Positions 1 through 64,000 of a stretch of 64,000 bases of DNA are shown here, in pieces. The notes beneath the pieces were generated by a model. The model saw only the letters and a list, made by a program, of their open reading frames with translations. It was not told where the DNA came from and did no database searches. This DNA is from Sinimarinibacterium arenosum (GTDB taxonomy: Bacteria; Pseudomonadota; Gammaproteobacteria; Nevskiales; Nevskiaceae). Position 1 is the first letter of the stretch. The number at the start of each line of letters is the position of its first letter. The position numbers were made by a program, and so were the translations under genes. The DNA lies in the NCBI RefSeq assembly GCF_005047655.1, contig NZ_SUKF01000002.1, positions 248,001 through 312,000 on the forward strand, read 5' to 3'.

Positions 1-1417
1 CATTGTCATGCTCCGAGTCGTGACGCTCACTGGGCGCAAGGAAGGTTGCAACGTGATCATCGTGATGAGCGTCGGCATCTACAGCCTGCACCGTGAACTT
101 CAGCTTCGACACACCCGGATGCGGATCGTCTGCGCGTGCGGTAATGGTGACCGATTCATGCGCGCCGGCAGCCGCGTCGAATTCCGAGGGGTCGAGTGAC
201 ACATCCAGATCGTCGTCTTCGCCGTGCTGGTTGACGAAGACGGCACTCAATCGGTAGCGATGCGGCTGGTCGCTCTTGTTGGACAGCTTGATCTGGTAGA
301 CGTTTTCCACGCCACCATCAACCATTTCGCGATACAGCTGCTTGCGGTCACGTACGACGTCAAAGCTGATCGGACTGCGGAAAAGCACCAGTACACCGAA
401 TCCGGCACAGACCAGCAGCCAGATCACGCCATAGCCGATGGCGCGCGGGCGGAAGATATGGAAGTGCCCGGTTTCGTCGTGATGATCGCTGGTATAGCGA
501 ATCAATCCACGCGGCTTGTTGACCGAATCCATGACGTCATTGCACGCATCGACGCAGGCCGCACAGGCGATGCACTCGTACTGCAGGCCATTTCGGATAT
601 CGATGCCAACGGGGCAGACCTGCACGCAGATCGAGCAGTCAATGCAGTCACCGGCAGCCTTGCCCTCTTTCTTCGCAGCGCTCTTGCGCGGCTCGCCGCG
701 CTTTTCATCGTAGGCGATGATCAGCGTGTCCTTGTCGAACATTGCCGACTGGAAGCGCGCGTAAGGGCACATGTACTTGCACACCTGCTCCCTGAGAAAG
801 CCGGCATTGCCCCAGGTCGCGAAGCCATAGAACACGCTCCAGAACAGCGCCCATCCGGCAAGATTGAAATGCAGCGCATCTGCGAACAATTGTGGAGCGG
901 GCACGAAATACGCGACAAAGGTCAGACCGGTATACAGTGCGAACATACCCCACAGCAGATGCTTGGCACTCTTGCGCAGGATCTTCTGTGCACTCCAGGG
1001 TGCGCGGTCGAGCTTGATGCGCGCGTAGCGGTCGCCTTCGGTGTAACGCTCGATCCACATGAACGCTTCTGTCCACACGGTCTGCGGGCACGCATACCCG
1101 CACCACAGGCGGCCTCCCACCGTTGTAAAGAAGAACAGCGTGAACGCCGCCATCGCCAGCATCGCGGTGAGCAGGTAGAAGTCCTGCGGCACCAAGGTCA
1201 AGCCGAAAACGTGAAAGCGTCGGTGCGGCAGGTCGAACAGCACGAACGGGGTACCGTTCCAGCTCAGCCAGGGCGTGACGTAGTAAAAGCCCAGCAACGC
1301 GAACATCGCGATGTTGCGCAGTCGCGCGTAGCGTCCACGGACCTCACGCGCGTAAATCTTGGCAGCCGACTGATAGAAAGTGACGGTCTGCTCGGGAGTC
1401 GAAACGGGCTTGTTCAT
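1..1417 (-). CDS. ccoG: CcoG/FixG/RdxA, cbb3 oxidase accessory ferredoxin (3' end cut off)
   Basis: Membrane iron-sulfur protein needed for assembly of cbb3 cytochrome oxidase, with a proposed role in copper handling. The start is ATG at 1417 (MNKPVSTPEQ); the frame stays open to base 1, giving at least 472 residues, close to the usual family length, so only the extreme C-terminus is missing. Several membrane helices occupy the first half, with the quinol-oxidase-like motif WCGYACPQTVW. Two four-cysteine clusters follow: CIDCSICVQVCP and CIACAACVDAC, a 2[4Fe-4S] ferredoxin-like domain. A further helix and a C-terminal Ig-like periplasmic domain complete the protein. It is the last readable gene of the minus-strand cco operon; ccoH and ccoI, which usually follow, would lie beyond the window. 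Confidence 0.95.
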   Translation of the reverse strand, partial: MNKPVSTPEQTVTFYQSAAKIYAREVRGRYARLRNIAMFALLGFYYVTPWLSWNGTPFVLFDLPHRRFHVFGLTLVPQDFYLLTAMLAMAAFTLFFFTTVGGRLWCGYACPQTVWTEAFMWIERYTEGDRYARIKLDRAPWSAQKILRKSAKHLLWGMFALYTGLTFVAYFVPAPQLFADALHFNLAGWALFWSVFYGFATWGNAGFLREQVCKYMCPYARFQSAMFDKDTLIIAYDEKRGEPRKSAAKKEGKAAGDCIDCSICVQVCPVGIDIRNGLQYECIACAACVDACNDVMDSVNKPRGLIRYTSDHHDETGHFHIFRPRAIGYGVIWLLVCAGFGVLVLFRSPISFDVVRDRKQLYREMVDGGVENVYQIKLSNKSDQPHRYRLSAVFVNQHGEDDDLDVSLDPSEFDAAAGAHESVTITARADDPHPGVSKLKFTVQAVDADAHHDDHVATFLAPSERHDSEHDN

Positions 1418-1447
1418 GCGCCTGCCGAATGCCTTGTATAAGTGCCG

Positions 1448-1759
1448 TCAGTGACGACGGCGTGGAGGATCAAAAGCACCGGGCGACGGTTGAGCCAGCA
1501 TCGCGGCTGAGAGCGCTGGCACAGCGGCCAGCGCCCACAACACGATGAACACGCTGGCGAGACGACCGAATTCGATCGTCTCGTCGTCGTGAGGTATTGC
1601 CAGCAGCCACGCAGCCAGCAACACCACGGCGCCGAGAAACGACGACCAACCGGTGATTGCCAGCATGCGCAGCCCTGGTCGCGCGCCCAGTGCCCGCTCG
1701 CGGGCGGCGCGAAGAATCGCGTCAGCCGCATCGAACTGCGGGTCATTTATCTCCTTCAT
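1448..1759 (-). CDS. Small two-helix membrane protein of unknown function in the cco operon
   Basis: A 103-residue protein starting MKEINDPQFD at 1759, 10 bases after the ccoP stop, with ccoG following 30 bases downstream. The first 30 residues are hydrophilic. Two hydrophobic stretches, around residues 32-54 and 67-90, look like transmembrane helices, and the C-terminus is short and basic (DPPRRRH). I do not recognise a family. It is not CcoS, CcoH or CcoQ by sequence. Its place between ccoP and ccoG on the same strand suggests an accessory role in oxidase assembly or stability, but that is inference from position only. An in-frame extension to 1819 would overlap ccoP and is less likely. Confidence 0.7.
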   Translation of the reverse strand: MKEINDPQFDAADAILRAARERALGARPGLRMLAITGWSSFLGAVVLLAAWLLAIPHDDETIEFGRLASVFIVLWALAAVPALSAAMLAQPSPGAFDPPRRRH

Positions 1760-1769
1760 GTCGTCCGGC

Positions 1770-2648
1770 CTAGTTCTGCGACAGGCTGTAGACGTATGCA
1801 GCAACCACTTTGATTTCATCTGCGGACAACAGCGGCTGATGCGGCGGCATCTTGCCCTGGCGTCCCTTCATCAGCGTTTCGCGGATGCGATCCGTGCTAC
1901 CGCCATAGAGCCAGATGTTGTCGGTCAGATTCGGCGCGCCGAGAATCGGATTGCCGGTCCCGGTCGGGCCGTGACAGGCCATGCAGGTGATGTTGAATTG
2001 CGCCATACCCTTTTCGCGGATCGCCGGATCCAGCTTGGGATCGTTCCAGTGCGCAACCGTCTGCACCACTGCATCAAGCGTCGCCTTGTCCATCGACGGC
2101 CCCAGTGCCGGCATCATGCCGTTGCGGCCGTTGGTGATGGTTGCGACGATCGTTTCCGGCGTGCCGCCATACAACCAGTCATGGTCAGTCAGGTTTGGAA
2201 AGCCCACCGCGCCCTTGGCATCTGCACCATGGCATCCGGCACAATTGTTGAGGAACACGTCGCGGCCCAGCGACAAGGCCGCTGCGTTCTTCGACAAGGC
2301 GCCCGGATCCTGATCACGGAACTGCGAAAACAGTGCCTCGCGCTTGGCTTCGACAACCTGAAGCCGCTCGGCGAGCTGCTTGTTGGAGGTCCAGCCCAGT
2401 GTGCCTGCGAAATTTCCCAGTCCCGGATAGAACGCCAGATAGATCGCGGCGAAAATCACGGTGAGCACAAACAGATTCAGCCACCAGCGCGGCAGGGGAT
2501 TGTTGTTTTCACGCAGATCATCGTCCCAGACGTGGCCGGTATCCTCGGTGCTCATCTTGCCCCTGGCATTGGAAAACAGCAGCCATAGCGAGCCAAGCAT
2601 CGAACCGACCGAGATGACAATAATGAACAGACTCCAGAAGGTACTCAT
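1770..2648 (-). CDS. ccoP: cbb3-type cytochrome c oxidase subunit III (dihaem cytochrome c)
   Basis: CcoP carries electrons from soluble cytochromes to CcoO/CcoN on the periplasmic side. The 292-residue protein has an N-terminal FixP-like membrane segment (MSTFWSLFIIVISVG), a second helix around residues 57-74, and two cytochrome c domains. Their haem-binding motifs are CAGCH (about residue 136) and CMACH (about residue 223), with methionine ligand candidates in each domain (for example NGRNGMMPALGP and KGRQGKMPPH). Its start codon overlaps the stop of the preceding 46-residue gene (ATGA at 2645-2648), so the two are probably translationally coupled. Confidence 0.97.
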   Translation of the reverse strand: MSTFWSLFIIVISVGSMLGSLWLLFSNARGKMSTEDTGHVWDDDLRENNNPLPRWWLNLFVLTVIFAAIYLAFYPGLGNFAGTLGWTSNKQLAERLQVVEAKREALFSQFRDQDPGALSKNAAALSLGRDVFLNNCAGCHGADAKGAVGFPNLTDHDWLYGGTPETIVATITNGRNGMMPALGPSMDKATLDAVVQTVAHWNDPKLDPAIREKGMAQFNITCMACHGPTGTGNPILGAPNLTDNIWLYGGSTDRIRETLMKGRQGKMPPHQPLLSADEIKVVAAYVYSLSQN

Positions 2649-2785
2649 CGACCATTCTCCTTCGGTCCGGCATGACGGGAACCTTTCTCAGGCTGTGTAT
2701 CGTCCACCAGCCACCAGTAGCCCAGCAGCGTGAACACCACCGCCGAGGCAATGAACCAATGCCAGTACATTTCCAGAACGTTCAT
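2645..2785 (-). CDS. 46-residue single-helix membrane protein between ccoQ and ccoP
   Basis: Read directly from the minus strand: ATG at 2785, TGA at 2645, 46 residues. It begins [18 protein letters not shown] and has one hydrophobic helix, then a short charged tail ending PKENGR. It overlaps both neighbours: its ATG lies inside the end of ccoQ, and its stop overlaps the ccoP start, so it fits the operon exactly. The helix region (MYWHWFIASAVVF...GYWWLV) resembles the first helix of CcoP-type subunits, and the size is like CcoM, the small stabilising subunit known from Pseudomonas stutzeri cbb3. Neither identity is proven. An internal ATG at residue 6 is an alternative start. Confidence 0.7.
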   Translation of the reverse strand: MNVLEMYWHWFIASAVVFTLLGYWWLVDDTQPEKGSRHAGPKENGR

Positions 2786-2973
2786 CGCTGATTCTCCGAG
2801 TTGCAGCCACCGCAGCACTCACCGCCATCCGTGCAGTTGCTGCGCTTGGCGTCCTCTTCCAGCGGCAGCTGCGCGGCATCCGCGAACCGCTCCTTGTTAC
2901 GCGACGAGTATGCCCACCAAGTGATGCAGAGAAAGCCCGTCATCAGGACGATGATCAGTATTCCGCTGATCAT
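2782..2973 (-). CDS. ccoQ: cbb3-type cytochrome c oxidase subunit IV, with a Cys-rich tail
   Basis: CcoQ is a one-helix subunit that stabilises the cbb3 complex. The 63-residue protein has an N-terminal helix ([20 protein letters not shown]) followed by [18 protein letters not shown], which is the recognisable FixQ/CcoQ signature. The protein then continues for about 20 residues beyond the usual end with four closely spaced cysteines ([12 protein letters not shown]). That tail is unusual for CcoQ and could bind metal. The start codon overlaps the ccoO stop (2970-2973) and the end overlaps the next small gene, as expected inside the operon. Confidence 0.88.
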
Positions 2974-3611
2974 GACGCACCTCCTGCGGCCGGTGCTGTG
3001 GCGTCAGCCTGGGCGGCCGCCGGCGCCTTCAGCGACTGCAGGAAGGCAATCAATGCATCCATCTTGGTCTTGCCGGCAACAGCAGCAGCAGCCCCTTCGA
3101 TCTCGTCGTCGGGGAATGGCACGCCGACCCGCTTGAGCGCGACCATTTCGGCCCTGACTTCGTCGCCATCAAGCATCTGCTCGGCCAGCCACGGATAGCT
3201 CGGCATGTTCGACTCAGGAACCACGTCGCGCGGGTTCATCAGATGGGTGATATGCCAGTCGTCGCTGTAACGCCCACCGACTCGCGCCAGATCCGGACCG
3301 GTACGCTTGGAGCCCCACTGGAACGGGTGATCCCACACCGACTCACCGGCGGTCGATCGCGGACCATAGCGCAGGACTTCCTCATGCAACCCGCGCACCA
3401 TCTGCGAGTGGCAGTTGTAGCAGCCCTCGTGGACGTAGACGTCACGCCCCGCGACCTGCAGTGCAGTTCGCATCGGCAGTCCCGGGGCCGGCTGGGTCAC
3501 GGAACTCTGGAACATCAGCGGAACGATTTCGACCAGGCCTCCAAAGGAGATGGCAACGACAATCAGGACTCCGAGCCAGACAACGTTCTTCTCGATAAAT
3601 TCGTGATTCAT
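2970..3611 (-). CDS. ccoO: cbb3-type cytochrome c oxidase subunit II (monohaem cytochrome c)
   Basis: Membrane-anchored cytochrome c that passes electrons to the catalytic subunit. The 213-residue protein begins with one N-terminal helix (about residues 12-34). The haem motif CYNCHSQ follows at about residue 59, in the typical context [17 protein letters not shown], and SNMPSYPWL supplies the distal methionine. The C-terminus is Ala/Pro-rich. The start overlaps the ccoN stop (ATGA, 3608-3611), so translation is probably coupled. Length and motif order match CcoO/FixO. Confidence 0.97.
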
Positions 3612-5059
3612 GCCAAGGCTCCCTTGCTGCTTGCGCGCACCGGTTCAGCGCCAGGTGTGCTGATCGTCTTGTAGACGTTCCAAGCCATTATCAGCATGCC
3701 GGACAGGAAGGTCAGACCGCCGAGCAGACGCACGCCGTAGTACGGATAGGTCGCCTTGAGGCTTTCGATGAAGGTGTAGGTCAAGGTGCCGTCGTCCTCC
3801 ACCGCGCGCCACATCAGACCCTGCATGACACCGGCGATCCACATCGCGGTGATGTACAGCACCGTGCCGATGGTCGACAGCCAGAAGTGCAGGTTGATCG
3901 CGGGAATGCTGTACATCTTCGGTCGGTTCCACAGGCGTGGAACCAGCACGTAGATCGAGCCAATCGAGATCATTGCGACCCAGCCCAGAGCACCGGAATG
4001 CACATGACCAATGGTCCAATCGGTGTAGTGCGACAGCGCATTGACCGTCTTGATCGACATCATCGGACCTTCGAAGGTCGACATGCCGTAGAAGGACAAC
4101 GACACAATCATGAACTTCAGGATGGGATCGTCGCGCAGCTTATGCCACGCACCCGACAAGGTCATGATGCCGTTGATCATGCCGCCCCAGGACGGTGCCA
4201 GCAGGATCAGCGAGAACGCCATGCCGATGGACTGCACCCAGTCCGGCAGCGCGGTGTAGTGCAGATGGTGCGGGCCGGCCCACATGTAGATCGAAATCAG
4301 TGCCCAGAAATGCACCACCGACAGCCGATAGCTGTAGATCGGGCGTCCGGCCTGCTTCGGCACGAAGTAGTACATCATGCCGAGGAAGCCTGCAGTCAGG
4401 AAGAAGCCAACCGCGTTGTGGCCGTACCACCACTGAACCATCGCGTCGACTGCACCAGAATAGATCGGATATGACTTGGTCAGGCTGACTGGTATCGCCA
4501 GACTGTTAACGATGTGCAGCACCGCAATGGCGATGATGTAGGCGCCATAGAACCAGTTGGCTACATAGATATGGCTGACCTTGCGCTTGGCAATCGTGCC
4601 GAAGAACACGATGGCGTAGGACACCCACACCACTGCGATCAGGATATCGATCGGCCATTCCAGCTCGGCGTATTCCTTGCTCTGTGTGATTCCCAGCGGC
4701 AAGGTGATCGCTGCAGCGACGATAACGGCCTGCCAACCCCAGAAGGTGAAGCTCGCAAGCTTCGGCAGGAACAGTCCGGTGTGGGATGTTCTCTGCACAA
4801 CCCAGTAAGAGGTCGCAAACAGCGCGCATCCACCGAACGCAAAGATCACCGCATTGGTATGCAGTGGCCGCAAGCGGCTGTAGGTCAGAAACGGAACATC
4901 AAAATTCAATGCTGGAAACATCAACTGCGACGCGATAATCACGCCGACCAGCATTCCGACGATCCCCCAAACGACCGTCATTACGGAGAACTGGCGTATC
5001 ACGGTATCGTGATAGACCGGCGCCGCGACGGTTTTGTGTGCAACAGTGTCCGTGGCCAT
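3608..5059 (-). CDS. ccoN: cbb3-type cytochrome c oxidase subunit I (catalytic)
   Basis: Haem-copper oxidase subunit that reduces oxygen to water with high affinity and pumps protons. I chose ATG at 5059 ([10 protein letters not shown], 483 residues) because GGGAG stands 6-7 bases upstream; an in-frame ATG at 5080 has no such site. About twelve membrane helices are visible. Metal ligand regions include [13 protein letters not shown] (low-spin haem His), [11 protein letters not shown] (CuB His), the double His in GPHHLHYTA, and [12 protein letters not shown] near the C-terminus (haem His pair). It is the first gene of the operon and has an FNR/Anr-type site 78 bases upstream. Confidence 0.98.
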
Positions 5060-5101
5060 TGGCACTCCCGAGTCGAACAAGCCCCATTTCGGAGCGGTGC
5101 G

Positions 5102-5144
5102 ATTGTCGGGGGACAGGCGTTGACGTCACATTGACTTGCGTCAA
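5102..5144 (-). promoter_or_regulatory. FNR/Anr-type site and promoter for the cco operon
   Basis: The palindrome TTGAC-TTGC-GTCAA at 5131-5144 matches the FNR/Anr site TTGAT-N4-ATCAA with a C/G change in each half, a variant common in Anr sites. On the minus strand a -10-like hexamer GACAAT lies at 5107-5102. The predicted start (about 5095) then puts the palindrome centre near -42, the class II activation position. The site sits between the prs-like gene stop (5163) and ccoN, so ccoN can be transcribed independently of the upstream genes. Confidence 0.8.
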
Positions 5145-5162
5145 CGCATTGGCATCAATCTG

Positions 5163-6074
5163 TTATACGATGGATTTCAGATAGTTACGCAGCGCGTGAG
5201 CGATCGGCGCGGCGATGTCCACGGCGTTGCTGGCGTGCTCGATGGTATTTGCGGTTACCAGCCGTTGGGCGCCCGCTTCCGCCAACAAGCGCTCCGCCTC
5301 TCCGGCGAACACCGCGTGTACTGCCAGGCACACCGGCGCACCGAAACCCCGTTCGAGCAGCGCGACAACCGTTTTTGACAGCGTATGTCCGGTCGACAGG
5401 ATGTCGTCGACCAGGACCGGGGTGAGCCCTTGGACCGCTTCAAGCTCCGGAACCTCGATATCGACGTCGACGTCGCCTCGCCGAATCTTGCGCAGCACCA
5501 CAAACGGCGCCCCGGCCATCTCGGCCACGGCCCCAACCCACTGCATGCTTTCCTCATCAGGCCCGACCAGCAGCGGCTTTTCAACGTTGCGACGGATCCA
5601 CTCCGCCATTAATGGCACCGCGCTGACCACAGTGCACGGCACGCGATACAGCGCATCAAGCCGGTGATAACGGTGCAGATGCGGGTCAACCGTCACCAGA
5701 TAGTCGAAATGGGTTGATACCAGGTGCGCGAACGGGCGCGCCGAAACCGCCTCGCCGGTATGGAAACGCTTGTCTTGGCGCATGTAGGCCAGATACGGTG
5801 CCAGCAGCCCGATCGAGCGCGCACCCAGCTCACGGGCGGTGAATGCGGCGGACAGCAGCGGAAAAATGATGCTGTCGGGATTCTTCAGGGTGCAGAAGAC
5901 AACGCAATCGCGGCCCGCGAGCCGCGTGCACATGCGGACCAGCGATTCGCCGTCCGGAAACCGGTGCAATTCAACGGGCACGAGTTCCATATCCATCTGC
6001 TGCGCCAATGCCTCGGCAAACGGCGCACGGCCGTCGAATGTCAGCAGCACAGGATTCAGTCGTTCTTCAGACAC
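5163..6074 (-). CDS. Ribose-phosphate pyrophosphokinase (PRPP synthetase) homologue
   Basis: The family makes PRPP from ribose 5-phosphate and ATP, releasing AMP. The 303-residue protein has the two-domain phosphoribosyltransferase-like layout: the ATP/loop region LAPYLAYMRQDKRFH (family form RYARQDR), the divalent-metal/ATP stretch TVDPHLHRYH, and the PRPP-binding loop LVDDILSTGHTL near residue 220. It is about ten residues shorter than housekeeping Prs and quite divergent, so it is probably a second, specialised copy rather than the essential enzyme. The start overlaps the end of the upstream phosphorylase gene by 19 bases, implying coupled expression. The actual substrate (ribose 5-phosphate or a related sugar) is not known. 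Confidence 0.85.
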   Translation of the reverse strand: MSEERLNPVLLTFDGRAPFAEALAQQMDMELVPVELHRFPDGESLVRMCTRLAGRDCVVFCTLKNPDSIIFPLLSAAFTARELGARSIGLLAPYLAYMRQDKRFHTGEAVSARPFAHLVSTHFDYLVTVDPHLHRYHRLDALYRVPCTVVSAVPLMAEWIRRNVEKPLLVGPDEESMQWVGAVAEMAGAPFVVLRKIRRGDVDVDIEVPELEAVQGLTPVLVDDILSTGHTLSKTVVALLERGFGAPVCLAVHAVFAGEAERLLAEAGAQRLVTANTIEHASNAVDIAAPIAHALRNYLKSIV

Positions 6075-7567
6075 ACGATCTCCGGATGTTCTTCAAGATA
6101 GTCCAGCGCAAATGCGATTTCGCCGGCACTGTCGGCATGCAGGGTGAACATCGACTGGCCGACTTCAATGCGGTCGCCCAACCTGACATGCAGATCAACA
6201 CCTGCCGCAGGGGTCCGCGGCGCGCCGGCAAACTTCGCCACACGTGACAGCTTGCGGCTGTCGATTCCACTGACGAGGCCACCGCGCGACGCGGCAACCG
6301 GCCGATGAAAGCGCGACGCCGGCGGCTCGCGCAGCCCACCCTGGGCGGCAGCGATCGCCTGGAATTTTTCCCAGGCAGCACCGCTGTCGAGAAGCTGTGT
6401 CGCACGCTCCAGGCCACTGGCACCGCTGGCATCGGGGACAAAATCGAGGATCTCTGCAGCCAGCGTCAGGGATCGTTCACGCAGGTCTGCGGGCGCGCTC
6501 GCTGCATTTTGCAATACGGCCAGCACATCGCGCGCCTCCAGCGCAGGACCAATGCCATGGCCGACCGGCTGAGTTCCGTCACTGAGCACTGTGCGCAGGT
6601 GCAATCCAAGCTGCTCACCCACGGTCACCAGGCGCTGCGCCAGGGCCTCGGCTGCAGCCCGATCCCTGACCTTGGCAGTCGGGCCGAACGGCAGATCGAC
6701 CACGATATGCGTCGATCCCGCCGCGAGCTTCTTGGACAGCACACTCGCGACCAGCTGCCCTTCGCTGTCGAAATCCAGCGGCCGCTCGACACGGATCAGA
6801 ACGTCGTCCGCGGGCGACAGACGCACCGCGCCGCCCCAGACGATGCAGCCGTTTTCGCGTTCGATCACGCGGCGCATCTGCGCCAGACTCAGATCGACCG
6901 GCGCCAGGGTTTCCATGGTGTCGGCGGTTCCCGCCGGCGAGGTGATCGCACGCGATGAAGTCTTGGGAATCGTCAGTCCGGCAGCGGCCACGATCGGCAC
7001 CACGATCAAGGTTGTTCGATTGCCGGGCAAGCCGCCGATGCAGTGCTTGTCGACGATCGGGCTGCGCCCCCAGCTCAAGCGCTCGCCCACCTCGACCATG
7101 GCCCGGGTCAGCGCCAGCGTCTCTCCGACGTCAAGACGCGATCCCGAGCAGGCGGTCACGAAGGCGGCCAGCTCCAGCTCTGAATAGCGTCCTGCGGCAA
7201 CATCCTTCACGATCGCACGGACCTGATCGTCGTCGAGCCGTCGGCCATAGACCTTGGCCCGCAGAAACGACAGCGAATCCAGTGGCTCGGGGTGGCGCAG
7301 CTCGGCGGTATCGCCCTCTCCGGCATTCAGCAGGCGCCATGCAACCTCTGACAGCGCTGCCTCATCGGCTGCGAGCCAGTCGGCCGACACGACATTCAAG
7401 GTCGCGATGACGCGATGGTGATTGCGCCGGATCTCGATACGCGACTGCGCCTCAAAACCCTCCGAGTGGCATACGGCGCTGTCGACACGCATGAAAATCA
7501 CCGGGGATTGATAGGTATCGATCCCGGCGCGGCGCAGACGGACCAGTGCGGACGCTCGTTTGGGCAT
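6056..7567 (-). CDS. Thymidine phosphorylase family protein, AMP phosphorylase type
   Basis: Pyrimidine/AMP phosphorylase family (glycosyltransferase superfamily). Start ATG at 7567 (MPKRASALVRL) gives 503 residues, the length of the archaeal-type group rather than of E. coli DeoA (about 440). An N-terminal beta domain of about 90 residues precedes the catalytic core. The phosphate-binding loop reads DKHCIGGLPGNRTT and is followed by IPKTSSRAITSPAGTADTME. These match archaeal AMP phosphorylase (DKHSIGG-PGNK, TSSRAITS-AGTAD) better than DeoA (DKHSTGGVGD). AMP phosphorylase turns AMP and phosphate into adenine and ribose 1,5-bisphosphate. No RuBisCO or ribose-bisphosphate isomerase gene is in the window. 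It overlaps the PRPP-synthetase homologue downstream. Confidence 0.88.
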   Translation of the reverse strand: MPKRASALVRLRRAGIDTYQSPVIFMRVDSAVCHSEGFEAQSRIEIRRNHHRVIATLNVVSADWLAADEAALSEVAWRLLNAGEGDTAELRHPEPLDSLSFLRAKVYGRRLDDDQVRAIVKDVAAGRYSELELAAFVTACSGSRLDVGETLALTRAMVEVGERLSWGRSPIVDKHCIGGLPGNRTTLIVVPIVAAAGLTIPKTSSRAITSPAGTADTMETLAPVDLSLAQMRRVIERENGCIVWGGAVRLSPADDVLIRVERPLDFDSEGQLVASVLSKKLAAGSTHIVVDLPFGPTAKVRDRAAAEALAQRLVTVGEQLGLHLRTVLSDGTQPVGHGIGPALEARDVLAVLQNAASAPADLRERSLTLAAEILDFVPDASGASGLERATQLLDSGAAWEKFQAIAAAQGGLREPPASRFHRPVAASRGGLVSGIDSRKLSRVAKFAGAPRTPAAGVDLHVRLGDRIEVGQSMFTLHADSAGEIAFALDYLEEHPEIVCLKND

Positions 7568-7719
7568 GCGGATAGCGCAGCGAATGAAGGTTCGGTAGTG
7601 GACGCGGCCAGACGCTGGCCGTGCCGCCAGACGGACGCCGCGTGCCGGCAACGCCCGATGGCGGGGGCATACGATAGCCGATCCGACGTGATGATCGCGT
7701 CCGCTCGACGGCGCAGCCG

Positions 7720-8538
7720 TCAGCGCAGAGGATCGTACGGCCCGGAATCGTGGTGCAAGGGCAATTCGGTATGCGGCAACTCGTCCTGATGCGTCTCACC
7801 CGCCGCGACAACCGCATTCCCTCCTGCACGGATGACCGCGTCCTCGGCGATCTCCAGCAGGGTTTCTGGTGTCAGCACACCGCTGCGCCAGTAGCTGACC
7901 ACGCCGATCGACGCGGTCACCGCAAAAGCTCGGCCCTGCCCGCCCGCATAGGTTTCCGACTGAATCCGATCACGCATGCGACCGGCAATCATCATCGCGT
8001 GATCCAGGGTGGTCTCGCGCAGAATCGCCGCGAAGCGGTCCGAGCTCAGTCGCGCAACGCAATCATCCTCGCGCACCTGCGCGACCAGTCCTACCGCCAC
8101 CGTCTGCAACACTCGATCAGCGCGCGCACAGCCGTATTGCCCGAGCAGACGCGAAAAGTCGTCGATATCGATCATCAACACGGTCAACGGCCGGCCCTTG
8201 CGTCGGGCGGTCGCCAGCTCGTCATGCAGGCGCTCGTGAAAGTAGCCCGCTTCGTGAACGCCAGTCAGGGGATCGAACAGTCCGCCACTGCGCCGGCTCG
8301 CGCGCATCCGCTGCACCAGCAGCAACGACAGCGCGGTCACCAACGCCATGTACAGATACAACCCGACGTTGCTAACCAGCTCGGTCGCAGCAGGCGCACC
8401 ACCGACCACGGCAATCAGCCACCAGCCCGCCGGCACTCCGAGGACAACGGCAAGACCCAGCACCAAACCACCCTCGCGCAAACCTCCGAACGCGCGACTG
8501 CGCGCGCCATGCTGCAAGATCTGGCGATACCGTGTCAT
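7720..8538 (-). CDS. Membrane GGDEF-domain protein with a degenerate active site
   Basis: The 272-residue protein has two predicted membrane helices (about residues 24-46 and 55-77) and then a GGDEF fold. The fold start is well kept (DPLTGVHEAGYFHERL), as is the metal-site aspartate region (LMIDIDDFSRLL). The signature loop, however, reads ARLSSDRFAAIL, so GGDEF has become SSDRF. The second Gly and the Glu needed for substrate binding and catalysis are gone, so diguanylate cyclase activity is unlikely. It may instead bind GTP or act as a partner protein. The C-terminal 25 residues are hydrophilic and His/Asp-rich. It diverges from the universal stress protein gene and shares a 149-base control region with it. 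Confidence 0.85.
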   Translation of the reverse strand: MTRYRQILQHGARSRAFGGLREGGLVLGLAVVLGVPAGWWLIAVVGGAPAATELVSNVGLYLYMALVTALSLLLVQRMRASRRSGGLFDPLTGVHEAGYFHERLHDELATARRKGRPLTVLMIDIDDFSRLLGQYGCARADRVLQTVAVGLVAQVREDDCVARLSSDRFAAILRETTLDHAMMIAGRMRDRIQSETYAGGQGRAFAVTASIGVVSYWRSGVLTPETLLEIAEDAVIRAGGNAVVAAGETHQDELPHTELPLHHDSGPYDPLR

Positions 8539-8619
8539 GCTTGAAGCATGGCAGGCAGCGGATCGCAGCGATAGCCACAGCAGCCGAAAGACGAGGTGCT
8601 TCCGTCGAACGGTCGACGA

Positions 8620-8633
8620 TTGACAGGGGTCAA
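8620..8633 (+). promoter_or_regulatory. FNR/Anr-type site upstream of the universal stress protein gene
   Basis: TTGAC-AGGG-GTCAA is a perfect inverted repeat of the same TTGAC/GTCAA form as the ccoN site. Its centre is 61 bases before the ATG at 8688. A weak -10-like GAAAAT at 8656-8661 would put the start near 8668 and the site near -41.5, an activation position. The ribosome site GAGGAG precedes the ATG. The divergent GGDEF gene starts 82 bases away on the other side and might also respond. Confidence 0.75.
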
Positions 8634-8687
8634 CGCAACTACGCCGCGGGTCGATGAAAATCTGACCGAAAATTTGAGGAGCCCAGC

Positions 8688-9665
8688 ATGAGCCAGTACC
8701 AGCGCATACTCGTTATCGTCGACCCCGGCCTGCGGCGCACGCCTGCGGTGGAACGCGCCTTGCGCCTGGCCAAAGCAACCGGCGCAGCACTGCGCCTGTG
8801 CCTGTTCGACTTTCATGCCGGAATCGCCGCTGTCGGCGTAGTGTCCGAGGAAGTCATGGCGCTGGCCAAGGCTGGATTCCTGCGCGAGCGCGAGGAATGG
8901 CTGAATGACGAAGCGGCGCTGCTGCGCGCTGACGGCATCCAGGTGGAAACAGAAGTCATCTGGGGCTCACCGATCCACGAGAAAATCATTGGCGCAGTGG
9001 TGGAGTTCCGTCCAGATCTGGTGCTCAAGGATGTGCACGCCGAACCGGCACTAAAACGCCTGATGTACACACCGCTGGACTGGAAACTGATGCGCCTGTG
9101 CCCGGCGCCGCTTCTGCTGGTGAATGCGCATGCGCATCCGCTGCCACGCCGGGTTATCGCCGCGGTTGACACCGGCGCCGAGGGCAAAGAAGCCGAATCC
9201 CTCAACGACACCGTCGTCCATGCGGCATTGCAGCTGGCGCTGCAATGCGATGCGTCGCTGCATCTGGCACACGCCTTTGATGGCCTCAGCACCGCCGCAA
9301 TGGTTGATCCCCAGGGCGATGGGCTGCTGATCAGCGAGGCTTACGAGGCCCTACAGGCCATGCACACACAGCGCTTCGACGCGTTTGCCGAAAAGCATGG
9401 CGTGCCGGCCGAGCGCAAGCATTTTCTGGAAGGCCCGACGGCCGATGCGATTGCCGACCTTGCCAACACGGCGGAAGCGGATGTTGTCGCGGTAGGGACC
9501 GTGTTCCGCGAAGGGCTGGAACGCCTCATCCTGGGCAGCAGCGCCGAACGCATCCTTGAGCGCTTGCACTGCGACGTGCTGGTGATCAAGCCGCCCGAGT
9601 TCATCCACCTGCTGGCCGAACATCTGGACATCCCCGAGGAACTGCTGCCGTCTATCCCGGGTTGA
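8688..9665 (+). CDS. Tandem-domain universal stress protein (UspE-like)
   Basis: The 325-residue cytoplasmic protein consists of two Usp domains. The first (about 1-150) starts YQRILVIVDPGLRR; the second (about 155-305) starts PRRVIAAVDTGAEG. The second keeps the nucleotide-loop pattern VGTVFREGLERLILGSSAE, typical of ATP-binding Usp proteins, while the first has the degenerate KDVHAEPALKRLMYTPLD. About 20 acidic residues extend the C-terminus. Usp proteins of this kind support survival under oxygen limitation in Pseudomonas and other proteobacteria, and several are under Anr. The FNR/Anr-type site upstream fits that role. The partner or ligand here is unknown. Confidence 0.92.
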   Translation: MSQYQRILVIVDPGLRRTPAVERALRLAKATGAALRLCLFDFHAGIAAVGVVSEEVMALAKAGFLREREEWLNDEAALLRADGIQVETEVIWGSPIHEKIIGAVVEFRPDLVLKDVHAEPALKRLMYTPLDWKLMRLCPAPLLLVNAHAHPLPRRVIAAVDTGAEGKEAESLNDTVVHAALQLALQCDASLHLAHAFDGLSTAAMVDPQGDGLLISEAYEALQAMHTQRFDAFAEKHGVPAERKHFLEGPTADAIADLANTAEADVVAVGTVFREGLERLILGSSAERILERLHCDVLVIKPPEFIHLLAEHLDIPEELLPSIPG

Positions 9666-9714
9666 GCGCCGTGCGGGCTGACAGAGCCCGCCACGACGTG
9701 GGACGATCACACAG

Positions 9715-10461
9715 ATGCCAGTGAGCGAGCCCTACCCCCCATTGCCCGAGGCACCGAGCGCGGAGGTTCTACTCAGCGCGCGTGGACTGTCCAAGATTTA
9801 CGACGGTGACGTGCCGGTGCAGGCGCTGCGCGGCGTCGATCTTGATCTTCGCGCCGGCGAGTTCGTGGTCCTGCTCGGCGCCTCCGGCAGTGGCAAGTCC
9901 ACACTGCTGAACATCCTCGGCGGACTGGAAACTGCCAGCAGCGGCGTTGTGCGCTATCGCGACCATGACCTGACCCACGCCGACGATCGCGCGTTGACAC
10001 GCTATCGGCGCGACCACGTTGGCTTCGTGTTCCAGTTCTACAACCTGATCGCGAGCTTGACCGCGCGCGAGAACGTCGAGGTTGTGACCGAAATTGCCGA
10101 ACGCCCCCTGTCACCGGACGACGCACTGCGTGCGGTCGGCCTGGACCATCGGCTGGATCATTTTCCGGCGCAACTCTCGGGCGGCGAGCAGCAACGTGTG
10201 GCCATTGCCCGCGCCATCGCCAAGCAGCCGGATCTGCTGCTGTGCGACGAGCCGACCGGCGCGCTCGACTCAAAGACCGGCATCCTGGTGCTCGAAGCCC
10301 TCGAGCGCGTCAATCGCGATCTGAAGACGCTGACCGTGGTGATCACGCACAACGCCGTCATCGCGGACATTGCCGACCGCGTGCTGCATCTGTCGGACGG
10401 TCGTATCGTTGGCGAACATCGCAACCCGACGCGCCGCGCACCGCGCGATCTGCAGTGGTGA
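9715..10461 (+). CDS. ABC exporter ATP-binding protein (LolD/MacB-like)
   Basis: Cytoplasmic ATPase of 248 residues. Walker A is [11 protein letters not shown] (about residue 61), the Q-loop region [15 protein letters not shown], the signature [16 protein letters not shown] and Walker [14 protein letters not shown]. These place it in the MacB/LolD/DevA branch, whose ATPases serve FtsX-like permeases. It lies 49 bases after the stress protein gene and directly before an FtsX-type permease and a membrane fusion protein, forming one export operon. The substrate cannot be told from the sequence. Confidence 0.93.
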
Positions 10462-10492
10462 GGCAGATTTTCACCATGAGCGCGTCACAGCG

Positions 10493-12847
10493 ATGAGCGT
10501 TCTGACACACAAGCTGGTACGTGATCTGTGGCGCCTGCGCGGTCAGGCACTGGCGATCGCACTGGTCGTCGCCAGCGGCGTCACCACGTTCGTCATCGCC
10601 CACAGCACGATGCGCTCGCTGTCCCTGACCCAGCGCGAGTTCTATCGGGACAGCCGCTTCGCCGATGCATTTGCGTCGCTGACCCGTGCACCACGCGCGC
10701 TCGAAATGCAGATGGCGCAGATTGACGGTGTCGACATCGTCGAGACGCGCGCGAGCGGAAGTGCCCTGATCGACCTTGCCGGCTTCGACGAGCCCGTCGC
10801 GGCACAGATCCTGTCGTTGCCGAATCCACATGGCGGCCTGAACCGCCTGTACCTGCGCGCGGGTCGCCTGCCCGAGTCCGATCGTGAAGTCGCGGTCAAC
10901 GAGGCTTTCGCGGAGGCGCACCAGCTGCGCCCAGGCGACCGTTTCGATCTGACCCTGCGCGGCGTGCAGCGCCGCGTCACCGTCACAGGCATCGCGCTGT
11001 CGGCCGAGTTCGTCTATCTGATCCGCCCCGGCGACATCTTTCCCGACTACAAACGCTATGGCGTGCTGTGGATGGCGCGCAAACCGCTGGAAGCGGCCGA
11101 GGGGCTCGACGGCGCCTTCAATGACGTACTGCTACGCCTGCAGCCCGGCGCCGATGTACCCGCAGTGATCAATGCTCTCGACCGTCTGCTGGCGCCCTAT
11201 GGCAGCGCCGGCGCAATCGACCGCAGCGACCAGCTGTCACATCGCTATCTGAGCGACGAAATCCACCAGTGGGAGGTTCAGGCCACGGTACTGCCCGGAA
11301 TCTTCCTGGGCGTTGCCGCGTTCCTGCTCAACGTGGTGATGATGCGACTGCTGAAGCAGGAGCGCTCACAGGTCGCCGTGCTCAAGGCCTTCGGCTACAG
11401 CGCATCGGAAATCGCCATGCACTATCTGATGCTGGCCGGTGTGATCGTACTGCTGGGTTCGGTGTTCGGCGTCGGCGTCGGCGGCTGGCTCGGCGCTGGC
11501 ATGTCGCGCGTGTATCAGGAATTCTTCCGTTATCCCTACCTGCACTACGTGCTGGATCTGGACGTTGCGGTGTCCGGCGTACTTGTCAGCGCGCTGGCGG
11601 CGCTGCTGGGCGCCGCACTCGCCGTGCTGCGGGCTGCGCGCCTGCCGCCGGCACAGGGCATGCGCCCGGAGGCCCCTCCGCGCTATCGGATCACCGTATT
11701 TGAAACCAGCCGGATACGCCGTTGGCTCTCGCCGGGCGCACGCATGGTTGTGCGCAATCTGCTGCGCCAGCCAATCAAAGCGAGTCTGACTGTGCTCGGC
11801 ATTGCGTTTTCTGCGGCGATCCTGGTCGTTGGCGGCTTGATGAAAGATTCCATCGACGTACTGCTCGATGTGCAGTTCCGTCAGGCAATGCGCGCCGATT
11901 TGACCCTGAGTTTCGATGACGTCAAACACGAGCGCGTACGTCACCTGCTGGCTGCGATGCCCGGCGTGCACCGGGTCGAGGTCACACGGGCGGTTCCGGT
12001 GCGGCTGCGTTCAGGCCATCGCAGCGAGCGCAGCGCGATCCAGGGCTTTGAACCCGACGCCCGGCTTTATCGCCTGCTCGACAGCGACGGGAACCCGGTA
12101 CCGATTCCGCGTGACGGCCTGCTGTTGACCGCTATCCTGGCGCAGAAACTCGGCGTCGCGGCTGGCGACACGGTCGAGGTCGAAGTGCTGACAGGCGAAC
12201 GCCAGATCCGGTATGTGCCTGTGGTCGGCGTCACCCATGAGCTGATCGGCAGCGGTGGCTATATGGATCGCAGCGCCTTGAATCGACTACTGAACGAGGG
12301 CGACGTCGTCACCGGTGCGTTTCTTGGCGTCGAACACAGCCAGCTTCCGGCGCTGTTCACACAGATCAAGCGCACACCGCATATTGTCGGACTGATGAAT
12401 CGCGAGGTCGCCATCCGCAGCTTTACCGAAACCATGGCCGGCAACATCCTGATTTTTGCCGCGGTGATGTTGGTACTGGCATCGACGATCGCGGTTGGCG
12501 TGGTCTACAACAGCATGCGCGTAACCTTTTCCGAACGTGCGCGCGAACTCGCCAGCCTGCGCGTGCTCGGATATACACGGACCGAAACCGGCGTCGTACT
12601 GCTCGGCGAAATCGTCACGCTGACCTTGATTGCGATCCCGCTGGGCTGGGCCATCGGGTGGCTCTTGTGCAGCCTGATGGTGGCCGAGCTTGCGTCCGAT
12701 CTGTATCGCATTCCACTAGTGCTGGCGCCGCAGACGTACGCGTATGCCGCGTTGGTGATTCTGGTCACTACACTGCTCTCATCGCTACTGATGACGCGTT
12801 CCATCAAACGCCTGGACCTGGTGTCCGCCCTGAAGGTGCCGCAATGA
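10493..12847 (+). CDS. ABC exporter permease, FtsX-like, two-module
   Basis: I take the start at ATG 10493 (MSVLTHKLVRDLWRLRG), giving 784 residues; frame-open sequence upstream overlaps the ATPase gene and is unlikely to be translated. A first N-terminal helix is followed by a large periplasmic domain (about 45-260) and an FtsX membrane module (about 265-420). A second helix-periplasmic-FtsX module follows (about 450-784; NLLRQPIKASLTVLG marks its start). This duplicated layout belongs to the large-permease group used with DevBCA-type exporters. Its stop overlaps the start of the fusion-protein gene (ATGA), so the subunits are translationally coupled. Confidence 0.9.
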   Translation: MSVLTHKLVRDLWRLRGQALAIALVVASGVTTFVIAHSTMRSLSLTQREFYRDSRFADAFASLTRAPRALEMQMAQIDGVDIVETRASGSALIDLAGFDEPVAAQILSLPNPHGGLNRLYLRAGRLPESDREVAVNEAFAEAHQLRPGDRFDLTLRGVQRRVTVTGIALSAEFVYLIRPGDIFPDYKRYGVLWMARKPLEAAEGLDGAFNDVLLRLQPGADVPAVINALDRLLAPYGSAGAIDRSDQLSHRYLSDEIHQWEVQATVLPGIFLGVAAFLLNVVMMRLLKQERSQVAVLKAFGYSASEIAMHYLMLAGVIVLLGSVFGVGVGGWLGAGMSRVYQEFFRYPYLHYVLDLDVAVSGVLVSALAALLGAALAVLRAARLPPAQGMRPEAPPRYRITVFETSRIRRWLSPGARMVVRNLLRQPIKASLTVLGIAFSAAILVVGGLMKDSIDVLLDVQFRQAMRADLTLSFDDVKHERVRHLLAAMPGVHRVEVTRAVPVRLRSGHRSERSAIQGFEPDARLYRLLDSDGNPVPIPRDGLLLTAILAQKLGVAAGDTVEVEVLTGERQIRYVPVVGVTHELIGSGGYMDRSALNRLLNEGDVVTGAFLGVEHSQLPALFTQIKRTPHIVGLMNREVAIRSFTETMAGNILIFAAVMLVLASTIAVGVVYNSMRVTFSERARELASLRVLGYTRTETGVVLLGEIVTLTLIAIPLGWAIGWLLCSLMVAELASDLYRIPLVLAPQTYAYAALVILVTTLLSSLLMTRSIKRLDLVSALKVPQ

Positions 12848-14049
12848 GCCGAACATCCCGACGCTGGCTTCTGCCTGGATTCATTGCGGCGGCGATTGTC
12901 GTTGCCATTGCTCTGGCCTATCGCACACCGGCCATCGATATGGCCACCGTTGATGCCGCGCGCGGACCGGTACAGGTCGTGATCGAAGAAGACGGCGTGA
13001 CCCGCGTTCGCGAACGCTATACCGTGACGCCCCCGGTGACTGGCTACGTGGCGCGACTGGACTTCCACGTCGGTGATCCGGTCAAGGTCGGTCAGACCTT
13101 GTTCTCCCTTGAACCCTTGCCGTCAGCCTCGCTGGACGCACGCACGCGCGCCGAGGCGACCGCTGCAGTGGCGCGCGCCGAAGCAGCGCAACGCGCTGCC
13201 GAAACTGCGGCCCAGGCGGCACAGGCCAGCGCCGACTTCGCGCGCAGCGAAGTCAATCGATTGAAGCCGTTGATGCAGACCGGCGCAATCTCGCGCAATC
13301 AGTACGAACAGGCATCTTCCGAAGCCAATCGCACCGCTGCCAATCTTGCTTCGGCGCGATCAGCGATTGAAGTTGCACGCTACGAGCGCGTTTCCGCGGA
13401 GACCGCACTGAACTTTGCCGGCGGCGCGCGCCAGAGTGGCCAGCAGATTGTGGTGACTTCCCCGGTATCCGGATCGGTGCTGGCGATCCAGCGCGAAGAC
13501 GAGGGTGTAGTTCAGGCCGGCACCCCAATGCTGACGATCGGCGATCCACATTCGTTGGAAATCGTGGTCGACGTGCTGTCAGCGGATGCCGTGCGCCTGC
13601 TACCCGGCATGCCGGTCTGGCTGGAGCGCTGGGGCGGCGACGCGCCGCTGGAAGCGCGCGTGCGCGAGGTCGAACCGACTGCGTTCACCAAGGTGTCCGC
13701 GCTGGGGGTCGAGGAGCAACGCGTTCGCGTGATTGCTGACATCACCGCACCGGTGGAACAGTGGCAGCGCCTGGGCGACGCCTATCGGGTCGAGGCCCGC
13801 TTCATCCTGCACGACCAAGCCGATGTGCTGCGCATCCCGCACAGCGCGCTGTTCCGTGACAACGGCCAATGGTCGGTGTTCGTCGTCGATCAGGGGCGTG
13901 CGCACCTCCGGGCAGTCAAGCCCGGCGCACGCGGCCTGCAGTACACGGAAATCCTCGAAGGACTCGCCGCCGGCGACCGCGTGATCGCCTATCCGGACGA
14001 TCGCATTGCCGACGGCACCCGCGTCAGTCCGCATTTGAGTGCGGACTGA
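12844..14049 (+). CDS. Periplasmic membrane fusion protein (HlyD/DevB-like)
   Basis: Adaptor linking the inner-membrane ABC exporter to an outer-membrane channel. From ATG 12844 (MSRTSRRWLLPGF) it is 401 residues: one N-terminal membrane anchor (about 10-26) and a first half-lipoyl motif (PPVTGYVARLDFHVGDPVKVGQ). A long Ala-rich coiled-coil hairpin follows (about 90-180, repeats of ARAEAAQRAAETAAQAAQA type), then the second lipoyl half (SPVSGSVLAIQREDEGVV) and a beta-barrel domain. No outer-membrane TolC homologue is encoded nearby, so a shared one would be used. It is the last gene of the ABC operon; convergent LtrA-like gene follows. Confidence 0.92.
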   Translation: MSRTSRRWLLPGFIAAAIVVAIALAYRTPAIDMATVDAARGPVQVVIEEDGVTRVRERYTVTPPVTGYVARLDFHVGDPVKVGQTLFSLEPLPSASLDARTRAEATAAVARAEAAQRAAETAAQAAQASADFARSEVNRLKPLMQTGAISRNQYEQASSEANRTAANLASARSAIEVARYERVSAETALNFAGGARQSGQQIVVTSPVSGSVLAIQREDEGVVQAGTPMLTIGDPHSLEIVVDVLSADAVRLLPGMPVWLERWGGDAPLEARVREVEPTAFTKVSALGVEEQRVRVIADITAPVEQWQRLGDAYRVEARFILHDQADVLRIPHSALFRDNGQWSVFVVDQGRAHLRAVKPGARGLQYTEILEGLAAGDRVIAYPDDRIADGTRVSPHLSAD

Positions 14050-14061
14050 CGCGCCATCGCC

Positions 14062-15249
14062 TCATCCGCCCGGCACGGAGACCGGCGGGTTCGCCGGTGC
14101 GGCCAGGCGGTTGCGCGTCCACACGCACACTGCGGTCAGGGCGGCGATACCCTCCAGACCCAGCAACGGCGGCGCCAGCAGCACCGCGCCGGCGAACAAC
14201 AACAGTACCCAGCGCGCCGGTGACGGCAGAACGCAGCGATCGCGCACCAGCCACAGACCCAGCAGGTAGGCCGACACCGGAATCGCCACCGCGTAATCGC
14301 CGACGCGCACGCCGATCTGCGTATGCCCGGTCACGATATCGACCAGCACGGCAAATCCGGCACCGACTGCGGCCGCGGACATGAAGATCAGGATGTGTCC
14401 GTAGCCCCAGATCAGCGCCACCGACAACGTGCGATCACGCAGGTGTTCCTCCCGCGCAAAGTACAGCCACCACATCGAGAACAGGATCACCAGCGCCGAC
14501 AGCGCCACCATGACCAGATCGATGTTGAAGTGCTCGCTGGCGACCTGATTCAGGGCCATCGATCCGGCCAGCAGGGTTTCACCCAGCATGATGATCGTCA
14601 GCAGGCCGTAGCGCTCCATGATGTGATGCCGGTGCCACGGCGTGGCACCGCGACGTTCGGCGATCGCCGGCACCGCCAGCTCGAGCACTGCGCCGAGCGC
14701 GAAGGCCGGGTAGAACATCGCCCCCAGGCGCGTCTGCAACAGCATCAGGGCAATCCAGTACAGCTGCACCAGCGCGATACCCGCGGCGTAGCGGCGGCCG
14801 GTCAGCCGCCGCGCCGGATCATGCCGCGCCGCACGCAGCCACAGCATGACCATGCCGACGCGCATGACGATGTAGCCGACAACGATCAAGCGCAGATCGG
14901 TGGTGTCGAAGAACACGCTGATGCCGGCCGCCATCGTCAGCGCGCCGCCCATGATCACCATCGTCAGCAGGCGGAACGGCGTGTCGTCGTTGTCGTAGGC
15001 CGAGGCGAACCAGGTGTAGTTCATCCACGCCCACCAGATGCCGAAGAATGCGGCGCAGAAATGCAGCAGTCCCTCAGCGAAATGCGCTGCGGCGATGGCG
15101 TGGTGCAGCCCCGCGGCGGCGGCGGCGACGGCAATCACGGTGACCAGATCGAACAAGAGTTCCAGCGGAGTCGCCACGCGATGGGACTCATCGGGATCGC
15201 GTGGTCCCATGCGGACGCGGCGCTGCGCAACGGACTCGGAGTGGCTCAT
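14062..15249 (-). CDS. Low-temperature-requirement A (LtrA) family membrane protein
   Basis: A 395-residue protein with about ten membrane helices. The N-terminal motif VATPLELLFDLVTVIAVA matches the LtrA-family signature (LELFFDLVFV). The family was named from a Listeria mutant that failed to grow in the cold; its biochemical role is unknown. A cytoplasmic hydrophilic N-terminus of about 25 residues carries the basic stretch QRRVRMGPRDP. It converges with the ABC exporter operon with 12 bases between stops, and hemN lies upstream on the same strand. No sign of truncation. Confidence 0.85.
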   Translation of the reverse strand: MSHSESVAQRRVRMGPRDPDESHRVATPLELLFDLVTVIAVAAAAAGLHHAIAAAHFAEGLLHFCAAFFGIWWAWMNYTWFASAYDNDDTPFRLLTMVIMGGALTMAAGISVFFDTTDLRLIVVGYIVMRVGMVMLWLRAARHDPARRLTGRRYAAGIALVQLYWIALMLLQTRLGAMFYPAFALGAVLELAVPAIAERRGATPWHRHHIMERYGLLTIIMLGETLLAGSMALNQVASEHFNIDLVMVALSALVILFSMWWLYFAREEHLRDRTLSVALIWGYGHILIFMSAAAVGAGFAVLVDIVTGHTQIGVRVGDYAVAIPVSAYLLGLWLVRDRCVLPSPARWVLLLFAGAVLLAPPLLGLEGIAALTAVCVWTRNRLAAPANPPVSVPGG

Positions 15250-15402
15250 GGGTATCCGGAGATCGGGCGCCGGGGGTCACCGGGCACCCCAAGCACCCGT
15301 GCCCCCTGCGGCAGACAATGCGCGGCATGATATCGCCCCGCATCGCCCCAGACAGGCAGACCGGTACCGCACCGCGGCCAGCCTGGCGGTCTAGTCTGAA
15401 CT

Positions 15403-15422
15403 CCGGCGGTCAACCCCGCCGG
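15403..15422 (-). terminator. GC-rich hairpin downstream of hemN
   Basis: The inverted repeat CCGGCGG (15403-15409) and CCGCCGG (15416-15422) forms a seven-pair stem with a six-base loop, starting 11 bases after the hemN stop on the minus strand. No good U tract follows, so termination strength is uncertain. The rest of the 15250-15432 gap shows no gene. Confidence 0.4.
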
Positions 15423-15432
15423 CGCACCGCGA

Positions 15433-16818
15433 TCAGATCGCCTGTGCGTGGCGCCGCATGCCGGCCGCCGACGGCGGCGGTGTGTAAGCATCGAAGACCT
15501 GTGCGACGTTGCGCGCGAGCAGGCGTCCGGCCTGGGTGACCCGGATCGCGCGATGGTCCCAGTCGACCAACCCGTCCTGTTGCAGGGACATCAGGCGCTG
15601 CAGCTCGATCGCGAAGTGCTGTTCGAAGCGCACGCCGTAATCGCGTTCGATCGCGCGGGCGTCGACCTGCCCACGACACATCAGATCCTCGATCACGCGG
15701 CGGCGCAGCTGATCCTCCTCGGTCAGCCACAGCCCGCGCACCACCGGCAGGTGGCCGTCATCGACCATGGCCCCGTAACGCTTGAGGTCCTTGGTGTTCT
15801 GGCTGTAGCAGTCGCCGATACGGCTGATCGCGCTCATGCCGAGACCGAGCAGATCGGCGCCGCCTTGGGTCGAATAGCCCTGGAAGTTGCGCTGCAGGTC
15901 TCCGTGTTCCAGCGCCTTGGACAGATCGTCGTTCGGCAGCGCGAAATGATCCATGCCGATATAGACATAACCGTGCGCGGTCAGGTGTTCGATCGACCGC
16001 TGCAGCAGCTCCAGGCGCTGATCCGGTGTCGGCAGATCGCGCAGATGAATCTGCCGCTGCGCCTTGAACAGATGCGGCATGTGCGCATAGGCGTAGACCG
16101 CGATGCGATCCGGCCGCGCAGCCGCCACCTCGTCCAGGGTGTGCGTGAACGATTCCAGTGTCTGCTTCGGCAGGCCATAGATCAGATCCAGCGACACCGA
16201 CTTGAACCCGGCCTCGCGCGCCTGCGCGATCGCATCCCAGCTCATCTGCGCCGGCTGGATGCGGTTGATCGCCTGCTGCACCTCCGCATCGAGATCCTGC
16301 ACGCCGAAGCTGACGCGGTTGAAGCCCAGCGCCGCCAGACCAGTCAGCGTCTCCTCACCCAGGGTGCGCGGATCGATCTCGATTGAATATTCACGATCGT
16401 CCTGCTCGCACAAGCCGAAGTGATAGTCGAGGGCGCCGATGATGCGTCCGAACTGCACCGGATCGAGGATGGTCGGCGTGCCCCCACCGAAATGCAGCTG
16501 CCGCACCTGACGCCGACGCCCGAACAGCTGCCCCTGCATCGCGATCTCGTGCACCAGGCGCTTGACGTAGTGCTCGATCGTGCCCGGCTGACGCGTGATC
16601 GTGCGGGTGCAGCCACAGTAGTAGCAGGGACTGGAGCAGAACGGCACGTGCACATACACCGACAGCGGGCTGCTGTCACTGCGCTCGACCGCGCGGCGCA
16701 GGTCGTCTTCGCTGAAATGATCGTCGAACTGCAGCGCGGTCGGATAGGACGTGTAGCGCGGCGCCGGGCCGCTGTAGCGGCGGATCAATTCGGTCGGAAA
16801 TTCAACCACTTTGGACAC
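15433..16818 (-). CDS. hemN: Oxygen-independent coproporphyrinogen III dehydrogenase
   Basis: Radical-SAM enzyme that converts coproporphyrinogen III to protoporphyrinogen IX without oxygen, feeding haem synthesis when oxygen is low. I choose the GTG start at 16818 (read as MSKVVEFPTELIRRYSG), giving 461 residues, the family length; upstream open frame runs through the regulatory region and into pgeF. The cluster motif is HVPFCSSPCYYCGCTR (CxxxCxxC with the HemN-specific following Cys). Downstream come the substrate/SAM glycine motif LHFGGGTPT and the HemN C-terminal domain. Two FNR-type sites lie upstream at 16877 and 16915, matching the need for anaerobic induction and for haem supply to cbb3. 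Confidence 0.95.
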   Translation of the reverse strand: MSKVVEFPTELIRRYSGPAPRYTSYPTALQFDDHFSEDDLRRAVERSDSSPLSVYVHVPFCSSPCYYCGCTRTITRQPGTIEHYVKRLVHEIAMQGQLFGRRRQVRQLHFGGGTPTILDPVQFGRIIGALDYHFGLCEQDDREYSIEIDPRTLGEETLTGLAALGFNRVSFGVQDLDAEVQQAINRIQPAQMSWDAIAQAREAGFKSVSLDLIYGLPKQTLESFTHTLDEVAAARPDRIAVYAYAHMPHLFKAQRQIHLRDLPTPDQRLELLQRSIEHLTAHGYVYIGMDHFALPNDDLSKALEHGDLQRNFQGYSTQGGADLLGLGMSAISRIGDCYSQNTKDLKRYGAMVDDGHLPVVRGLWLTEEDQLRRRVIEDLMCRGQVDARAIERDYGVRFEQHFAIELQRLMSLQQDGLVDWDHRAIRVTQAGRLLARNVAQVFDAYTPPPSAAGMRRHAQAI

Positions 16819-16876
16819 GGGCGTTCTCTTGGAAGTAACTACCGTGCAGACTCGGGCAGGACCCCCCTTGGGCGCA

Positions 16877-16890
16877 TTGACCGGGGTCAA
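16877..16890 (-). promoter_or_regulatory. FNR/Anr-type site, hemN-proximal
   Basis: TTGAC-CGGG-GTCAA, a perfect five-base inverted repeat of the same form as the ccoN and stress-protein sites. Its centre lies 65 bases upstream of the hemN GTG start, so a transcription start near 16842 would place it at -41.5. The -10 candidate on the minus strand there is weak. Confidence 0.75.
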
Positions 16891-16910
16891 CAAGCCACTT
16901 CCCACGCAAA

Positions 16911-17642
16911 TTAGTTGATCCAGATCAAGGTCGCCATGCGCCCGCAATCGCCGTCGCGGCGATACGAGTACCAGTTTCGGGCGTCGCTGTAAGTGCACAG
17001 CCCACCTCCATAAATCTGGGAAACGCCCGCGCGCTGCAGGCGCTGCCGCGCCAGTGCGTACAGATCGCACAACCAGCGGTCGCCGCGGCCGGCAGTGAAC
17101 GCTGTCACGGCCTGGGCATCCTGCTTGATGAAGCGCTCGCGCACCTCCGGACCAACTTCGAACGCCTGCGGCCCGATCGCTGCGCCCATCCAGGCCATCA
17201 GCGCAGATGGCGGCGCCGGCAACGCGGCAACGGTCTGCTCCAGCACGCCGCCGCACAGGCCGCGCCAGCCGGCGTGCGCCGCCGCCACACAGCGACCGTC
17301 GGCATCGCACAGCAGCACCGGCAGACAGTCCGCAGTCAGCACCGCACAGACAGCGCCCGGCTGCGCGGTCCATGACGCGTCGGCACAATCCGAGTCGACG
17401 CTGCGTGGAACCTGCAGCACGCGGGTCCCGTGCACCTGATGCAGCCAACCCACGGCATCCGGCACACCATACACGTCGTGCAACCGGCGTCGATTCGATT
17501 CGACATCGCGCAGATCGTCGCCGCTACGGGTACCGAGGTTGAACTCCGCATAGACCCCGCGACTGACTCCACCCAGGCGCGTGGTCTGCAGCGCCCGCAC
17601 CTGCGGCGGCGCCGGCCACTGCGCTGGCAGAATCGCGCTCAT
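16911..17642 (-). CDS. pgeF: Multicopper-like PgeF/YfiH family protein (purine nucleoside phosphorylase/peptidoglycan editing)
   Basis: Family enzymes (DUF152, once called laccase-domain) have purine nucleoside phosphorylase and adenosine deaminase activity, and E. coli PgeF removes mis-incorporated serine from peptidoglycan precursors. From ATG 17642 (MSAILPAQWPAPPQVRAL) it is 243 residues, the usual length. The metal/catalytic residues are visible in LHQVHGTRVL (His), VLTADCLPVLLCD (Cys) and AAAHAGWRGLCGG (His). The start overlaps the rluD stop (17642-17644), the common rluD-pgeF order in proteobacteria. Its last codons form an FNR consensus site used, probably, by hemN downstream. Confidence 0.92.
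   Translation of the reverse strand: MSAILPAQWPAPPQVRALQTTRLGGVSRGVYAEFNLGTRSGDDLRDVESNRRRLHDVYGVPDAVGWLHQVHGTRVLQVPRSVDSDCADASWTAQPGAVCAVLTADCLPVLLCDADGRCVAAAHAGWRGLCGGVLEQTVAALPAPPSALMAWMGAAIGPQAFEVGPEVRERFIKQDAQAVTAFTAGRGDRWLCDLYALARQRLQRAGVSQIYGGGLCTYSDARNWYSYRRDGDCGRMATLIWIN
16915..16928 (-). promoter_or_regulatory. Perfect FNR consensus site inside the end of pgeF, distal to hemN
   Basis: TTGAT-CCAG-ATCAA matches the FNR consensus TTGAT-N4-ATCAA in all ten specified bases. It lies 38 bases (centre to centre) upstream of the hemN-proximal site and is built from the last sense codons of pgeF (Leu-Ile-Trp-Ile-Asn). Its centre is 103 bases before the hemN start. Confidence 0.78.
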
Positions 17643-18625
17643 CAGAGCTGATGCGGCGAATACTGCCGCAGCAACGCAAACAGGGTCTGCATGTCCTCGG
17701 GCGGCTCGGAGGTCCACTGCAGGCGCTTGCCACTGCGCGGATGCGTCAGCGCCAGCTCGCGCGCGTGCAGGGCCTGACGCGGGAAGCTGCGTAGCGCCTC
17801 ACGCAGCACCGGGTCCAGACCGGAACCTCTCAGCGAGCCTCCATAGGCCTGATCGCCCACAATCGGATGGCGGATATGGGCCATGTGTACGCGGATCTGG
17901 TGGGTGCGTCCGGTTTCGAGCTGTACACGCAGGCGCGTGAACTGTGAGAAGCGCTCGCCAATGCGGTAGTGGGTAACGGCATCACGGCCGCCGTGATCGA
18001 CCACGGCCATCCGCAGGCGATCGCGCGGATGGCGGCCGATTGGCGCATCAACGGTGCCGCCGGCAATCAGCTCGCCCTGCACCAGCGCATCGTACTGACG
18101 CCCGAATTCACGCGCCTGCAGTTCGTTCACCAGCTGCGTGTGCGCCGTCAGGCTCAGCGCGACAACCAGCAGACCCGAAGTGTCTTTGTCCAGCCGGTGC
18201 ACGATGCCAGCACGCGGGACCGTTGCAGTCTGCGGAAAGTGATGCAACAGCGCATTCTGCAGGGTACCGGCGCGCTGGCCGGCGCCAGGGTGCACGGTCA
18301 GACCCGCCGGCTTGTCGATGATCGCAATGTCACGATCTGAAAAGACCACGTTCAGCGGCAAATCCTGCGCTTCGATGCCCGTTTCGACTTCGGGCTCTGC
18401 ATCCAGCTCAATCCAGGCGCCCGCCTCGACCGGATGGCGGGTTCGGGTAATCACCTCGCCGTCGAGACGCAGGCGCCCGCCCTCGATCCAGGTTTGCAGC
18501 CTCGAGCGCGAATAGGCGTCAAAAAGCTGCGCGCAAACGGCGTCCAGGCGCTTGCCCGCCAGTTCCTCCGGAACTTCGGCGCTCAATTGCAGGTCATTCT
18601 CGTCTTCAGGGACCGTCGCGGTCAT
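17642..18625 (-). CDS. rluD: 23S rRNA pseudouridine synthase RluD
   Basis: Makes pseudouridines 1911, 1915 and 1917 in helix 69 of 23S rRNA. The 327-residue protein has an N-terminal S4 RNA-binding domain (about 20-80, RLDAVCAQLFDAYSRSRLQ) and a catalytic domain with the RluA-family motif GIVHRLDKDTSGLLVVA, where the Asp is the nucleophile. Full length. It diverges from bamD with 51 bases between start codons, a conserved gammaproteobacterial arrangement, and overlaps pgeF downstream. Confidence 0.95.
   Translation of the reverse strand: MTATVPEDENDLQLSAEVPEELAGKRLDAVCAQLFDAYSRSRLQTWIEGGRLRLDGEVITRTRHPVEAGAWIELDAEPEVETGIEAQDLPLNVVFSDRDIAIIDKPAGLTVHPGAGQRAGTLQNALLHHFPQTATVPRAGIVHRLDKDTSGLLVVALSLTAHTQLVNELQAREFGRQYDALVQGELIAGGTVDAPIGRHPRDRLRMAVVDHGGRDAVTHYRIGERFSQFTRLRVQLETGRTHQIRVHMAHIRHPIVGDQAYGGSLRGSGLDPVLREALRSFPRQALHARELALTHPRSGKRLQWTSEPPEDMQTLFALLRQYSPHQL
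18570..18598 (+). promoter_or_regulatory. Sigma-E-like promoter for bamD, inside rluD
   Basis: GGAACTT (18570-18576), 15 bases, then GGTCATT (18592-18598). This fits the extracytoplasmic-stress sigma-E form GGAACTT-N15/16-GGTCNAA well. The predicted start near 18604 gives a leader of about 70 bases to bamD. In E. coli, bamD (yfiO) is a sigma-E target with the same divergent rluD neighbour. A sigma-70 -10-like TATACT also exists at 18630-18635. Confidence 0.6.
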
Positions 18626-18645
18626 GGGCTATACTCGCGGCCCCC

Positions 18646-18667
18646 GCAGGAGCACCGGCAGGAGCAC
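18646..18667 (+). repeat. Duplicated GCAGGAGCAC containing ribosome-site cores before bamD
   Basis: GCAGGAGCAC occurs at 18646-18655 and again at 18658-18667 with a 12-base period. Each copy has an AGGAG core; the nearer one lies 12 bases from the bamD ATG, somewhat farther than usual. Confidence 0.6.
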
Positions 18668-18676
18668 TTTGTCTCG

Positions 18677-19588
18677 ATGAACTTTCGTATCGTCGTGTTG
18701 GCACTCACGGCCTTGGCCGTCAGCGCATGCAGTTCCGATCCCAACCGCTTGCCCCCGGACAATCCGTTTAAACCGGAGCAAACCACAGCGCGCGAACAGC
18801 GCCTGCAGGCGGGCGAATTGTACCGGGTCGCGCGCGCGTCGCTGGATTCCAGTGACTTTTCGACTGCGGAACAGCGCTATAGCACGCTGATCCTGCGGTT
18901 CCCGTTCACGGACTACGCGGTGCAGGGTCAGATCGATCGCATTTATGCGGTCTATCGCTCGTATCAGCCGGAAGACGCGCTGGCGCAGGCGGAGCGCTTC
19001 CTGCGCGACTACCCGCGCCATCCGCACGCCGATTATGTGCAGTACGTCAAAGGCCTGGTCAATTTTGACCGTGACCGCGGCATCAGCGATTCATTGGGCT
19101 TCGACACCACACGACGCGATACCAGCAACCTGCGGCGGTCATTTGACGACTTTTCATTGCTGATCCAGCGCTATCCGGAAAGCATTTACGTCGCCGATGC
19201 CCGCGAACGCATGATTTTCCTGCGCAATCGCATTGCCACGCATGAACTGACCGTCGTGAATTACTACATGCGGCGCGGCGCTTACGTCGCGGCGGCCAAG
19301 CGCGCCGAGCAATTGATCGCCCAGTATCCGGGCGCACCGGCCACGCTTGAGGCGCTGGATCTGCTGCGCGAAAGCTACCGCGAACTGGGTTTGAAAGATC
19401 AGGCCAAGGATGCGGCACGCCTGCGCAAGGCCTATATCGCTGAGAATCAGGATCTGCTGGAGACCGCTGATACCGGAAGCACGGGCAGCTTCTTTGGCCG
19501 GCTGTTTGGCGGCAGCAAGGACTCTGACGAACCCTCCGCCGAGCCCGCGGCACCGCCCGCGATCGAGCCGGAATCCAGCGGCACCTGA
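18677..19588 (+). CDS. bamD: Outer membrane assembly lipoprotein BamD
   Basis: Essential lipoprotein of the BAM complex that inserts beta-barrel proteins into the outer membrane. From ATG 18677 (MNFRIVVLALTALAVSAC) it is 303 residues. The lipobox AVSAC gives Cys18 as the lipidated residue. Five TPR-like repeats follow, including AQAERFLRDYPRHPHADY and the segment DTSNLRRSFDDFSLLIQRYP. A low-complexity C-terminal tail of about 50 residues (STGSFFGRLFGG, then Pro/Glu/Ser-rich) extends beyond the E. coli protein (245 residues). It is divergent from rluD and has a likely sigma-E promoter. Confidence 0.96.
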   Translation: MNFRIVVLALTALAVSACSSDPNRLPPDNPFKPEQTTAREQRLQAGELYRVARASLDSSDFSTAEQRYSTLILRFPFTDYAVQGQIDRIYAVYRSYQPEDALAQAERFLRDYPRHPHADYVQYVKGLVNFDRDRGISDSLGFDTTRRDTSNLRRSFDDFSLLIQRYPESIYVADARERMIFLRNRIATHELTVVNYYMRRGAYVAAAKRAEQLIAQYPGAPATLEALDLLRESYRELGLKDQAKDAARLRKAYIAENQDLLETADTGSTGSFFGRLFGGSKDSDEPSAEPAAPPAIEPESSGT

Positions 19589-19608
19589 GCCGAACGCGCT
19601 GACGCACC

Positions 19609-19637
19609 ATCCCGGCGTCCGCTTGTGGCGCCGGGAT
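19609..19637. terminator. Hairpin between convergent bamD and nadE
   Basis: ATCCCGGCG (19609-19617) pairs with CGCCGGGAT (19629-19637), a nine-pair stem with an 11-base loop. It lies in the 55-base gap between two converging genes, so it could serve both. No long U tract on either strand. Confidence 0.5.
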
Positions 19638-19643
19638 AAGCGT

Positions 19644-21269
19644 TTAGATATCGCCGTAGACAGCCGTCAGCGGGTAACGCCGCTCGCGCCCGAACGCACA
19701 GCGAGTGATTTTCGGTCCTGGCGGCGCCTGCCGTCGCTTGTATTCCGAGCGCCGCACCAGGGCAGCCACCCGCTTGACCGTCACTTCATCAAAGCCACGC
19801 GCGACGATTTCAGGGATCGACAGCTGATCCTCGACATAGGCTTCGAGCAGCGGATCCAGCACTTCATACGGCGGCAGTGAATCCGAGTCCTTCTGATCCG
19901 GGCGCAGCTCTGCGCTCGGCGGTCTTACAATCACGCGTTCCGGAATGACCTGGCCCAGCGTGTTGCGATAACGTGCAAGGCGGTACACCAGCGTCTTGTA
20001 GACATCCTTCAGCGGGGCGAAGCCACCACACATGTCGCCGTACAGCGTCGCGTAGCCCACCGCCATCTCGCTCTTGTTGCCGGTGGTCAGTACGACGTGA
20101 CCGAATTTGTTCGACAACGCCATCAGCAAGACGCCGCGGCTGCGCGACTGAATGTTCTCTTCGGTCAGATCAACCACCTTGCCGGTAAAACTGTCCGCGA
20201 GAATCTCGCCAAAGGCTTCGAACGCCGGCTCGATCGGCAGCATCGAATAGCGGATTCCCATGGCCTCGGCCTGCAGACGCGCGTCATCATTGGACATGTC
20301 TGCGGTATAGCGCGACGGCAGCGATACGCCCCAAACCCGATCGGCGCCCAGCGCATCGGTGGCAATCGCGGCAACCACCGCCGAATCGATACCGCCGGAC
20401 ATGCCGATCAGCGCACCGGGAAAGCCGTTGCGATTGACGTAGTCACGCACCGAGCGCACCAACGCCTGGTACACAACCGCCTCGGATGAATCATCCTCGC
20501 GCAGCGCACCGCTCAGTCGGCCGTCGGCAAACTCCAACGGGAAGATGCCTTCCTCAAACAAGGGCGCAGTGAATGCAATGCGTCCGTCGCCATCGATCGC
20601 GGTGGAGTCACCATCGAACACGACGTCGTCCTGACCACCCACGCAGTTGACGTAGACAATCGGCAGACCGGTTTCGGCCACGCGCAGATCGAACACGCGA
20701 CGCCGATCACGCGTCTTGTGAAGGTCGTAAGGCGACGCATTGATATTCAGCAGCAGCTCGGCACCGGCCTTCCGCGCCGCACGCGCCGGCTCCGCACCCC
20801 AGATGTCCTCACAGATGCACAGGCCAATACGCACGCCGTCCTGATCGAACACCAGAGTGCCTTTGCCCGGACGAAAATGCCTGCGCTCGTCGAATACGCC
20901 GTAATTCGGCAGCAGCTGCTTGCGCGCCCGCGCAATCACCTTGCCGTCACGAATCACGTAAGCGGCGTTGTAGATCGCATCGCCAGTATCGTCGGAGCTG
21001 TATTCCGGCAGGCCGACAACCAAGGTGATCCCCTGAACTTCCGCCAGCAACCGCTTGACGCCATCCGCAATCACCCGCGGCATCGCCGAGCGCAGCAGCA
21101 GGTCGTCCGGCGGATAGCCGATCAGGGACAGTTCGGGACAGGCCAGCAGACGGGCACCGAGCACGTCGCGCGCGTAAGCGGCGGCGTCAACGATCTTCTG
21201 GACATTACCTTCGATGTCTCCAACCCAGAGATTGATCTGGGCCAGGGCCAGTTTCAACGGCTGACTCAT
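19644..21269 (-). CDS. nadE: Glutamine-dependent NAD+ synthetase
   Basis: Last step of NAD synthesis: amidation of nicotinate adenine dinucleotide using ATP and glutamine. The 541-residue protein has an N-terminal nitrilase/glutaminase domain (about 1-265) with the Glu-Lys-Cys triad region (CPELSLIGYPPDDLLL and LCICEDIWG). The C-terminal synthetase domain has the P-loop IGMSGGIDSAVVAAI, then TTGNKSEMAVGYATLYGD. It is the third gene of a minus-strand group after sucC and sucD, 72 bases downstream of sucD; whether the three share one transcript is not clear. Confidence 0.96.
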   Translation of the reverse strand: MSQPLKLALAQINLWVGDIEGNVQKIVDAAAYARDVLGARLLACPELSLIGYPPDDLLLRSAMPRVIADGVKRLLAEVQGITLVVGLPEYSSDDTGDAIYNAAYVIRDGKVIARARKQLLPNYGVFDERRHFRPGKGTLVFDQDGVRIGLCICEDIWGAEPARAARKAGAELLLNINASPYDLHKTRDRRRVFDLRVAETGLPIVYVNCVGGQDDVVFDGDSTAIDGDGRIAFTAPLFEEGIFPLEFADGRLSGALREDDSSEAVVYQALVRSVRDYVNRNGFPGALIGMSGGIDSAVVAAIATDALGADRVWGVSLPSRYTADMSNDDARLQAEAMGIRYSMLPIEPAFEAFGEILADSFTGKVVDLTEENIQSRSRGVLLMALSNKFGHVVLTTGNKSEMAVGYATLYGDMCGGFAPLKDVYKTLVYRLARYRNTLGQVIPERVIVRPPSAELRPDQKDSDSLPPYEVLDPLLEAYVEDQLSIPEIVARGFDEVTVKRVAALVRRSEYKRRQAPPGPKITRCAFGRERRYPLTAVYGDI

Positions 21270-21341
21270 CGCTTGAGCGGTATCGCGCTTCGGCAGGCCC
21301 GGGCCTGGATGACCTGGACCCGCCGCATGCGCTGGGCTGCG

Positions 21342-22214
21342 TTACAGCAGTGACAGCATCGCCGCGCCGAGATCGGCTGGCGAACGTACGGTCTTGACGC
21401 CCGCCGCTTCGAGCGCCGCGAACTTTTCGTCAGCAGTGCCCTTGCCACCGGAAATGATCGCGCCCGCATGTCCCATGCGTTTTCCGGGCGGTGCGGTGAC
21501 GCCGGCGATGTAGGCCACGACCGGCTTCTTGACCTCGGCCTTGATGTATTCCGCGGCCTCTTCTTCGGAAGAACCGCCAATTTCACCGACCATGATGATG
21601 CCGGCCGTCGCTGGATCCTTCTCGAACAGCTCGATCACTTCGATGAAACCCATGCCCCGCACCGGATCGCCACCTATGCCGACACAGGTCGACTGGCCCA
21701 GGCCATTCTGCGTGGTCTGGTAGACCGTCTCATAGGTCAGCGTACCGGAGCGCGACACGATGCCGATCTTGCCCGGCTTGTGAATATGCCCCGGCATGAT
21801 GCCGATCTTGCATTCGCCCGGCGTGATCACACCCGGGCAGTTCGGCCCAATCAACACCGCATTCGGATACTGGCTGCGCAGGGTCGCCTTGACCTTGACC
21901 ATGTCATTCACCGGAATGCCTTCGGTGATGCAGACGATCACCCGGATTCCGGCATCGGCCGCTTCGAGAATGGCGTCGGCGGCAAACGGGGCCGGCACGT
22001 AAATCATCGTCGCATCAGCGCCAGTGGCGTCGACCGCGTCATGGCAGGTGTTGAAAACCGGGCGATCCAGATGCTGACTGCCGCCGCGACCGGGCGTCAC
22101 GCCACCGACCAGCTGGGTGCCGTAAGCGATGCCCTGTTCGGAATGGAAAGTGCCCTGCTTGCCGGTGAAGCCCTGGCAGATCACCTTGGTGTCTTTGTTG
22201 ATCAGAATGCTCAT
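21342..22214 (-). CDS. sucD: Succinyl-CoA synthetase alpha subunit
   Basis: Catalytic alpha subunit of the TCA-cycle enzyme that makes ATP or GTP from succinyl-CoA. The 290-residue protein has the CoA-binding Rossmann domain ([16 protein letters not shown]) and the phospho-His loop [17 protein letters not shown], where the His is phosphorylated; [12 protein letters not shown] and [14 protein letters not shown] are also typical. It lies 30 bases downstream of sucC in the usual sucC-sucD order. Confidence 0.97.
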
Positions 22215-22244
22215 CTTTAAAAATCCCTGGTGTCAGCCGCGCGC

Positions 22245-23411
<1,167 letters not shown>

Positions 23412-23452
23412 GCCACATCATCCTCTCGGCCGGGTCGATTTGAACGCGCGGC

Positions 23453-23481
23453 ATTCTCGCTTACCGTACGGCTCGACGCAA
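23453..23481 (-). promoter_or_regulatory. Possible sigma-70 promoter for sucCD
   Basis: On the minus strand TTGCGT (23481-23476), 17 bases, then GAGAAT (23458-23453). The spacing is ideal and the two hexamers match the consensus in 3 and 4 of 6 positions. Start expected about 35 bases before the sucC ATG. Confidence 0.35.
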
Positions 23482-23527
23482 AGCACAATTGCAGTAGATT
23501 CGCCTTTGGTCGTAGCAGCTTTCAGGC

Positions 23528-23556
23528 CAGACACCGCACTCCGGCTCCCCTAGAAT
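23528..23556 (+). promoter_or_regulatory. Sigma-70 promoter for the PP0621-like gene and pilSR
   Basis: CAGACA (23528-23533), 17 bases, then TAGAAT (23551-23556). The spacing is optimal and the -10 matches in 5 of 6 positions. Transcription would begin near 23563, 19 bases before the ATG. Confidence 0.6.
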
Positions 23557-23581
23557 GGAGCGATATCCGAGAAATGCGCCC

Positions 23582-23785
23582 ATGAATCTCCTGCGTTTGT
23601 TACTGATTGCCGCCGCCGGCTGGCTGATCTGGCGCCTGATCCATCAGGTCCGTGCACAACTGGGTCAGCGCCCGCCCCAGGAGCCTGAAGCGTTCCAGAA
23701 AATGGCACGCTGCGCCCGCTGCGGCACCTATCTACCGGCGAATTCGTTGAACTCCCAGGGTCAATGCGGGCGTTGCAGCGAATGA
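23582..23785 (+). CDS. PP0621-family small zinc-ribbon membrane protein
   Basis: A 67-residue protein with one N-terminal helix (MNLLRLLLIAAAGWLIWRLI) and a C-terminal zinc-ribbon-like pair of motifs, CARCGTYLP and GQCGRC, which is the PP0621-family pattern. The ATG at 23582 is chosen over an upstream ATG at 23555 because the promoter places the transcript start near 23563. It precedes pilS by 33 bases, a neighbourhood seen in pseudomonads and relatives. The function is unknown. Confidence 0.85.
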   Translation: MNLLRLLLIAAAGWLIWRLIHQVRAQLGQRPPQEPEAFQKMARCARCGTYLPANSLNSQGQCGRCSE

Positions 23786-23818
23786 CCCCGTACCGCTCGG
23801 GCGGCCATTGATTCGTCG

Positions 23819-25438
23819 ATGACCACGCTCACCGCACCGACAGCGACTGCGCCGGACCGGTTGGAAGACTGGCGCATTCTCGCAGTGCTGGGCCTGTATC
23901 GCCTCAGCATCGTTGCTGCCTTGCTGAGTCTGTATTCGAGCGGATATGCGCCGGACTTCTTCCGTCCGCTGCCCGCGCAATGGTTCTACTACGGCTGCCT
24001 GGGCTATGCCCTGGCAGCGCTGGTCTTGCTGCTGCTTGGGGTCTATCGAACGCCGGGACTGCGCATCCAGGCGCACCTCCAGCTGGCGACTGACTGCATC
24101 ACGATTGGCGCACTGCTGACAGGGACTGGCGGCGTCGGTGGCGGCATGGGGATCCTGCTGGTGCCGCCTGTGGTCGGCTGCAGCTTGGTGCTGAGTCCAC
24201 GCATGGCCGCGGTGCATGCGTCGATTGCCACGCTCGCTGTGTTTGCAGCCGAAACGATTCATCAGTTCTACGCGCCGACTTGGGATTCCAGCGACATGTC
24301 GCAGGCCGGACTGCTCGGCTTGATGTTTTTCGTCTCCGGCCTGGTCGCCAACACCGTGGCGCAGCGCGCCCGGCGCAGCGAGGCCATGGTCGAACGGGTC
24401 GGCAGTCAGTTTGTGAACTTGTCGCGGCTCAGTGAAAACATCATCGAGACGATGCAGACCGGCGTGCTGGTGATCGATTCAGACGGTTTGATTAGAGTCT
24501 CCAATCTCGCCGCGCAACGCCTGACTGGCCTGCCCCTCAGCGCCGGACAATCGCTTGAAGCACAACTGCCGCGACTGGCCGAAGCGCTGCAGCTGTGGCG
24601 CCGGGGTCTGGACGATCAGGCCAGCCCGGCCCTGGTCGGCATGCATGATCACGAAATCCTGCCGCGCTTCACCCAGCTCGGCTGGGGCCAACAGGCACAG
24701 GTGCTGATCCTCATCGAGGATGCGGCACTGCTGCGGCAGCAAGCACAACAGATGAAGCTCGCGTCACTGGGCCGCCTGTCCGCCGGCATCGCGCACGAAA
24801 TCCGCAATCCGCTGTCTGCGATTACCCAAGCCAGCCAGCTGCTGACCGAATCCAGCACGCTCGAAGCCCAGGATCGACATCTGCTCGCCATGATCCTGCG
24901 ACACGCCGGACGCATTGACCGCATCGTTCGCGACGTGCTCGACCTGAGCCGCCGCGATCCCGGCGGCCGCACGGCGCTGCCGCTCGGAAAGACGCTACAG
25001 CGCATCATCCAGCTGTATCGCGAAAGTCATCCGCACCAGGTGCGCCCGATTCAGATGAGTGATGACATGGACGAGCTGCAAGTCATGTTCGACCCGGATC
25101 ATCTGCAGCAAGTCCTATTCAATCTTTGGGATAACAGCTTCGCTCACGGCGGCGGCGGTGCCCGCCCCGTCCACGTCAGCTTGCAGGCGTCAGTCGAGGA
25201 CGATGCGGTCCAGTTGTGCGTCGCCGACGACGGAGTCGGTATTCCACAATCGCTCAACGACCGCGTGTTCGAACCGTTTTTCACGACGGCCGCGTCCGGA
25301 ACGGGACTCGGGCTGTACCTGTGCCGCGAACTGTGCGAATACAATGGAGCACGTCTGAGCTACGTACACCGCAGCACCGGCGGCGCCTGTTTCTGCATCC
25401 GCTTCGGCGCCAACCGCGCTGGCGCCATTTCTGCCTGA
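23819..25438 (+). CDS. pilS: Type IV pilus sensor histidine kinase PilS
   Basis: Sensor of the PilS-PilR system controlling pilin transcription. The 539-residue protein has six predicted membrane helices in residues 30-190, a PAS domain (about 200-300, MQTGVLVIDSDGLIRVSN), the phospho-His box GRLSAGIAHEIRNPLSAI and an ATPase domain with the N box NLWDNSF, the G1 box VADDGVGIP and the G2 box GTGLGLYLC. This is the full PilS layout. pilR follows after six bases. The pilin genes themselves are not in the window. Confidence 0.95.
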   Translation: MTTLTAPTATAPDRLEDWRILAVLGLYRLSIVAALLSLYSSGYAPDFFRPLPAQWFYYGCLGYALAALVLLLLGVYRTPGLRIQAHLQLATDCITIGALLTGTGGVGGGMGILLVPPVVGCSLVLSPRMAAVHASIATLAVFAAETIHQFYAPTWDSSDMSQAGLLGLMFFVSGLVANTVAQRARRSEAMVERVGSQFVNLSRLSENIIETMQTGVLVIDSDGLIRVSNLAAQRLTGLPLSAGQSLEAQLPRLAEALQLWRRGLDDQASPALVGMHDHEILPRFTQLGWGQQAQVLILIEDAALLRQQAQQMKLASLGRLSAGIAHEIRNPLSAITQASQLLTESSTLEAQDRHLLAMILRHAGRIDRIVRDVLDLSRRDPGGRTALPLGKTLQRIIQLYRESHPHQVRPIQMSDDMDELQVMFDPDHLQQVLFNLWDNSFAHGGGGARPVHVSLQASVEDDAVQLCVADDGVGIPQSLNDRVFEPFFTTAASGTGLGLYLCRELCEYNGARLSYVHRSTGGACFCIRFGANRAGAISA

Positions 25439-25444
25439 CCGGAC

Positions 25445-26764
25445 ATGACCACTCCCAGCGTCCTGATCGTCGATGACGAAGCCGATATCCGTGAGCTGAT
25501 CGAGATCACGCTGACACGCATGGGACTGCGCACCGACGCCGCGGCCACGCTGTCGGAAGCGCGCGCGAAACTCACGCAGCAACGCTACGATGTCTGCATC
25601 ACCGATATGCGCCTGCCCGATGGCAACGGCATCAGTCTGGTCGCATACATCCAGGAACACTCACCACAAACACCGGTCGCTGTCATCACTGCGTATGGCA
25701 GCGCAGAAGCCGCTGTGGAAAGCCTGAAGGCCGGCGCGTTCGATTTTGTATCCAAGCCTGTCGACGTCGGCATGCTGCGCAAACTGGTAGATACAGCGCT
25801 GAAGCTGCGCGGCGCCGAGCAGCCCACCGATACGGCACCGCAACTGCTCGGCGAACATCAGAGCGTGCGCCAGTTGCGCGCCCTGATCGATCGTCTCAGT
25901 CGCAGCCAGGCCCCCGTGCATATCTCAGGGGAATCCGGAACCGGCAAGGAGCTGGTTGCGCGCCTGATCCATCTACGCGGCCCCCGCGCCTCCGGCCCTT
26001 TCGTGCCGGTGAACTGTGGAGCAATTCCATCGGAATTGATGGAGAGTGAGTTTTTCGGCCACCTCAAAGGCAGCTTCACCGGCGCCCATCGCGACAAGGC
26101 CGGCCTGTTCCAGGCGGCCGAGGGCGGCACCTTGTTTCTCGACGAGGTAGCAGAACTGCCCCTGCACATGCAGGTCAAACTGCTGAGAGCACTGCAGGAA
26201 CGCACGGTGCGGCCGGTCGGTGCCGAAACCGAACTGGCGGTCAACGTCCGGATCATCTCCGCGACGCACAGTGACCTCAACGCCCTGGTCGAGCAGGGGC
26301 GCTTCCGTCAGGATTTGTACTACCGACTCAACGTGATTGAAGTGCGCACGCCTGCGCTGCGCGAAAGGCCCGGCGATATCCCACAACTGGCGCGTCACAT
26401 TCTGGTTCATCTGGCGCAGACGCTGGATTTACCGGAAATACCCCGACTGGAAGACGACGCGATCGACGCGCTGCAGAACTACCCGTTCCCCGGCAACGTG
26501 CGGGAACTGGAAAACATCCTCGAGCGCGCGATGACCTTGTGTGACAACGGCCACATCCATCGATCGGACCTGCAATTGCGCAGCCCGTCAACCGCGATCG
26601 CTGGTCATGGCCTCGGTCAACAAATCGAGGACATCGAACGTCAGGCCATCCGCGATGCGCTGGTCAAGACCCGATACAACAAGACCCGCGCAGCCGAGTT
26701 GCTGGGCATGTCCTTTCGATCTTTGCGCTATCGCATCAAGAAACTGGGCCTGGATGAGGAATAA
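25445..26764 (+). CDS. pilR: Sigma-54-dependent response regulator PilR
   Basis: NtrC-type activator partner of PilS. The 439-residue protein has a receiver domain (phospho-Asp in CITDMRLPDGNG), an AAA+ domain (Walker A GESGTGKE, loop motif GSFTGA, Walker B GGTLFLDE) and a Fis-type helix-turn-helix (TRAAELLGMSFRSLRYRIKK). The sigma-54 contact loop reads GSFTGA rather than GAFTGA, as I recall for other PilR proteins. Expected target is a sigma-54 promoter before pilA elsewhere in the genome. Confidence 0.96.
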   Translation: MTTPSVLIVDDEADIRELIEITLTRMGLRTDAAATLSEARAKLTQQRYDVCITDMRLPDGNGISLVAYIQEHSPQTPVAVITAYGSAEAAVESLKAGAFDFVSKPVDVGMLRKLVDTALKLRGAEQPTDTAPQLLGEHQSVRQLRALIDRLSRSQAPVHISGESGTGKELVARLIHLRGPRASGPFVPVNCGAIPSELMESEFFGHLKGSFTGAHRDKAGLFQAAEGGTLFLDEVAELPLHMQVKLLRALQERTVRPVGAETELAVNVRIISATHSDLNALVEQGRFRQDLYYRLNVIEVRTPALRERPGDIPQLARHILVHLAQTLDLPEIPRLEDDAIDALQNYPFPGNVRELENILERAMTLCDNGHIHRSDLQLRSPSTAIAGHGLGQQIEDIERQAIRDALVKTRYNKTRAAELLGMSFRSLRYRIKKLGLDEE

Positions 26765-26892
26765 CGCCCCAACATAGGTCGCCAGAGCGCCCGCTTTTGG
26801 TACACTCGATCCCGGAGACCGCTAAAACCAAGTAGTTGCGGCCCATGGCATGGAGTTTGCGGTAGACGCGCCTTAGCCTGGAGGACAGGACC

Positions 26893-27510
26893 TTGTCGAC
26901 CCACCGCCCGCAATTTTCACCGATTTCGGGGATGTTGCAGATGTATGCTGCTGACGCGAGCCGTCGGCGACCCGTGGCTCATAGAGCCTTGCACGATTCG
27001 ATTGCCTGGAACGACGCCTGCGGCGACGAGCCCGCACAGTCCGTTTTGCAGAACACACTGCATTCGGCGTGCGCGGTCATCGGCGCTCAGCAGGGCTTCG
27101 TTCTGCTGCTGAGCAACGACAGCACGCTGGAAGTCGCCTGCGCGCAGAATCTTCATCCCACTCTGCTGCTGGATCTCGTCCTCGGCAAGGCCTCGCGCGC
27201 CCTGCACCATGCTCTCACCGATCACACCCCCGGCCTAGCCGGCGTTGACGGCGCGCTACTGAAGCCATGCGCCGACGGTGAACGCCCAAGTCCCTCGATC
27301 ATCGCCATGCCGATCGAAATCGACCCCCTCCATCGAGGCGCGTTGTGCCTGTTCAGTGGAGAGCCTCCGCGAACTTTGTCGACGCTCGATCTGGAAATTC
27401 TCGGCGCACTATCAGAGCAGGCTTCATTGGCCATGCGCGCAGCCAACCAGCATTCGGCACTGAATCGCCTCGCGGCAAGCCTGAGAGCCTTCACGCCCCA
27501 GCCCGCCTGA
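26893..27510 (+). CDS. GAF-domain protein, likely separate sensor of a two-component system
   Basis: The 205-residue soluble protein starts at TTG 26893, supported by GGAGG (26880-26884) eight bases upstream; ATG codons about 14-17 residues in are alternatives without as good a site. Residues 45-195 fit a GAF domain, with QQGFVLLLSNDSTLEVACAQ, IIAMPIEI and LEILGALSEQASLAM in the expected order. No output domain follows. The next two genes encode a soluble kinase and a NarL-type regulator, so this is probably a detached sensor or ligand-binding partner. The 26765-26892 gap holds a -10-like TACACT at 26801 and no gene. Confidence 0.75.
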   Translation: MSTHRPQFSPISGMLQMYAADASRRRPVAHRALHDSIAWNDACGDEPAQSVLQNTLHSACAVIGAQQGFVLLLSNDSTLEVACAQNLHPTLLLDLVLGKASRALHHALTDHTPGLAGVDGALLKPCADGERPSPSIIAMPIEIDPLHRGALCLFSGEPPRTLSTLDLEILGALSEQASLAMRAANQHSALNRLAASLRAFTPQPA

Positions 27511-27536
27511 GTTTCCATCGCCATTGAGGCCTGCGC

Positions 27537-28379
27537 GTGACGCCTGTCCCCGAACCCTCGCCGCCGCCGATTTCGGGGGGTACGCGCGAAACAGAAGCTG
27601 ACGACTTCCGCCGCGCGGTCCTGCAGCAAGTCGAGGCGCTGACCGCAGACAACCAGCGCCTTCTGCAATCCGTGGTGCGCAGCGAACGCCGCTTCCGCAC
27701 TCTGGCCAAATCGGTCTGGCATGTTCAGGAGGAAGAACGCCGCCGCTTGGCGCGCGAGCTCCATGACGGCATTGGCCAGACCCTGACGGCACTGGCCAAT
27801 CAGGTCCAGCGCATCCTCGACGACGCCCGAGGCGCCGGCAATCTGGGGCTGGAACACCGCCTCGGCGACGCGCTCGACCTGACCCGCAGCGCGCTGCACG
27901 ACACTCGCGAGCTGTCGCGGCTGCTGCGGCCGACGCTGCTGGACGACCTGGGGCTAGACGCCGCTCTGAACTGGTTGGCGCGAACACTTTCCGAACGCAC
28001 CGGACTGGACATTGAACTGCAGTCAGCACTGGACGAGCGACGCCTGCATCCGGACGTGGAGACGCTGGTGTTCCGCATCACGCAGGAAGCGCTGACTAAC
28101 GTCATACGTCATGCCTGCGCACAATCGGCGCGAATCGTGCTTGCCTTGAAGACGTCGGCCCTGGTCCTGCGGATCGAGGACGATGGTTCCGGTTTTGATA
28201 CCGCACTGTTGACCGCGGCCGAGCGCAGCGGCACCAGCAGCGGAGTTCGTGGCATGCGGGACCGCGCCGAGTTGTTCGGCGGCAGTATCGAGCTGCGTTC
28301 AGCACCAGGTCGCGGTACGGTCGTCCAGCTCACTTTGGTGCTGGACGCCTCTGACGCCAGCCCGCCAATCAACGGATGA
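27537..28379 (+). CDS. Cytoplasmic histidine kinase, NarX/DegS/NreB type (HisKA_3)
   Basis: GTG start at 27537, 280 residues. A coiled stretch (about 20-65) leads to the HisKA_3 box EEERRRLARELHDGIGQTL with the phosphorylated His, then the ATPase domain (FRITQEALTNVIRHA, the N box; IEDDGSGFD; GVRGMRDRAELFGG). There is no membrane helix and no sensory domain of its own, nor an N-terminal Cys cluster such as the oxygen-sensing one in NreB. Signal input probably comes from the GAF protein encoded 27 bases upstream. The NarL-type regulator follows after 10 bases. Confidence 0.92.
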   Translation: MTPVPEPSPPPISGGTRETEADDFRRAVLQQVEALTADNQRLLQSVVRSERRFRTLAKSVWHVQEEERRRLARELHDGIGQTLTALANQVQRILDDARGAGNLGLEHRLGDALDLTRSALHDTRELSRLLRPTLLDDLGLDAALNWLARTLSERTGLDIELQSALDERRLHPDVETLVFRITQEALTNVIRHACAQSARIVLALKTSALVLRIEDDGSGFDTALLTAAERSGTSSGVRGMRDRAELFGGSIELRSAPGRGTVVQLTLVLDASDASPPING

Positions 28380-28389
28380 TGCTTTGACG

Positions 28390-29034
28390 ATGAACCCGAT
28401 TCGGCTGTTGGTCGCTGACGACCACACCATAGTTCGTGAAGGACTGGTCTCGATGCTCGAGGAGACCGGCGAATGTCAAGTCGTTGCACAGGCCGCCGAC
28501 GGCTTTCATGCAATGGAAATGGCACTGAAAACACGGCCCGACGTCGTCGTCACCGACATTTCGATGCCCCGCATGTCCGGACTTGAGGTCGTCAAACGGG
28601 TACGCGCTGAATTGCCCGGAACCCGCACACTGGTTCTGACGGTTCACGAAGAGGATGAGTACATCCTGCCGATCCTGCGTGCCGGGGCCAACGGCTTCCT
28701 TAATAAGGACACCTCGGTAGCCGAACTGATGACGGCGATCAAGACTATCCATGTCGGCCAGTCGTACTTTGGACCGCGTGCAGCCAAGGCACTGGCGGAT
28801 CGCCAGAGCCGTGGCCGCTCAATCAGCACCGACCCCTACGACACGCTGACCGCGCGCGAGCGCGAGACATTTCATCTGGTGATCCAGGGCAAGACCACCA
28901 AGGAAATCGCGCAGATTCTCGATATCGGCGTCAAGACCGCCGAGAACCACCGTGCCCGCATGATGGAAAAACTGGGTCTGCGCAACACTGCCGAAGTCGT
29001 GCGCTTCGCCGCCCTGCGCGGCCTGCTCTCCTGA
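28390..29034 (+). CDS. NarL/FixJ-family response regulator
   Basis: The 214-residue DNA-binding regulator has a receiver domain (phospho-Asp in VVVTDISMPRMSG; switch Lys in GFLNKDTS) and a LuxR-type helix-turn-helix (LTARERETFHLVIQG, TTKEIAQILDIGVKTAENH). It is the natural partner of the HisKA_3 kinase just upstream. The neighbouring petABC operon is a possible target by position, but no matching operator could be identified there. Confidence 0.94.
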   Translation: MNPIRLLVADDHTIVREGLVSMLEETGECQVVAQAADGFHAMEMALKTRPDVVVTDISMPRMSGLEVVKRVRAELPGTRTLVLTVHEEDEYILPILRAGANGFLNKDTSVAELMTAIKTIHVGQSYFGPRAAKALADRQSRGRSISTDPYDTLTARERETFHLVIQGKTTKEIAQILDIGVKTAENHRARMMEKLGLRNTAEVVRFAALRGLLS

Positions 29035-29116
29035 GCCTGGCTTCGATACCCGATCGCCGCTGCAATCGAGCCGGCGATTTTGCTCCTTTCATCAGCGCAT
29101 TCCACTGACCAAAGTC

Positions 29117-29146
29117 TTACCCGTGTACGGAGCCTGCCGCTATAAT
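29117..29146 (+). promoter_or_regulatory. Promoter of petABC
   Basis: A perfect -10 TATAAT at 29141-29146, with TTACCC (29117-29122) 18 bases upstream as a weak -35. Transcription would start near 29153, giving a leader of about 100 bases before petA. The leader holds no gene. Confidence 0.6.
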
Positions 29147-29251
29147 GCCGCGGTTAGGCCGAGCCCCGCACTGCCAGGCGACTGACCGTGCCGATGTAAA
29201 GCGCTCGCCCTTGCACCATTTGATAACCAACTCCTCAAGGGGCTTTGTTCA

Positions 29252-29848
29252 ATGAGCAATCAAGGCGTGGATCCCGGTCGACGCCGCTTCCTGACGCTGA
29301 CGACCACAGTGGTCGGCGGTGCGGGAGCGGTCGCAGCGGCCTGGCCATTTCTCGCGTCGCTGCGGCCCAGCGAGCGTGCAAAGGCGCTCGGCGCACCGGT
29401 TTCGATCGATATCAGCAAGGTTGAACCTGGTCAGCGCGTAACCGTCGCGTGGCGCGGCAAACCAGTATGGGTCGTGCGTCGCACGCCGGAGATGCTCGAG
29501 TCACTGCCGAAGGTCGATGCAGAACTGCGCGATCCGAACTCGGATGAGGCGCAGCAGCCCGACTACGCAAAGAACGAAGCTCGCTCAATCAGACCGGATG
29601 TCTTGGTCATGGTGGGCTCCTGCACCCATCTCGGCTGCTCGCCGACGTTCCGTCCGGATCATCCGGCACCCGAGGTCGACCCCAACTGGCAAGGTGGCTT
29701 CTATTGCCCCTGCCACGGCTCCAAGTTCGATATGGCTGGCCGCGTCTACAAGGGCGTACCTGCTCCATTGAACCTGCTGGTGCCACCGCACCATTTCGAA
29801 GGCGACAACACCATTGTCGTTGGCGTTGATCCCGTGGGAGCTGCGTGA
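29252..29848 (+). CDS. petA: Ubiquinol-cytochrome c reductase iron-sulfur (Rieske) subunit
   Basis: Carries the [2Fe-2S] cluster of the bc1 complex, taking the first electron from ubiquinol. The 198-residue protein has a Tat-type N-terminus (GRRRFL followed by a helix, about residues 18-36) and the cluster motifs CTHLGCSP and CPCHGSKF with the disulfide Cys pair. First gene of petABC. Its stop overlaps the petB start region (TGATG). Confidence 0.97.
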   Translation: MSNQGVDPGRRRFLTLTTTVVGGAGAVAAAWPFLASLRPSERAKALGAPVSIDISKVEPGQRVTVAWRGKPVWVVRRTPEMLESLPKVDAELRDPNSDEAQQPDYAKNEARSIRPDVLVMVGSCTHLGCSPTFRPDHPAPEVDPNWQGGFYCPCHGSKFDMAGRVYKGVPAPLNLLVPPHHFEGDNTIVVGVDPVGAA

Positions 29849-31098
29849 TGGCGACAGTCCAAAATCCGTACAAGACCACCGGGATTCTCGGCTGGATTGA
29901 TGACCGCTTCCCGCTGACCAAGCTGTGGAAGGACCAGTGGGGCGATTACTACGCGCCGAAGAACTTCAACTGGTGGTACATCTTCGGCATCCTGTCGCTG
30001 GTGGTGCTGGTCAATCAGTTGCTGACCGGCATCTTCCTGACGATGCATTACAAGCCCGACGCCGCCAAGGCATGGGATAGCGTCGAATACATCATGCGTG
30101 ATGTGCCCTGGGGCAACATCATCCGCTATCTGCATTCGACGGGGGCCTCCGCGTTCTTCATCGTCGTTTACCTGCACATGTATCGCGGCCTGCTTTACGG
30201 TTCCTACCGCAAGCCGCGGGAACTGATCTGGGTCTTCGGATGCCTGATCTTCCTGTGCCTGATGGCCGAAGCCTTCTGCGGATACGTACTTCCGTGGGGC
30301 CAGATGTCGTACTGGGGCGCGCAGGTGATCATTTCGCTGTTCGGCGCCATTCCGGTCATCGGCGGTGATCTGGTGATCTGGATCCAGGGCGATTACATCC
30401 CGTCCGACGCGACGCTGAACCGCCTGTTCTCGCTGCATGTGATCGCCGTGCCGTTCGTACTGGTCGGGTTGGTCGTCGCGCATCTGATCGCATTGCACGA
30501 AGTGGGATCCGGCAGTCCGGACGGCGTCGAAATCAAGAAACTCACCAATCCCGAGACGGGCTACCCGCTCGACGGCATCCCGTCGCATCCGTACTACACG
30601 GTCAAGGATATGCTCGGTGTTGGCGTGTTCCTGATCATCTTCCTCGGCGTCGTGTTCCTGGCCCCGGACGGTGGCGGCTATCTCCTCGAAAAGCCGAACT
30701 TCCAGGAGGCCAATCCGCTGGTCACGCCGAATCACATCACCCCGGCGTGGTACTTCGGTGCGTTCTACGCGATTCTGCGCGCGATTCCGAACAAGCTGAT
30801 GGGCGTTATCGGCATGTTCGCGGCGGTGCTGGTGCTGTTCACGTTGCCGTGGCTGGACCGCTCGCCGGTCAAGTCGATCCGCCACAAAGGCTGGATGTAC
30901 AAGACCGCACTGGCGCTTTTCACGATCGCTTTCATCCTGCTGTGCTACTTCGGCATGCAGCCGCCCACACCGGAAGGCACGCTGATTTCACGCATCGGCA
31001 GTTTCATCTACTTCGGCTTCTTCCTGTTCATGCCGATTTACTCGAAGCTCGACAAAACCACGCCAGTACCGGAGCGGGTGACCTATGAAGCGCATTAA
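29848..31098 (+). CDS. petB: Cytochrome b of the bc1 complex
   Basis: The 416-residue integral membrane subunit holds both b haems and the quinone sites. Start ATG at 29848 overlaps the petA stop; the GTG just before it is less likely. About eight helices. Haem-ligand regions include LHSTGASAFFIVVYLHMYRG and LFSLHVIAVPFVLVGLVVAH. The Qo-site motif appears as PEWY-equivalent TPAWYFGAFYAILR, where the usual PEWY reads PAWY. The C-terminus is the full long form as in proteobacteria. Confidence 0.97.
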   Translation: MATVQNPYKTTGILGWIDDRFPLTKLWKDQWGDYYAPKNFNWWYIFGILSLVVLVNQLLTGIFLTMHYKPDAAKAWDSVEYIMRDVPWGNIIRYLHSTGASAFFIVVYLHMYRGLLYGSYRKPRELIWVFGCLIFLCLMAEAFCGYVLPWGQMSYWGAQVIISLFGAIPVIGGDLVIWIQGDYIPSDATLNRLFSLHVIAVPFVLVGLVVAHLIALHEVGSGSPDGVEIKKLTNPETGYPLDGIPSHPYYTVKDMLGVGVFLIIFLGVVFLAPDGGGYLLEKPNFQEANPLVTPNHITPAWYFGAFYAILRAIPNKLMGVIGMFAAVLVLFTLPWLDRSPVKSIRHKGWMYKTALALFTIAFILLCYFGMQPPTPEGTLISRIGSFIYFGFFLFMPIYSKLDKTTPVPERVTYEAH

Positions 31099-31834
31099 GT
31101 TCGTAGTATTGGCTGCTGCGCTGCTGGCCGCCGCCGGAACCGCATCGGCAAGCGAATTGGCCATGCCGCACGCCTTCACCCCGGACCTCGGCAATGAAGC
31201 GTCGGTCCAGCGTGGCGCGCGCAACTTCATGAATTACTGCTCCGGCTGTCATTCGATGAAGCATCTTCGCTATGCCCGCATGGGACAGGATCTCGGCATT
31301 CCCGAAGATCAGCTCAAGGCCAATCTGATGTTCACCTCGGAAAAACCGGGGGACCACATCGTCTCGGCCATGCCGGCAACGGCAGTGACATGGTTCGGCG
31401 TACAGCCGCCGGACCTCACCGTTGAAACCCGCATGCGCGGGCCGGATTGGGTCTACAACTACCTGATGACCTTCTACACCGACGCGACGCGGCAGAACGG
31501 CACCAACAACCTGATGCTGCCGGGCGCAGCAATGCCCAACGTGCTGGGCTCGCTGCAGGGGGTTCAGGTGATGGAAGCTGCGCACGCGGCAGAAGGCGGG
31601 GCTGCAGCGGCCGAAGGTCATGGCGGCCCGACGTTCAAGGTCGTCCAGGAAGGGGCATTGTCTGAGCCGGAGTTCGAGAAGTTCGTCGCGGACACCGTCA
31701 ACTTCATGGCCTACGCCGCCGAGCCTGGCCGTGCCGCGCGCACATCCATGGGCGGCAAGGTGCTGCTGTATCTGCTCGTTCTGACCGCGTTCTTGTATTT
31801 GCTCAAGCGCGAATACTGGAAAGACGTGCACTGA
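31085..31834 (+). CDS. petC: Cytochrome c1 of the bc1 complex
   Basis: The 249-residue protein has a signal peptide (cut after about residue 22, TASAS), the haem motif CSGCHSMKHLRY and a C-terminal membrane anchor (VLLYLLVLTAFLYLL). The axial Met is likely in the ALSEPEFEKF..NFM or MLPGAAMPNVLG region. A glycine/alanine/glutamate-rich insert (AAHAAEGGAAAAEGHGG) sits at about 165-181. The start overlaps petB by 14 bases. Electrons would go on to CcoP/CcoO of the cbb3 oxidase. Confidence 0.97.
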   Translation: MKRIKFVVLAAALLAAAGTASASELAMPHAFTPDLGNEASVQRGARNFMNYCSGCHSMKHLRYARMGQDLGIPEDQLKANLMFTSEKPGDHIVSAMPATAVTWFGVQPPDLTVETRMRGPDWVYNYLMTFYTDATRQNGTNNLMLPGAAMPNVLGSLQGVQVMEAAHAAEGGAAAAEGHGGPTFKVVQEGALSEPEFEKFVADTVNFMAYAAEPGRAARTSMGGKVLLYLLVLTAFLYLLKREYWKDVH

Positions 31835-31857
31835 TCGACCCGCCAATTGAGTCGAAC

Positions 31858-31892
31858 AACGGCGCCGCTCCACCCGAGCGGCGCCGTTTTTT
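31858..31892 (+). terminator. Strong Rho-independent terminator after petC
   Basis: AACGGCGCCGCT (31858-31869) and AGCGGCGCCGTT (31877-31888) form a 12-pair stem with a seven-base loop, followed by six Ts (31887-31892). It separates petABC from sspAB. Confidence 0.92.
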
Positions 31893-31990
31893 GTGCCCAT
31901 TGACCCTGGATTGGGCTGCAAAAGCCGGCCATGCGTGCCATGCTTGGGTGTCCGGGCCACATGGCCCGGCGTTGACGTTCGAGGCATGCG

Positions 31991-32626
31991 GTGGCAATTC
32001 CGGCTAAAAGCAAATACGTAATGGATGTGCGGCCAGGCGCCCGCGCCGGCGCAACGCTGTTTCTCGCGCCCAATGAATTGCCGAGCCTGTGGACACGCAT
32101 CGTTCTGGCGGAGAAAGACGTCGACAATGTCCGGATCGAAACCATTACCGGCAGCAGACCGCATCCTGACCTGATGGTGCTCAATCCGAGCCTGAGCCTG
32201 CCGACGCTGTCAGATCGAGACTGCGTGATCTTTCCAGCCGCAATCGTGGCCGAGTACCTCGACGATCGCTATCCGCACCCGAGACTGCTGCCCCCCGATC
32301 CGGCGTCGCGCGCCCGCATCCGCATGATGCTGCTGCGCCTGGAAACCGAGTTGTTTCCATTGGCACAGACGATTCAGCAGGCGCCCAAGTCAGCTGACGC
32401 CAAGGCGGCACGCAAGCGCCTCGGCGAATACCTGATTGCGAGCGCGCAGGTTTTCCCGCGGCGCGGCTGGTGTCTCGGCCTGGATTTCAATCTGGCGGAC
32501 TGCGCCTGGGCAGCGCTGTTGACGCAACTCCCCGCGCTGCAGGTTCCGATGCCGAAAGACCCCGATCTTCTGCGCTACGCACAGCAGCTGCTGGGGCGTC
32601 GCAGCGTACAATCGGTGATGCGCTGA
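31991..32626 (+). CDS. sspA: Stringent starvation protein A
   Basis: RNA-polymerase-associated protein with a glutathione-S-transferase fold that helps stress and stationary-phase transcription. GTG start at 31991, with GAGG six bases upstream; 211 residues. The thioredoxin-like half (FLAPNELPSLWTRIVLAEK, then NPSLSLPTL) and the helical C-terminal half are complete. It follows petABC and precedes sspB, the conserved petABC-sspAB order. Confidence 0.92.
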   Translation: MAIPAKSKYVMDVRPGARAGATLFLAPNELPSLWTRIVLAEKDVDNVRIETITGSRPHPDLMVLNPSLSLPTLSDRDCVIFPAAIVAEYLDDRYPHPRLLPPDPASRARIRMMLLRLETELFPLAQTIQQAPKSADAKAARKRLGEYLIASAQVFPRRGWCLGLDFNLADCAWAALLTQLPALQVPMPKDPDLLRYAQQLLGRRSVQSVMR

Positions 32627-32658
32627 TCCGGCGCAGCATCACAGACTTTTTACTGATC

Positions 32659-33078
32659 ATGTCCGCATCCCGCCGCCCTTACCTGATCCGCGCCATCTAT
32701 GACTGGTGCTGTGACAACGGGCATACACCGCACATCCTGGTCGCCGCCGATTATCCTGGAGTCATTGTTCCACGGGAGTTCGTCCACGAAGGCCGGATCA
32801 CGCTGAATGTAAGCCCTGTCGCGATCCAGAATCTGGATCTCACCGGCGACCCGATCTGGTTTTCGGCACGCTTCAACGGCCGCCCGTTTGACGTGCAATT
32901 TCCGCCTGGCGCTGTCCTCGCCGCGTTCGCTCGCGAAAACGGTGAAGGCGTGATGTTCGGTGAGGTGGAACCCCCAGCAGAATCAGCAGGCTCCGCATCG
33001 AGCCCAACGCCGGGCACCGACCCGGAACCGCCGCGTCCACCGCGGACAGGCCGGCCGACCTTGCGCGTAGTCAAGTAG
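32659..33078 (+). CDS. sspB: ClpXP protease specificity-enhancing factor SspB
   Basis: Adaptor that delivers ssrA-tagged proteins to ClpXP. The 139-residue protein starts MSASRRPYLIRAIYDWC at 32659; the substrate-binding domain covers residues 1-110 (HILVAADYPGVIVPREFV, NLDLTGDPIWFSARF). A Pro-rich linker leads to the C-terminal ClpX-binding motif RPTLRVVK, which is intact. Directly downstream of sspA. Confidence 0.95.
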   Translation: MSASRRPYLIRAIYDWCCDNGHTPHILVAADYPGVIVPREFVHEGRITLNVSPVAIQNLDLTGDPIWFSARFNGRPFDVQFPPGAVLAAFARENGEGVMFGEVEPPAESAGSASSPTPGTDPEPPRPPRTGRPTLRVVK

Positions 33079-33161
33079 GCGCCGATACGACGCTGTTGTT
33101 GCTGTCACGCAGACTGTAGTCAGGAAGTCACGTCGCAGTCATCCATCAAGCACGGCTGACG

Positions 33162-34186
<1,025 letters not shown>

Positions 34187-34202
34187 GTCGATGCTCGGCG
34201 AT

Positions 34203-35489
34203 TCAGCGCTGCGCCGTTGTCGGCACCAGCCCGTCAGCACGCATCTCCACGCACTCAAGCCGGCGCGTCAATGTTCCTCTGGCGGTCCACTCCATCCAGC
34301 CTGACGCGCCAGGCAGCAGTTCACCTGAACGGAATCGTCCGCTGTGCAGCGCCGTGGCCACACGATAGGCATCGGCGCCCAGCGCATAAAGACGTGGATA
34401 GGCCGCAACAGCGGGCAGACGGGATGCCTGGCTACGCTCGTCGGCCCAGACACCGGAAGAATCCACCGTGAATGGCATGTCGCAGAACCGCAGCGACGCC
34501 AGCTCGGCATCGGGGCGGCCGTTATAGATCATCGAGGTGGCGTACTGCGGCAAGCCACTGGAACGATAGAAGCGGAACTGGGGCAGCAGCACGCGCGCAT
34601 CCTGCGCACGCGTGGCAATGAAAATGAAGTCGATATCGCCACGACGACCAGCCTCGAACTCGGTACGCTCGCCCAGAGCGCGGGTGAGTGCGTTGTGACG
34701 CTCCTGGCTCGCGCTGACACCCATGATGCTGGAGATCACTTCCTTCTGGTCGCTGACACCTTGCCGGTAGCGGCCCGATGAAATCACGCGGCCACCCCAT
34801 TGCCGCAGACGCTCGTCCAGCGCGCCCAGCACCCGGGTGCCCCAGTCTCCTTCCGGCACCAGCGCCACGGCATTGAGCAGGCGCTTGCTTCCGGCATCGT
34901 CAGCCACCGCACGGGCTTCGTCCTCGGGCGCGAGCCCGAACTGATAGAAATTGAACGGGGCCTGATACCCGGCATCCATGTAATTCAGACCGAGCACCGG
35001 CACCGGCGGCGCCATCGCCGCCAGCTGCGCGACGCTTTCCTTCTTCAGGGGTCCGACGATCATGTCGACGCCGTCATTCAGCGCCTGCTGATAGGCACGC
35101 AGCAGCCACTCGGGACTGTCGCCGACATCGTAAACCCGCACCTCACCCTGCGCGCCAGCATTGAAGTACTCGGCCAGGAAACCGTCGCGCGCGGCCTCGG
35201 CGGTGGTCGCGTAGGGTCCGGTCATCGGCAGCAACAGCGCAATCCGGCTACCACGCGTCATCGCTGGCGGCGGTGTCCAGAATTCAGATTGATCCGATTG
35301 CGCAACCACTCCAGCATCAGGCGAAGTGCCAACTGCCGTTGCAGGCGACGGAAGGACCTGCGACTGGGGATTGGCGGGACGGGATTGCGGACTCGATGCA
35401 CATCCGAACAGGCTGACGACCAGCAGAAATGCCAGTGTCATGCGTCGTGTCGATCGAACGGTTTTGGCGGATGAAGGGCGCGCGCTCAT
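34203..35489 (-). CDS. lpoA: Penicillin-binding protein activator LpoA (short form)
   Basis: Outer-membrane lipoprotein that activates PBP1A. From ATG 35489 it is 428 residues, with a basic N-terminus, a helix and the lipobox SLFGC. Residues 80-420 form the periplasmic-binding-protein-like C-terminal domain (RIALLLPMTGPYATTAEAA, VDMIVGPLKKESV, VALVPEGDWGTRVLG). The N-terminal TPR domain present in E. coli LpoA (678 residues) is absent; only a Pro/Gln-rich linker of about 45 residues separates the lipid anchor from the C-terminal domain. It overlaps no gene upstream but its start is only 15 bases from that of divergent rsmI. Confidence 0.88.
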   Translation of the reverse strand: MSARPSSAKTVRSTRRMTLAFLLVVSLFGCASSPQSRPANPQSQVLPSPATAVGTSPDAGVVAQSDQSEFWTPPPAMTRGSRIALLLPMTGPYATTAEAARDGFLAEYFNAGAQGEVRVYDVGDSPEWLLRAYQQALNDGVDMIVGPLKKESVAQLAAMAPPVPVLGLNYMDAGYQAPFNFYQFGLAPEDEARAVADDAGSKRLLNAVALVPEGDWGTRVLGALDERLRQWGGRVISSGRYRQGVSDQKEVISSIMGVSASQERHNALTRALGERTEFEAGRRGDIDFIFIATRAQDARVLLPQFRFYRSSGLPQYATSMIYNGRPDAELASLRFCDMPFTVDSSGVWADERSQASRLPAVAAYPRLYALGADAYRVATALHSGRFRSGELLPGASGWMEWTARGTLTRRLECVEMRADGLVPTTAQR

Positions 35490-35492
35490 AAT
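35464..35492 (+). promoter_or_regulatory. Putative rsmI promoter overlapping the lpoA start
   Basis: TTGGCG (35464-35469), 17 bases, then CATAAT (35487-35492). Transcription would begin near 35499, only about six bases before the rsmI ATG, and no Shine-Dalgarno sequence precedes it. On the other strand CATACT (35502-35497) stands about eight bases before the lpoA start codon. Confidence 0.45.
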
Positions 35493-35504
35493 TGCAAGTA
35501 TGAC

Positions 35505-36410
35505 ATGCCCACTTTGTTTGACGCCGTGAGTCACGAGCGCGCCAACGTCGCGGCCGGCCACCTTTACGTGGTCGCGACGCCGATCGGCAATCTCGGCGAT
35601 CTGTCGCCGCGGGCCCAGGCCGTGCTGAGTTCGGTCGACCGTATTTGTGCCGAAGACACCCGCACGACCGGGCATCTGCTGTCGCACTTCGGCATCCGCA
35701 AGCCGCTGACCGCGCTGCACGAGCACAACGAGTCGGCGGCAAGCCAGGCGCTGATCGAACAGTTACAGGGTGGTGCGACTCTCGCCCTGGTCTCCGACGC
35801 CGGCACTCCGCTGATTTCCGACCCGGGATTCGTGCTGGTCCGCGCCGCCCGCGCCGCCGATGTGCCGGTCATCGCGATCCCTGGCCCCTGCGCCGCCATC
35901 ACGGCGCTGTCGCTCAGCGGCCTGCCCAGCGACCGCTTCCTGTTCGAGGGATTTCTGCCGGCCAAGCGCGGTGCGCGACGCGAACGCCTGCAGACACTCG
36001 CAGCCCTGCCGCAGACTTTCATCGTCTACGAATCCAGTCATCGCATCGCTGACACCGCACAGGATCTCGCCGAGCTATTGCCCGGGCGCAGCGTGTGTCT
36101 GGCGCGCGAGCTGACCAAGCTGCATGAACAGAGCGTGGTGATGGACGCCGCTGCGCTGCCGACGTGGCTCGCCGCCGACACCAATCGCAGCCGCGGCGAA
36201 TTCGTGCTGGTGATCGGCGGTCAGCCGGGCGAGCCCGCCGGCAATGCCGCCGAAACCGAACGGGTCCTGCGCATCCTGCTGCAGGAGATGCCGGCCTCGT
36301 CGGCGGCGCGAGTCGCCGCGCAGATCACTGGCGAACGCAAGAAAGTCCTGTATGACCTGGCACTGACCCTGAGCCAGGCCACCGCCGGCCACGGCACGCC
36401 GCCGACCTGA
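35505..36410 (+). CDS. rsmI: 16S rRNA (cytidine1402-2'-O)-methyltransferase RsmI
   Basis: Methylates the 2'-O of C1402 in the ribosomal P site. The 301-residue protein begins with HLYVVATPIGNLGDLSPRA and continues with AEDTRTTGHLL, LVSDAGTPLISDPG and PGPCAAITALSLSGLP, all hallmarks of the tetrapyrrole-methylase-like family. Divergent from lpoA, as in related genomes. The first 17 residues are extra compared with the conserved core; GTG at 35526 is an alternative start. Confidence 0.95.
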   Translation: MPTLFDAVSHERANVAAGHLYVVATPIGNLGDLSPRAQAVLSSVDRICAEDTRTTGHLLSHFGIRKPLTALHEHNESAASQALIEQLQGGATLALVSDAGTPLISDPGFVLVRAARAADVPVIAIPGPCAAITALSLSGLPSDRFLFEGFLPAKRGARRERLQTLAALPQTFIVYESSHRIADTAQDLAELLPGRSVCLARELTKLHEQSVVMDAAALPTWLAADTNRSRGEFVLVIGGQPGEPAGNAAETERVLRILLQEMPASSAARVAAQITGERKKVLYDLALTLSQATAGHGTPPT

Positions 36411-36452
36411 CCGCCTGACCACCGCCTGACCGCCTGACCGCCTGACCGCTGA
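36411..36452 (+). repeat. Tandem CCGCCTGA octamer repeat between rsmI and the DUF885 gene
   Basis: Four exact copies of CCGCCTGA at 36411-36418, 36422-36429, 36430-36437 and 36438-36445, with a three-base interruption after the first and a truncated CCGCTGA at the end. Each copy holds a TGA, and the last part merges with the ribosome site (GAGG, 36450-36453) of the next gene. Confidence 0.9.
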
Positions 36453-36463
36453 GGAAACACGAC

Positions 36464-38227
36464 ATGCGCCGTTGGATCATTGCTGGCCTTGCCTCAATCT
36501 GCGCATTCTGCAGCCTCACGGCACGCGCAGACGCCACAGCCGAGCTGCACGCACTGTTCGACCGCGAATGGCAACGCGGCCTGCAGGAGGACCCCGAAGG
36601 CGCGAGCTATCTGGGCGATGCGCGCTACAACGACCGTTGGCCGGACCGCAGTCTGACGGCCATTGCCGCCTCGCATGCGGCGGATCAAGCCGCCCTCAAG
36701 GCGCTCGACGCGATCGATCGCGATGCTCTGCCCGCCGGTGAACAGATCAACTACGACCTGTTCCGGCGCCAGTACACGGAAGCTCTCGAGGGCTACGCGT
36801 TTCATCCCTTCCTGATGCCGCTGAACCAGCGCGGTGGCATCCAGACGCAGGACGAGATCCTCGAAGTGCTCCGCTTTGAGAAATCCAAGGACTACGACGA
36901 CTGGCTGGCGCGCCTGGAAGCGCTGCCGACGCTGATCGATCAGACCGAGGCCCTGATGCGCGAGGGTCTGCGCGAAAAACGCATGCAGCCGCAGATCGTC
37001 ATGCAACGGGTGCCGGCACAGATCGACAAGCAGATCGTTGACGATCCGAGCAGCAGCCCGTTCTTCAAGCCGTTTATCGAATTTGCGGAGAACATCGCTC
37101 CCGAGCAGCAGCAGGCCTATCGAGAGCGCGCGCAACGCCTGATCGCCAAGGAGATTGTACCCGCCTATCAGCGCTTCCGCGCCTTCTTCGTCAACGACTA
37201 CCTGCCAGCATGCCCGCAGCAGGTCGGCGCCTGGGTGCAGCCCGACGGCGACAAGCTCTATGCGTTTCGCACGCGCCAGTTCACAACGACGCAGCTGACG
37301 CCCAAGCAAATTCACGCCATCGGCCTGTCCGAGGTCAAGCGCATCCGCGCACAGATGCAGGCCATCATCCGCCAGGTCGGCTTCGACGGAGACTTCGCCG
37401 CATTCAATGCACATCTGCGCAGCGACCCGCAGTTCTACTACACCGATGGCGACGCGCTCCTCGAAGCGTATCGCGCACTGGCCAAGCGCATCGATCCGGA
37501 ACTGCCGCGTCTGTTCAAGACGACTCCGCGCCTGCCCTACGGCGTACGCCCGATTCCGGACAATATCGCGCCGGACACGACCACGGCGTACTACCTGCCG
37601 GGCGCCGCCGACGGCACGCGTGCCGGGTACTACTACGTCAATCTGTACAAGCCGGAGTCGCGCCCGAAATACGAGATGGAGGCGCTGACCCTGCACGAGT
37701 CGGTGCCCGGCCATCACTTCCAGATCGCGCGTGCGCAGGAACTGGGCGCGCTGCCGGAGTTCCGCAAGAACGGCTGGGGCATGACCGCATTTGTCGAAGG
37801 CTGGGGTCTATACGCCGAATCGCTTGGGGACGAGCTGGGCCTGTATCAGGATCCCTATTCGAAATACGGCGCGCTCACCTACGAGATGTGGCGCGCGGTA
37901 CGGCTGGTGGTCGACACCGGCATGCACTACAAGCACTGGACTCGCGAGCAGGCGATTGACTATTTCAAGGCCAACACGCCGAAAGCGGAACTCGACATCG
38001 TCAATGAAATCGACCGCTACATCGCCTGGCCGGGCCAGGCCCTCGCCTACAAGATCGGTCAGCTGAAAATCCGCGAGCTGCGCACACGCGCGGAAAAGGC
38101 GCTAGGCCAGAAGTTCGACGTCCGCGAATTCCACGATGTCGTGCTCGGCAGCGGTGCAATTCCGCTGGATCTGCTCGAACGCAACGTCGATGCCTGGATC
38201 CAAGCACAACGCAGCATGAAGAGCTGA
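36464..38227 (+). CDS. DUF885 family secreted zinc-peptidase-like protein
   Basis: The 587-residue protein has a signal peptide (MRRWIIAGLASICAFCSLTARA) and is therefore periplasmic or outer-membrane associated. The metal site is HESVPGHHFQ, in the DUF885 form of the HExxH motif, followed about 45 residues on by EGWGLYAESLGDELG, which supplies the third ligand Glu. DYFKANTP and RYIAWPGQALAYKIGQL are further family marks. These proteins are probably carboxypeptidase-like, related to M2/M32 enzymes, but no substrate is known. It converges with the next gene with seven bases between them. Confidence 0.9.
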   Translation: MRRWIIAGLASICAFCSLTARADATAELHALFDREWQRGLQEDPEGASYLGDARYNDRWPDRSLTAIAASHAADQAALKALDAIDRDALPAGEQINYDLFRRQYTEALEGYAFHPFLMPLNQRGGIQTQDEILEVLRFEKSKDYDDWLARLEALPTLIDQTEALMREGLREKRMQPQIVMQRVPAQIDKQIVDDPSSSPFFKPFIEFAENIAPEQQQAYRERAQRLIAKEIVPAYQRFRAFFVNDYLPACPQQVGAWVQPDGDKLYAFRTRQFTTTQLTPKQIHAIGLSEVKRIRAQMQAIIRQVGFDGDFAAFNAHLRSDPQFYYTDGDALLEAYRALAKRIDPELPRLFKTTPRLPYGVRPIPDNIAPDTTTAYYLPGAADGTRAGYYYVNLYKPESRPKYEMEALTLHESVPGHHFQIARAQELGALPEFRKNGWGMTAFVEGWGLYAESLGDELGLYQDPYSKYGALTYEMWRAVRLVVDTGMHYKHWTREQAIDYFKANTPKAELDIVNEIDRYIAWPGQALAYKIGQLKIRELRTRAEKALGQKFDVREFHDVVLGSGAIPLDLLERNVDAWIQAQRSMKS

Positions 38228-38234
38228 GCAGCAA

Positions 38235-38819
38235 TCAGGGCTGCGAATCGATCAGCGCCCGAACCGGCATCCCGTCGATGTACAACTGTTCCAGCACTGC
38301 GTAGCCGTCGAGTACCCGCACCGTCACATAGGCCGGGCGTCGCGGATCTGCATCGTCGGCTTCGTCAGGATTCACGCGGCGATTGCGCTCGCGATAGATC
38401 TGCTCGGCCTCGGGGGCGAGCGCTTCGTCCAGGTAATAGCGATCAAACGGCAGCGCCACACCCAATTCGCCCTCGTTGTTCCAGAGCACGGTGACCTTCA
38501 GCGCATCGCCCGTCTTCGGCAACCCGTGTTGCGGCGGCAGCAGATGTGCAAAGCCGTCATCCCCCACAGTAATCGCTGCGTACAGCGTCTCACCTTCGGC
38601 ATATTCGGCTTGCGCATTCACGGCGATGCGCGCGGCATCGAAATCCAGGGCAACGTAGCGCCCCCGGAACGGGTCGACCGGATCGACTGGCGCGGTGCGA
38701 AAGCGATACTGCGTTCCGCGCTCCAACGTCGCGGTTCCGCGCTGGATCAAGGCCGCCGGCACTGTCCAGTGCAGCGCGAAGACCAGCGCCAGTGCGCCCC
38801 ACATCCAGCGCGCGGTCAT
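38235..38819 (-). CDS. GDYXXLXY-family membrane-anchored protein
   Basis: The 194-residue protein has one N-terminal helix (WGALALVFALHWTVPAAL) and the family motif as FRGRYVALDFDAARI (GDYxxLxY consensus; Asp is Arg here). The rest is probably periplasmic beta structure. It overlaps the DUF2157 gene end by four bases (ATGA), and the two families are commonly found as neighbours. The function is unknown. Confidence 0.85.
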   Translation of the reverse strand: MTARWMWGALALVFALHWTVPAALIQRGTATLERGTQYRFRTAPVDPVDPFRGRYVALDFDAARIAVNAQAEYAEGETLYAAITVGDDGFAHLLPPQHGLPKTGDALKVTVLWNNEGELGVALPFDRYYLDEALAPEAEQIYRERNRRVNPDEADDADPRRPAYVTVRVLDGYAVLEQLYIDGMPVRALIDSQP

Positions 38820-40102
38820 GTGCGCACCCGCCGACGCAACCAGGCGTGGGCCAGCAGGAACCCGCTGCCAACCATCACAAAGGCCACGCCACGAACCGTG
38901 AACGACCAGTCGTTGTCGAAAAAGCGCAGCGCAACCAGCGCCAGCAGCAGCAGCATGCCGGCATTGACCCGATCCAGCCGCCGCGCCGCGACGCCGTCAC
39001 GCACCGTCAGCAACCCGATGGCCAATGTCAGCACGTTGAAGCCGAGCGCCAGACCGACGGCGATATCGCGGGTGTCCATCAGCGCCACCACGGCCATGAC
39101 CCAGGCCGGCACACACATCGTCAGCAGCAGGATGTCGCGGTGACGCAGCGCCCACCAGGCGGCGGCGAATACAGCGGCCAGCATCGCCGCAACCACGATC
39201 CACGCCTCGACCGCATCCACCGGCCCCAGGTCCCAGAACCAGCCATGCCAGATCTCCGGCACCGTTCCGATCAGGCTGGCGATCGCAACGCCCGCGTAGC
39301 CCCAGGCCGGTACGGCAATGCCAAAACCGGAGCCAGCGCCAGTGCCTGCGGTCGCGGACTCACGCCGCTGCAGCCACACCAGCACGACACCGAACGCAGT
39401 GGCCCACAGCACCCCCAGTCGCGGTACAGACGGAAAGCTCAGCATCACGGCGGCGAAGAACATCGGAACCAGCGCCGACAGCATCAGTCCTCCGCGCCAG
39501 GGCCCACGCCAGGCGGCGGGCATCAGCAGCAGAAACGGCAGCAGTAGCGCGTACCCTCCGACCACCGCCAGCGGATGTCGCTGAAGGCTGGCGACCGCCG
39601 CCGACCAGCCCAGCAGTGCCGCGGCGTAGAGCACGGCGACTGCGGCCGATCGCATCAGATAGACCAGCGGCAGCGCCGCCAGCGCACAGCTCAGCAGGTA
39701 GGCATCCAGATCCCCCGGAAAGTGAAAGATCTGGCCAACCAGGGCCAGGGCGGCGGCGAACCCCAGCGCCGTCAACAGCGCCGCCGCATCACGCGTGCCA
39801 CTGGACACTGCCGGCCGTCGCAGTACGGCGATACAGGCCAGTTGGCCCAGCGTCATCGGGGCGAAGGCAAACAGCAGGCGCAAGGGACGCGACAGTTGGT
39901 CCCAGTTATGCGCAACCAGCAAGACGATACCGAGCCCGATCAGCAGCGCACCCAGTACCGGGAACAACCAGCGCGCCCAGCCGGATGCGGACGCCACTGC
40001 GCTGTAGTGCGCACGCAGGCGCTGCGCGGTTTGGGCGTCGATCACGCCGGCGCGCTCCAGTGCCGGCAGCTCGCCGATCAGCCAGTCCGTTTTGCTTGCC
40101 AT
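38816..40102 (-). CDS. DUF2157 multi-pass membrane protein
   Basis: Start ATG at 40102 (MASKTDWLIGELPALERAG) gives 428 residues. The DUF2157 N-terminus (LERAGVIDAQTAQRLRAHY) is followed by about 12-14 membrane helices. It forms a two-gene unit with the GDYXXLXY protein. The function is unknown; the pair is widespread in proteobacteria. Confidence 0.88.
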   Translation of the reverse strand: MASKTDWLIGELPALERAGVIDAQTAQRLRAHYSAVASASGWARWLFPVLGALLIGLGIVLLVAHNWDQLSRPLRLLFAFAPMTLGQLACIAVLRRPAVSSGTRDAAALLTALGFAAALALVGQIFHFPGDLDAYLLSCALAALPLVYLMRSAAVAVLYAAALLGWSAAVASLQRHPLAVVGGYALLLPFLLLMPAAWRGPWRGGLMLSALVPMFFAAVMLSFPSVPRLGVLWATAFGVVLVWLQRRESATAGTGAGSGFGIAVPAWGYAGVAIASLIGTVPEIWHGWFWDLGPVDAVEAWIVVAAMLAAVFAAAWWALRHRDILLLTMCVPAWVMAVVALMDTRDIAVGLALGFNVLTLAIGLLTVRDGVAARRLDRVNAGMLLLLALVALRFFDNDWSFTVRGVAFVMVGSGFLLAHAWLRRRVRT

Positions 40103-40208
40103 GACCGGCGCAGCGTAACAGAGCCGCAAGCCGATTCGTCCACCCCGGCCGAACCGGTATGCTGTACCGATCAAGCGCTATCGATATGGCAGGGGGCCAG
40201 AACCGTTC

Positions 40209-42092
40209 ATGAGTGAACACAGCCAGTTTCGCCTGCTAGGCGCCAAACGCTTCGGCCCGTTCTTCGCGACGCAGACGCTGGGCGCGTTCAATGACAATGT
40301 GTTCAAGAACGCGCTGATCATCCTGGTCACGTTCGGCATCGCCGGCCTGTCGCCCGAGGACATCAACATCTACGTCAACCTCGCCGGCGGTCTGTTCATT
40401 CTCCCGTTCTTCCTGTTCTCCGCGACAGCCGGACAGATTGCGGAGAAGTACGAGAAGGCCGCGCTGATCCGCGCGATCAAACTGCTTGAGATCATCATCA
40501 TGCTGACCGCGGTGTTCGGCCTGATCAGCGCCAACATCCACGTACTGCTCGGCGTGCTGTTCCTGATGGGTGCGCAGTCGGCGCTGTTCGGCCCGGTCAA
40601 GTACTCGATCCTGCCGCAGCACCTGCGCGAAGACGAGCTGGTCGGCGGCAACGCTCTGGTCGAAGCCGCCACATTTCTCGCCATCCTGCTGGGCACGATG
40701 CTGGGCGGCTGGCTGATGGCGCAACATGGCGGCGCGCAATGGATTAGCGCGACGGTGGTCGGCGTTGCAGTCCTGGGTTATCTGACCTCACGCCGGATTC
40801 CTCAGGCGGCCGCGACCGCACCGGATCTGCGCATCAACTGGAATCCGTTGACCGAAACCTGGCGCAATTTCAGCTTCATGCGCGGCAATCGCACGGTATT
40901 CCTGTCGGTCCTCGGCATCTCCTGGTTCTGGCTCTACGGCGCTGTGTTCCTGTCGCAGCTGCCGGCCTATACCAAGACCATCCTCGGCGGCGACGAGACC
41001 GTTGTGACCCTTCTGCTGACGGTGTTTTCGCTCGGCATCGGGATCGGATCGCTGCTGTGCGAACGCCTGTCCGGACACAAGGTCGAGATCGGTCTGGTTC
41101 CGCTGGGTTCGCTGGGCCTGACCTTTTTCGGGATCGATCTGTATCTGGCCCAGCCCGCGGCCAGCACCGCGGTCGGCCTTTCGGCCGGTGCCTTTCTGAG
41201 CAGCGCGGCAAATCACCGCGTCCTGTGGGATCTGCTGCTGACCGGCATCTTCGGCGGACTCTACATCGTACCGCTGTACGCGCTGATCCAGACGCGGTCG
41301 GAAGCCAGCCACCGCTCACGCATCATTGCCGGCAACAACATCCTCAATGCGCTGTTCATGGTCACCGCCGCGATCATGGCCATCGTGTTGCTGCAGGCCG
41401 GGCTGAGCATCCCGCAATTGCTGCTGACGACCGCGCTGATGAACGCCGCGGTCGCCGTCTTCATCTACTCGCTGGTGCCCGAGTTCCTGATGCGCTTCCT
41501 GGTCTGGGCGCTGATCAACACGCTGTACCGCATTCGCAAGACCGGTCTGGACAACATTCCGGACGAGGGCCCCTGCGTGGTCGTCTGCAATCACGTCAGC
41601 TTCGTCGACGCGCTGATCCTCGGCGGCAACATCCGTCGGCCGGTGCGCTTCGTCATGTACTACAAGATCTTCCGCATCCCGGTGCTGAACTTCATCTTCC
41701 GCACCGCCCGCGCGATCCCGATCGCCGGCGCCAGGGAAGACGAGGCGCTGATGAACAAGGCCTTCGACGAGATTGATGCTGCATTGGCCAACGGCGACGT
41801 CGTCGGCATATTTCCGGAAGGCGGTTTGACCCTGGACGGCGAGATCCAGACCTTCCGCCCCGGCATCGAGCGCATCATCGCGCGACGGCCGGTGCCGGTG
41901 ATTCCGATGGCCCTGCGCGGGCTTTGGGGCAGTCTTTTCTCGCGGCGCGACACCTATTTGGGTCGCTCGCGGCTACCGCGCCGGTTCTGGTCGAAGATCG
42001 AGATCGTGGCTGAAGCGCCGATCGCAGCTGAAATGGTCAGCGCCGCGGATCTGGAACGACGGGTGCGCGCGCTACGCGGAGAGATGGCGTAA
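40209..42092 (+). CDS. MFS transporter-acyltransferase fusion (LplT-PlsC type)
   Basis: The 627-residue inner-membrane protein joins an LplT-like major facilitator domain (residues 1-410; FATQTLGAFNDNVFKNALI, LREDELVGGNALVEAATF) to a PlsC acyltransferase domain (about 425-620; NHVSFVDALILGG supplies the HX4D motif, FPEGGLTL the glycerol-3-phosphate site). In larger relatives an acyl-ACP synthetase domain follows, giving about 1140 residues; here the protein stops after PlsC. The likely role is flipping and re-acylating lysophospholipids during membrane repair. No frame break is seen at the end. Confidence 0.92.
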   Translation: MSEHSQFRLLGAKRFGPFFATQTLGAFNDNVFKNALIILVTFGIAGLSPEDINIYVNLAGGLFILPFFLFSATAGQIAEKYEKAALIRAIKLLEIIIMLTAVFGLISANIHVLLGVLFLMGAQSALFGPVKYSILPQHLREDELVGGNALVEAATFLAILLGTMLGGWLMAQHGGAQWISATVVGVAVLGYLTSRRIPQAAATAPDLRINWNPLTETWRNFSFMRGNRTVFLSVLGISWFWLYGAVFLSQLPAYTKTILGGDETVVTLLLTVFSLGIGIGSLLCERLSGHKVEIGLVPLGSLGLTFFGIDLYLAQPAASTAVGLSAGAFLSSAANHRVLWDLLLTGIFGGLYIVPLYALIQTRSEASHRSRIIAGNNILNALFMVTAAIMAIVLLQAGLSIPQLLLTTALMNAAVAVFIYSLVPEFLMRFLVWALINTLYRIRKTGLDNIPDEGPCVVVCNHVSFVDALILGGNIRRPVRFVMYYKIFRIPVLNFIFRTARAIPIAGAREDEALMNKAFDEIDAALANGDVVGIFPEGGLTLDGEIQTFRPGIERIIARRPVPVIPMALRGLWGSLFSRRDTYLGRSRLPRRFWSKIEIVAEAPIAAEMVSAADLERRVRALRGEMA

Positions 42093-42272
42093 TTCACCGC
42101 CCTTGGAACAACGCGTTCTCCCGGCATACGGCATGTTGAATCCATCCGCAAGCTGACGAGCCCTACCGGGCTGAGTCCGAATGATTCGGTCGCTGGAATT
42201 TCAGGAGCGCTGGGAGCCAGGCTCGGGCGTGCCGGTACAAAGCGTCTGCACGGCCGTGATGTAAAGAAGAAA

Positions 42273-42348
<76 letters not shown>

Positions 42349-42418
42349 ACACAAGGAGGCGTATTCTACTGATCGGCACGCAAAACGCCAGTGTTGTCCC
42401 ACCGGAACCTGAACCGAC

Positions 42419-44620
42419 ATGATGATGAACGCCCCACTTCGCATTCTGAGGTTCCTCCGCCTCTGCTCGCTGAGTCTCGCGTGCGTCTGGGCATGGCCTG
42501 CAAGCGCGGCATTGCCCCTTCAGGGATCGGCGCCGCTGTATCGCGCAGACGAGATTCTGGTCGGCTATCGCAACGACCTGGCGCTGAACCATGCCAAGGC
42601 CGGACTTAGTCCACTGGGGCTGACTCTGGTTCAAGAGTTCGGACAGCACCGTACCGCGTTGATGCGGATCGCGGCGATGACCGATGTGAAGGCCACGCTG
42701 GATCTGCTGCGCGCCGACCCGGATATTGCGTTCGCTGAACCCAACTATCTGCGCGCCCGTCGCAGCGTCGTGCCGAACGACCCGCTGTTCGATCTGTTGT
42801 GGGGACTGCGCAGCACCGGTCAGGCCAACTTCGTACCGGACTCGTCGGAGTTCGACAGTATCCCTGGCGCGGACCTGAACATGATCGAGGCCTGGGACGC
42901 CAACGGCGATGGCGTCGCGGACCGTACCGGCGACGGCAGCGTAGTGGTAGCAATCATTGACGATGCGTTCAATCTCGATCACCCCGACCTCAAGGACAAT
43001 TTCATCGCCGGGCGCGATCTGACCGGCCGCAGCGACAACAATCCGAGTCCCGACGACGCCAGCCTGCAGGATCACGGCACGCTGGTCGCCGGCAGCCTCG
43101 GCGCCGTCGGCAACAACGGCATCGGCGTTACCGGAACCATCTGGAATGTAAAGATGATGCCACTCAAGGTGGGCCAGATCGTCAATGGTGCGGTCGAACT
43201 CGACACCGCCTCAATCATCCAGGCCTACGACTACGCGCGCCTGCACGGGGCGAAGATCATCAATGCAAGCTTCGGCGGCCCCAGCTATTCGCAGGCAGAG
43301 GTCAATGCACTGCACGATCTGGCCGATGCCGATGTGCTTTTCGTGACCTCGGCCGGCAATCACAACGCCAACCTGGATGACTCGGTCGCCTCCTATCCCG
43401 CGAACTACGATTTGCCGAACATCCTCAATGTTGCCGCGACCAATCGCCAGGACAACGTCGCCAGCTTCAGCCAGTTCGGACCCATTTCCACCGACGTCGG
43501 CGCACCCGGACTGCAGATCGTCACCACCACGGTCGATGGTGGCTATTCGACGCCCAGTGCCTGTGGCGATGGCGGCAGCTGTGGCGTTTCGGGCACCTCC
43601 TTCGCGGCCCCCTATACCGCCGGCATCGCGGCACTGATCCGCGGCGAGTATCCGAACGCCAGCGCGGTCGAAACCCGCGCGCGCCTGATCGAAGGTGCCA
43701 GCGCCGGCGTTGACGGTGCCGACGCCGGACAGCTGACCGCGAGCGGCCGCGTCGACGCGGCGGCCAGTCTCGACCTGAGTGCGCGACCGTCGATTCTGAT
43801 TCGGTCGGTAGATCTGGTCGACGACGGCAATCACCGGCTCGATCCTGGCGAAACCCTGCAGATCAAGCTCACACTGGACAATATCTGGCTTGGCGCTGCC
43901 GATGTCGCTGTAACACTCGAAGCGCCCAGTGACGCTGTCGAGGTGTTGACGCCGACGGTTGTGGTCGGCCCGCTGGCATCTGGCGCGAACGGAGAGGCCA
44001 GCTTCTCCGTTCAGGTGCTGCCGCAAGCCGACAGCTATCGCGAGGTCGTCTTCACCGCAACGATCAAAGCCAATGCCGGGACCTATTCGGTGCAGCGTCA
44101 TTTTCTCAAGGAGATTGCCCCGCTGCGCGACGGTGTCAGCGCGCAGTCGCAGCTGTCGACTGGCCTTCACGATGAATTCCACACCTATCACTTCGATCTG
44201 GCACAGATACCGGAAGCCGGCACGCATCTGACATTCCGCTCGCTCGCATCCAGGGACATCGACCTGCTGATCAAGCAGGGCACGCCGGCGCAATACGATA
44301 TTGACCTCGGCGCAGACGCCGCCGACGATCCAACGTTCTTCACCGATGCCGACGAGATCGGGGGCGACGAGTCGGGCAATGAGATCATTACCCTGTGCAC
44401 CCCGGAGGCCGGCACCTATTACGTCACGGTGGTCAACTACAGCCTCGAAGAAAACCTCGACTATCGACTGACGGCCGCCATCGAACCGGATTCCGCCAGT
44501 GCCTGCGGCGCAGGCGGTGGATCTGGCGGCGGTGGCGCACTGAGTCCGGTCATGCTGATCCTGCTGTCGATCGGCTTCGCGGCCACGACATTCCGTCGGC
44601 GCCTCCGGCTCGCGGCTTGA
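42419..44620 (+). CDS. Secreted subtilisin-like serine protease with GlyGly-CTERM anchor
   Basis: The 733-residue S8 peptidase has a signal peptide (to about residue 31, ASAALP) and a propeptide with the ADEILVGYR and DIAFAEPNY motifs (about 40-110). The catalytic residues lie in VVAIIDDAFNLDHPDL (Asp), DHGTLVAGSLGA (His), TSAGNHN (oxyanion Asn) and GVSGTSFAAPY (Ser). A C-terminal beta domain follows (about 440-700). The end is a sorting signal: a Gly-rich spacer, a helix (SPVMLILLSIGFAA) and RRRLR, the GlyGly-CTERM layout recognised by rhombosortase. The first Asp motif reads DDA rather than the usual DTG. The start has three ATGs in a row from 42419. Confidence 0.92.
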   Translation: MMMNAPLRILRFLRLCSLSLACVWAWPASAALPLQGSAPLYRADEILVGYRNDLALNHAKAGLSPLGLTLVQEFGQHRTALMRIAAMTDVKATLDLLRADPDIAFAEPNYLRARRSVVPNDPLFDLLWGLRSTGQANFVPDSSEFDSIPGADLNMIEAWDANGDGVADRTGDGSVVVAIIDDAFNLDHPDLKDNFIAGRDLTGRSDNNPSPDDASLQDHGTLVAGSLGAVGNNGIGVTGTIWNVKMMPLKVGQIVNGAVELDTASIIQAYDYARLHGAKIINASFGGPSYSQAEVNALHDLADADVLFVTSAGNHNANLDDSVASYPANYDLPNILNVAATNRQDNVASFSQFGPISTDVGAPGLQIVTTTVDGGYSTPSACGDGGSCGVSGTSFAAPYTAGIAALIRGEYPNASAVETRARLIEGASAGVDGADAGQLTASGRVDAAASLDLSARPSILIRSVDLVDDGNHRLDPGETLQIKLTLDNIWLGAADVAVTLEAPSDAVEVLTPTVVVGPLASGANGEASFSVQVLPQADSYREVVFTATIKANAGTYSVQRHFLKEIAPLRDGVSAQSQLSTGLHDEFHTYHFDLAQIPEAGTHLTFRSLASRDIDLLIKQGTPAQYDIDLGADAADDPTFFTDADEIGGDESGNEIITLCTPEAGTYYVTVVNYSLEENLDYRLTAAIEPDSASACGAGGGSGGGGALSPVMLILLSIGFAATTFRRRLRLAA

Positions 44621-45339
44621 GTCAGTTCGGGGTACAGGTCTTTGCGCGCGCACCGGTCCCCGGCGCGTGCAAGACACGACTGATGCCGGTCTACGGCGCT
44701 GCCGGCGCGGCGCAGTGGCATCGCAACCTGGTGCGCATTGCCTTGCATACGGCCCTGCAGCTGGAAACCGCTGTGGAACTATGGTGCGCGCCGGACACGC
44801 GGCATCCGTTTTTTCGGTCACTACACCGTCAACACCGCATTCCCTTGCGACCGCAACGACAGGGCGATCTGGGCACCCGCATGATTCACGCCCTGAACCA
44901 TGCGCAATCCCGAACACCCGGCCCATGGCTCTTGATCGGGACCGACTGCCCGGCACTGAACCCTGCGCATCTGCAGGTTGCCGCACTGCAACTGGCACGC
45001 GGAGCAGACTGTGTACTGCAGCCGGCATCGGACGGCGGTTTCGTGTTGATCGGCACGAACCGGCCCTTGCCGCCGCAGCTGCTGCGCGGAGTCGACTGGA
45101 GCAGCGGACAGGAGTTCAAACAAAGCGTGCAGCGCATTCGCGGCGCCCGCCTGGAACTCGCGCTGATGGAGACCCTGTGGGACGTCGACCACCCGCAGGA
45201 TGTGCGCCGGGCGCGGCAGCAAAAACTATTGCCGCCGCTTAATCATGCACAGCGTGGCGTCGTGTCACACCGAAGCTACGCAGGGCAACGCCAGATCGCC
45301 GCGCAAAGCGCTCGTCACAGTCCGGAGACAGCGGACTAA
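44617..45339 (+). CDS. DUF2064 (TIGR04282-type) nucleotidyl/glycosyl-transferase-like protein
   Basis: The reading frame begins best at TTG 44617, overlapping the protease stop (TTGA); 240 residues. It shows VFARAPVPGACKTRL, GDLGTRMIHAL, LLIGTDCPALNPAHL, PASDGGFVLIG and WDVDHPQDVRR, which is the DUF2064 pattern (GT-A-like fold). Proteins of this family are linked to sugar or arsenosugar transfer in some bacteria, but the substrate here is unknown. About 40 poorly conserved residues extend the C-terminus. The following 116 bases to the next gene show no gene. Confidence 0.85.
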   Translation: MSQFGVQVFARAPVPGACKTRLMPVYGAAGAAQWHRNLVRIALHTALQLETAVELWCAPDTRHPFFRSLHRQHRIPLRPQRQGDLGTRMIHALNHAQSRTPGPWLLIGTDCPALNPAHLQVAALQLARGADCVLQPASDGGFVLIGTNRPLPPQLLRGVDWSSGQEFKQSVQRIRGARLELALMETLWDVDHPQDVRRARQQKLLPPLNHAQRGVVSHRSYAGQRQIAAQSARHSPETAD

Positions 45340-45455
45340 ATCCTTGATTCAGATGACCTTACAAAAGGGTCTTCCCGAGCATCGCAAAGCCTGCTAAAAA
45401 CCGGCGCGAAAGGTCCCCAGAAGCACGTGGACCGGCCCATCAGGAATCTGCGAGC

Positions 45456-45680
45456 ATGCCGCGAAAGCCGAAAAAGCAGCCAGCGCAAACCGAGCCCACC
45501 AAGAGCTACGACGAGTTCGTCGACGACTCCGATGTGATCGACGACGAAGTTCTGACCGTCGACGATGCTCTGGAAATCAGTGACGACAAGTCACGCGACT
45601 GGCGTGACGTCGAAAAATACAAGGAAGAGCGCGCGCTCAAGCGTCTGGTCGACGACGATTTCGATCTGGACGATCTCTAG
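45456..45680 (+). CDS. PA3496-family small acidic protein
   Basis: A 74-residue hydrophilic protein: a basic N-terminus (MPRKPKKQPAQ), an acidic middle (SYDEFVDDSDVIDDE) and a helical end (YKEERALKRLVDDDFDLDDL). The end (charged helix followed by D-rich DDDFDLDDL) matches the PA3496-like family, annotated as putative envelope-integrity proteins. The function is not known. It converges with the DUF1631 gene. Confidence 0.75.
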   Translation: MPRKPKKQPAQTEPTKSYDEFVDDSDVIDDEVLTVDDALEISDDKSRDWRDVEKYKEERALKRLVDDDFDLDDL

Positions 45681-45722
45681 GCGCCGGACAGCCATTCCCG
45701 GCGGACTGATCACCGCGACGGC

Positions 45723-47954
45723 TCAGTGCAGCGTTGCGGCGACCGGTTTGCCGTCGCCTTGGGTCCATTGAATCGGATCCGAGACGCGCTCAAACGGCAG
45801 ATCACTGATCCGGGCAATCGCGGTCTGAAGCTCGGCAGCGGGGTCTATCGCTGCAGCGCGCCCCTCAACCAGATCCGTGGCGAATGCTGTCGCGTGCATG
45901 CGCAGGAAGCGTTCTTCCATGTAATGGCTGAACACGACCGTGTTCTGCTGGGGATAGTAGGACTTGACCCGCAGCCAGTGCTTGGTCTGCGTTTTTGGAT
46001 CCCACAAGGTGAACCAGCCGCCTTGCACCAGCAGAATCGACAGCAGCCCCTGCAATTCTTTTTCCGGCGCCAGCGCTGCGGGGCGGCGGGACGGCGCGGT
46101 TGATCCGTCCGCTGGAGCCGCAACTGTCGCGATTTCATAGGCCGATAGCAGTCCAGAGATCACTTCCTCCAGCTTTTGCTCGGAGAAGCCGATATCTGCC
46201 AGTCGCCGCGATACCGCCGCCGTAACTTCAGCTCGCGCCGAAACGGAAGAGTTGTCCCGTGACGGCTCCAGACTCTCGATCACGCGATCGACCAATTGCA
46301 TGGTCCGGTTCCACGACGAGCCCTCGACACCGTTGCGGATGTAGTCGAGGCACAGCAAGGGGCCGAACCCAGACAGCATCAACCGCATGACGCCGGAGGG
46401 CAGCTCACGCTCACCAATGCGGCGACGCAGCTCGTGCGCGACGATACGACGGATGCGTTCAACCTTGCCGCGGTTCTTTTGTTGCTGCTGCTGTGCCTCC
46501 TGATCGCGCAGGAAGCCCTCGGCAGTCTGCTCATCCACGGATTCCGACGGCGCCTGGCGCAACCGGTTCGGATCAAGATTGAATGCGCGCACGAGCGCCT
46601 CGACCAGACCCTGGACCTCGCTGACCATCTGTGGTGATGCCGCCGCGTCGCTGCCTCCAAATTGCAGCAACATGTCAAACAGGTCATTGGACGCGCGGCG
46701 TGCCGGATGCTCCGGATCGGAGAAAAAGCGCTGATCCGCCAGCGCGGTCTTCAGAACCGGCAGCTGCAGGCGGGAAAGCAGCTGTTTGAGATTGTCCGAC
46801 AGGCGTGGGTCGCGGTAGTAGCCATCGAACATGCGTGCAACCAGTGCCACATTCTCGGGAGGCAACCACGCTGGCGCCTGCGGACGTTCGCCATGAGCGT
46901 AAGCGCCGAGAATGTGTGCAATGTCGTTCGACAGCAGCGCATCAGAATAGGTACCGGCCGCCGCGCCGGACTGCATTGCAGCCGCACCCTGACTCCAGGC
47001 TTGCTGCCACTGGGGATAGCCACCCGCTTGGGCCGCAGCCGCCATACCGGCCGTCATCGCCATCCCTTCCGGCCATGCCATGCCACCACTACCACCGGGA
47101 TACATCGCAGCACCCGGCACAGAAGACATGCTTGGCGCGCCAAATGCACCGAGCGTGGTCGGATCAAGCGCCTCAGCCCAGGACGTCCTGGCGGCCGCCG
47201 GGTCGTTGACCGGGCGACCCGCAGCCACGGTCGGCTTGCGGGTCTTCGGCGGATCGAGACTGGGCTCGATGCCATGTACTGCGAGCAGCTGATTGGCGCC
47301 GACAAAGACCTCCGACAGACGTCCGACGACCACCCGATCAAACAGTTTGTAGATCACCAGCTTGATCGGAAAATCGACATGAAGATCGCGGACCGACGAT
47401 TGGAAGGCGCGGATGATCCGCGCTGGCGACATCGCATCGGGCGACAGTCCGCCGCCGCTGAGCTGGGCCAATCGGCTCAGCCGGCGCTGCAGTTCGACCA
47501 GCTCGTGCGCGTGCAGGCTCGACGCCTTGGTCTCCATATTGGTCACAGCGATGCGCTCTTCCAGAGCGTCGCCATCCTGCAGCGACCACTGCGACACATC
47601 ATTGAGGTCTGCCACACCGTCGGCAGTTTCAGTCGATGTCTCGATTTTCGACAGCGCGTGCGTCAGTGATTCCTGGAAAGCCTCGATGATCTTGGCGCGC
47701 TGCACCCGGACAATGCGCATCGTGTCGAGATAGAGCCGCTGTTCGTCTCCGCCGCGGGCCTTCTCCGCCGAATCGAACAGGATGTCGTCGGCTTTCTCGA
47801 ACATCTCGCGCAACTGCTCACCCAGTACCGACACCGCCATCTGATAGAGCGCGGAAACAATCGGATTACTGCCACCGTCGGTCCCCCGATGCGGCGCGTC
47901 GCTTTTTGCCTGGGCAGTGGAGCTGGCAGTCATCGGTAGATGCTTGGATTCCAA
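45723..47954 (-). CDS. DUF1631 family protein
   Basis: A 743-residue (736 if started at ATG 47933) soluble protein, mostly helical. It has an N-terminal helical DUF1631 domain (YQMAVSVLGEQLREMFEKAD), a Met/Gly/Ala-rich low-complexity middle (about 275-330) and a conserved C-terminal domain with QTKHWLRVKSYYPQQNTVVF and YMEERFLRMHATAFATDLV. The C-terminal part resembles PilZ-like beta domains only weakly. The family is widespread in gammaproteobacteria and its function is not established; old annotations as 'thymidine phosphorylase' are wrong. Upstream neighbour is the HNH gene on the same strand, 120 bases away. Confidence 0.85.
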   Translation of the reverse strand: MESKHLPMTASSTAQAKSDAPHRGTDGGSNPIVSALYQMAVSVLGEQLREMFEKADDILFDSAEKARGGDEQRLYLDTMRIVRVQRAKIIEAFQESLTHALSKIETSTETADGVADLNDVSQWSLQDGDALEERIAVTNMETKASSLHAHELVELQRRLSRLAQLSGGGLSPDAMSPARIIRAFQSSVRDLHVDFPIKLVIYKLFDRVVVGRLSEVFVGANQLLAVHGIEPSLDPPKTRKPTVAAGRPVNDPAAARTSWAEALDPTTLGAFGAPSMSSVPGAAMYPGGSGGMAWPEGMAMTAGMAAAAQAGGYPQWQQAWSQGAAAMQSGAAAGTYSDALLSNDIAHILGAYAHGERPQAPAWLPPENVALVARMFDGYYRDPRLSDNLKQLLSRLQLPVLKTALADQRFFSDPEHPARRASNDLFDMLLQFGGSDAAASPQMVSEVQGLVEALVRAFNLDPNRLRQAPSESVDEQTAEGFLRDQEAQQQQQKNRGKVERIRRIVAHELRRRIGERELPSGVMRLMLSGFGPLLCLDYIRNGVEGSSWNRTMQLVDRVIESLEPSRDNSSVSARAEVTAAVSRRLADIGFSEQKLEEVISGLLSAYEIATVAAPADGSTAPSRRPAALAPEKELQGLLSILLVQGGWFTLWDPKTQTKHWLRVKSYYPQQNTVVFSHYMEERFLRMHATAFATDLVEGRAAAIDPAAELQTAIARISDLPFERVSDPIQWTQGDGKPVAATLH

Positions 47955-48077
47955 TCAAACATGCCCCGGATGCGACAGTTCCAAGGCGGGCGTGGTCTGT
48001 GGGTGATTCTAGTGAACAAGGCGTCACTTTTACCACAGCTGAGCAGATGTTTTATCTACAACCGCCCAAAGCCGGGA

Positions 48078-48674
48078 TCATGCCGCCGGGCGGCAGTCGA
48101 AGTTGCGCTCAGCGCGCTGCCGTTGACCCTTCTGCGCATGCGCCAGCAGAAATTCCATCTGGTCCGCCAGAATGCGCCGGTTCGACAGGATCAGGTACTC
48201 AGCCCGGTTGGGGATATACGGCACCGCCAGCAATCGCATCTGAGCCTCTTCAGGCGTACGGTCGTCCTTGCGCTGATTGCAGTGACGGCACGCCGTGACG
48301 CAGTTTTCCCATACGGTCTTGCCTCCGCGGGAGGCCGGGATCACATGATCGCGGGTCAGCAGATGCGTGGGGAATTGAAGTCCGCAGTAGAGGCAGAGGT
48401 GTTGATCCCGCTGGAACAGCGTGCGGTTGGTCAGGTTCGGAATGCTGCGGCGCTGACGCCGGCTGTGCTCGGCCACCGCAATGATCGAGCCGATCTCGAT
48501 GTGAGACTGCAAACCACTGCGCGCATTGATGCCACCGTGGATGACAAACCGCTCCGCGCCGGCCTCCCAGCACACCCGATCGCGGGCGTACAGGCATACC
48601 GCGGTTTGCCAGTGAACCCAGGCCACTGGCTGGCCGCCTCGATCGATCTTCAAGATGGCTGGGATTGTGTCCAT
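48078..48674 (-). CDS. HNH endonuclease family protein
   Basis: The 198-residue protein has an N-terminal region of about 85 residues (LKIDRGGQPVAWVHWQTAV) and a C-terminal HNH nuclease domain. The domain shows zinc-binding pairs CLYCG and CRHCN, and the active-site stretch THLLTRDHVIPASRGG followed by WENCVTAC. This form is common as a chromosomal single gene in proteobacteria with no restriction partner, and no methylase or phage gene is nearby. The role is unknown. Confidence 0.9.
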   Translation of the reverse strand: MDTIPAILKIDRGGQPVAWVHWQTAVCLYARDRVCWEAGAERFVIHGGINARSGLQSHIEIGSIIAVAEHSRRQRRSIPNLTNRTLFQRDQHLCLYCGLQFPTHLLTRDHVIPASRGGKTVWENCVTACRHCNQRKDDRTPEEAQMRLLAVPYIPNRAEYLILSNRRILADQMEFLLAHAQKGQRQRAERNFDCRPAA

Positions 48675-48745
48675 GCCCGCCTCAGTGTCGCTCGCGCATC
48701 AGGTACCGTCCTGTCCGCACTACAGCGCATCGATATGACATCCGT

Positions 48746-48762
48746 TGGACACTATATGTCCA
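48746..48762. promoter_or_regulatory. Palindrome TGGACA-N5-TGTCCA between the HNH gene and clpB
   Basis: A perfect six-base inverted repeat with a CTATA centre. On the minus strand it contains TATAGT, a -10-like hexamer facing the HNH gene, whose start is 72 bases away. It could be an operator covering that promoter. It is 109 bases upstream of the clpB heat-shock -35. Confidence 0.45.
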
Positions 48763-48870
48763 GCAGAGCAGCGGCAACAACAGCACGGACGCCGAATCCG
48801 GAAGGGCGCGGCAGGTGCGGGCACCCCCTGACGGCGAATCAACCGTTCGCCGGCGCGAAGACGGCCCGCT

Positions 48871-48899
48871 CTTGAAAGCGCAAACGCAGTCCGCAATTT
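48871..48899 (+). promoter_or_regulatory. Heat-shock (sigma-32) promoter of clpB
   Basis: CTTGAAA (48871-48877), 13 bases, then CCGCAATTT (48891-48899). This fits the sigma-32 form CTTGAAA-N13-CCCCATNT closely, with a perfect -35. Transcription would start around 48906, about 28 bases before the clpB ATG. Confidence 0.8.
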
Positions 48900-48933
48900 G
48901 GAGAGCAGACCTCAGACATTTGGAACTCGCACC

Positions 48934-51528
<2,595 letters not shown>

Positions 51529-51541
51529 AGCGCTCTACCCC

Positions 51542-51584
51542 GCGTCCGTGCAGGGCTGCCAAACTGGCGGTCTTGCACGGACGC
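51542..51584 (+). terminator. Large two-part hairpin after clpB
   Basis: GCGTCCGTGCA (51542-51552) pairs with TGCACGGACGC (51574-51584), an 11-pair stem. The enclosed sequence holds a second pairing, GCTGCCA with TGGCGGT, so a long interrupted hairpin forms 13 bases after the clpB stop. There is no U tract after it, so it may protect the message end or terminate only partly. Confidence 0.55.
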
Positions 51585-51629
51585 AACTCTGATACGCCGA
51601 TACCCGGTGGAACCGTCTCAGCGCAGTGT

Positions 51630-52055
51630 GGGTCAGCTGGGCTTCCGGCTTCGCGATTCATCACCTGCGCATCGACGCCGTCACGCCATCGCAGGATCCG
51701 CGCGGAGAACGCCTATCCATCGCGCCTCACTAGACATGGGTCTGGCGCCGTCGTACACCACACTGCTGTCCTGGCCACCGCCACCGTGGAACTGGACATG
51801 TTCTCTCGGGGCGACCGTTACCTCGATGTTGATCTGGATCAGCGCACGAACCAGCCCGCAACCACTGAAATCAACGGCCGGATCACCTTGGCAGCACAGA
51901 CCGGAAAATGGCTGGTCAATCTGGCGGCGCGCAATCTGACCGGCGAGGTCATTCTGGAGCAGGTGCTGGATCAGCCGCTGGCGCCCGGTAATTTCGCGGC
52001 AATCCGCAGCGATCAGGGACGGGTGCTGTCGGCAAATCTGGCCTTGACCTTTTAA
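51630..52055 (+). pseudogene. C-terminal remnant of a TonB-dependent receptor, frame-broken
   Basis: No intact gene fits 51529-52139. The last 90 codons, ending TAA at 52055, read like the end of a TonB-dependent receptor: ELDMFSRGDRYLDVDLDQRT, then LVNLAARNLTGEVILEQVLD and a terminal Phe. Upstream, the receptor-like pieces continue in other frames. One frame holds QDPRGERLSIAPH and then a stop (about 51690-51730); the next holds SLDMGLAPSYTTLLSW (about 51727-51775). Two frame changes and the absence of a barrel, plug and signal peptide mark it as a decayed fragment. Iron or another metal was the likely substrate given the adjacent feo genes, but that is inference. Confidence 0.6.
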
Positions 52056-52097
52056 TGGCCGCCGAGCCGACGAGACAGCCCGCAACATCCGATGTAT

Positions 52098-52116
52098 TAT
52101 GAAAATGATTCTTATC
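52098..52116 (+). promoter_or_regulatory. Fur-like box before feoA
   Basis: The 19 bases agree with the Fur consensus in 12 positions, strongest in the right half (ATGATTCTTATC). A -10-like TATTAT at 52095-52100 touches it, so Fur binding would block the promoter. The site lies 24 bases before the feoA ATG. Confidence 0.55.
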
Positions 52117-52139
52117 TACCCTTTGAATTGCGGTCCCTG

Positions 52140-52382
52140 ATGCGTCTATCCGAACTCCCCCACCACGCAGCCGCTACCGTGCTGCACGTCGAATCCGCCG
52201 GCGAAATCGACTCGATTGCGCATCGATTGCGCGATCTGGGTTTCGTGCAGGGCGAACCGGTGCGGGTACTGGCGCACGGACCGTTCCGGCGCGACCCGCT
52301 GCTGGTCCAGATCGGCTTCACCCGTTTTGCCCTGCGCCGCGCCGAAGCGCAGCGCGTGCATGTCGAACCGGCGCAGGCCTGA
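52140..52382 (+). CDS. feoA: Ferrous iron transport protein A
   Basis: Small SH3-like cytoplasmic protein of 80 residues needed for FeoB function. ATG 52140 (MRLSELPHHAAATVLHV) fits the usual length; RLRDLGFVQGEPVRVLAHGPFRRDPLLVQIG shows the family pattern. An upstream in-frame ATG would start before the Fur-like box. feoB follows after six bases. Confidence 0.93.
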   Translation: MRLSELPHHAAATVLHVESAGEIDSIAHRLRDLGFVQGEPVRVLAHGPFRRDPLLVQIGFTRFALRRAEAQRVHVEPAQA

Positions 52383-52388
52383 GCGGCG

Positions 52389-54257
52389 ATGAACGCACCG
52401 GTCAGCGACTCGATGCCATCAGCACTGCACGGTGTGCTGCATGTTGCCCTGGTCGGTAATCCGAACTCAGGCAAGACCGCACTGTTCAATCGCCTGACGG
52501 GCAGCCGCCAGAAAGTCGCGAACTATGCCGGCGTCACCGTCGAGCGCAAGGAAGGCCGTTTCGCCGCACCGTCCGGCCGCACCATCCGCGTGCTCGATCT
52601 GCCCGGGACCTACAGTCTCAACGCCACCAGCCCTGATGAAGCGGTAACCCGCGATGTCTGCATGGGACGTTTTGACGGCGAGGCGCGGCCCGACCTGCTG
52701 GTCTGCGTAGTCGACGCCACCAACCTGCGGCTGCACCTGCGTTTCGTGCTGGAGCTCAAGCAGATCGGCCTGCCGATGGTGCTGGCGCTGAACATGTGCG
52801 ATGTGGCAGCACGACGCGGCATCCTGATCGATACGGACAAGCTGAGCCAGCGTCTGGGCATGCCGGTGGTCGAAACTATCGCGGTCAAGCATCGCGGCAC
52901 CGAAGCGCTGGTGCGCCAGCTCGACGCAGCATTGCCGGACCTGCCGCTGGCACCGGACGCAAATGCGGATCTGCACGTGCAAGTTGGACGCCTGCTGAGC
53001 GACTGCGTCAGCATTCCGCGCCGCACTGCACAGATCGACGATGCGCTGGACCGTGTGCTGCTGCACCCAAGCTGGGGCCTGGCGATCCTGACGGTGCTGA
53101 TGTTCTTCATGTTCCAGGCGGTGTTCTCCTGGGCGGCACCGCTGATGGACGGCATCGACGCCGGCGTCGGCTGGATCGGCACCGCCGTTTCAACGCTGCT
53201 GCCGGACGGACCGCTGAAGAGCCTGCTGGTCGACGGCATCATTGCCGGTGCCGGCAGCGTCATCATCTTCCTGCCACAGATCCTGATCCTGTTCCTGTTC
53301 ATCCTGATGCTGGAGGAATCCGGCTATCTGCCGCGTGCGGCATTTCTGCTTGATCGCCTGATGGTCGGCGCCGGTCTGACCGGACGCTCGTTCATTCCGC
53401 TGTTGTCCAGCTTCGCCTGTGCCGTGCCCGGCATCATGGCCGCACGCACAATCCAGGACCCGCGTGACCGTCTCGCAACGATCCTGGTCGCGCCACTGAT
53501 GACCTGCTCGGCACGCCTGCCCGTCTACGCGCTGCTGATCGGCGCATTCATTCCACAACGTACGATCGGCGGCTGGTTCAATCTGCAGGGTCTGGTGCTG
53601 TTCGCACTGTACATCGCCGGCATCGTCGCGGCGCTGGGTGTCGCCTGGCTGATGAAAGCCCTGCGCAAGGACGACACCGAGCATGCGTTGCTACTGGAGC
53701 TGCCGAGCTATCGCATTCCGCATCCATTCGATATCTCGATCGGCCTGTGGGAGCGCGCGACGATCTTCCTCAAGCGCGTCGGCACCATCATCCTGTCACT
53801 GACGGTGCTGCTGTGGGTGCTGTCGAGTTTTCCGGCACCGCCAGCGGATGCCACCGGCGCCGCAATCGAGTACAGCCTCGCCGGCCGCATCGGTCATGCG
53901 CTGGAATGGGTGTTCGCTCCGGTCGGCTTCAACTGGCAGATCTGCATCGCCCTGGTGCCCGGCCTGGCCGCACGCGAAGTCGCTGTCAGCGCGCTGGCGA
54001 CGGTGTATGCGCTGGCTTCCACCAGTGACGACGCCTCCGCACAGTTGCTGCCGATCATCTCCTCGCAATGGTCATTGGCCACCGCGCTGTCACTGTTGGC
54101 CTGGTACGTGTTTGCACCACAGTGCATCTCGACGCTGGCCGTGATCCGTCGCGAGACACAGTCGTGGAAGATGGTCGGCATCACTGCCGGCTACCTGTTC
54201 GGACTGGCCTATCTGGCCTCACTTCTGACCTACCAGATCGCACGGCTGCTGACATGA
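52389..54257 (+). CDS. feoB: Ferrous iron transporter FeoB
   Basis: The 622-residue protein has an N-terminal GTPase domain with G1 GNPNSGKTALFN, G2 VANYAGVTVERKEG, G3 DLPGTYSL and G4 NMCD. A GDI-like helical segment follows, then two Gate-type membrane modules (SCAVPGIMAARTI and the VPGLAAREVAVSAL core). It is shorter than E. coli FeoB (773) because the C-terminal cytosolic part is missing. It imports Fe2+ under low-oxygen or reducing conditions. Its stop overlaps the start of the next small gene. Confidence 0.96.
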   Translation: MNAPVSDSMPSALHGVLHVALVGNPNSGKTALFNRLTGSRQKVANYAGVTVERKEGRFAAPSGRTIRVLDLPGTYSLNATSPDEAVTRDVCMGRFDGEARPDLLVCVVDATNLRLHLRFVLELKQIGLPMVLALNMCDVAARRGILIDTDKLSQRLGMPVVETIAVKHRGTEALVRQLDAALPDLPLAPDANADLHVQVGRLLSDCVSIPRRTAQIDDALDRVLLHPSWGLAILTVLMFFMFQAVFSWAAPLMDGIDAGVGWIGTAVSTLLPDGPLKSLLVDGIIAGAGSVIIFLPQILILFLFILMLEESGYLPRAAFLLDRLMVGAGLTGRSFIPLLSSFACAVPGIMAARTIQDPRDRLATILVAPLMTCSARLPVYALLIGAFIPQRTIGGWFNLQGLVLFALYIAGIVAALGVAWLMKALRKDDTEHALLLELPSYRIPHPFDISIGLWERATIFLKRVGTIILSLTVLLWVLSSFPAPPADATGAAIEYSLAGRIGHALEWVFAPVGFNWQICIALVPGLAAREVAVSALATVYALASTSDDASAQLLPIISSQWSLATALSLLAWYVFAPQCISTLAVIRRETQSWKMVGITAGYLFGLAYLASLLTYQIARLLT

Positions 54258-54496
54258 GCGCCTACGATCTTCTGCAGCTGGTCATCATTGGTGCCATTGT
54301 TGCCCTGAGTGCGTGGACCGCATTCGGCAAGCTCGCACCGAAACTGCGTTTGCGCCTGCTGGCGGCACTGGGATACCGCCCTGCAACACCCACCGCGGCA
54401 TCCGGCTGCGATTCAGGCTGCAGCAGCTGCAACAGCTGCGGGGTCAGTCGTGCAGCGGTCGAACAACCGATCCGTTTCGACAAGCCGAAGCACTGA
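54254..54496 (+). CDS. Small Cys-rich membrane protein of the feo operon (DUF6587-like)
   Basis: The ATG at 54254 overlaps the feoB stop (ATGA). The 80-residue protein has one helix (LLQLVIIGAIVALSAW), a basic stretch and a cysteine cluster (SGCDSGCSSCNSCG), then a short polar tail. Small proteins of this kind follow feoB in related bacteria, take the place of FeoC, and are annotated as DUF6587 or FeoB-associated Cys-rich proteins; I recall the family but could not check it. The cysteines could bind iron or an Fe-S cluster. The 54497-54613 gap to mfd holds no gene. Confidence 0.8.
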   Translation: MSAYDLLQLVIIGAIVALSAWTAFGKLAPKLRLRLLAALGYRPATPTAASGCDSGCSSCNSCGVSRAAVEQPIRFDKPKH

Positions 54497-54613
54497 ATTC
54501 ACCGCTGCGGGGGTATCTCGCCGCAGCACTCGAGTCGAGGCATGAGATAATCGCCGCCCCATTCGACGCCAGGCGGCCGCAGCACCGCTGACTCCGCCGC
54601 CATCCAGACTTTC

Positions 54614-58024
<3,411 letters not shown>

Positions 58025-58038
58025 CTCTACGGAATCCC

Positions 58039-58668
58039 ATGATCACATCGCTCAGACGCCTGTTCTCCGCCCCCAATCGCGTCGCTGCAGCGCGCAATCG
58101 CGGCCTGCTGCCAGTGGCATTGGTGCTGGCGCTGCTCAGCGGTCCTGCGCTCGCCGAGGATTATCGGGTCGACCTGATCGTCTTTCTCGACAGCGCCAAT
58201 GCCGGCGAAGCCGGTACCGCGCCGCGCGCAGTCGGCCTGAACGGAATTTCGCTGGATGACGCTGCCGCACTGGCGAGTGCCGGCATTCGGGTTCTGCCGG
58301 AGTCTGACTTTGCGTTGCAGGAGCAGTGGAATCGTCTGCGCAACGCCTCCCGCTTCAAACCCATGATCCGACTCGCCTGGATTCAGCGCGATCCACCATC
58401 CGCGCAGGGACCGGCGTTGCATCTGCGCTACGGTCAGCCGCTGGCCGTCGTCGGTGCAGATGGCGGGGCGCTGTATCCGGTCGACGGCATCGTCCGGTTG
58501 CTGATGAACCGCTACCTGCATCTCGACGCCGAGCTGCAGTACACCGCGGTTGGCAGCAGCGGCAATCCGGTCAGCTACCGGCTTGACGAAAAGCGTCGCA
58601 TGCGGCGGGATGAGATCCACCACATGGACAGTCCGAAGCTGGGCATCCTTGCCAGGGTCAGCAAGTAA
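58039..58668 (+). CDS. CsiV-family envelope protein
   Basis: The 209-residue protein has a signal peptide ending LSGPALAEDYRVDLIVF. The mature part has WIQRDPPS, ALHLRYGQPL and YRLDEKRRMRRDEIHHMDSPKLGILARV, the CsiV-type pattern (a peptidoglycan-binding protein named in Vibrio cholerae for sensitivity to D-amino acids). In gammaproteobacteria it is regularly found just after mfd, as here. CsiV activates a peptidoglycan synthase in Vibrio; whether that holds here is inference. Confidence 0.85.
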   Translation: MITSLRRLFSAPNRVAAARNRGLLPVALVLALLSGPALAEDYRVDLIVFLDSANAGEAGTAPRAVGLNGISLDDAAALASAGIRVLPESDFALQEQWNRLRNASRFKPMIRLAWIQRDPPSAQGPALHLRYGQPLAVVGADGGALYPVDGIVRLLMNRYLHLDAELQYTAVGSSGNPVSYRLDEKRRMRRDEIHHMDSPKLGILARVSK

Positions 58669-58694
58669 CCCTGATGCAGTCCCGGAGACGCGCC

Positions 58695-59225
58695 ATGCAT
58701 CGAGTCGCGGCCATCGTCGCCATTCTGACGGCAATCCTGTTGTCGTCCTGCGCCGGGGTGTCGACATCGTCGACCCCACCGCCATCGACACCGTTCCCTC
58801 CGGAAGCCTGCGGCGTGGCATTTCCCGCCAACGCGCCCACGCTGAAGCTCGCGGCAACCCACGCAACGGAAACAGACACCGCACTGCCACCGCCACAGTC
58901 GCTGCGCATCGAGCGCTCCTTGATCAGCGCCGGGCGCTGGTTCGATCACGCAGACGGATGGTCAACGCTGGTGCTGCGTCTGCATTCGGATCATGCCGCC
59001 ACGCTGTCGCTCTATCTGAACGAGGTGGAGATTCCACGTGACGCGCAGATCTGGGTCTGCTCTGCTGATGGACGCCAGCGCCATGGCCCTTATCGCGAAG
59101 CCACGGGAGGGCAGCTGTGGACCTCCGCGATCAAGGGCGACACGCTCGATATCCAGGTCTGGGCGCCAAGCTTCCGCCGCGTCGAGTTCCGCGGCCGCCT
59201 GATCGAGGCATTGGCGACACATTAG
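58695..59225 (+). CDS. Lipoprotein with a single beta-sandwich domain, unknown function
   Basis: The ATG at 58695 (MHRVAAIVAILTAILLSSC) has GGAG seven bases upstream; an earlier ATG at 58674 has no such site. 176 residues. The lipobox LLSSC gives Cys19, followed by a Ser/Thr/Pro linker. The rest (about 75-175: GWSTLVLRLHSDHAATLSLY, IPRDAQIWVCSADGRQRHGPY, LWTSAIKGDTLDIQVWAPS) resembles the N-terminal domain of lysyl-endopeptidase-type secreted proteases. No catalytic domain follows. This is a domain-only protein that could be an anchor or binding module. Confidence 0.7.
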   Translation: MHRVAAIVAILTAILLSSCAGVSTSSTPPPSTPFPPEACGVAFPANAPTLKLAATHATETDTALPPPQSLRIERSLISAGRWFDHADGWSTLVLRLHSDHAATLSLYLNEVEIPRDAQIWVCSADGRQRHGPYREATGGQLWTSAIKGDTLDIQVWAPSFRRVEFRGRLIEALATH

Positions 59226-59337
59226 TTGCTGACGCGGCTGGGCCCACGCTGACCCGCGCAGCCACATCCGGCGCTAGCGTCAAGCCGTTGTCATAGTGTG
59301 ACCCTAGGGTATCCGGCTGAATTCACGGAAACCCTTT

Positions 59338-60909
59338 ATGCGAAAGCTTAGTGGCTTTGCTGCACTCCTGTTGCTTCCGGCACTCGCCGGCGCACAGCCT
59401 TCAATAGAACTCAGCGTGCTCGGACGTCATTCGACTGGCCTGTTCGACGCCGGCGCAGCTGAAATCCCAACATTCGATCCGCAAACGCAGCGCGCGTTCG
59501 TGGTCAACGTTGCCGATCACGCCATTGATGTCCTGGATCTGAGCGATCCCGGCCAGCCACTGAAGATCGCAGCTATCGACGTCAGTCCTTTTGGCGCCGC
59601 GGCAAACAGCGTCGCGGTCAGTCAAGGGCTGCTCGCTGCCGCAATCGAGGCTGAGGTCAGGACCGACCCAGGCGTTGTCGCCTTCTTCGACACCGCCACG
59701 CTGGCACTTAAAGGCACTTTCGACGTCGGCGCGCTCCCCGACATGGTTACGTTCAGCCCGGACGGCCGCTACGCAGTGGTCGCCAACGAAGGCGAACCCA
59801 GTGCCGACTACAGTATTGACCCTGAAGGCTCGGTCAGCATCATTGACATCAAGCGGCGGCGCATGCGGGCACGGCAGGTGCGCTTCGACAATATCGATCG
59901 CGGCCAGCGACGCCAGGTTCTGGAAGCGTCCGGCGTCCGCATCTTCGGACCTGGAGCCAGCGTTGCCCAGGATCTGGAGCCCGAGTACATCGCAATCAGT
60001 CCGGACAGCCGCTACGCCTATGTCACACTGCAGGAGAACAATGCCATTGCGGTGATCGATCTTCGGCGCGGCAACGTACAGGCCATACACGCACTTGGCC
60101 GCAAGGATCACCGGTTGCCCGGTAACGGACTGGATGCCAGCGACAAGGACGACGCGATCAACATCGCAAGTTGGCCAGTCCAAGGCATGTACATGCCCGA
60201 CTCAATTGCAATGTATGTCGTGGGCAGCGAGCGCTATCTGGTCACCGCCAATGAAGGCGATGCCCGTGAATACGGCGATTATGTCGAGGAGGCGCGGATC
60301 AAGGATCTGCTGCTCGATCCAACAGCATTCCCCGACGCCGAGGCTCTTCAGCAGAACGATGCGATTGGTCGTCTGACGGTCAGCACGGCGTCCGGAGACA
60401 TCGACGGCGATGGCGATTTCGATCGGCTCGATGTTTTCGGCGCGCGCTCGTTCTCGATCTGGACCGAGAGCGGCGATCTGGTCTACGACTCCGGTGACGC
60501 GTTCGAACAGATCACGGCCGAGGTGCTGACCGAGCATTTCAACGCCAACAACGACGGCAACAAGGCTGACAACCGCAGCGACAACAAAGGACCGGAACCG
60601 GAAGGCGTTGCGCTGGGACGTATCGACGGTCGCGATTACGCGTTCATCGGCCTGGAACGGGTTGGCGGCATCATGGTCTACGACATCAGCAACCCGATTG
60701 CACCGGAATTTGTGCAGTACATCAATCCGCGCGATTTTGATGTCGATCCCGAGGAGAATCTCGCACAAGCCGGCGATCTGGGACCTGAGGGTCTGCACTT
60801 CATCAACGCCGAAGACAGTCCCAATGGCCAGCCGCTGCTGATCGTAGGCAACGAAATCAGTGGCACCACCACGGTGTACCAGATCAATATCGGCGGCATC
60901 GACCTGTAA
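59338..60909 (+). CDS. Choice-of-anchor I family secreted protein
   Basis: The 523-residue protein has a signal peptide (MRKLSGFAALLLLPALAGAQ) and a long beta-propeller-like body of repeated blades (RAFVVNVADHAIDVLDLSDP, DMVTFSPDGRYAVVANEGEP, YIAISPDSRYAYVTLQENNA, AFIGLERVGGIMVYDIS), the mark of the choice-of-anchor I domain, which also occurs in bacterial alkaline-phosphatase-like and adhesion proteins. No C-terminal anchor is seen here, so it is probably periplasmic or secreted. Calcium-type Asp-rich loops (DIDGDGDFDRLD) occur in the middle. The 59226-59337 gap holds no gene. Confidence 0.85.
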   Translation: MRKLSGFAALLLLPALAGAQPSIELSVLGRHSTGLFDAGAAEIPTFDPQTQRAFVVNVADHAIDVLDLSDPGQPLKIAAIDVSPFGAAANSVAVSQGLLAAAIEAEVRTDPGVVAFFDTATLALKGTFDVGALPDMVTFSPDGRYAVVANEGEPSADYSIDPEGSVSIIDIKRRRMRARQVRFDNIDRGQRRQVLEASGVRIFGPGASVAQDLEPEYIAISPDSRYAYVTLQENNAIAVIDLRRGNVQAIHALGRKDHRLPGNGLDASDKDDAINIASWPVQGMYMPDSIAMYVVGSERYLVTANEGDAREYGDYVEEARIKDLLLDPTAFPDAEALQQNDAIGRLTVSTASGDIDGDGDFDRLDVFGARSFSIWTESGDLVYDSGDAFEQITAEVLTEHFNANNDGNKADNRSDNKGPEPEGVALGRIDGRDYAFIGLERVGGIMVYDISNPIAPEFVQYINPRDFDVDPEENLAQAGDLGPEGLHFINAEDSPNGQPLLIVGNEISGTTTVYQINIGGIDL

Positions 60910-60916
60910 GTGCGAT

Positions 60917-60954
60917 CAGGCAGGCCGGCGACATCGGTGTCTACGGCCTGCCTG
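60917..60954. terminator. Hairpin between convergent choice-of-anchor I and mtip genes
   Basis: CAGGCAGGCCG (60917-60927) pairs with CGGCCTGCCTG (60944-60954), an 11-pair stem with a 16-base loop. It could end transcription from both sides. No U tract. Confidence 0.55.
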
Positions 60955-60969
60955 CAATTCGAGCAGAGA

Positions 60970-61761
60970 TCAGACCGATTCGGAGTGAATTTCCGGCAAT
61001 GCGGCCGTCAACAGCGCGCGCACCTTGCTCATTCCGTTTTCGATCGACTGCTCGATCTCCGCGTGGATATTGCCCAGACCTTTCACCCCCGCGGCCCAGT
61101 TCACGGATACCGCAATGCACGCGTAGTTCAGACCCAGTTCGCGCGCCAGCGCCGCTTCCGGCATGCCGGTCATGCCGATCATGTCAGCCCCATCGCGTTG
61201 CATCCTGCGCACTTCAGCCGCTGACTCCAGCCGGGGCCCCTGCGTCACCGCCATCACTCCCTGCCCGGCGATCCGCGTGGCGGATGCCCGCGCCGTATCG
61301 AGCAGCACCGAGCGCAGTGCCGGCGCATACGGCTGGGTGAATTCGACGTGATCCAGCGGCGCGCCTTCGCTGCCGTCGGAATAGGTGTGCTCGCGACCCC
61401 AGGTGTAGTCGATCAGATCGTAGGGAATGGCGATCTCGCCCGGCGCGAACCAGTCGGCGATGCCCCCGACCGCAGCAATTGCGATCACCGAGCGCACACC
61501 AGCATCGGCCAGTGCCCGCAGGTTGGCGCGGTAGTTGATCGCGTGCGGGGGAATTTTGTGACCCTCGCCATGTCGCGCCAGAAAGATCGCCGGCGTCGCA
61601 TCCAGCATGCCGTCCAGCAATGGCGCGCTGGGGGCACCATACGGGGTCTGCGCCGCGTGCTGTGCGATAACCTGCAGCCCGGGCCACTGATTCATGCCAG
61701 TCCCGCCGATGACAGCGACCCGCGCCGCAGCGCGCTGCGTGTTGGCCCCTTGCTCGTTCAT
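60970..61761 (-). CDS. S-methyl-5'-thioinosine phosphorylase (MTIP)
   Basis: Start ATG at 61761 (MNEQGANTQRAAARV), 263 residues. Purine nucleoside phosphorylase/MTAP-type fold with VIGGTGMNQWPG, FLARHGEGHKIPPHAINY, VIAIAAVGGIAD, TQGPRLESAAEVRRM and DMIGMTGMPEAALAREL. The TGMPEAALA region and context match the Pseudomonas PA3004-type MTIP, which splits methylthioinosine to hypoxanthine; MTAP proper cannot be excluded without a comparison. It overlaps the hpt stop by four bases, so product hypoxanthine can pass to Hpt. Confidence 0.82.
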   Translation of the reverse strand: MNEQGANTQRAAARVAVIGGTGMNQWPGLQVIAQHAAQTPYGAPSAPLLDGMLDATPAIFLARHGEGHKIPPHAINYRANLRALADAGVRSVIAIAAVGGIADWFAPGEIAIPYDLIDYTWGREHTYSDGSEGAPLDHVEFTQPYAPALRSVLLDTARASATRIAGQGVMAVTQGPRLESAAEVRRMQRDGADMIGMTGMPEAALARELGLNYACIAVSVNWAAGVKGLGNIHAEIEQSIENGMSKVRALLTAALPEIHSESV

Positions 61762-62315
61762 AGTCCCTTGACCGCGTAGATGGCCGGCAGCTGCCGCCAG
61801 TACTCGTGGTAGTCCATGCCGCAACCGAAGACGTAGCGATCTTCGACTGACAGCCCGATGTACTCGGCGTGGGCCCCTGTCGCACGACGCTGATGATGTT
61901 TTTCCGCCAGCACCGCAACGGCCAGCGACGCCGGCGCCAGTGCCTGCAACTCGGCCCGAATCGCGACCAGTGTGTGACCTTCATCGAGGATGTCGTCGAT
62001 CACAACAATGTGGCGACCGCGAATGCGTTCAGGAGCCGGACGTCGCTTCCACTCGAGGCCGCCACCCTCAGTGGCACCGCGATAGCGCGTCGCGTGCAGG
62101 TAATCGATTTCCAGCGGAAACTGCAGCCGTCCGCTGATCTCGGCCGTGGCCTGCACGCCACCGATCATCACGCACAGCAGCAGCGGATTGCGCTGCGCAT
62201 AGTCCGCCGTCAGCGCCGCGGCAACGCGATCGTAAGCCTGCTGCACCGATGCGGCATCGTGAAGACAATCGGCCTCGCGCAACACCGCATGCGCCTGTTC
62301 GATGCTGACACTCAT
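61758..62315 (-). CDS. hpt: Hypoxanthine-guanine phosphoribosyltransferase
   Basis: Start ATG at 62315 (MSVSIEQAHAVLREADC), 185 residues. The PRPP-binding loop is VIDDILDEGHTLVAIRA, and EIDYLHATRYRG and CGMDYHEYWRQLPAIY are the usual purine-site regions. It converts hypoxanthine and PRPP to IMP. It overlaps the phosphorylase gene, and nagZ lies upstream with a 28-base gap. Confidence 0.93.
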   Translation of the reverse strand: MSVSIEQAHAVLREADCLHDAASVQQAYDRVAAALTADYAQRNPLLLCVMIGGVQATAEISGRLQFPLEIDYLHATRYRGATEGGGLEWKRRPAPERIRGRHIVVIDDILDEGHTLVAIRAELQALAPASLAVAVLAEKHHQRRATGAHAEYIGLSVEDRYVFGCGMDYHEYWRQLPAIYAVKGL

Positions 62316-62343
62316 GTGGCCTCCGTGTTCACAGACCGCGACA

Positions 62344-63291
62344 TCACTGCGGCCGTCGGTACATGCGCTTGATGCGATCGGAAGCAACCTTGCCCGGCTT
62401 CACATCCTTCAGCGCTTCGAGCAGTTCCAGCACGGCGGGACGATCGTTGCACACCGGCAGCATGTCGCAACCCGCGGCCAGCGCCATGCGCGCACGCTCC
62501 TCCATACTGCCGACCGCAGCCGCACCGCCCATCGACAGGTCATCGCAGAACAGTGTGCCGGCAAAGTCCATCTCGCGCCGCAGGATGTCCTGGATCCACT
62601 TACGCGAAAGCGACGCAGGCGTTTCGTCGACGCTGGGGTAGCGCACATGCGCCATCATCAGCGATTCAATGCCATCGGCGATCAGCGCTGCAAACGGCAT
62701 CAGCTCGGTCGCCCGCAACTCGGCCTCGGAGCGCCGATCGATCGGCAGTTCGACATGCGAATCGGCGGTCACCGCGCCGTGTCCCGGAAAGTGCTTGCCG
62801 GTGGCGGCATGCCCGGCGGCATTGAGCCCGGCACGAAACGCCCGCGCCAGCTCAACCACGATCTCGCAGCGATCCGAAAATGCGCGATCACCAATCACGG
62901 TACTGACACCGTGATCGATATCGAGCACCGGCGCAAAGCTGAGGTCGATGCCGAAGCTCGACAGCTCGGTGCCGATCGCAAGCCCCGCCGCTTTCACATC
63001 CAACAACGCCTGCTGCGCGTCTTCGCAGTAGCGCTGACCAAAGCCACGCATCGAAGGCACGCGCGAGAACCCGACGCGAAAGCGTTGTACGCGCCCGCCC
63101 TCGTGATCCACCGCCAACAACAACCGCGGACTGCGCAGCGACAGGATCTCGTCGCACAACGCCTTGAGCTGTTGATGATCTCGGTAGTTGCGGGTGAACA
63201 GAATCACGCCGCCCACCAGAGGATGGCGCAGAACTTCGCGGTCCTCCTCGGTCAATTCCAGACCGCCGACATCAACCATCAGCGGACCCAA
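62344..63291 (-). CDS. nagZ: Beta-N-acetylhexosaminidase NagZ
   Basis: Cytoplasmic glycosidase that removes N-acetylglucosamine from anhydro-muropeptides in peptidoglycan recycling. The TTG at 63291 gives an N-terminus MGPLMVDVGGLELTEEDRE (315 residues) that aligns exactly with E. coli NagZ, and AAAGG stands just upstream; ATGs at 63351 and 63279 are alternatives. Motifs: ILFTRNYRD, DHEGGRVQRF, the catalytic GKHFPGHG and FCDDLSMGGAA. Full length. It follows the L,D-transpeptidase gene by 16 bases with this start. Confidence 0.94.
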   Translation of the reverse strand: MGPLMVDVGGLELTEEDREVLRHPLVGGVILFTRNYRDHQQLKALCDEILSLRSPRLLLAVDHEGGRVQRFRVGFSRVPSMRGFGQRYCEDAQQALLDVKAAGLAIGTELSSFGIDLSFAPVLDIDHGVSTVIGDRAFSDRCEIVVELARAFRAGLNAAGHAATGKHFPGHGAVTADSHVELPIDRRSEAELRATELMPFAALIADGIESLMMAHVRYPSVDETPASLSRKWIQDILRREMDFAGTLFCDDLSMGGAAAVGSMEERARMALAAGCDMLPVCNDRPAVLELLEALKDVKPGKVASDRIKRMYRRPQ

Positions 63292-63307
63292 CAGGCCTTT
63301 GCTTTTG

Positions 63308-63805
63308 TTATTCGTGGAGTTCAACTTCGGTTCCGATACTGATCCATTCATACAGCTCGATGATGTCGCGATTGCGCATCCGCACACAGCCCTTCGACCC
63401 CGGCACCCCTAGACTCTCTTCATGTGGGGTGCCATGGAGATAAATGTAACGCCTGAACGTATCCACACAACCGAGCCGGTTACGTCCCCGCTCGGTTCCC
63501 GACAGCCACAGGATCCGGCTCAGAATCCAGTCGCGGCCCGGAAATTGTGCATCCAGCTCCGGACTCCAAACCTCGCCGGTCCAGCGACGCGCCCGCAGTA
63601 CGGCGCCCGAGGGCAAGCCAGCGCCAATTTTCGCACGGACAATGTGTCGTCCGCGCGGCGTTCCGCCAGAACCATTGATTTCGCTGTTGCCGGTCACCCC
63701 GGTCGATATCACATATTCGGCGTCCAGATGTTCTGCATTCCAGGCGCGCAGCCGCTGCGCGCGCAGATCCACTTCGACATGCCGCGCCACGGTCAACGGC
63801 ACCAT
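63308..63805 (-). CDS. L,D-transpeptidase (YkuD) domain protein
   Basis: Start ATG at 63805 (MVPLTVARHVEVDLRAQ), 165 residues, consisting of little more than the YkuD domain. The catalytic motif is SKGCVRM (about residue 137), with the upstream YLHGTPHEESLG carrying the active-site His. There is no signal peptide in this start, which is odd for an enzyme acting on peptidoglycan; it may be cytoplasmic, linked to recycling through nagZ next door. The start overlaps the end of the upstream CYTH gene by 13 bases. Confidence 0.88.
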   Translation of the reverse strand: MVPLTVARHVEVDLRAQRLRAWNAEHLDAEYVISTGVTGNSEINGSGGTPRGRHIVRAKIGAGLPSGAVLRARRWTGEVWSPELDAQFPGRDWILSRILWLSGTERGRNRLGCVDTFRRYIYLHGTPHEESLGVPGSKGCVRMRNRDIIELYEWISIGTEVELHE

Positions 63806-64000
63806 TCGTCCGGCCAACCGCAATAGGGCTGCAGCGCCAGATCGTGGTTGTAGTAGCGCCGGGCGTCGGTGACTTCCCGCCCCAGCCAATCGGGGCGCAC
63901 AAAGTCCTGGTCCGGATCGCTCAACTCGACCTCGGCGACGATCAGGCCGGCGTTATCGCCGAGAAACTCATCAATCTCCCAAGTGACGCCATCGCGTTCG
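63793..64000 (-). CDS. CYTH-domain protein (5' end cut off)
   Basis: The frame reads in from the right edge and ends at TGA 63793-63795 after 69 visible codons. The visible part, including ERDGVTWEIDEFLGDN, GLIVAEVELSD and WLGREVTDARRYYNH, matches the C-terminal half of the CYTH family, whose acidic tunnel residues bind triphosphate. Members include inorganic triphosphatases and class IV adenylate cyclases. The N-terminus (with ExExK) is outside the window, so the activity cannot be decided. Confidence 0.85.
   Translation of the reverse strand, partial: ERDGVTWEIDEFLGDNAGLIVAEVELSDPDQDFVRPDWLGREVTDARRYYNHDLALQPYCGWPDEWCR

Follow-up and report, generated by a model that had tools for sequence, protein, structure and literature searches.

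The phosphorylase-Prs gene pair described here is probably the central part of a module by which bacteria break down nucleotides at low oxygen, in which NMPs would be split into a free base and ribose 1,5-bisphosphate (R15P) and a Prs-like enzyme would return R15P to PRPP or ribose 5-phosphate. We estimate the probability of this reading at about 60%. Sequence comparisons give good support to the assignment of the phosphorylase to the archaeal-type NMP phosphorylase family and to its partnership with the Prs homologue.

The pair is found in the window, the whole 64-kb stretch of DNA analysed, in the following setting.

3608-5080, minus strand: ccoN-like ORF, named from its sequence
5131-5144, no strand assigned: FNR-type box TTGACTTGCGTCAA, exact match, between the prs end and the ccoN start
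5163-6074, minus strand: PRK07199-family Prs homologue of 303 aa, read from a GTG at 6074 to a stop at 5163
6056-6074, minus strand: overlap of phosphorylase and Prs genes, 19 bases, from sequence
6056-7567, minus strand: AMP/NMP phosphorylase-type gene, 503 aa; ATG at 7567, stop at 6056-6058
7720-8538, minus strand: GGDEF protein gene (Pfam PF00990, 102 bits), upstream of the phosphorylase
8620-8633, no strand assigned: FNR-type box TTGACAGGGGTCAA, exact match, in the region separating the GGDEF gene from the divergently oriented Usp gene
8688-9665, plus strand: UspE-like universal stress protein (Pfam Usp, 123 bits, two stretches)

The 19-base overlap recorded in the first-pass annotation is confirmed at these coordinates, and a GGAG stands 5 bases ahead of the Prs GTG start. 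The phosphorylase gene has an alternative, longer in-frame TTG start at 7651. It lies on the same strand as the GGDEF gene at a distance of 152 nt, no terminator-like site was found between the two, and the GGDEF gene is possibly the first of the phosphorylase-Prs transcript. The UspE-like protein scores 209.6 bits with NF008380, below the cut-off of 227; its gene is possibly co-regulated with the pair. A role in anti-phage defence was considered and rejected, the three proteins submitted to PADLOC giving no match at E 0.001.

The phosphorylase exceeds the cut-offs of NF003338 (685 bits against 434), a profile that also matches three archaeal controls, and of TIGR02645 (578.5 against 434.6). 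It remains under that of TIGR03327, the AMP_phos equivalog (467.5 against 535), on which the Halorussus reference reaches 611 bits. No DeoA or PyNP cut-off is attained (PRK05820, 224.5 against 269; TIGR02644, 206.7 against 409; TIGR02643, 174.5 against 570.7; PRK06078, 152.5 against 559). The closest solved structure is 4ga5 (1e-101), in a profile alignment spanning positions 35 to 500 and including the N-terminal domain; thymidine phosphorylase 1azy gives 2e-31. All 19 residues separating NMP phosphorylases from DeoA are present, and the NMP side has Glu (E261) where six of six DeoA/PyNP rows show Arg. In the tree, DeoA and PyNP form a separate clade with 100/100 support and the phosphorylase falls outside it. 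The first-pass annotation had proposed an archaeal NMP-phosphorylase type rather than DeoA and had named grouping with DeoA in a phylogeny as a refutation; profiles, structure match, tree and residues all uphold the proposal. It had also pointed to the archaeal loop DKHCIGGLPGN, which is indeed present (residues 173-183), but the exact string is not diagnostic: DVHSIGGVPGN is the version in the characterised T. kodakarensis enzyme and DKHSIGGVAGN that in Halorussus, whereas DeoA/PyNP have DKHSTGGV-GD. Because loop strings vary among NMP phosphorylases, this side is marked by an insertion of one residue and by the Asn. Relatives of the phosphorylase carry the database name 'thymidine phosphorylase family protein', and the function this name implies, that of a conventional phosphorylase of thymidine or pyrimidine nucleosides, would agree with the shared Pfam domains and the 30 residues common to both sides. 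Given the scores below the DeoA and PyNP cut-offs, the separate clade and the replaced Arg, we find such a function scarcely credible; DeoA identity itself is ruled out by profiles, tree and residues. With T. kodakarensis TK0352 (4ga4-4ga6), the phosphorylase shares the 19 diagnostic residues, the PGN insertion and the long alignment; it differs in missing the TIGR03327 cut-off, in reading DKH for DVH and in having Prs or PhnN, and no R15P isomerase, as partner. The literature searched contained no activity measurement for any bacterial member.

The survey covered 299 genomes of the phylum, 36 carrying the phosphorylase and 263 without it. Every genome with the Prs homologue at E 1e-70 also has the phosphorylase (34/34), and none of the 263 others has this Prs. 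Prs lies within 170 nt downstream at 33 of the 38 phosphorylase places; the remaining five comprise two with Prs about 4 kb upstream, one contig end, one PhnN fusion and one broken gene. Among 80 fetched loci, Prs is directly behind the phosphorylase in 65, with an extrapolated gap of -46 to 62 nt, while in 10 neither Prs nor PhnN was found near it. Neighbour counts were made by tblastn, greedy ORF calling undercounting in GC-rich DNA. These figures support the earlier suggestion that the two proteins act together. The pair is not peculiar to the window: it is a widespread annotated operon, and relatives of the phosphorylase occur in at least 584 stretches. Plasmid pNL2 of Novosphingobium aromaticivorans DSM 12444 is among the carriers of the pair.

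The Prs homologue scores 379 bits with NF005537 (cut-off 322). It keeps the Prs catalytic and PRPP-loop residues, conserved at 99-100% in 73 members of the PRK07199 family; 4 of 70 Prs matches were left out of the residue comparison as short or interrupted, and the row intended for the canonical Prs of the host, a shadow frame, was ignored. These residues are alike in the nearest solved PRPP synthase, M. jannaschii 1u9y, from which the homologue differs by a nearly invariant LHR insert, specific to its family, that follows the catalytic His, by E175, S176 and W179, and by its strict pairing with the phosphorylase. The host genome encodes two Prs, of which the divergent one is paired; an N-terminal domain profile gives 169.8 bits for the second against 64.1 for the paired one. 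Since all catalytic residues of PRPP synthase are kept, ordinary chemistry from ribose 5-phosphate and ATP is possible for the paired Prs. Its partner reaction would nevertheless most likely be R15P to PRPP, or an exchange between PRPP and ribose 5-phosphate, as suggested by the gene pairing and by the replacement of Prs by PhnN.

PhnN is a ribose 1,5-bisphosphokinase converting R15P to PRPP, and its family is guanylate-kinase-like, unlike that of Prs. Four phosphorylase-PhnN fusions occur among the relatives, one of them in Variovorax SRS16, all beside nadC; in them this different protein family takes the place of the Prs partner. A PhnN of the host's own was sought and rejected, the best relative in the genome reaching 50.7 bits against a cut-off of 156; we take it to be probably guanylate kinase. 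A beta-CASP protein, whose closest solved structure is ribonuclease TTHA0252, is encoded directly upstream of the phosphorylase in 30 of 62 dereplicated loci and within 3 kb in 38. Its gene occurs in 23 of the 36 carriers and 44 of the 263 other genomes, kinship being ignored in all co-occurrence tests; at E 1e-15 it is absent from 13 carriers, including all 11 of one family (f33). The host copy lies 22 kb from the pair, and its eight closest counterparts in the fetched loci share no more than 38-44% identity with it. Phosphoketolase is found in 23 and acetate kinase in 11 of the 80 fetched loci (10 and 6, respectively, within 6.5 kb in the 62 dereplicated clusters), and no phosphoketolase was detected in the host genome at E 1e-20. 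A Criblamydia plasmid carries, in a row, phosphoketolase, glgP, ATP-cone, MBL, phosphorylase, Prs and acetate/propionate kinase genes. The links to beta-CASP, phosphoketolase, acetate kinase and PhnN lay beyond the view of the first-pass annotation and give the pathway idea its content.

Exact TTGAY-N4-RTCAA boxes number four in the 64 kb, at 5131, 8620, 16877 and 16915, against a shuffle mean of 0.23, and none of 100 shuffles reached four. They lie ahead of ccoN, in the divergent GGDEF/Usp intergenic region and in the vicinity of hemN. By position, box 5131 belongs to the cbb3 operon; box 8620 may serve the phosphorylase-Prs pair. The FNR-type sites claimed nearby are thus real as exact boxes, but none stands directly before the pair: the 152 nt preceding the phosphorylase contain no exact box, and a site with one mismatch, at 7508, falls within its reading frame. 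Within 400 nt before the operon, an exact box was found at 4 of 78 loci (shuffle mean 0.1, random windows 0.8), too few for the box to be a general mark of the operon, and a one-mismatch box at 9 of 78 (shuffle mean 3.4), a count that includes one locus with a miscut region (L090). A Bradyrhizobium operon of like annotation is induced by microoxia according to the accessible parts of PMC6515984, where the genes are flagged as not belonging to the direct FixK2 regulon that an earlier study defined. The accessible part of PMC9104804 (Table 2) lists bll3117-bll3116-bll3115, a predicted phosphorylase-Prs-MBL operon, and bll2518-bll2517 (phosphoketolase, acetate kinase) as FixK2-box units, both down in a fixK2 mutant. 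This microoxic induction and FixK2 dependence support the low-oxygen context proposed earlier. The phosphorylase and Prs neighbours of bll3117-bll3116-bll3115 match ours in annotation; its MBL-fold gene lies inside the operon, in contrast to the distant host beta-CASP gene.

The NMP shunt or pentose bisphosphate pathway is described, in the portions available of PMC9700705, PMC7304191 and PMC12542636, from archaea and also some uncultured bacteria. Both systems would open with the conversion of NMP and Pi to base and R15P; the bacterial one would handle R15P without the isomerase and with RuBisCO optional. The first-pass annotation had reported both enzymes missing from the window. One RuBisCO (450.5 bits) is encoded elsewhere in the genome, on a different contig and followed by a cbbX-like ORF, whereas the isomerase profile TIGR00511 yields a single sub-cut-off relative (160 bits against 314.1). 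Host R15P might accordingly be converted to ribulose 1,5-bisphosphate and carboxylated, and the survey of co-occurrence suggested earlier does show RuBisCO (E 1e-20) enriched in carriers, 19/36 against 77/263 (p = 0.007, kinship ignored). The other 17 carriers nonetheless lack it, no isomerase exceeds the cut-off in any of the 299 genomes, and 19 of the 36 carriers lack even a weaker isomerase relative at E 1e-40. A RuBisCO/isomerase shunt is ruled out by these counts as a general fate of R15P, and we consider it very unlikely in the host.

A distinctly unlikely alternative is that Prs runs forward, making PRPP and AMP from ribose 5-phosphate and ATP, and that the phosphorylase removes AMP, so drawing the reaction forward and holding down the AMP level. 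The conserved catalytic residues in 73 members, the strict pairing and the use of AMP by the T. kodakarensis enzyme (available part of PMC9700705) speak for such a drain; it would leave R15P without a fate and the RNase, phosphoketolase and PhnN links unexplained, and the genome has a second Prs with a far higher N-terminal score. Still less probable is nucleotide synthesis, with Prs making R15P from ribose 5-phosphate and the phosphorylase reversed, joining base and R15P to NMP. Thermococcus does convert nucleosides to NMP via R1P and R15P (PMC9700705, same part), but the PhnN fusions point to R15P consumption and the RNase and phosphoketolase neighbours to breakdown.

In the preferred reading of low-oxygen nucleotide breakdown, the beta-CASP ribonuclease would supply NMPs from RNA in many relatives, as its neighbourhood suggests, and the gene 22 kb away may be the supplier in the host. 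The phosphorylase, judging from family, tree and residues, would convert 5'-NMP and phosphate to free base and R15P, and the PRK07199 Prs would act on R15P as proposed above. Ribose would re-enter PRPP pools or, in relatives whose loci also encode phosphoketolase and acetate kinase, would give acetyl phosphate and ATP without oxygen. Expression would follow oxygen limitation through a CRP/FNR-type regulator, as published for the Bradyrhizobium operon and as may apply in the host. A bolder and rather unlikely extension makes the PRK07199 Prs an R15P-using, PRPP-forming enzyme rather than a conventional PRPP synthase, a non-homologous counterpart of PhnN whose nearly invariant inserted His-Arg, next to the catalytic His, would accommodate the additional phosphate at C1. 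Together with the phosphorylase and beta-CASP RNase it would constitute an undescribed RNA-to-PRPP route switched on at oxygen loss, and the branch with PhnN fusions next to nadC would add another new use, from quinolinate to nicotinate with PRPP recycled. No function for the bacterial pair is described in the literature searched, mostly outside subscription journals and available in part (including PMC6515984, PMC9104804, PMC9700705, PMC8376864, PMC11452294, PMC8575079, PMC12999727 and PMC7304191).

The phosphorylase is encoded in these at least 584 bacterial stretches, some of them from nitrogen-fixers, mostly under the misleading thymidine phosphorylase name. Discussion of nucleotide phosphorolysis has so far dealt with archaea and candidate phyla and coupled it to RuBisCO. 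If our reading is true, bacteria would recover ribose, and perhaps energy, by this means at oxygen depletion with no need for RuBisCO. The proposal raises the question of the fate of R15P in ordinary bacteria and offers a testable function for a published, unexplained part of the FixK2 regulon.

The pair consists of two minus-strand genes overlapping by 19 bases, with a GGAG preceding the GTG start of the Prs homologue (PRK07199), and its surroundings are as follows.

ATG 7567, stop 6056-6058, minus strand: phosphorylase, 503 aa
GTG 6074, stop 5163, minus strand: Prs homologue, 303 aa
Downstream of the pair, minus strand as the pair: cbb3 oxidase operon (cco names read from translations)
Upstream of the phosphorylase, minus strand as the pair: GGDEF gene
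Beyond the GGDEF gene, divergent: Usp gene
Elsewhere in the window: hemN-like ORF (name read from its translation)

The first-pass annotation had placed the phosphorylase with the archaeal type rather than with DeoA, and this placement held by NCBIfam scores, the nearest solved structure, a tree and diagnostic residues. The protein scores 685 bits with NF003338 (cut-off 434) and 578.5 with TIGR02645 (cut-off 434.6), and stays below the cut-off of the AMP phosphorylase model TIGR03327 (467.5 versus 535 bits). The closest solved structure is the AMP phosphorylase of T. kodakarensis (1e-101 versus 2e-31 for thymidine phosphorylase 1azy). A tree of 38 rows was built from 26 bacterial NF003338 proteins including that of the window, 3 PhnN fusions, 2 archaeal proteins, 6 DeoA/PyNP proteins and 1 TrpD outgroup on a very long branch. 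The six DeoA/PyNP rows form a single clade (100/100, branch 2.6), and the window phosphorylase does not join it, grouping opposite on the same side as the archaeal rows; the internal order of that side is for the most part not resolved and the two archaeal rows stand apart. Nineteen residues occur in both archaeal rows and in 95% or more of the 26 bacterial ones, and in none of the six DeoA/PyNP rows (S98, one of them, faces gaps in two of the six), and the window protein carries all 19. They include N183 and E261, the latter replaced in all six DeoA/PyNP rows by an Arg that we take to be a pyrimidine contact in DeoA. The family assignment is well supported. A DeoA or PyNP identity was rejected, every DeoA and PyNP model scoring below its own cut-off. 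The loop DKHCIGGLPGN, which had been read as an archaeal string, is not one: the T. kodakarensis enzyme has DVHSIGGVPGN. The structure of that enzyme is deposited under "putative thymidine phosphorylase".

The partnership with Prs is well supported, and the pairing proposed on first inspection is borne out by its distribution. Among 299 genomes of the phylum, 36 carry the phosphorylase (E 1e-100) and 34 the PRK07199 Prs (E 1e-70), all 34 being within the 36. Prs lies on the same strand at most 170 nt downstream in 33 of 38 phosphorylase places and about 4 kb upstream in the same-strand cluster, judged from coordinates, in two (G154, G293); the remaining three are a contig end, a PhnN fusion (G249) and a broken gene (G255). 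In the genome collection, where the 80 loci are the best of at least 584 phosphorylase relatives, Prs matched in 70, directly behind the phosphorylase in 65 of the 80 loci and in 50 of 62 clusters dereplicated at 80% identity. It was not seen in 10 of these 80, one of which (L102) lies at a contig end, and PhnN was found in none of these ten. In a Niveispirillum plasmid (L148:4806-7894) an MBL-fold gene directly follows the phosphorylase, and no Prs is among the listed genes of the stretch. An alignment of 73 Prs members (the 70 matches minus 4 skipped, plus 6 plasmid copies and the window) keeps F39, D41, E43, R99, Q100, D101, H132, D173, K196, R198, D223, D224 and T231 at 99-100%. These residues correspond to those of catalysis and of the PRPP loop in ordinary PRPP synthases, with roles assigned after the B. 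subtilis enzyme. The family's own marks, likewise at 99-100%, are E175, S176 and W179 and a Leu-His-Arg insert that immediately follows the catalytic His.

Four phosphorylases carry PhnN as their N-terminal part, each directly behind nadC (quinolinate phosphoribosyltransferase).

L134:4400-7395, Variovorax sp. SRS16: PhnN 179.7 bits, nadC 320.6 bits
L136:4497-7239, Paraburkholderia sp. 22B1P: PhnN 178.9 bits, nadC 322.8 bits
L147:5125-8091, Pacificitalea manganoxidans: PhnN 183.9 bits, nadC 322.7 bits
L130:7412-10079, genome G249: PhnN and nadC read by eye

The Variovorax, Paraburkholderia and Pacificitalea fusions exceed the PhnN cut-off of 156 bits, and their nadC likewise exceeds its own. 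The three fusions in the tree branch within the bacterial phosphorylase family, and the three that were aligned have, unlike the rest, N in place of I at residue 258 and T, V or N in place of E at residue 261. Transporter genes lie near the fusion in Variovorax and Pacificitalea. The fusion points to a phosphorylase that, in this branch, forms ribose 1,5-bisphosphate (R15P), which then goes on to PRPP. PMC11452294 reports binding of quinolinate by B. pertussis Bug27 and, in Variovorax, bug27 orthologues adjoining nadC and phnN; the words "thymidine" and "phosphorylase" do not occur in its main text. The arrangement suggests that quinolinate would be converted to nicotinate with PRPP recycled.

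A gene that often travels with the pair (54 of those 80 best loci) encodes a beta-CASP/RMMBL protein, whose nearest solved relative is the ribonuclease TTHA0252. Within the same sample it lies directly upstream in 30 of 62 dereplicated clusters and within 3 kb in 38, upstream DNA being too short to judge in seven. It occurs in 23 of the 36 carriers versus 44 of 263 other genomes (Fisher p = 1e-8, kinship ignored), within about 3 kb of the phosphorylase by coordinates in 15 of the 36, and was not found in 13 carriers, including all 11 of family f33. Among the same best 80 loci, phosphoketolase was present in 23 and acetate kinase in 11 (10 and 6 of the 62 clusters, respectively, within 6.5 kb). 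Phosphoketolase occurs in 11 of 36 carriers versus 36 of 263 other genomes (p = 0.014), and by coordinates shares the phosphorylase's same-strand cluster in G003, G076, G154 (two clusters) and G293. The phosphoketolase adjoining the operon at L054:8426-10840 belongs to a divergent XFP branch, scoring 145 bits where the nearest NCBIfam subfamily requires 777. A Criblamydia sequanensis plasmid (L138:1-9975) carries in a row phosphoketolase, glycogen phosphorylase, ATP-cone, MBL-fold protein (beta-CASP-like by NCBIfam, below cut-offs), phosphorylase, Prs and acetate/propionate kinase, which looks like a polymer-to-acetyl-phosphate set; a glucoamylase-family gene lies on the opposite strand. P-type metal ATPases (42) and RND pumps (18) are also frequent among these 80 loci, in part because one 21-kb island was sampled repeatedly. 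This island, about 99% identical in Achromobacter, Pseudomonas, Pigmentiphaga and two Burkholderiales MAGs, contains the RNase-phosphorylase-Prs operon and is 87% identical to an Acidovorax plasmid over 15.7 kb, which indicates recent transfer across orders (L053, L056, L061, L062 and L063 at 21 kb, L052, and plasmid L152).

A low-oxygen role has been shown by others for a Bradyrhizobium operon, likened here to the pair through published annotation. In Table 2 of PMC6515984, the core microoxic proteome of Bradyrhizobium diazoefficiens includes bll3115 (MBL fold, log2 2.9), bll3116 (Prs, log2 4.4) and bll3117 (thymidine phosphorylase family, log2 2.1), all three marked as not belonging to the direct FixK2 regulon that an earlier study had defined. 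Table 2 of PMC9104804 gives bll3117-bll3116-bll3115 as a predicted FixK2-box unit with the box at -74, and changes in a fixK2 mutant of -6.6 fold for bll3117 and -30.6 fold for bll3115; for bll2518-bll2517, a unit of phosphoketolase and acetate kinase, the change is about -10. The genes on a B. septentrionale plasmid run phosphorylase, Prs, MBL fold. For the window pair such a role is likely, and the low-oxygen link first proposed stands to that extent. The exact FNR boxes of the window sit at flanking genes: ahead of ccoN, near hemN and, at 8620, between the GGDEF and Usp genes; the one at 8620 may also drive the pair through the GGDEF gene. No terminator-like site was found between the GGDEF gene and the phosphorylase, and an exact FNR box lies within 400 nt before the operon in only 4 of 78 loci. 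Two exact FNR-type boxes, their starts 38 bases apart, occupy 16877-16928 close to the hemN-like ORF.

In the window genome, a beta-CASP gene that might serve the pair lies about 22 kb from it on the same contig and overlaps a Usp gene by 1 base; the eight loci among those retrieved that match it best share 38-44% identity with it. The low-oxygen-looking island around it (L119:5001-16330, G000:C12:229001-240330) comprises Usp, beta-CASP RNase, a Crp/Fnr-type regulator, a response regulator, a PAS histidine kinase, Hsp20, a deacetylase, a CoA-ligase/acetyltransferase (GNAT) and MgtC-DUF4010; an exact FNR box lies within it, at L119:11570. No phosphoketolase was found in this genome at E 1e-20. 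On the N-terminal domain profile its second Prs reaches 169.8 bits, the paired one 64.1. The TP/TrpD helical domain has just two members there, the phosphorylase and a protein on contig C1 read as TrpD from its sequence, so that no DeoA was found.

The first-pass annotation had noted the absence of RuBisCO and of R15P isomerase; genome-wide, a profile search yielded no isomerase over cut-off, but one RuBisCO large-subunit gene is present on another contig, adjoining a cbbX-like ORF (named from its sequence). The archaeal RuBisCO shunt was rejected as a general explanation of the pair, and a literature search without most subscription papers returned no function for it. Judging from the neighbours, RNA would be the source of nucleotides for the phosphorylase, the ribose would be destined for PRPP or ribose 5-phosphate, and ATP may be gained through phosphoketolase.
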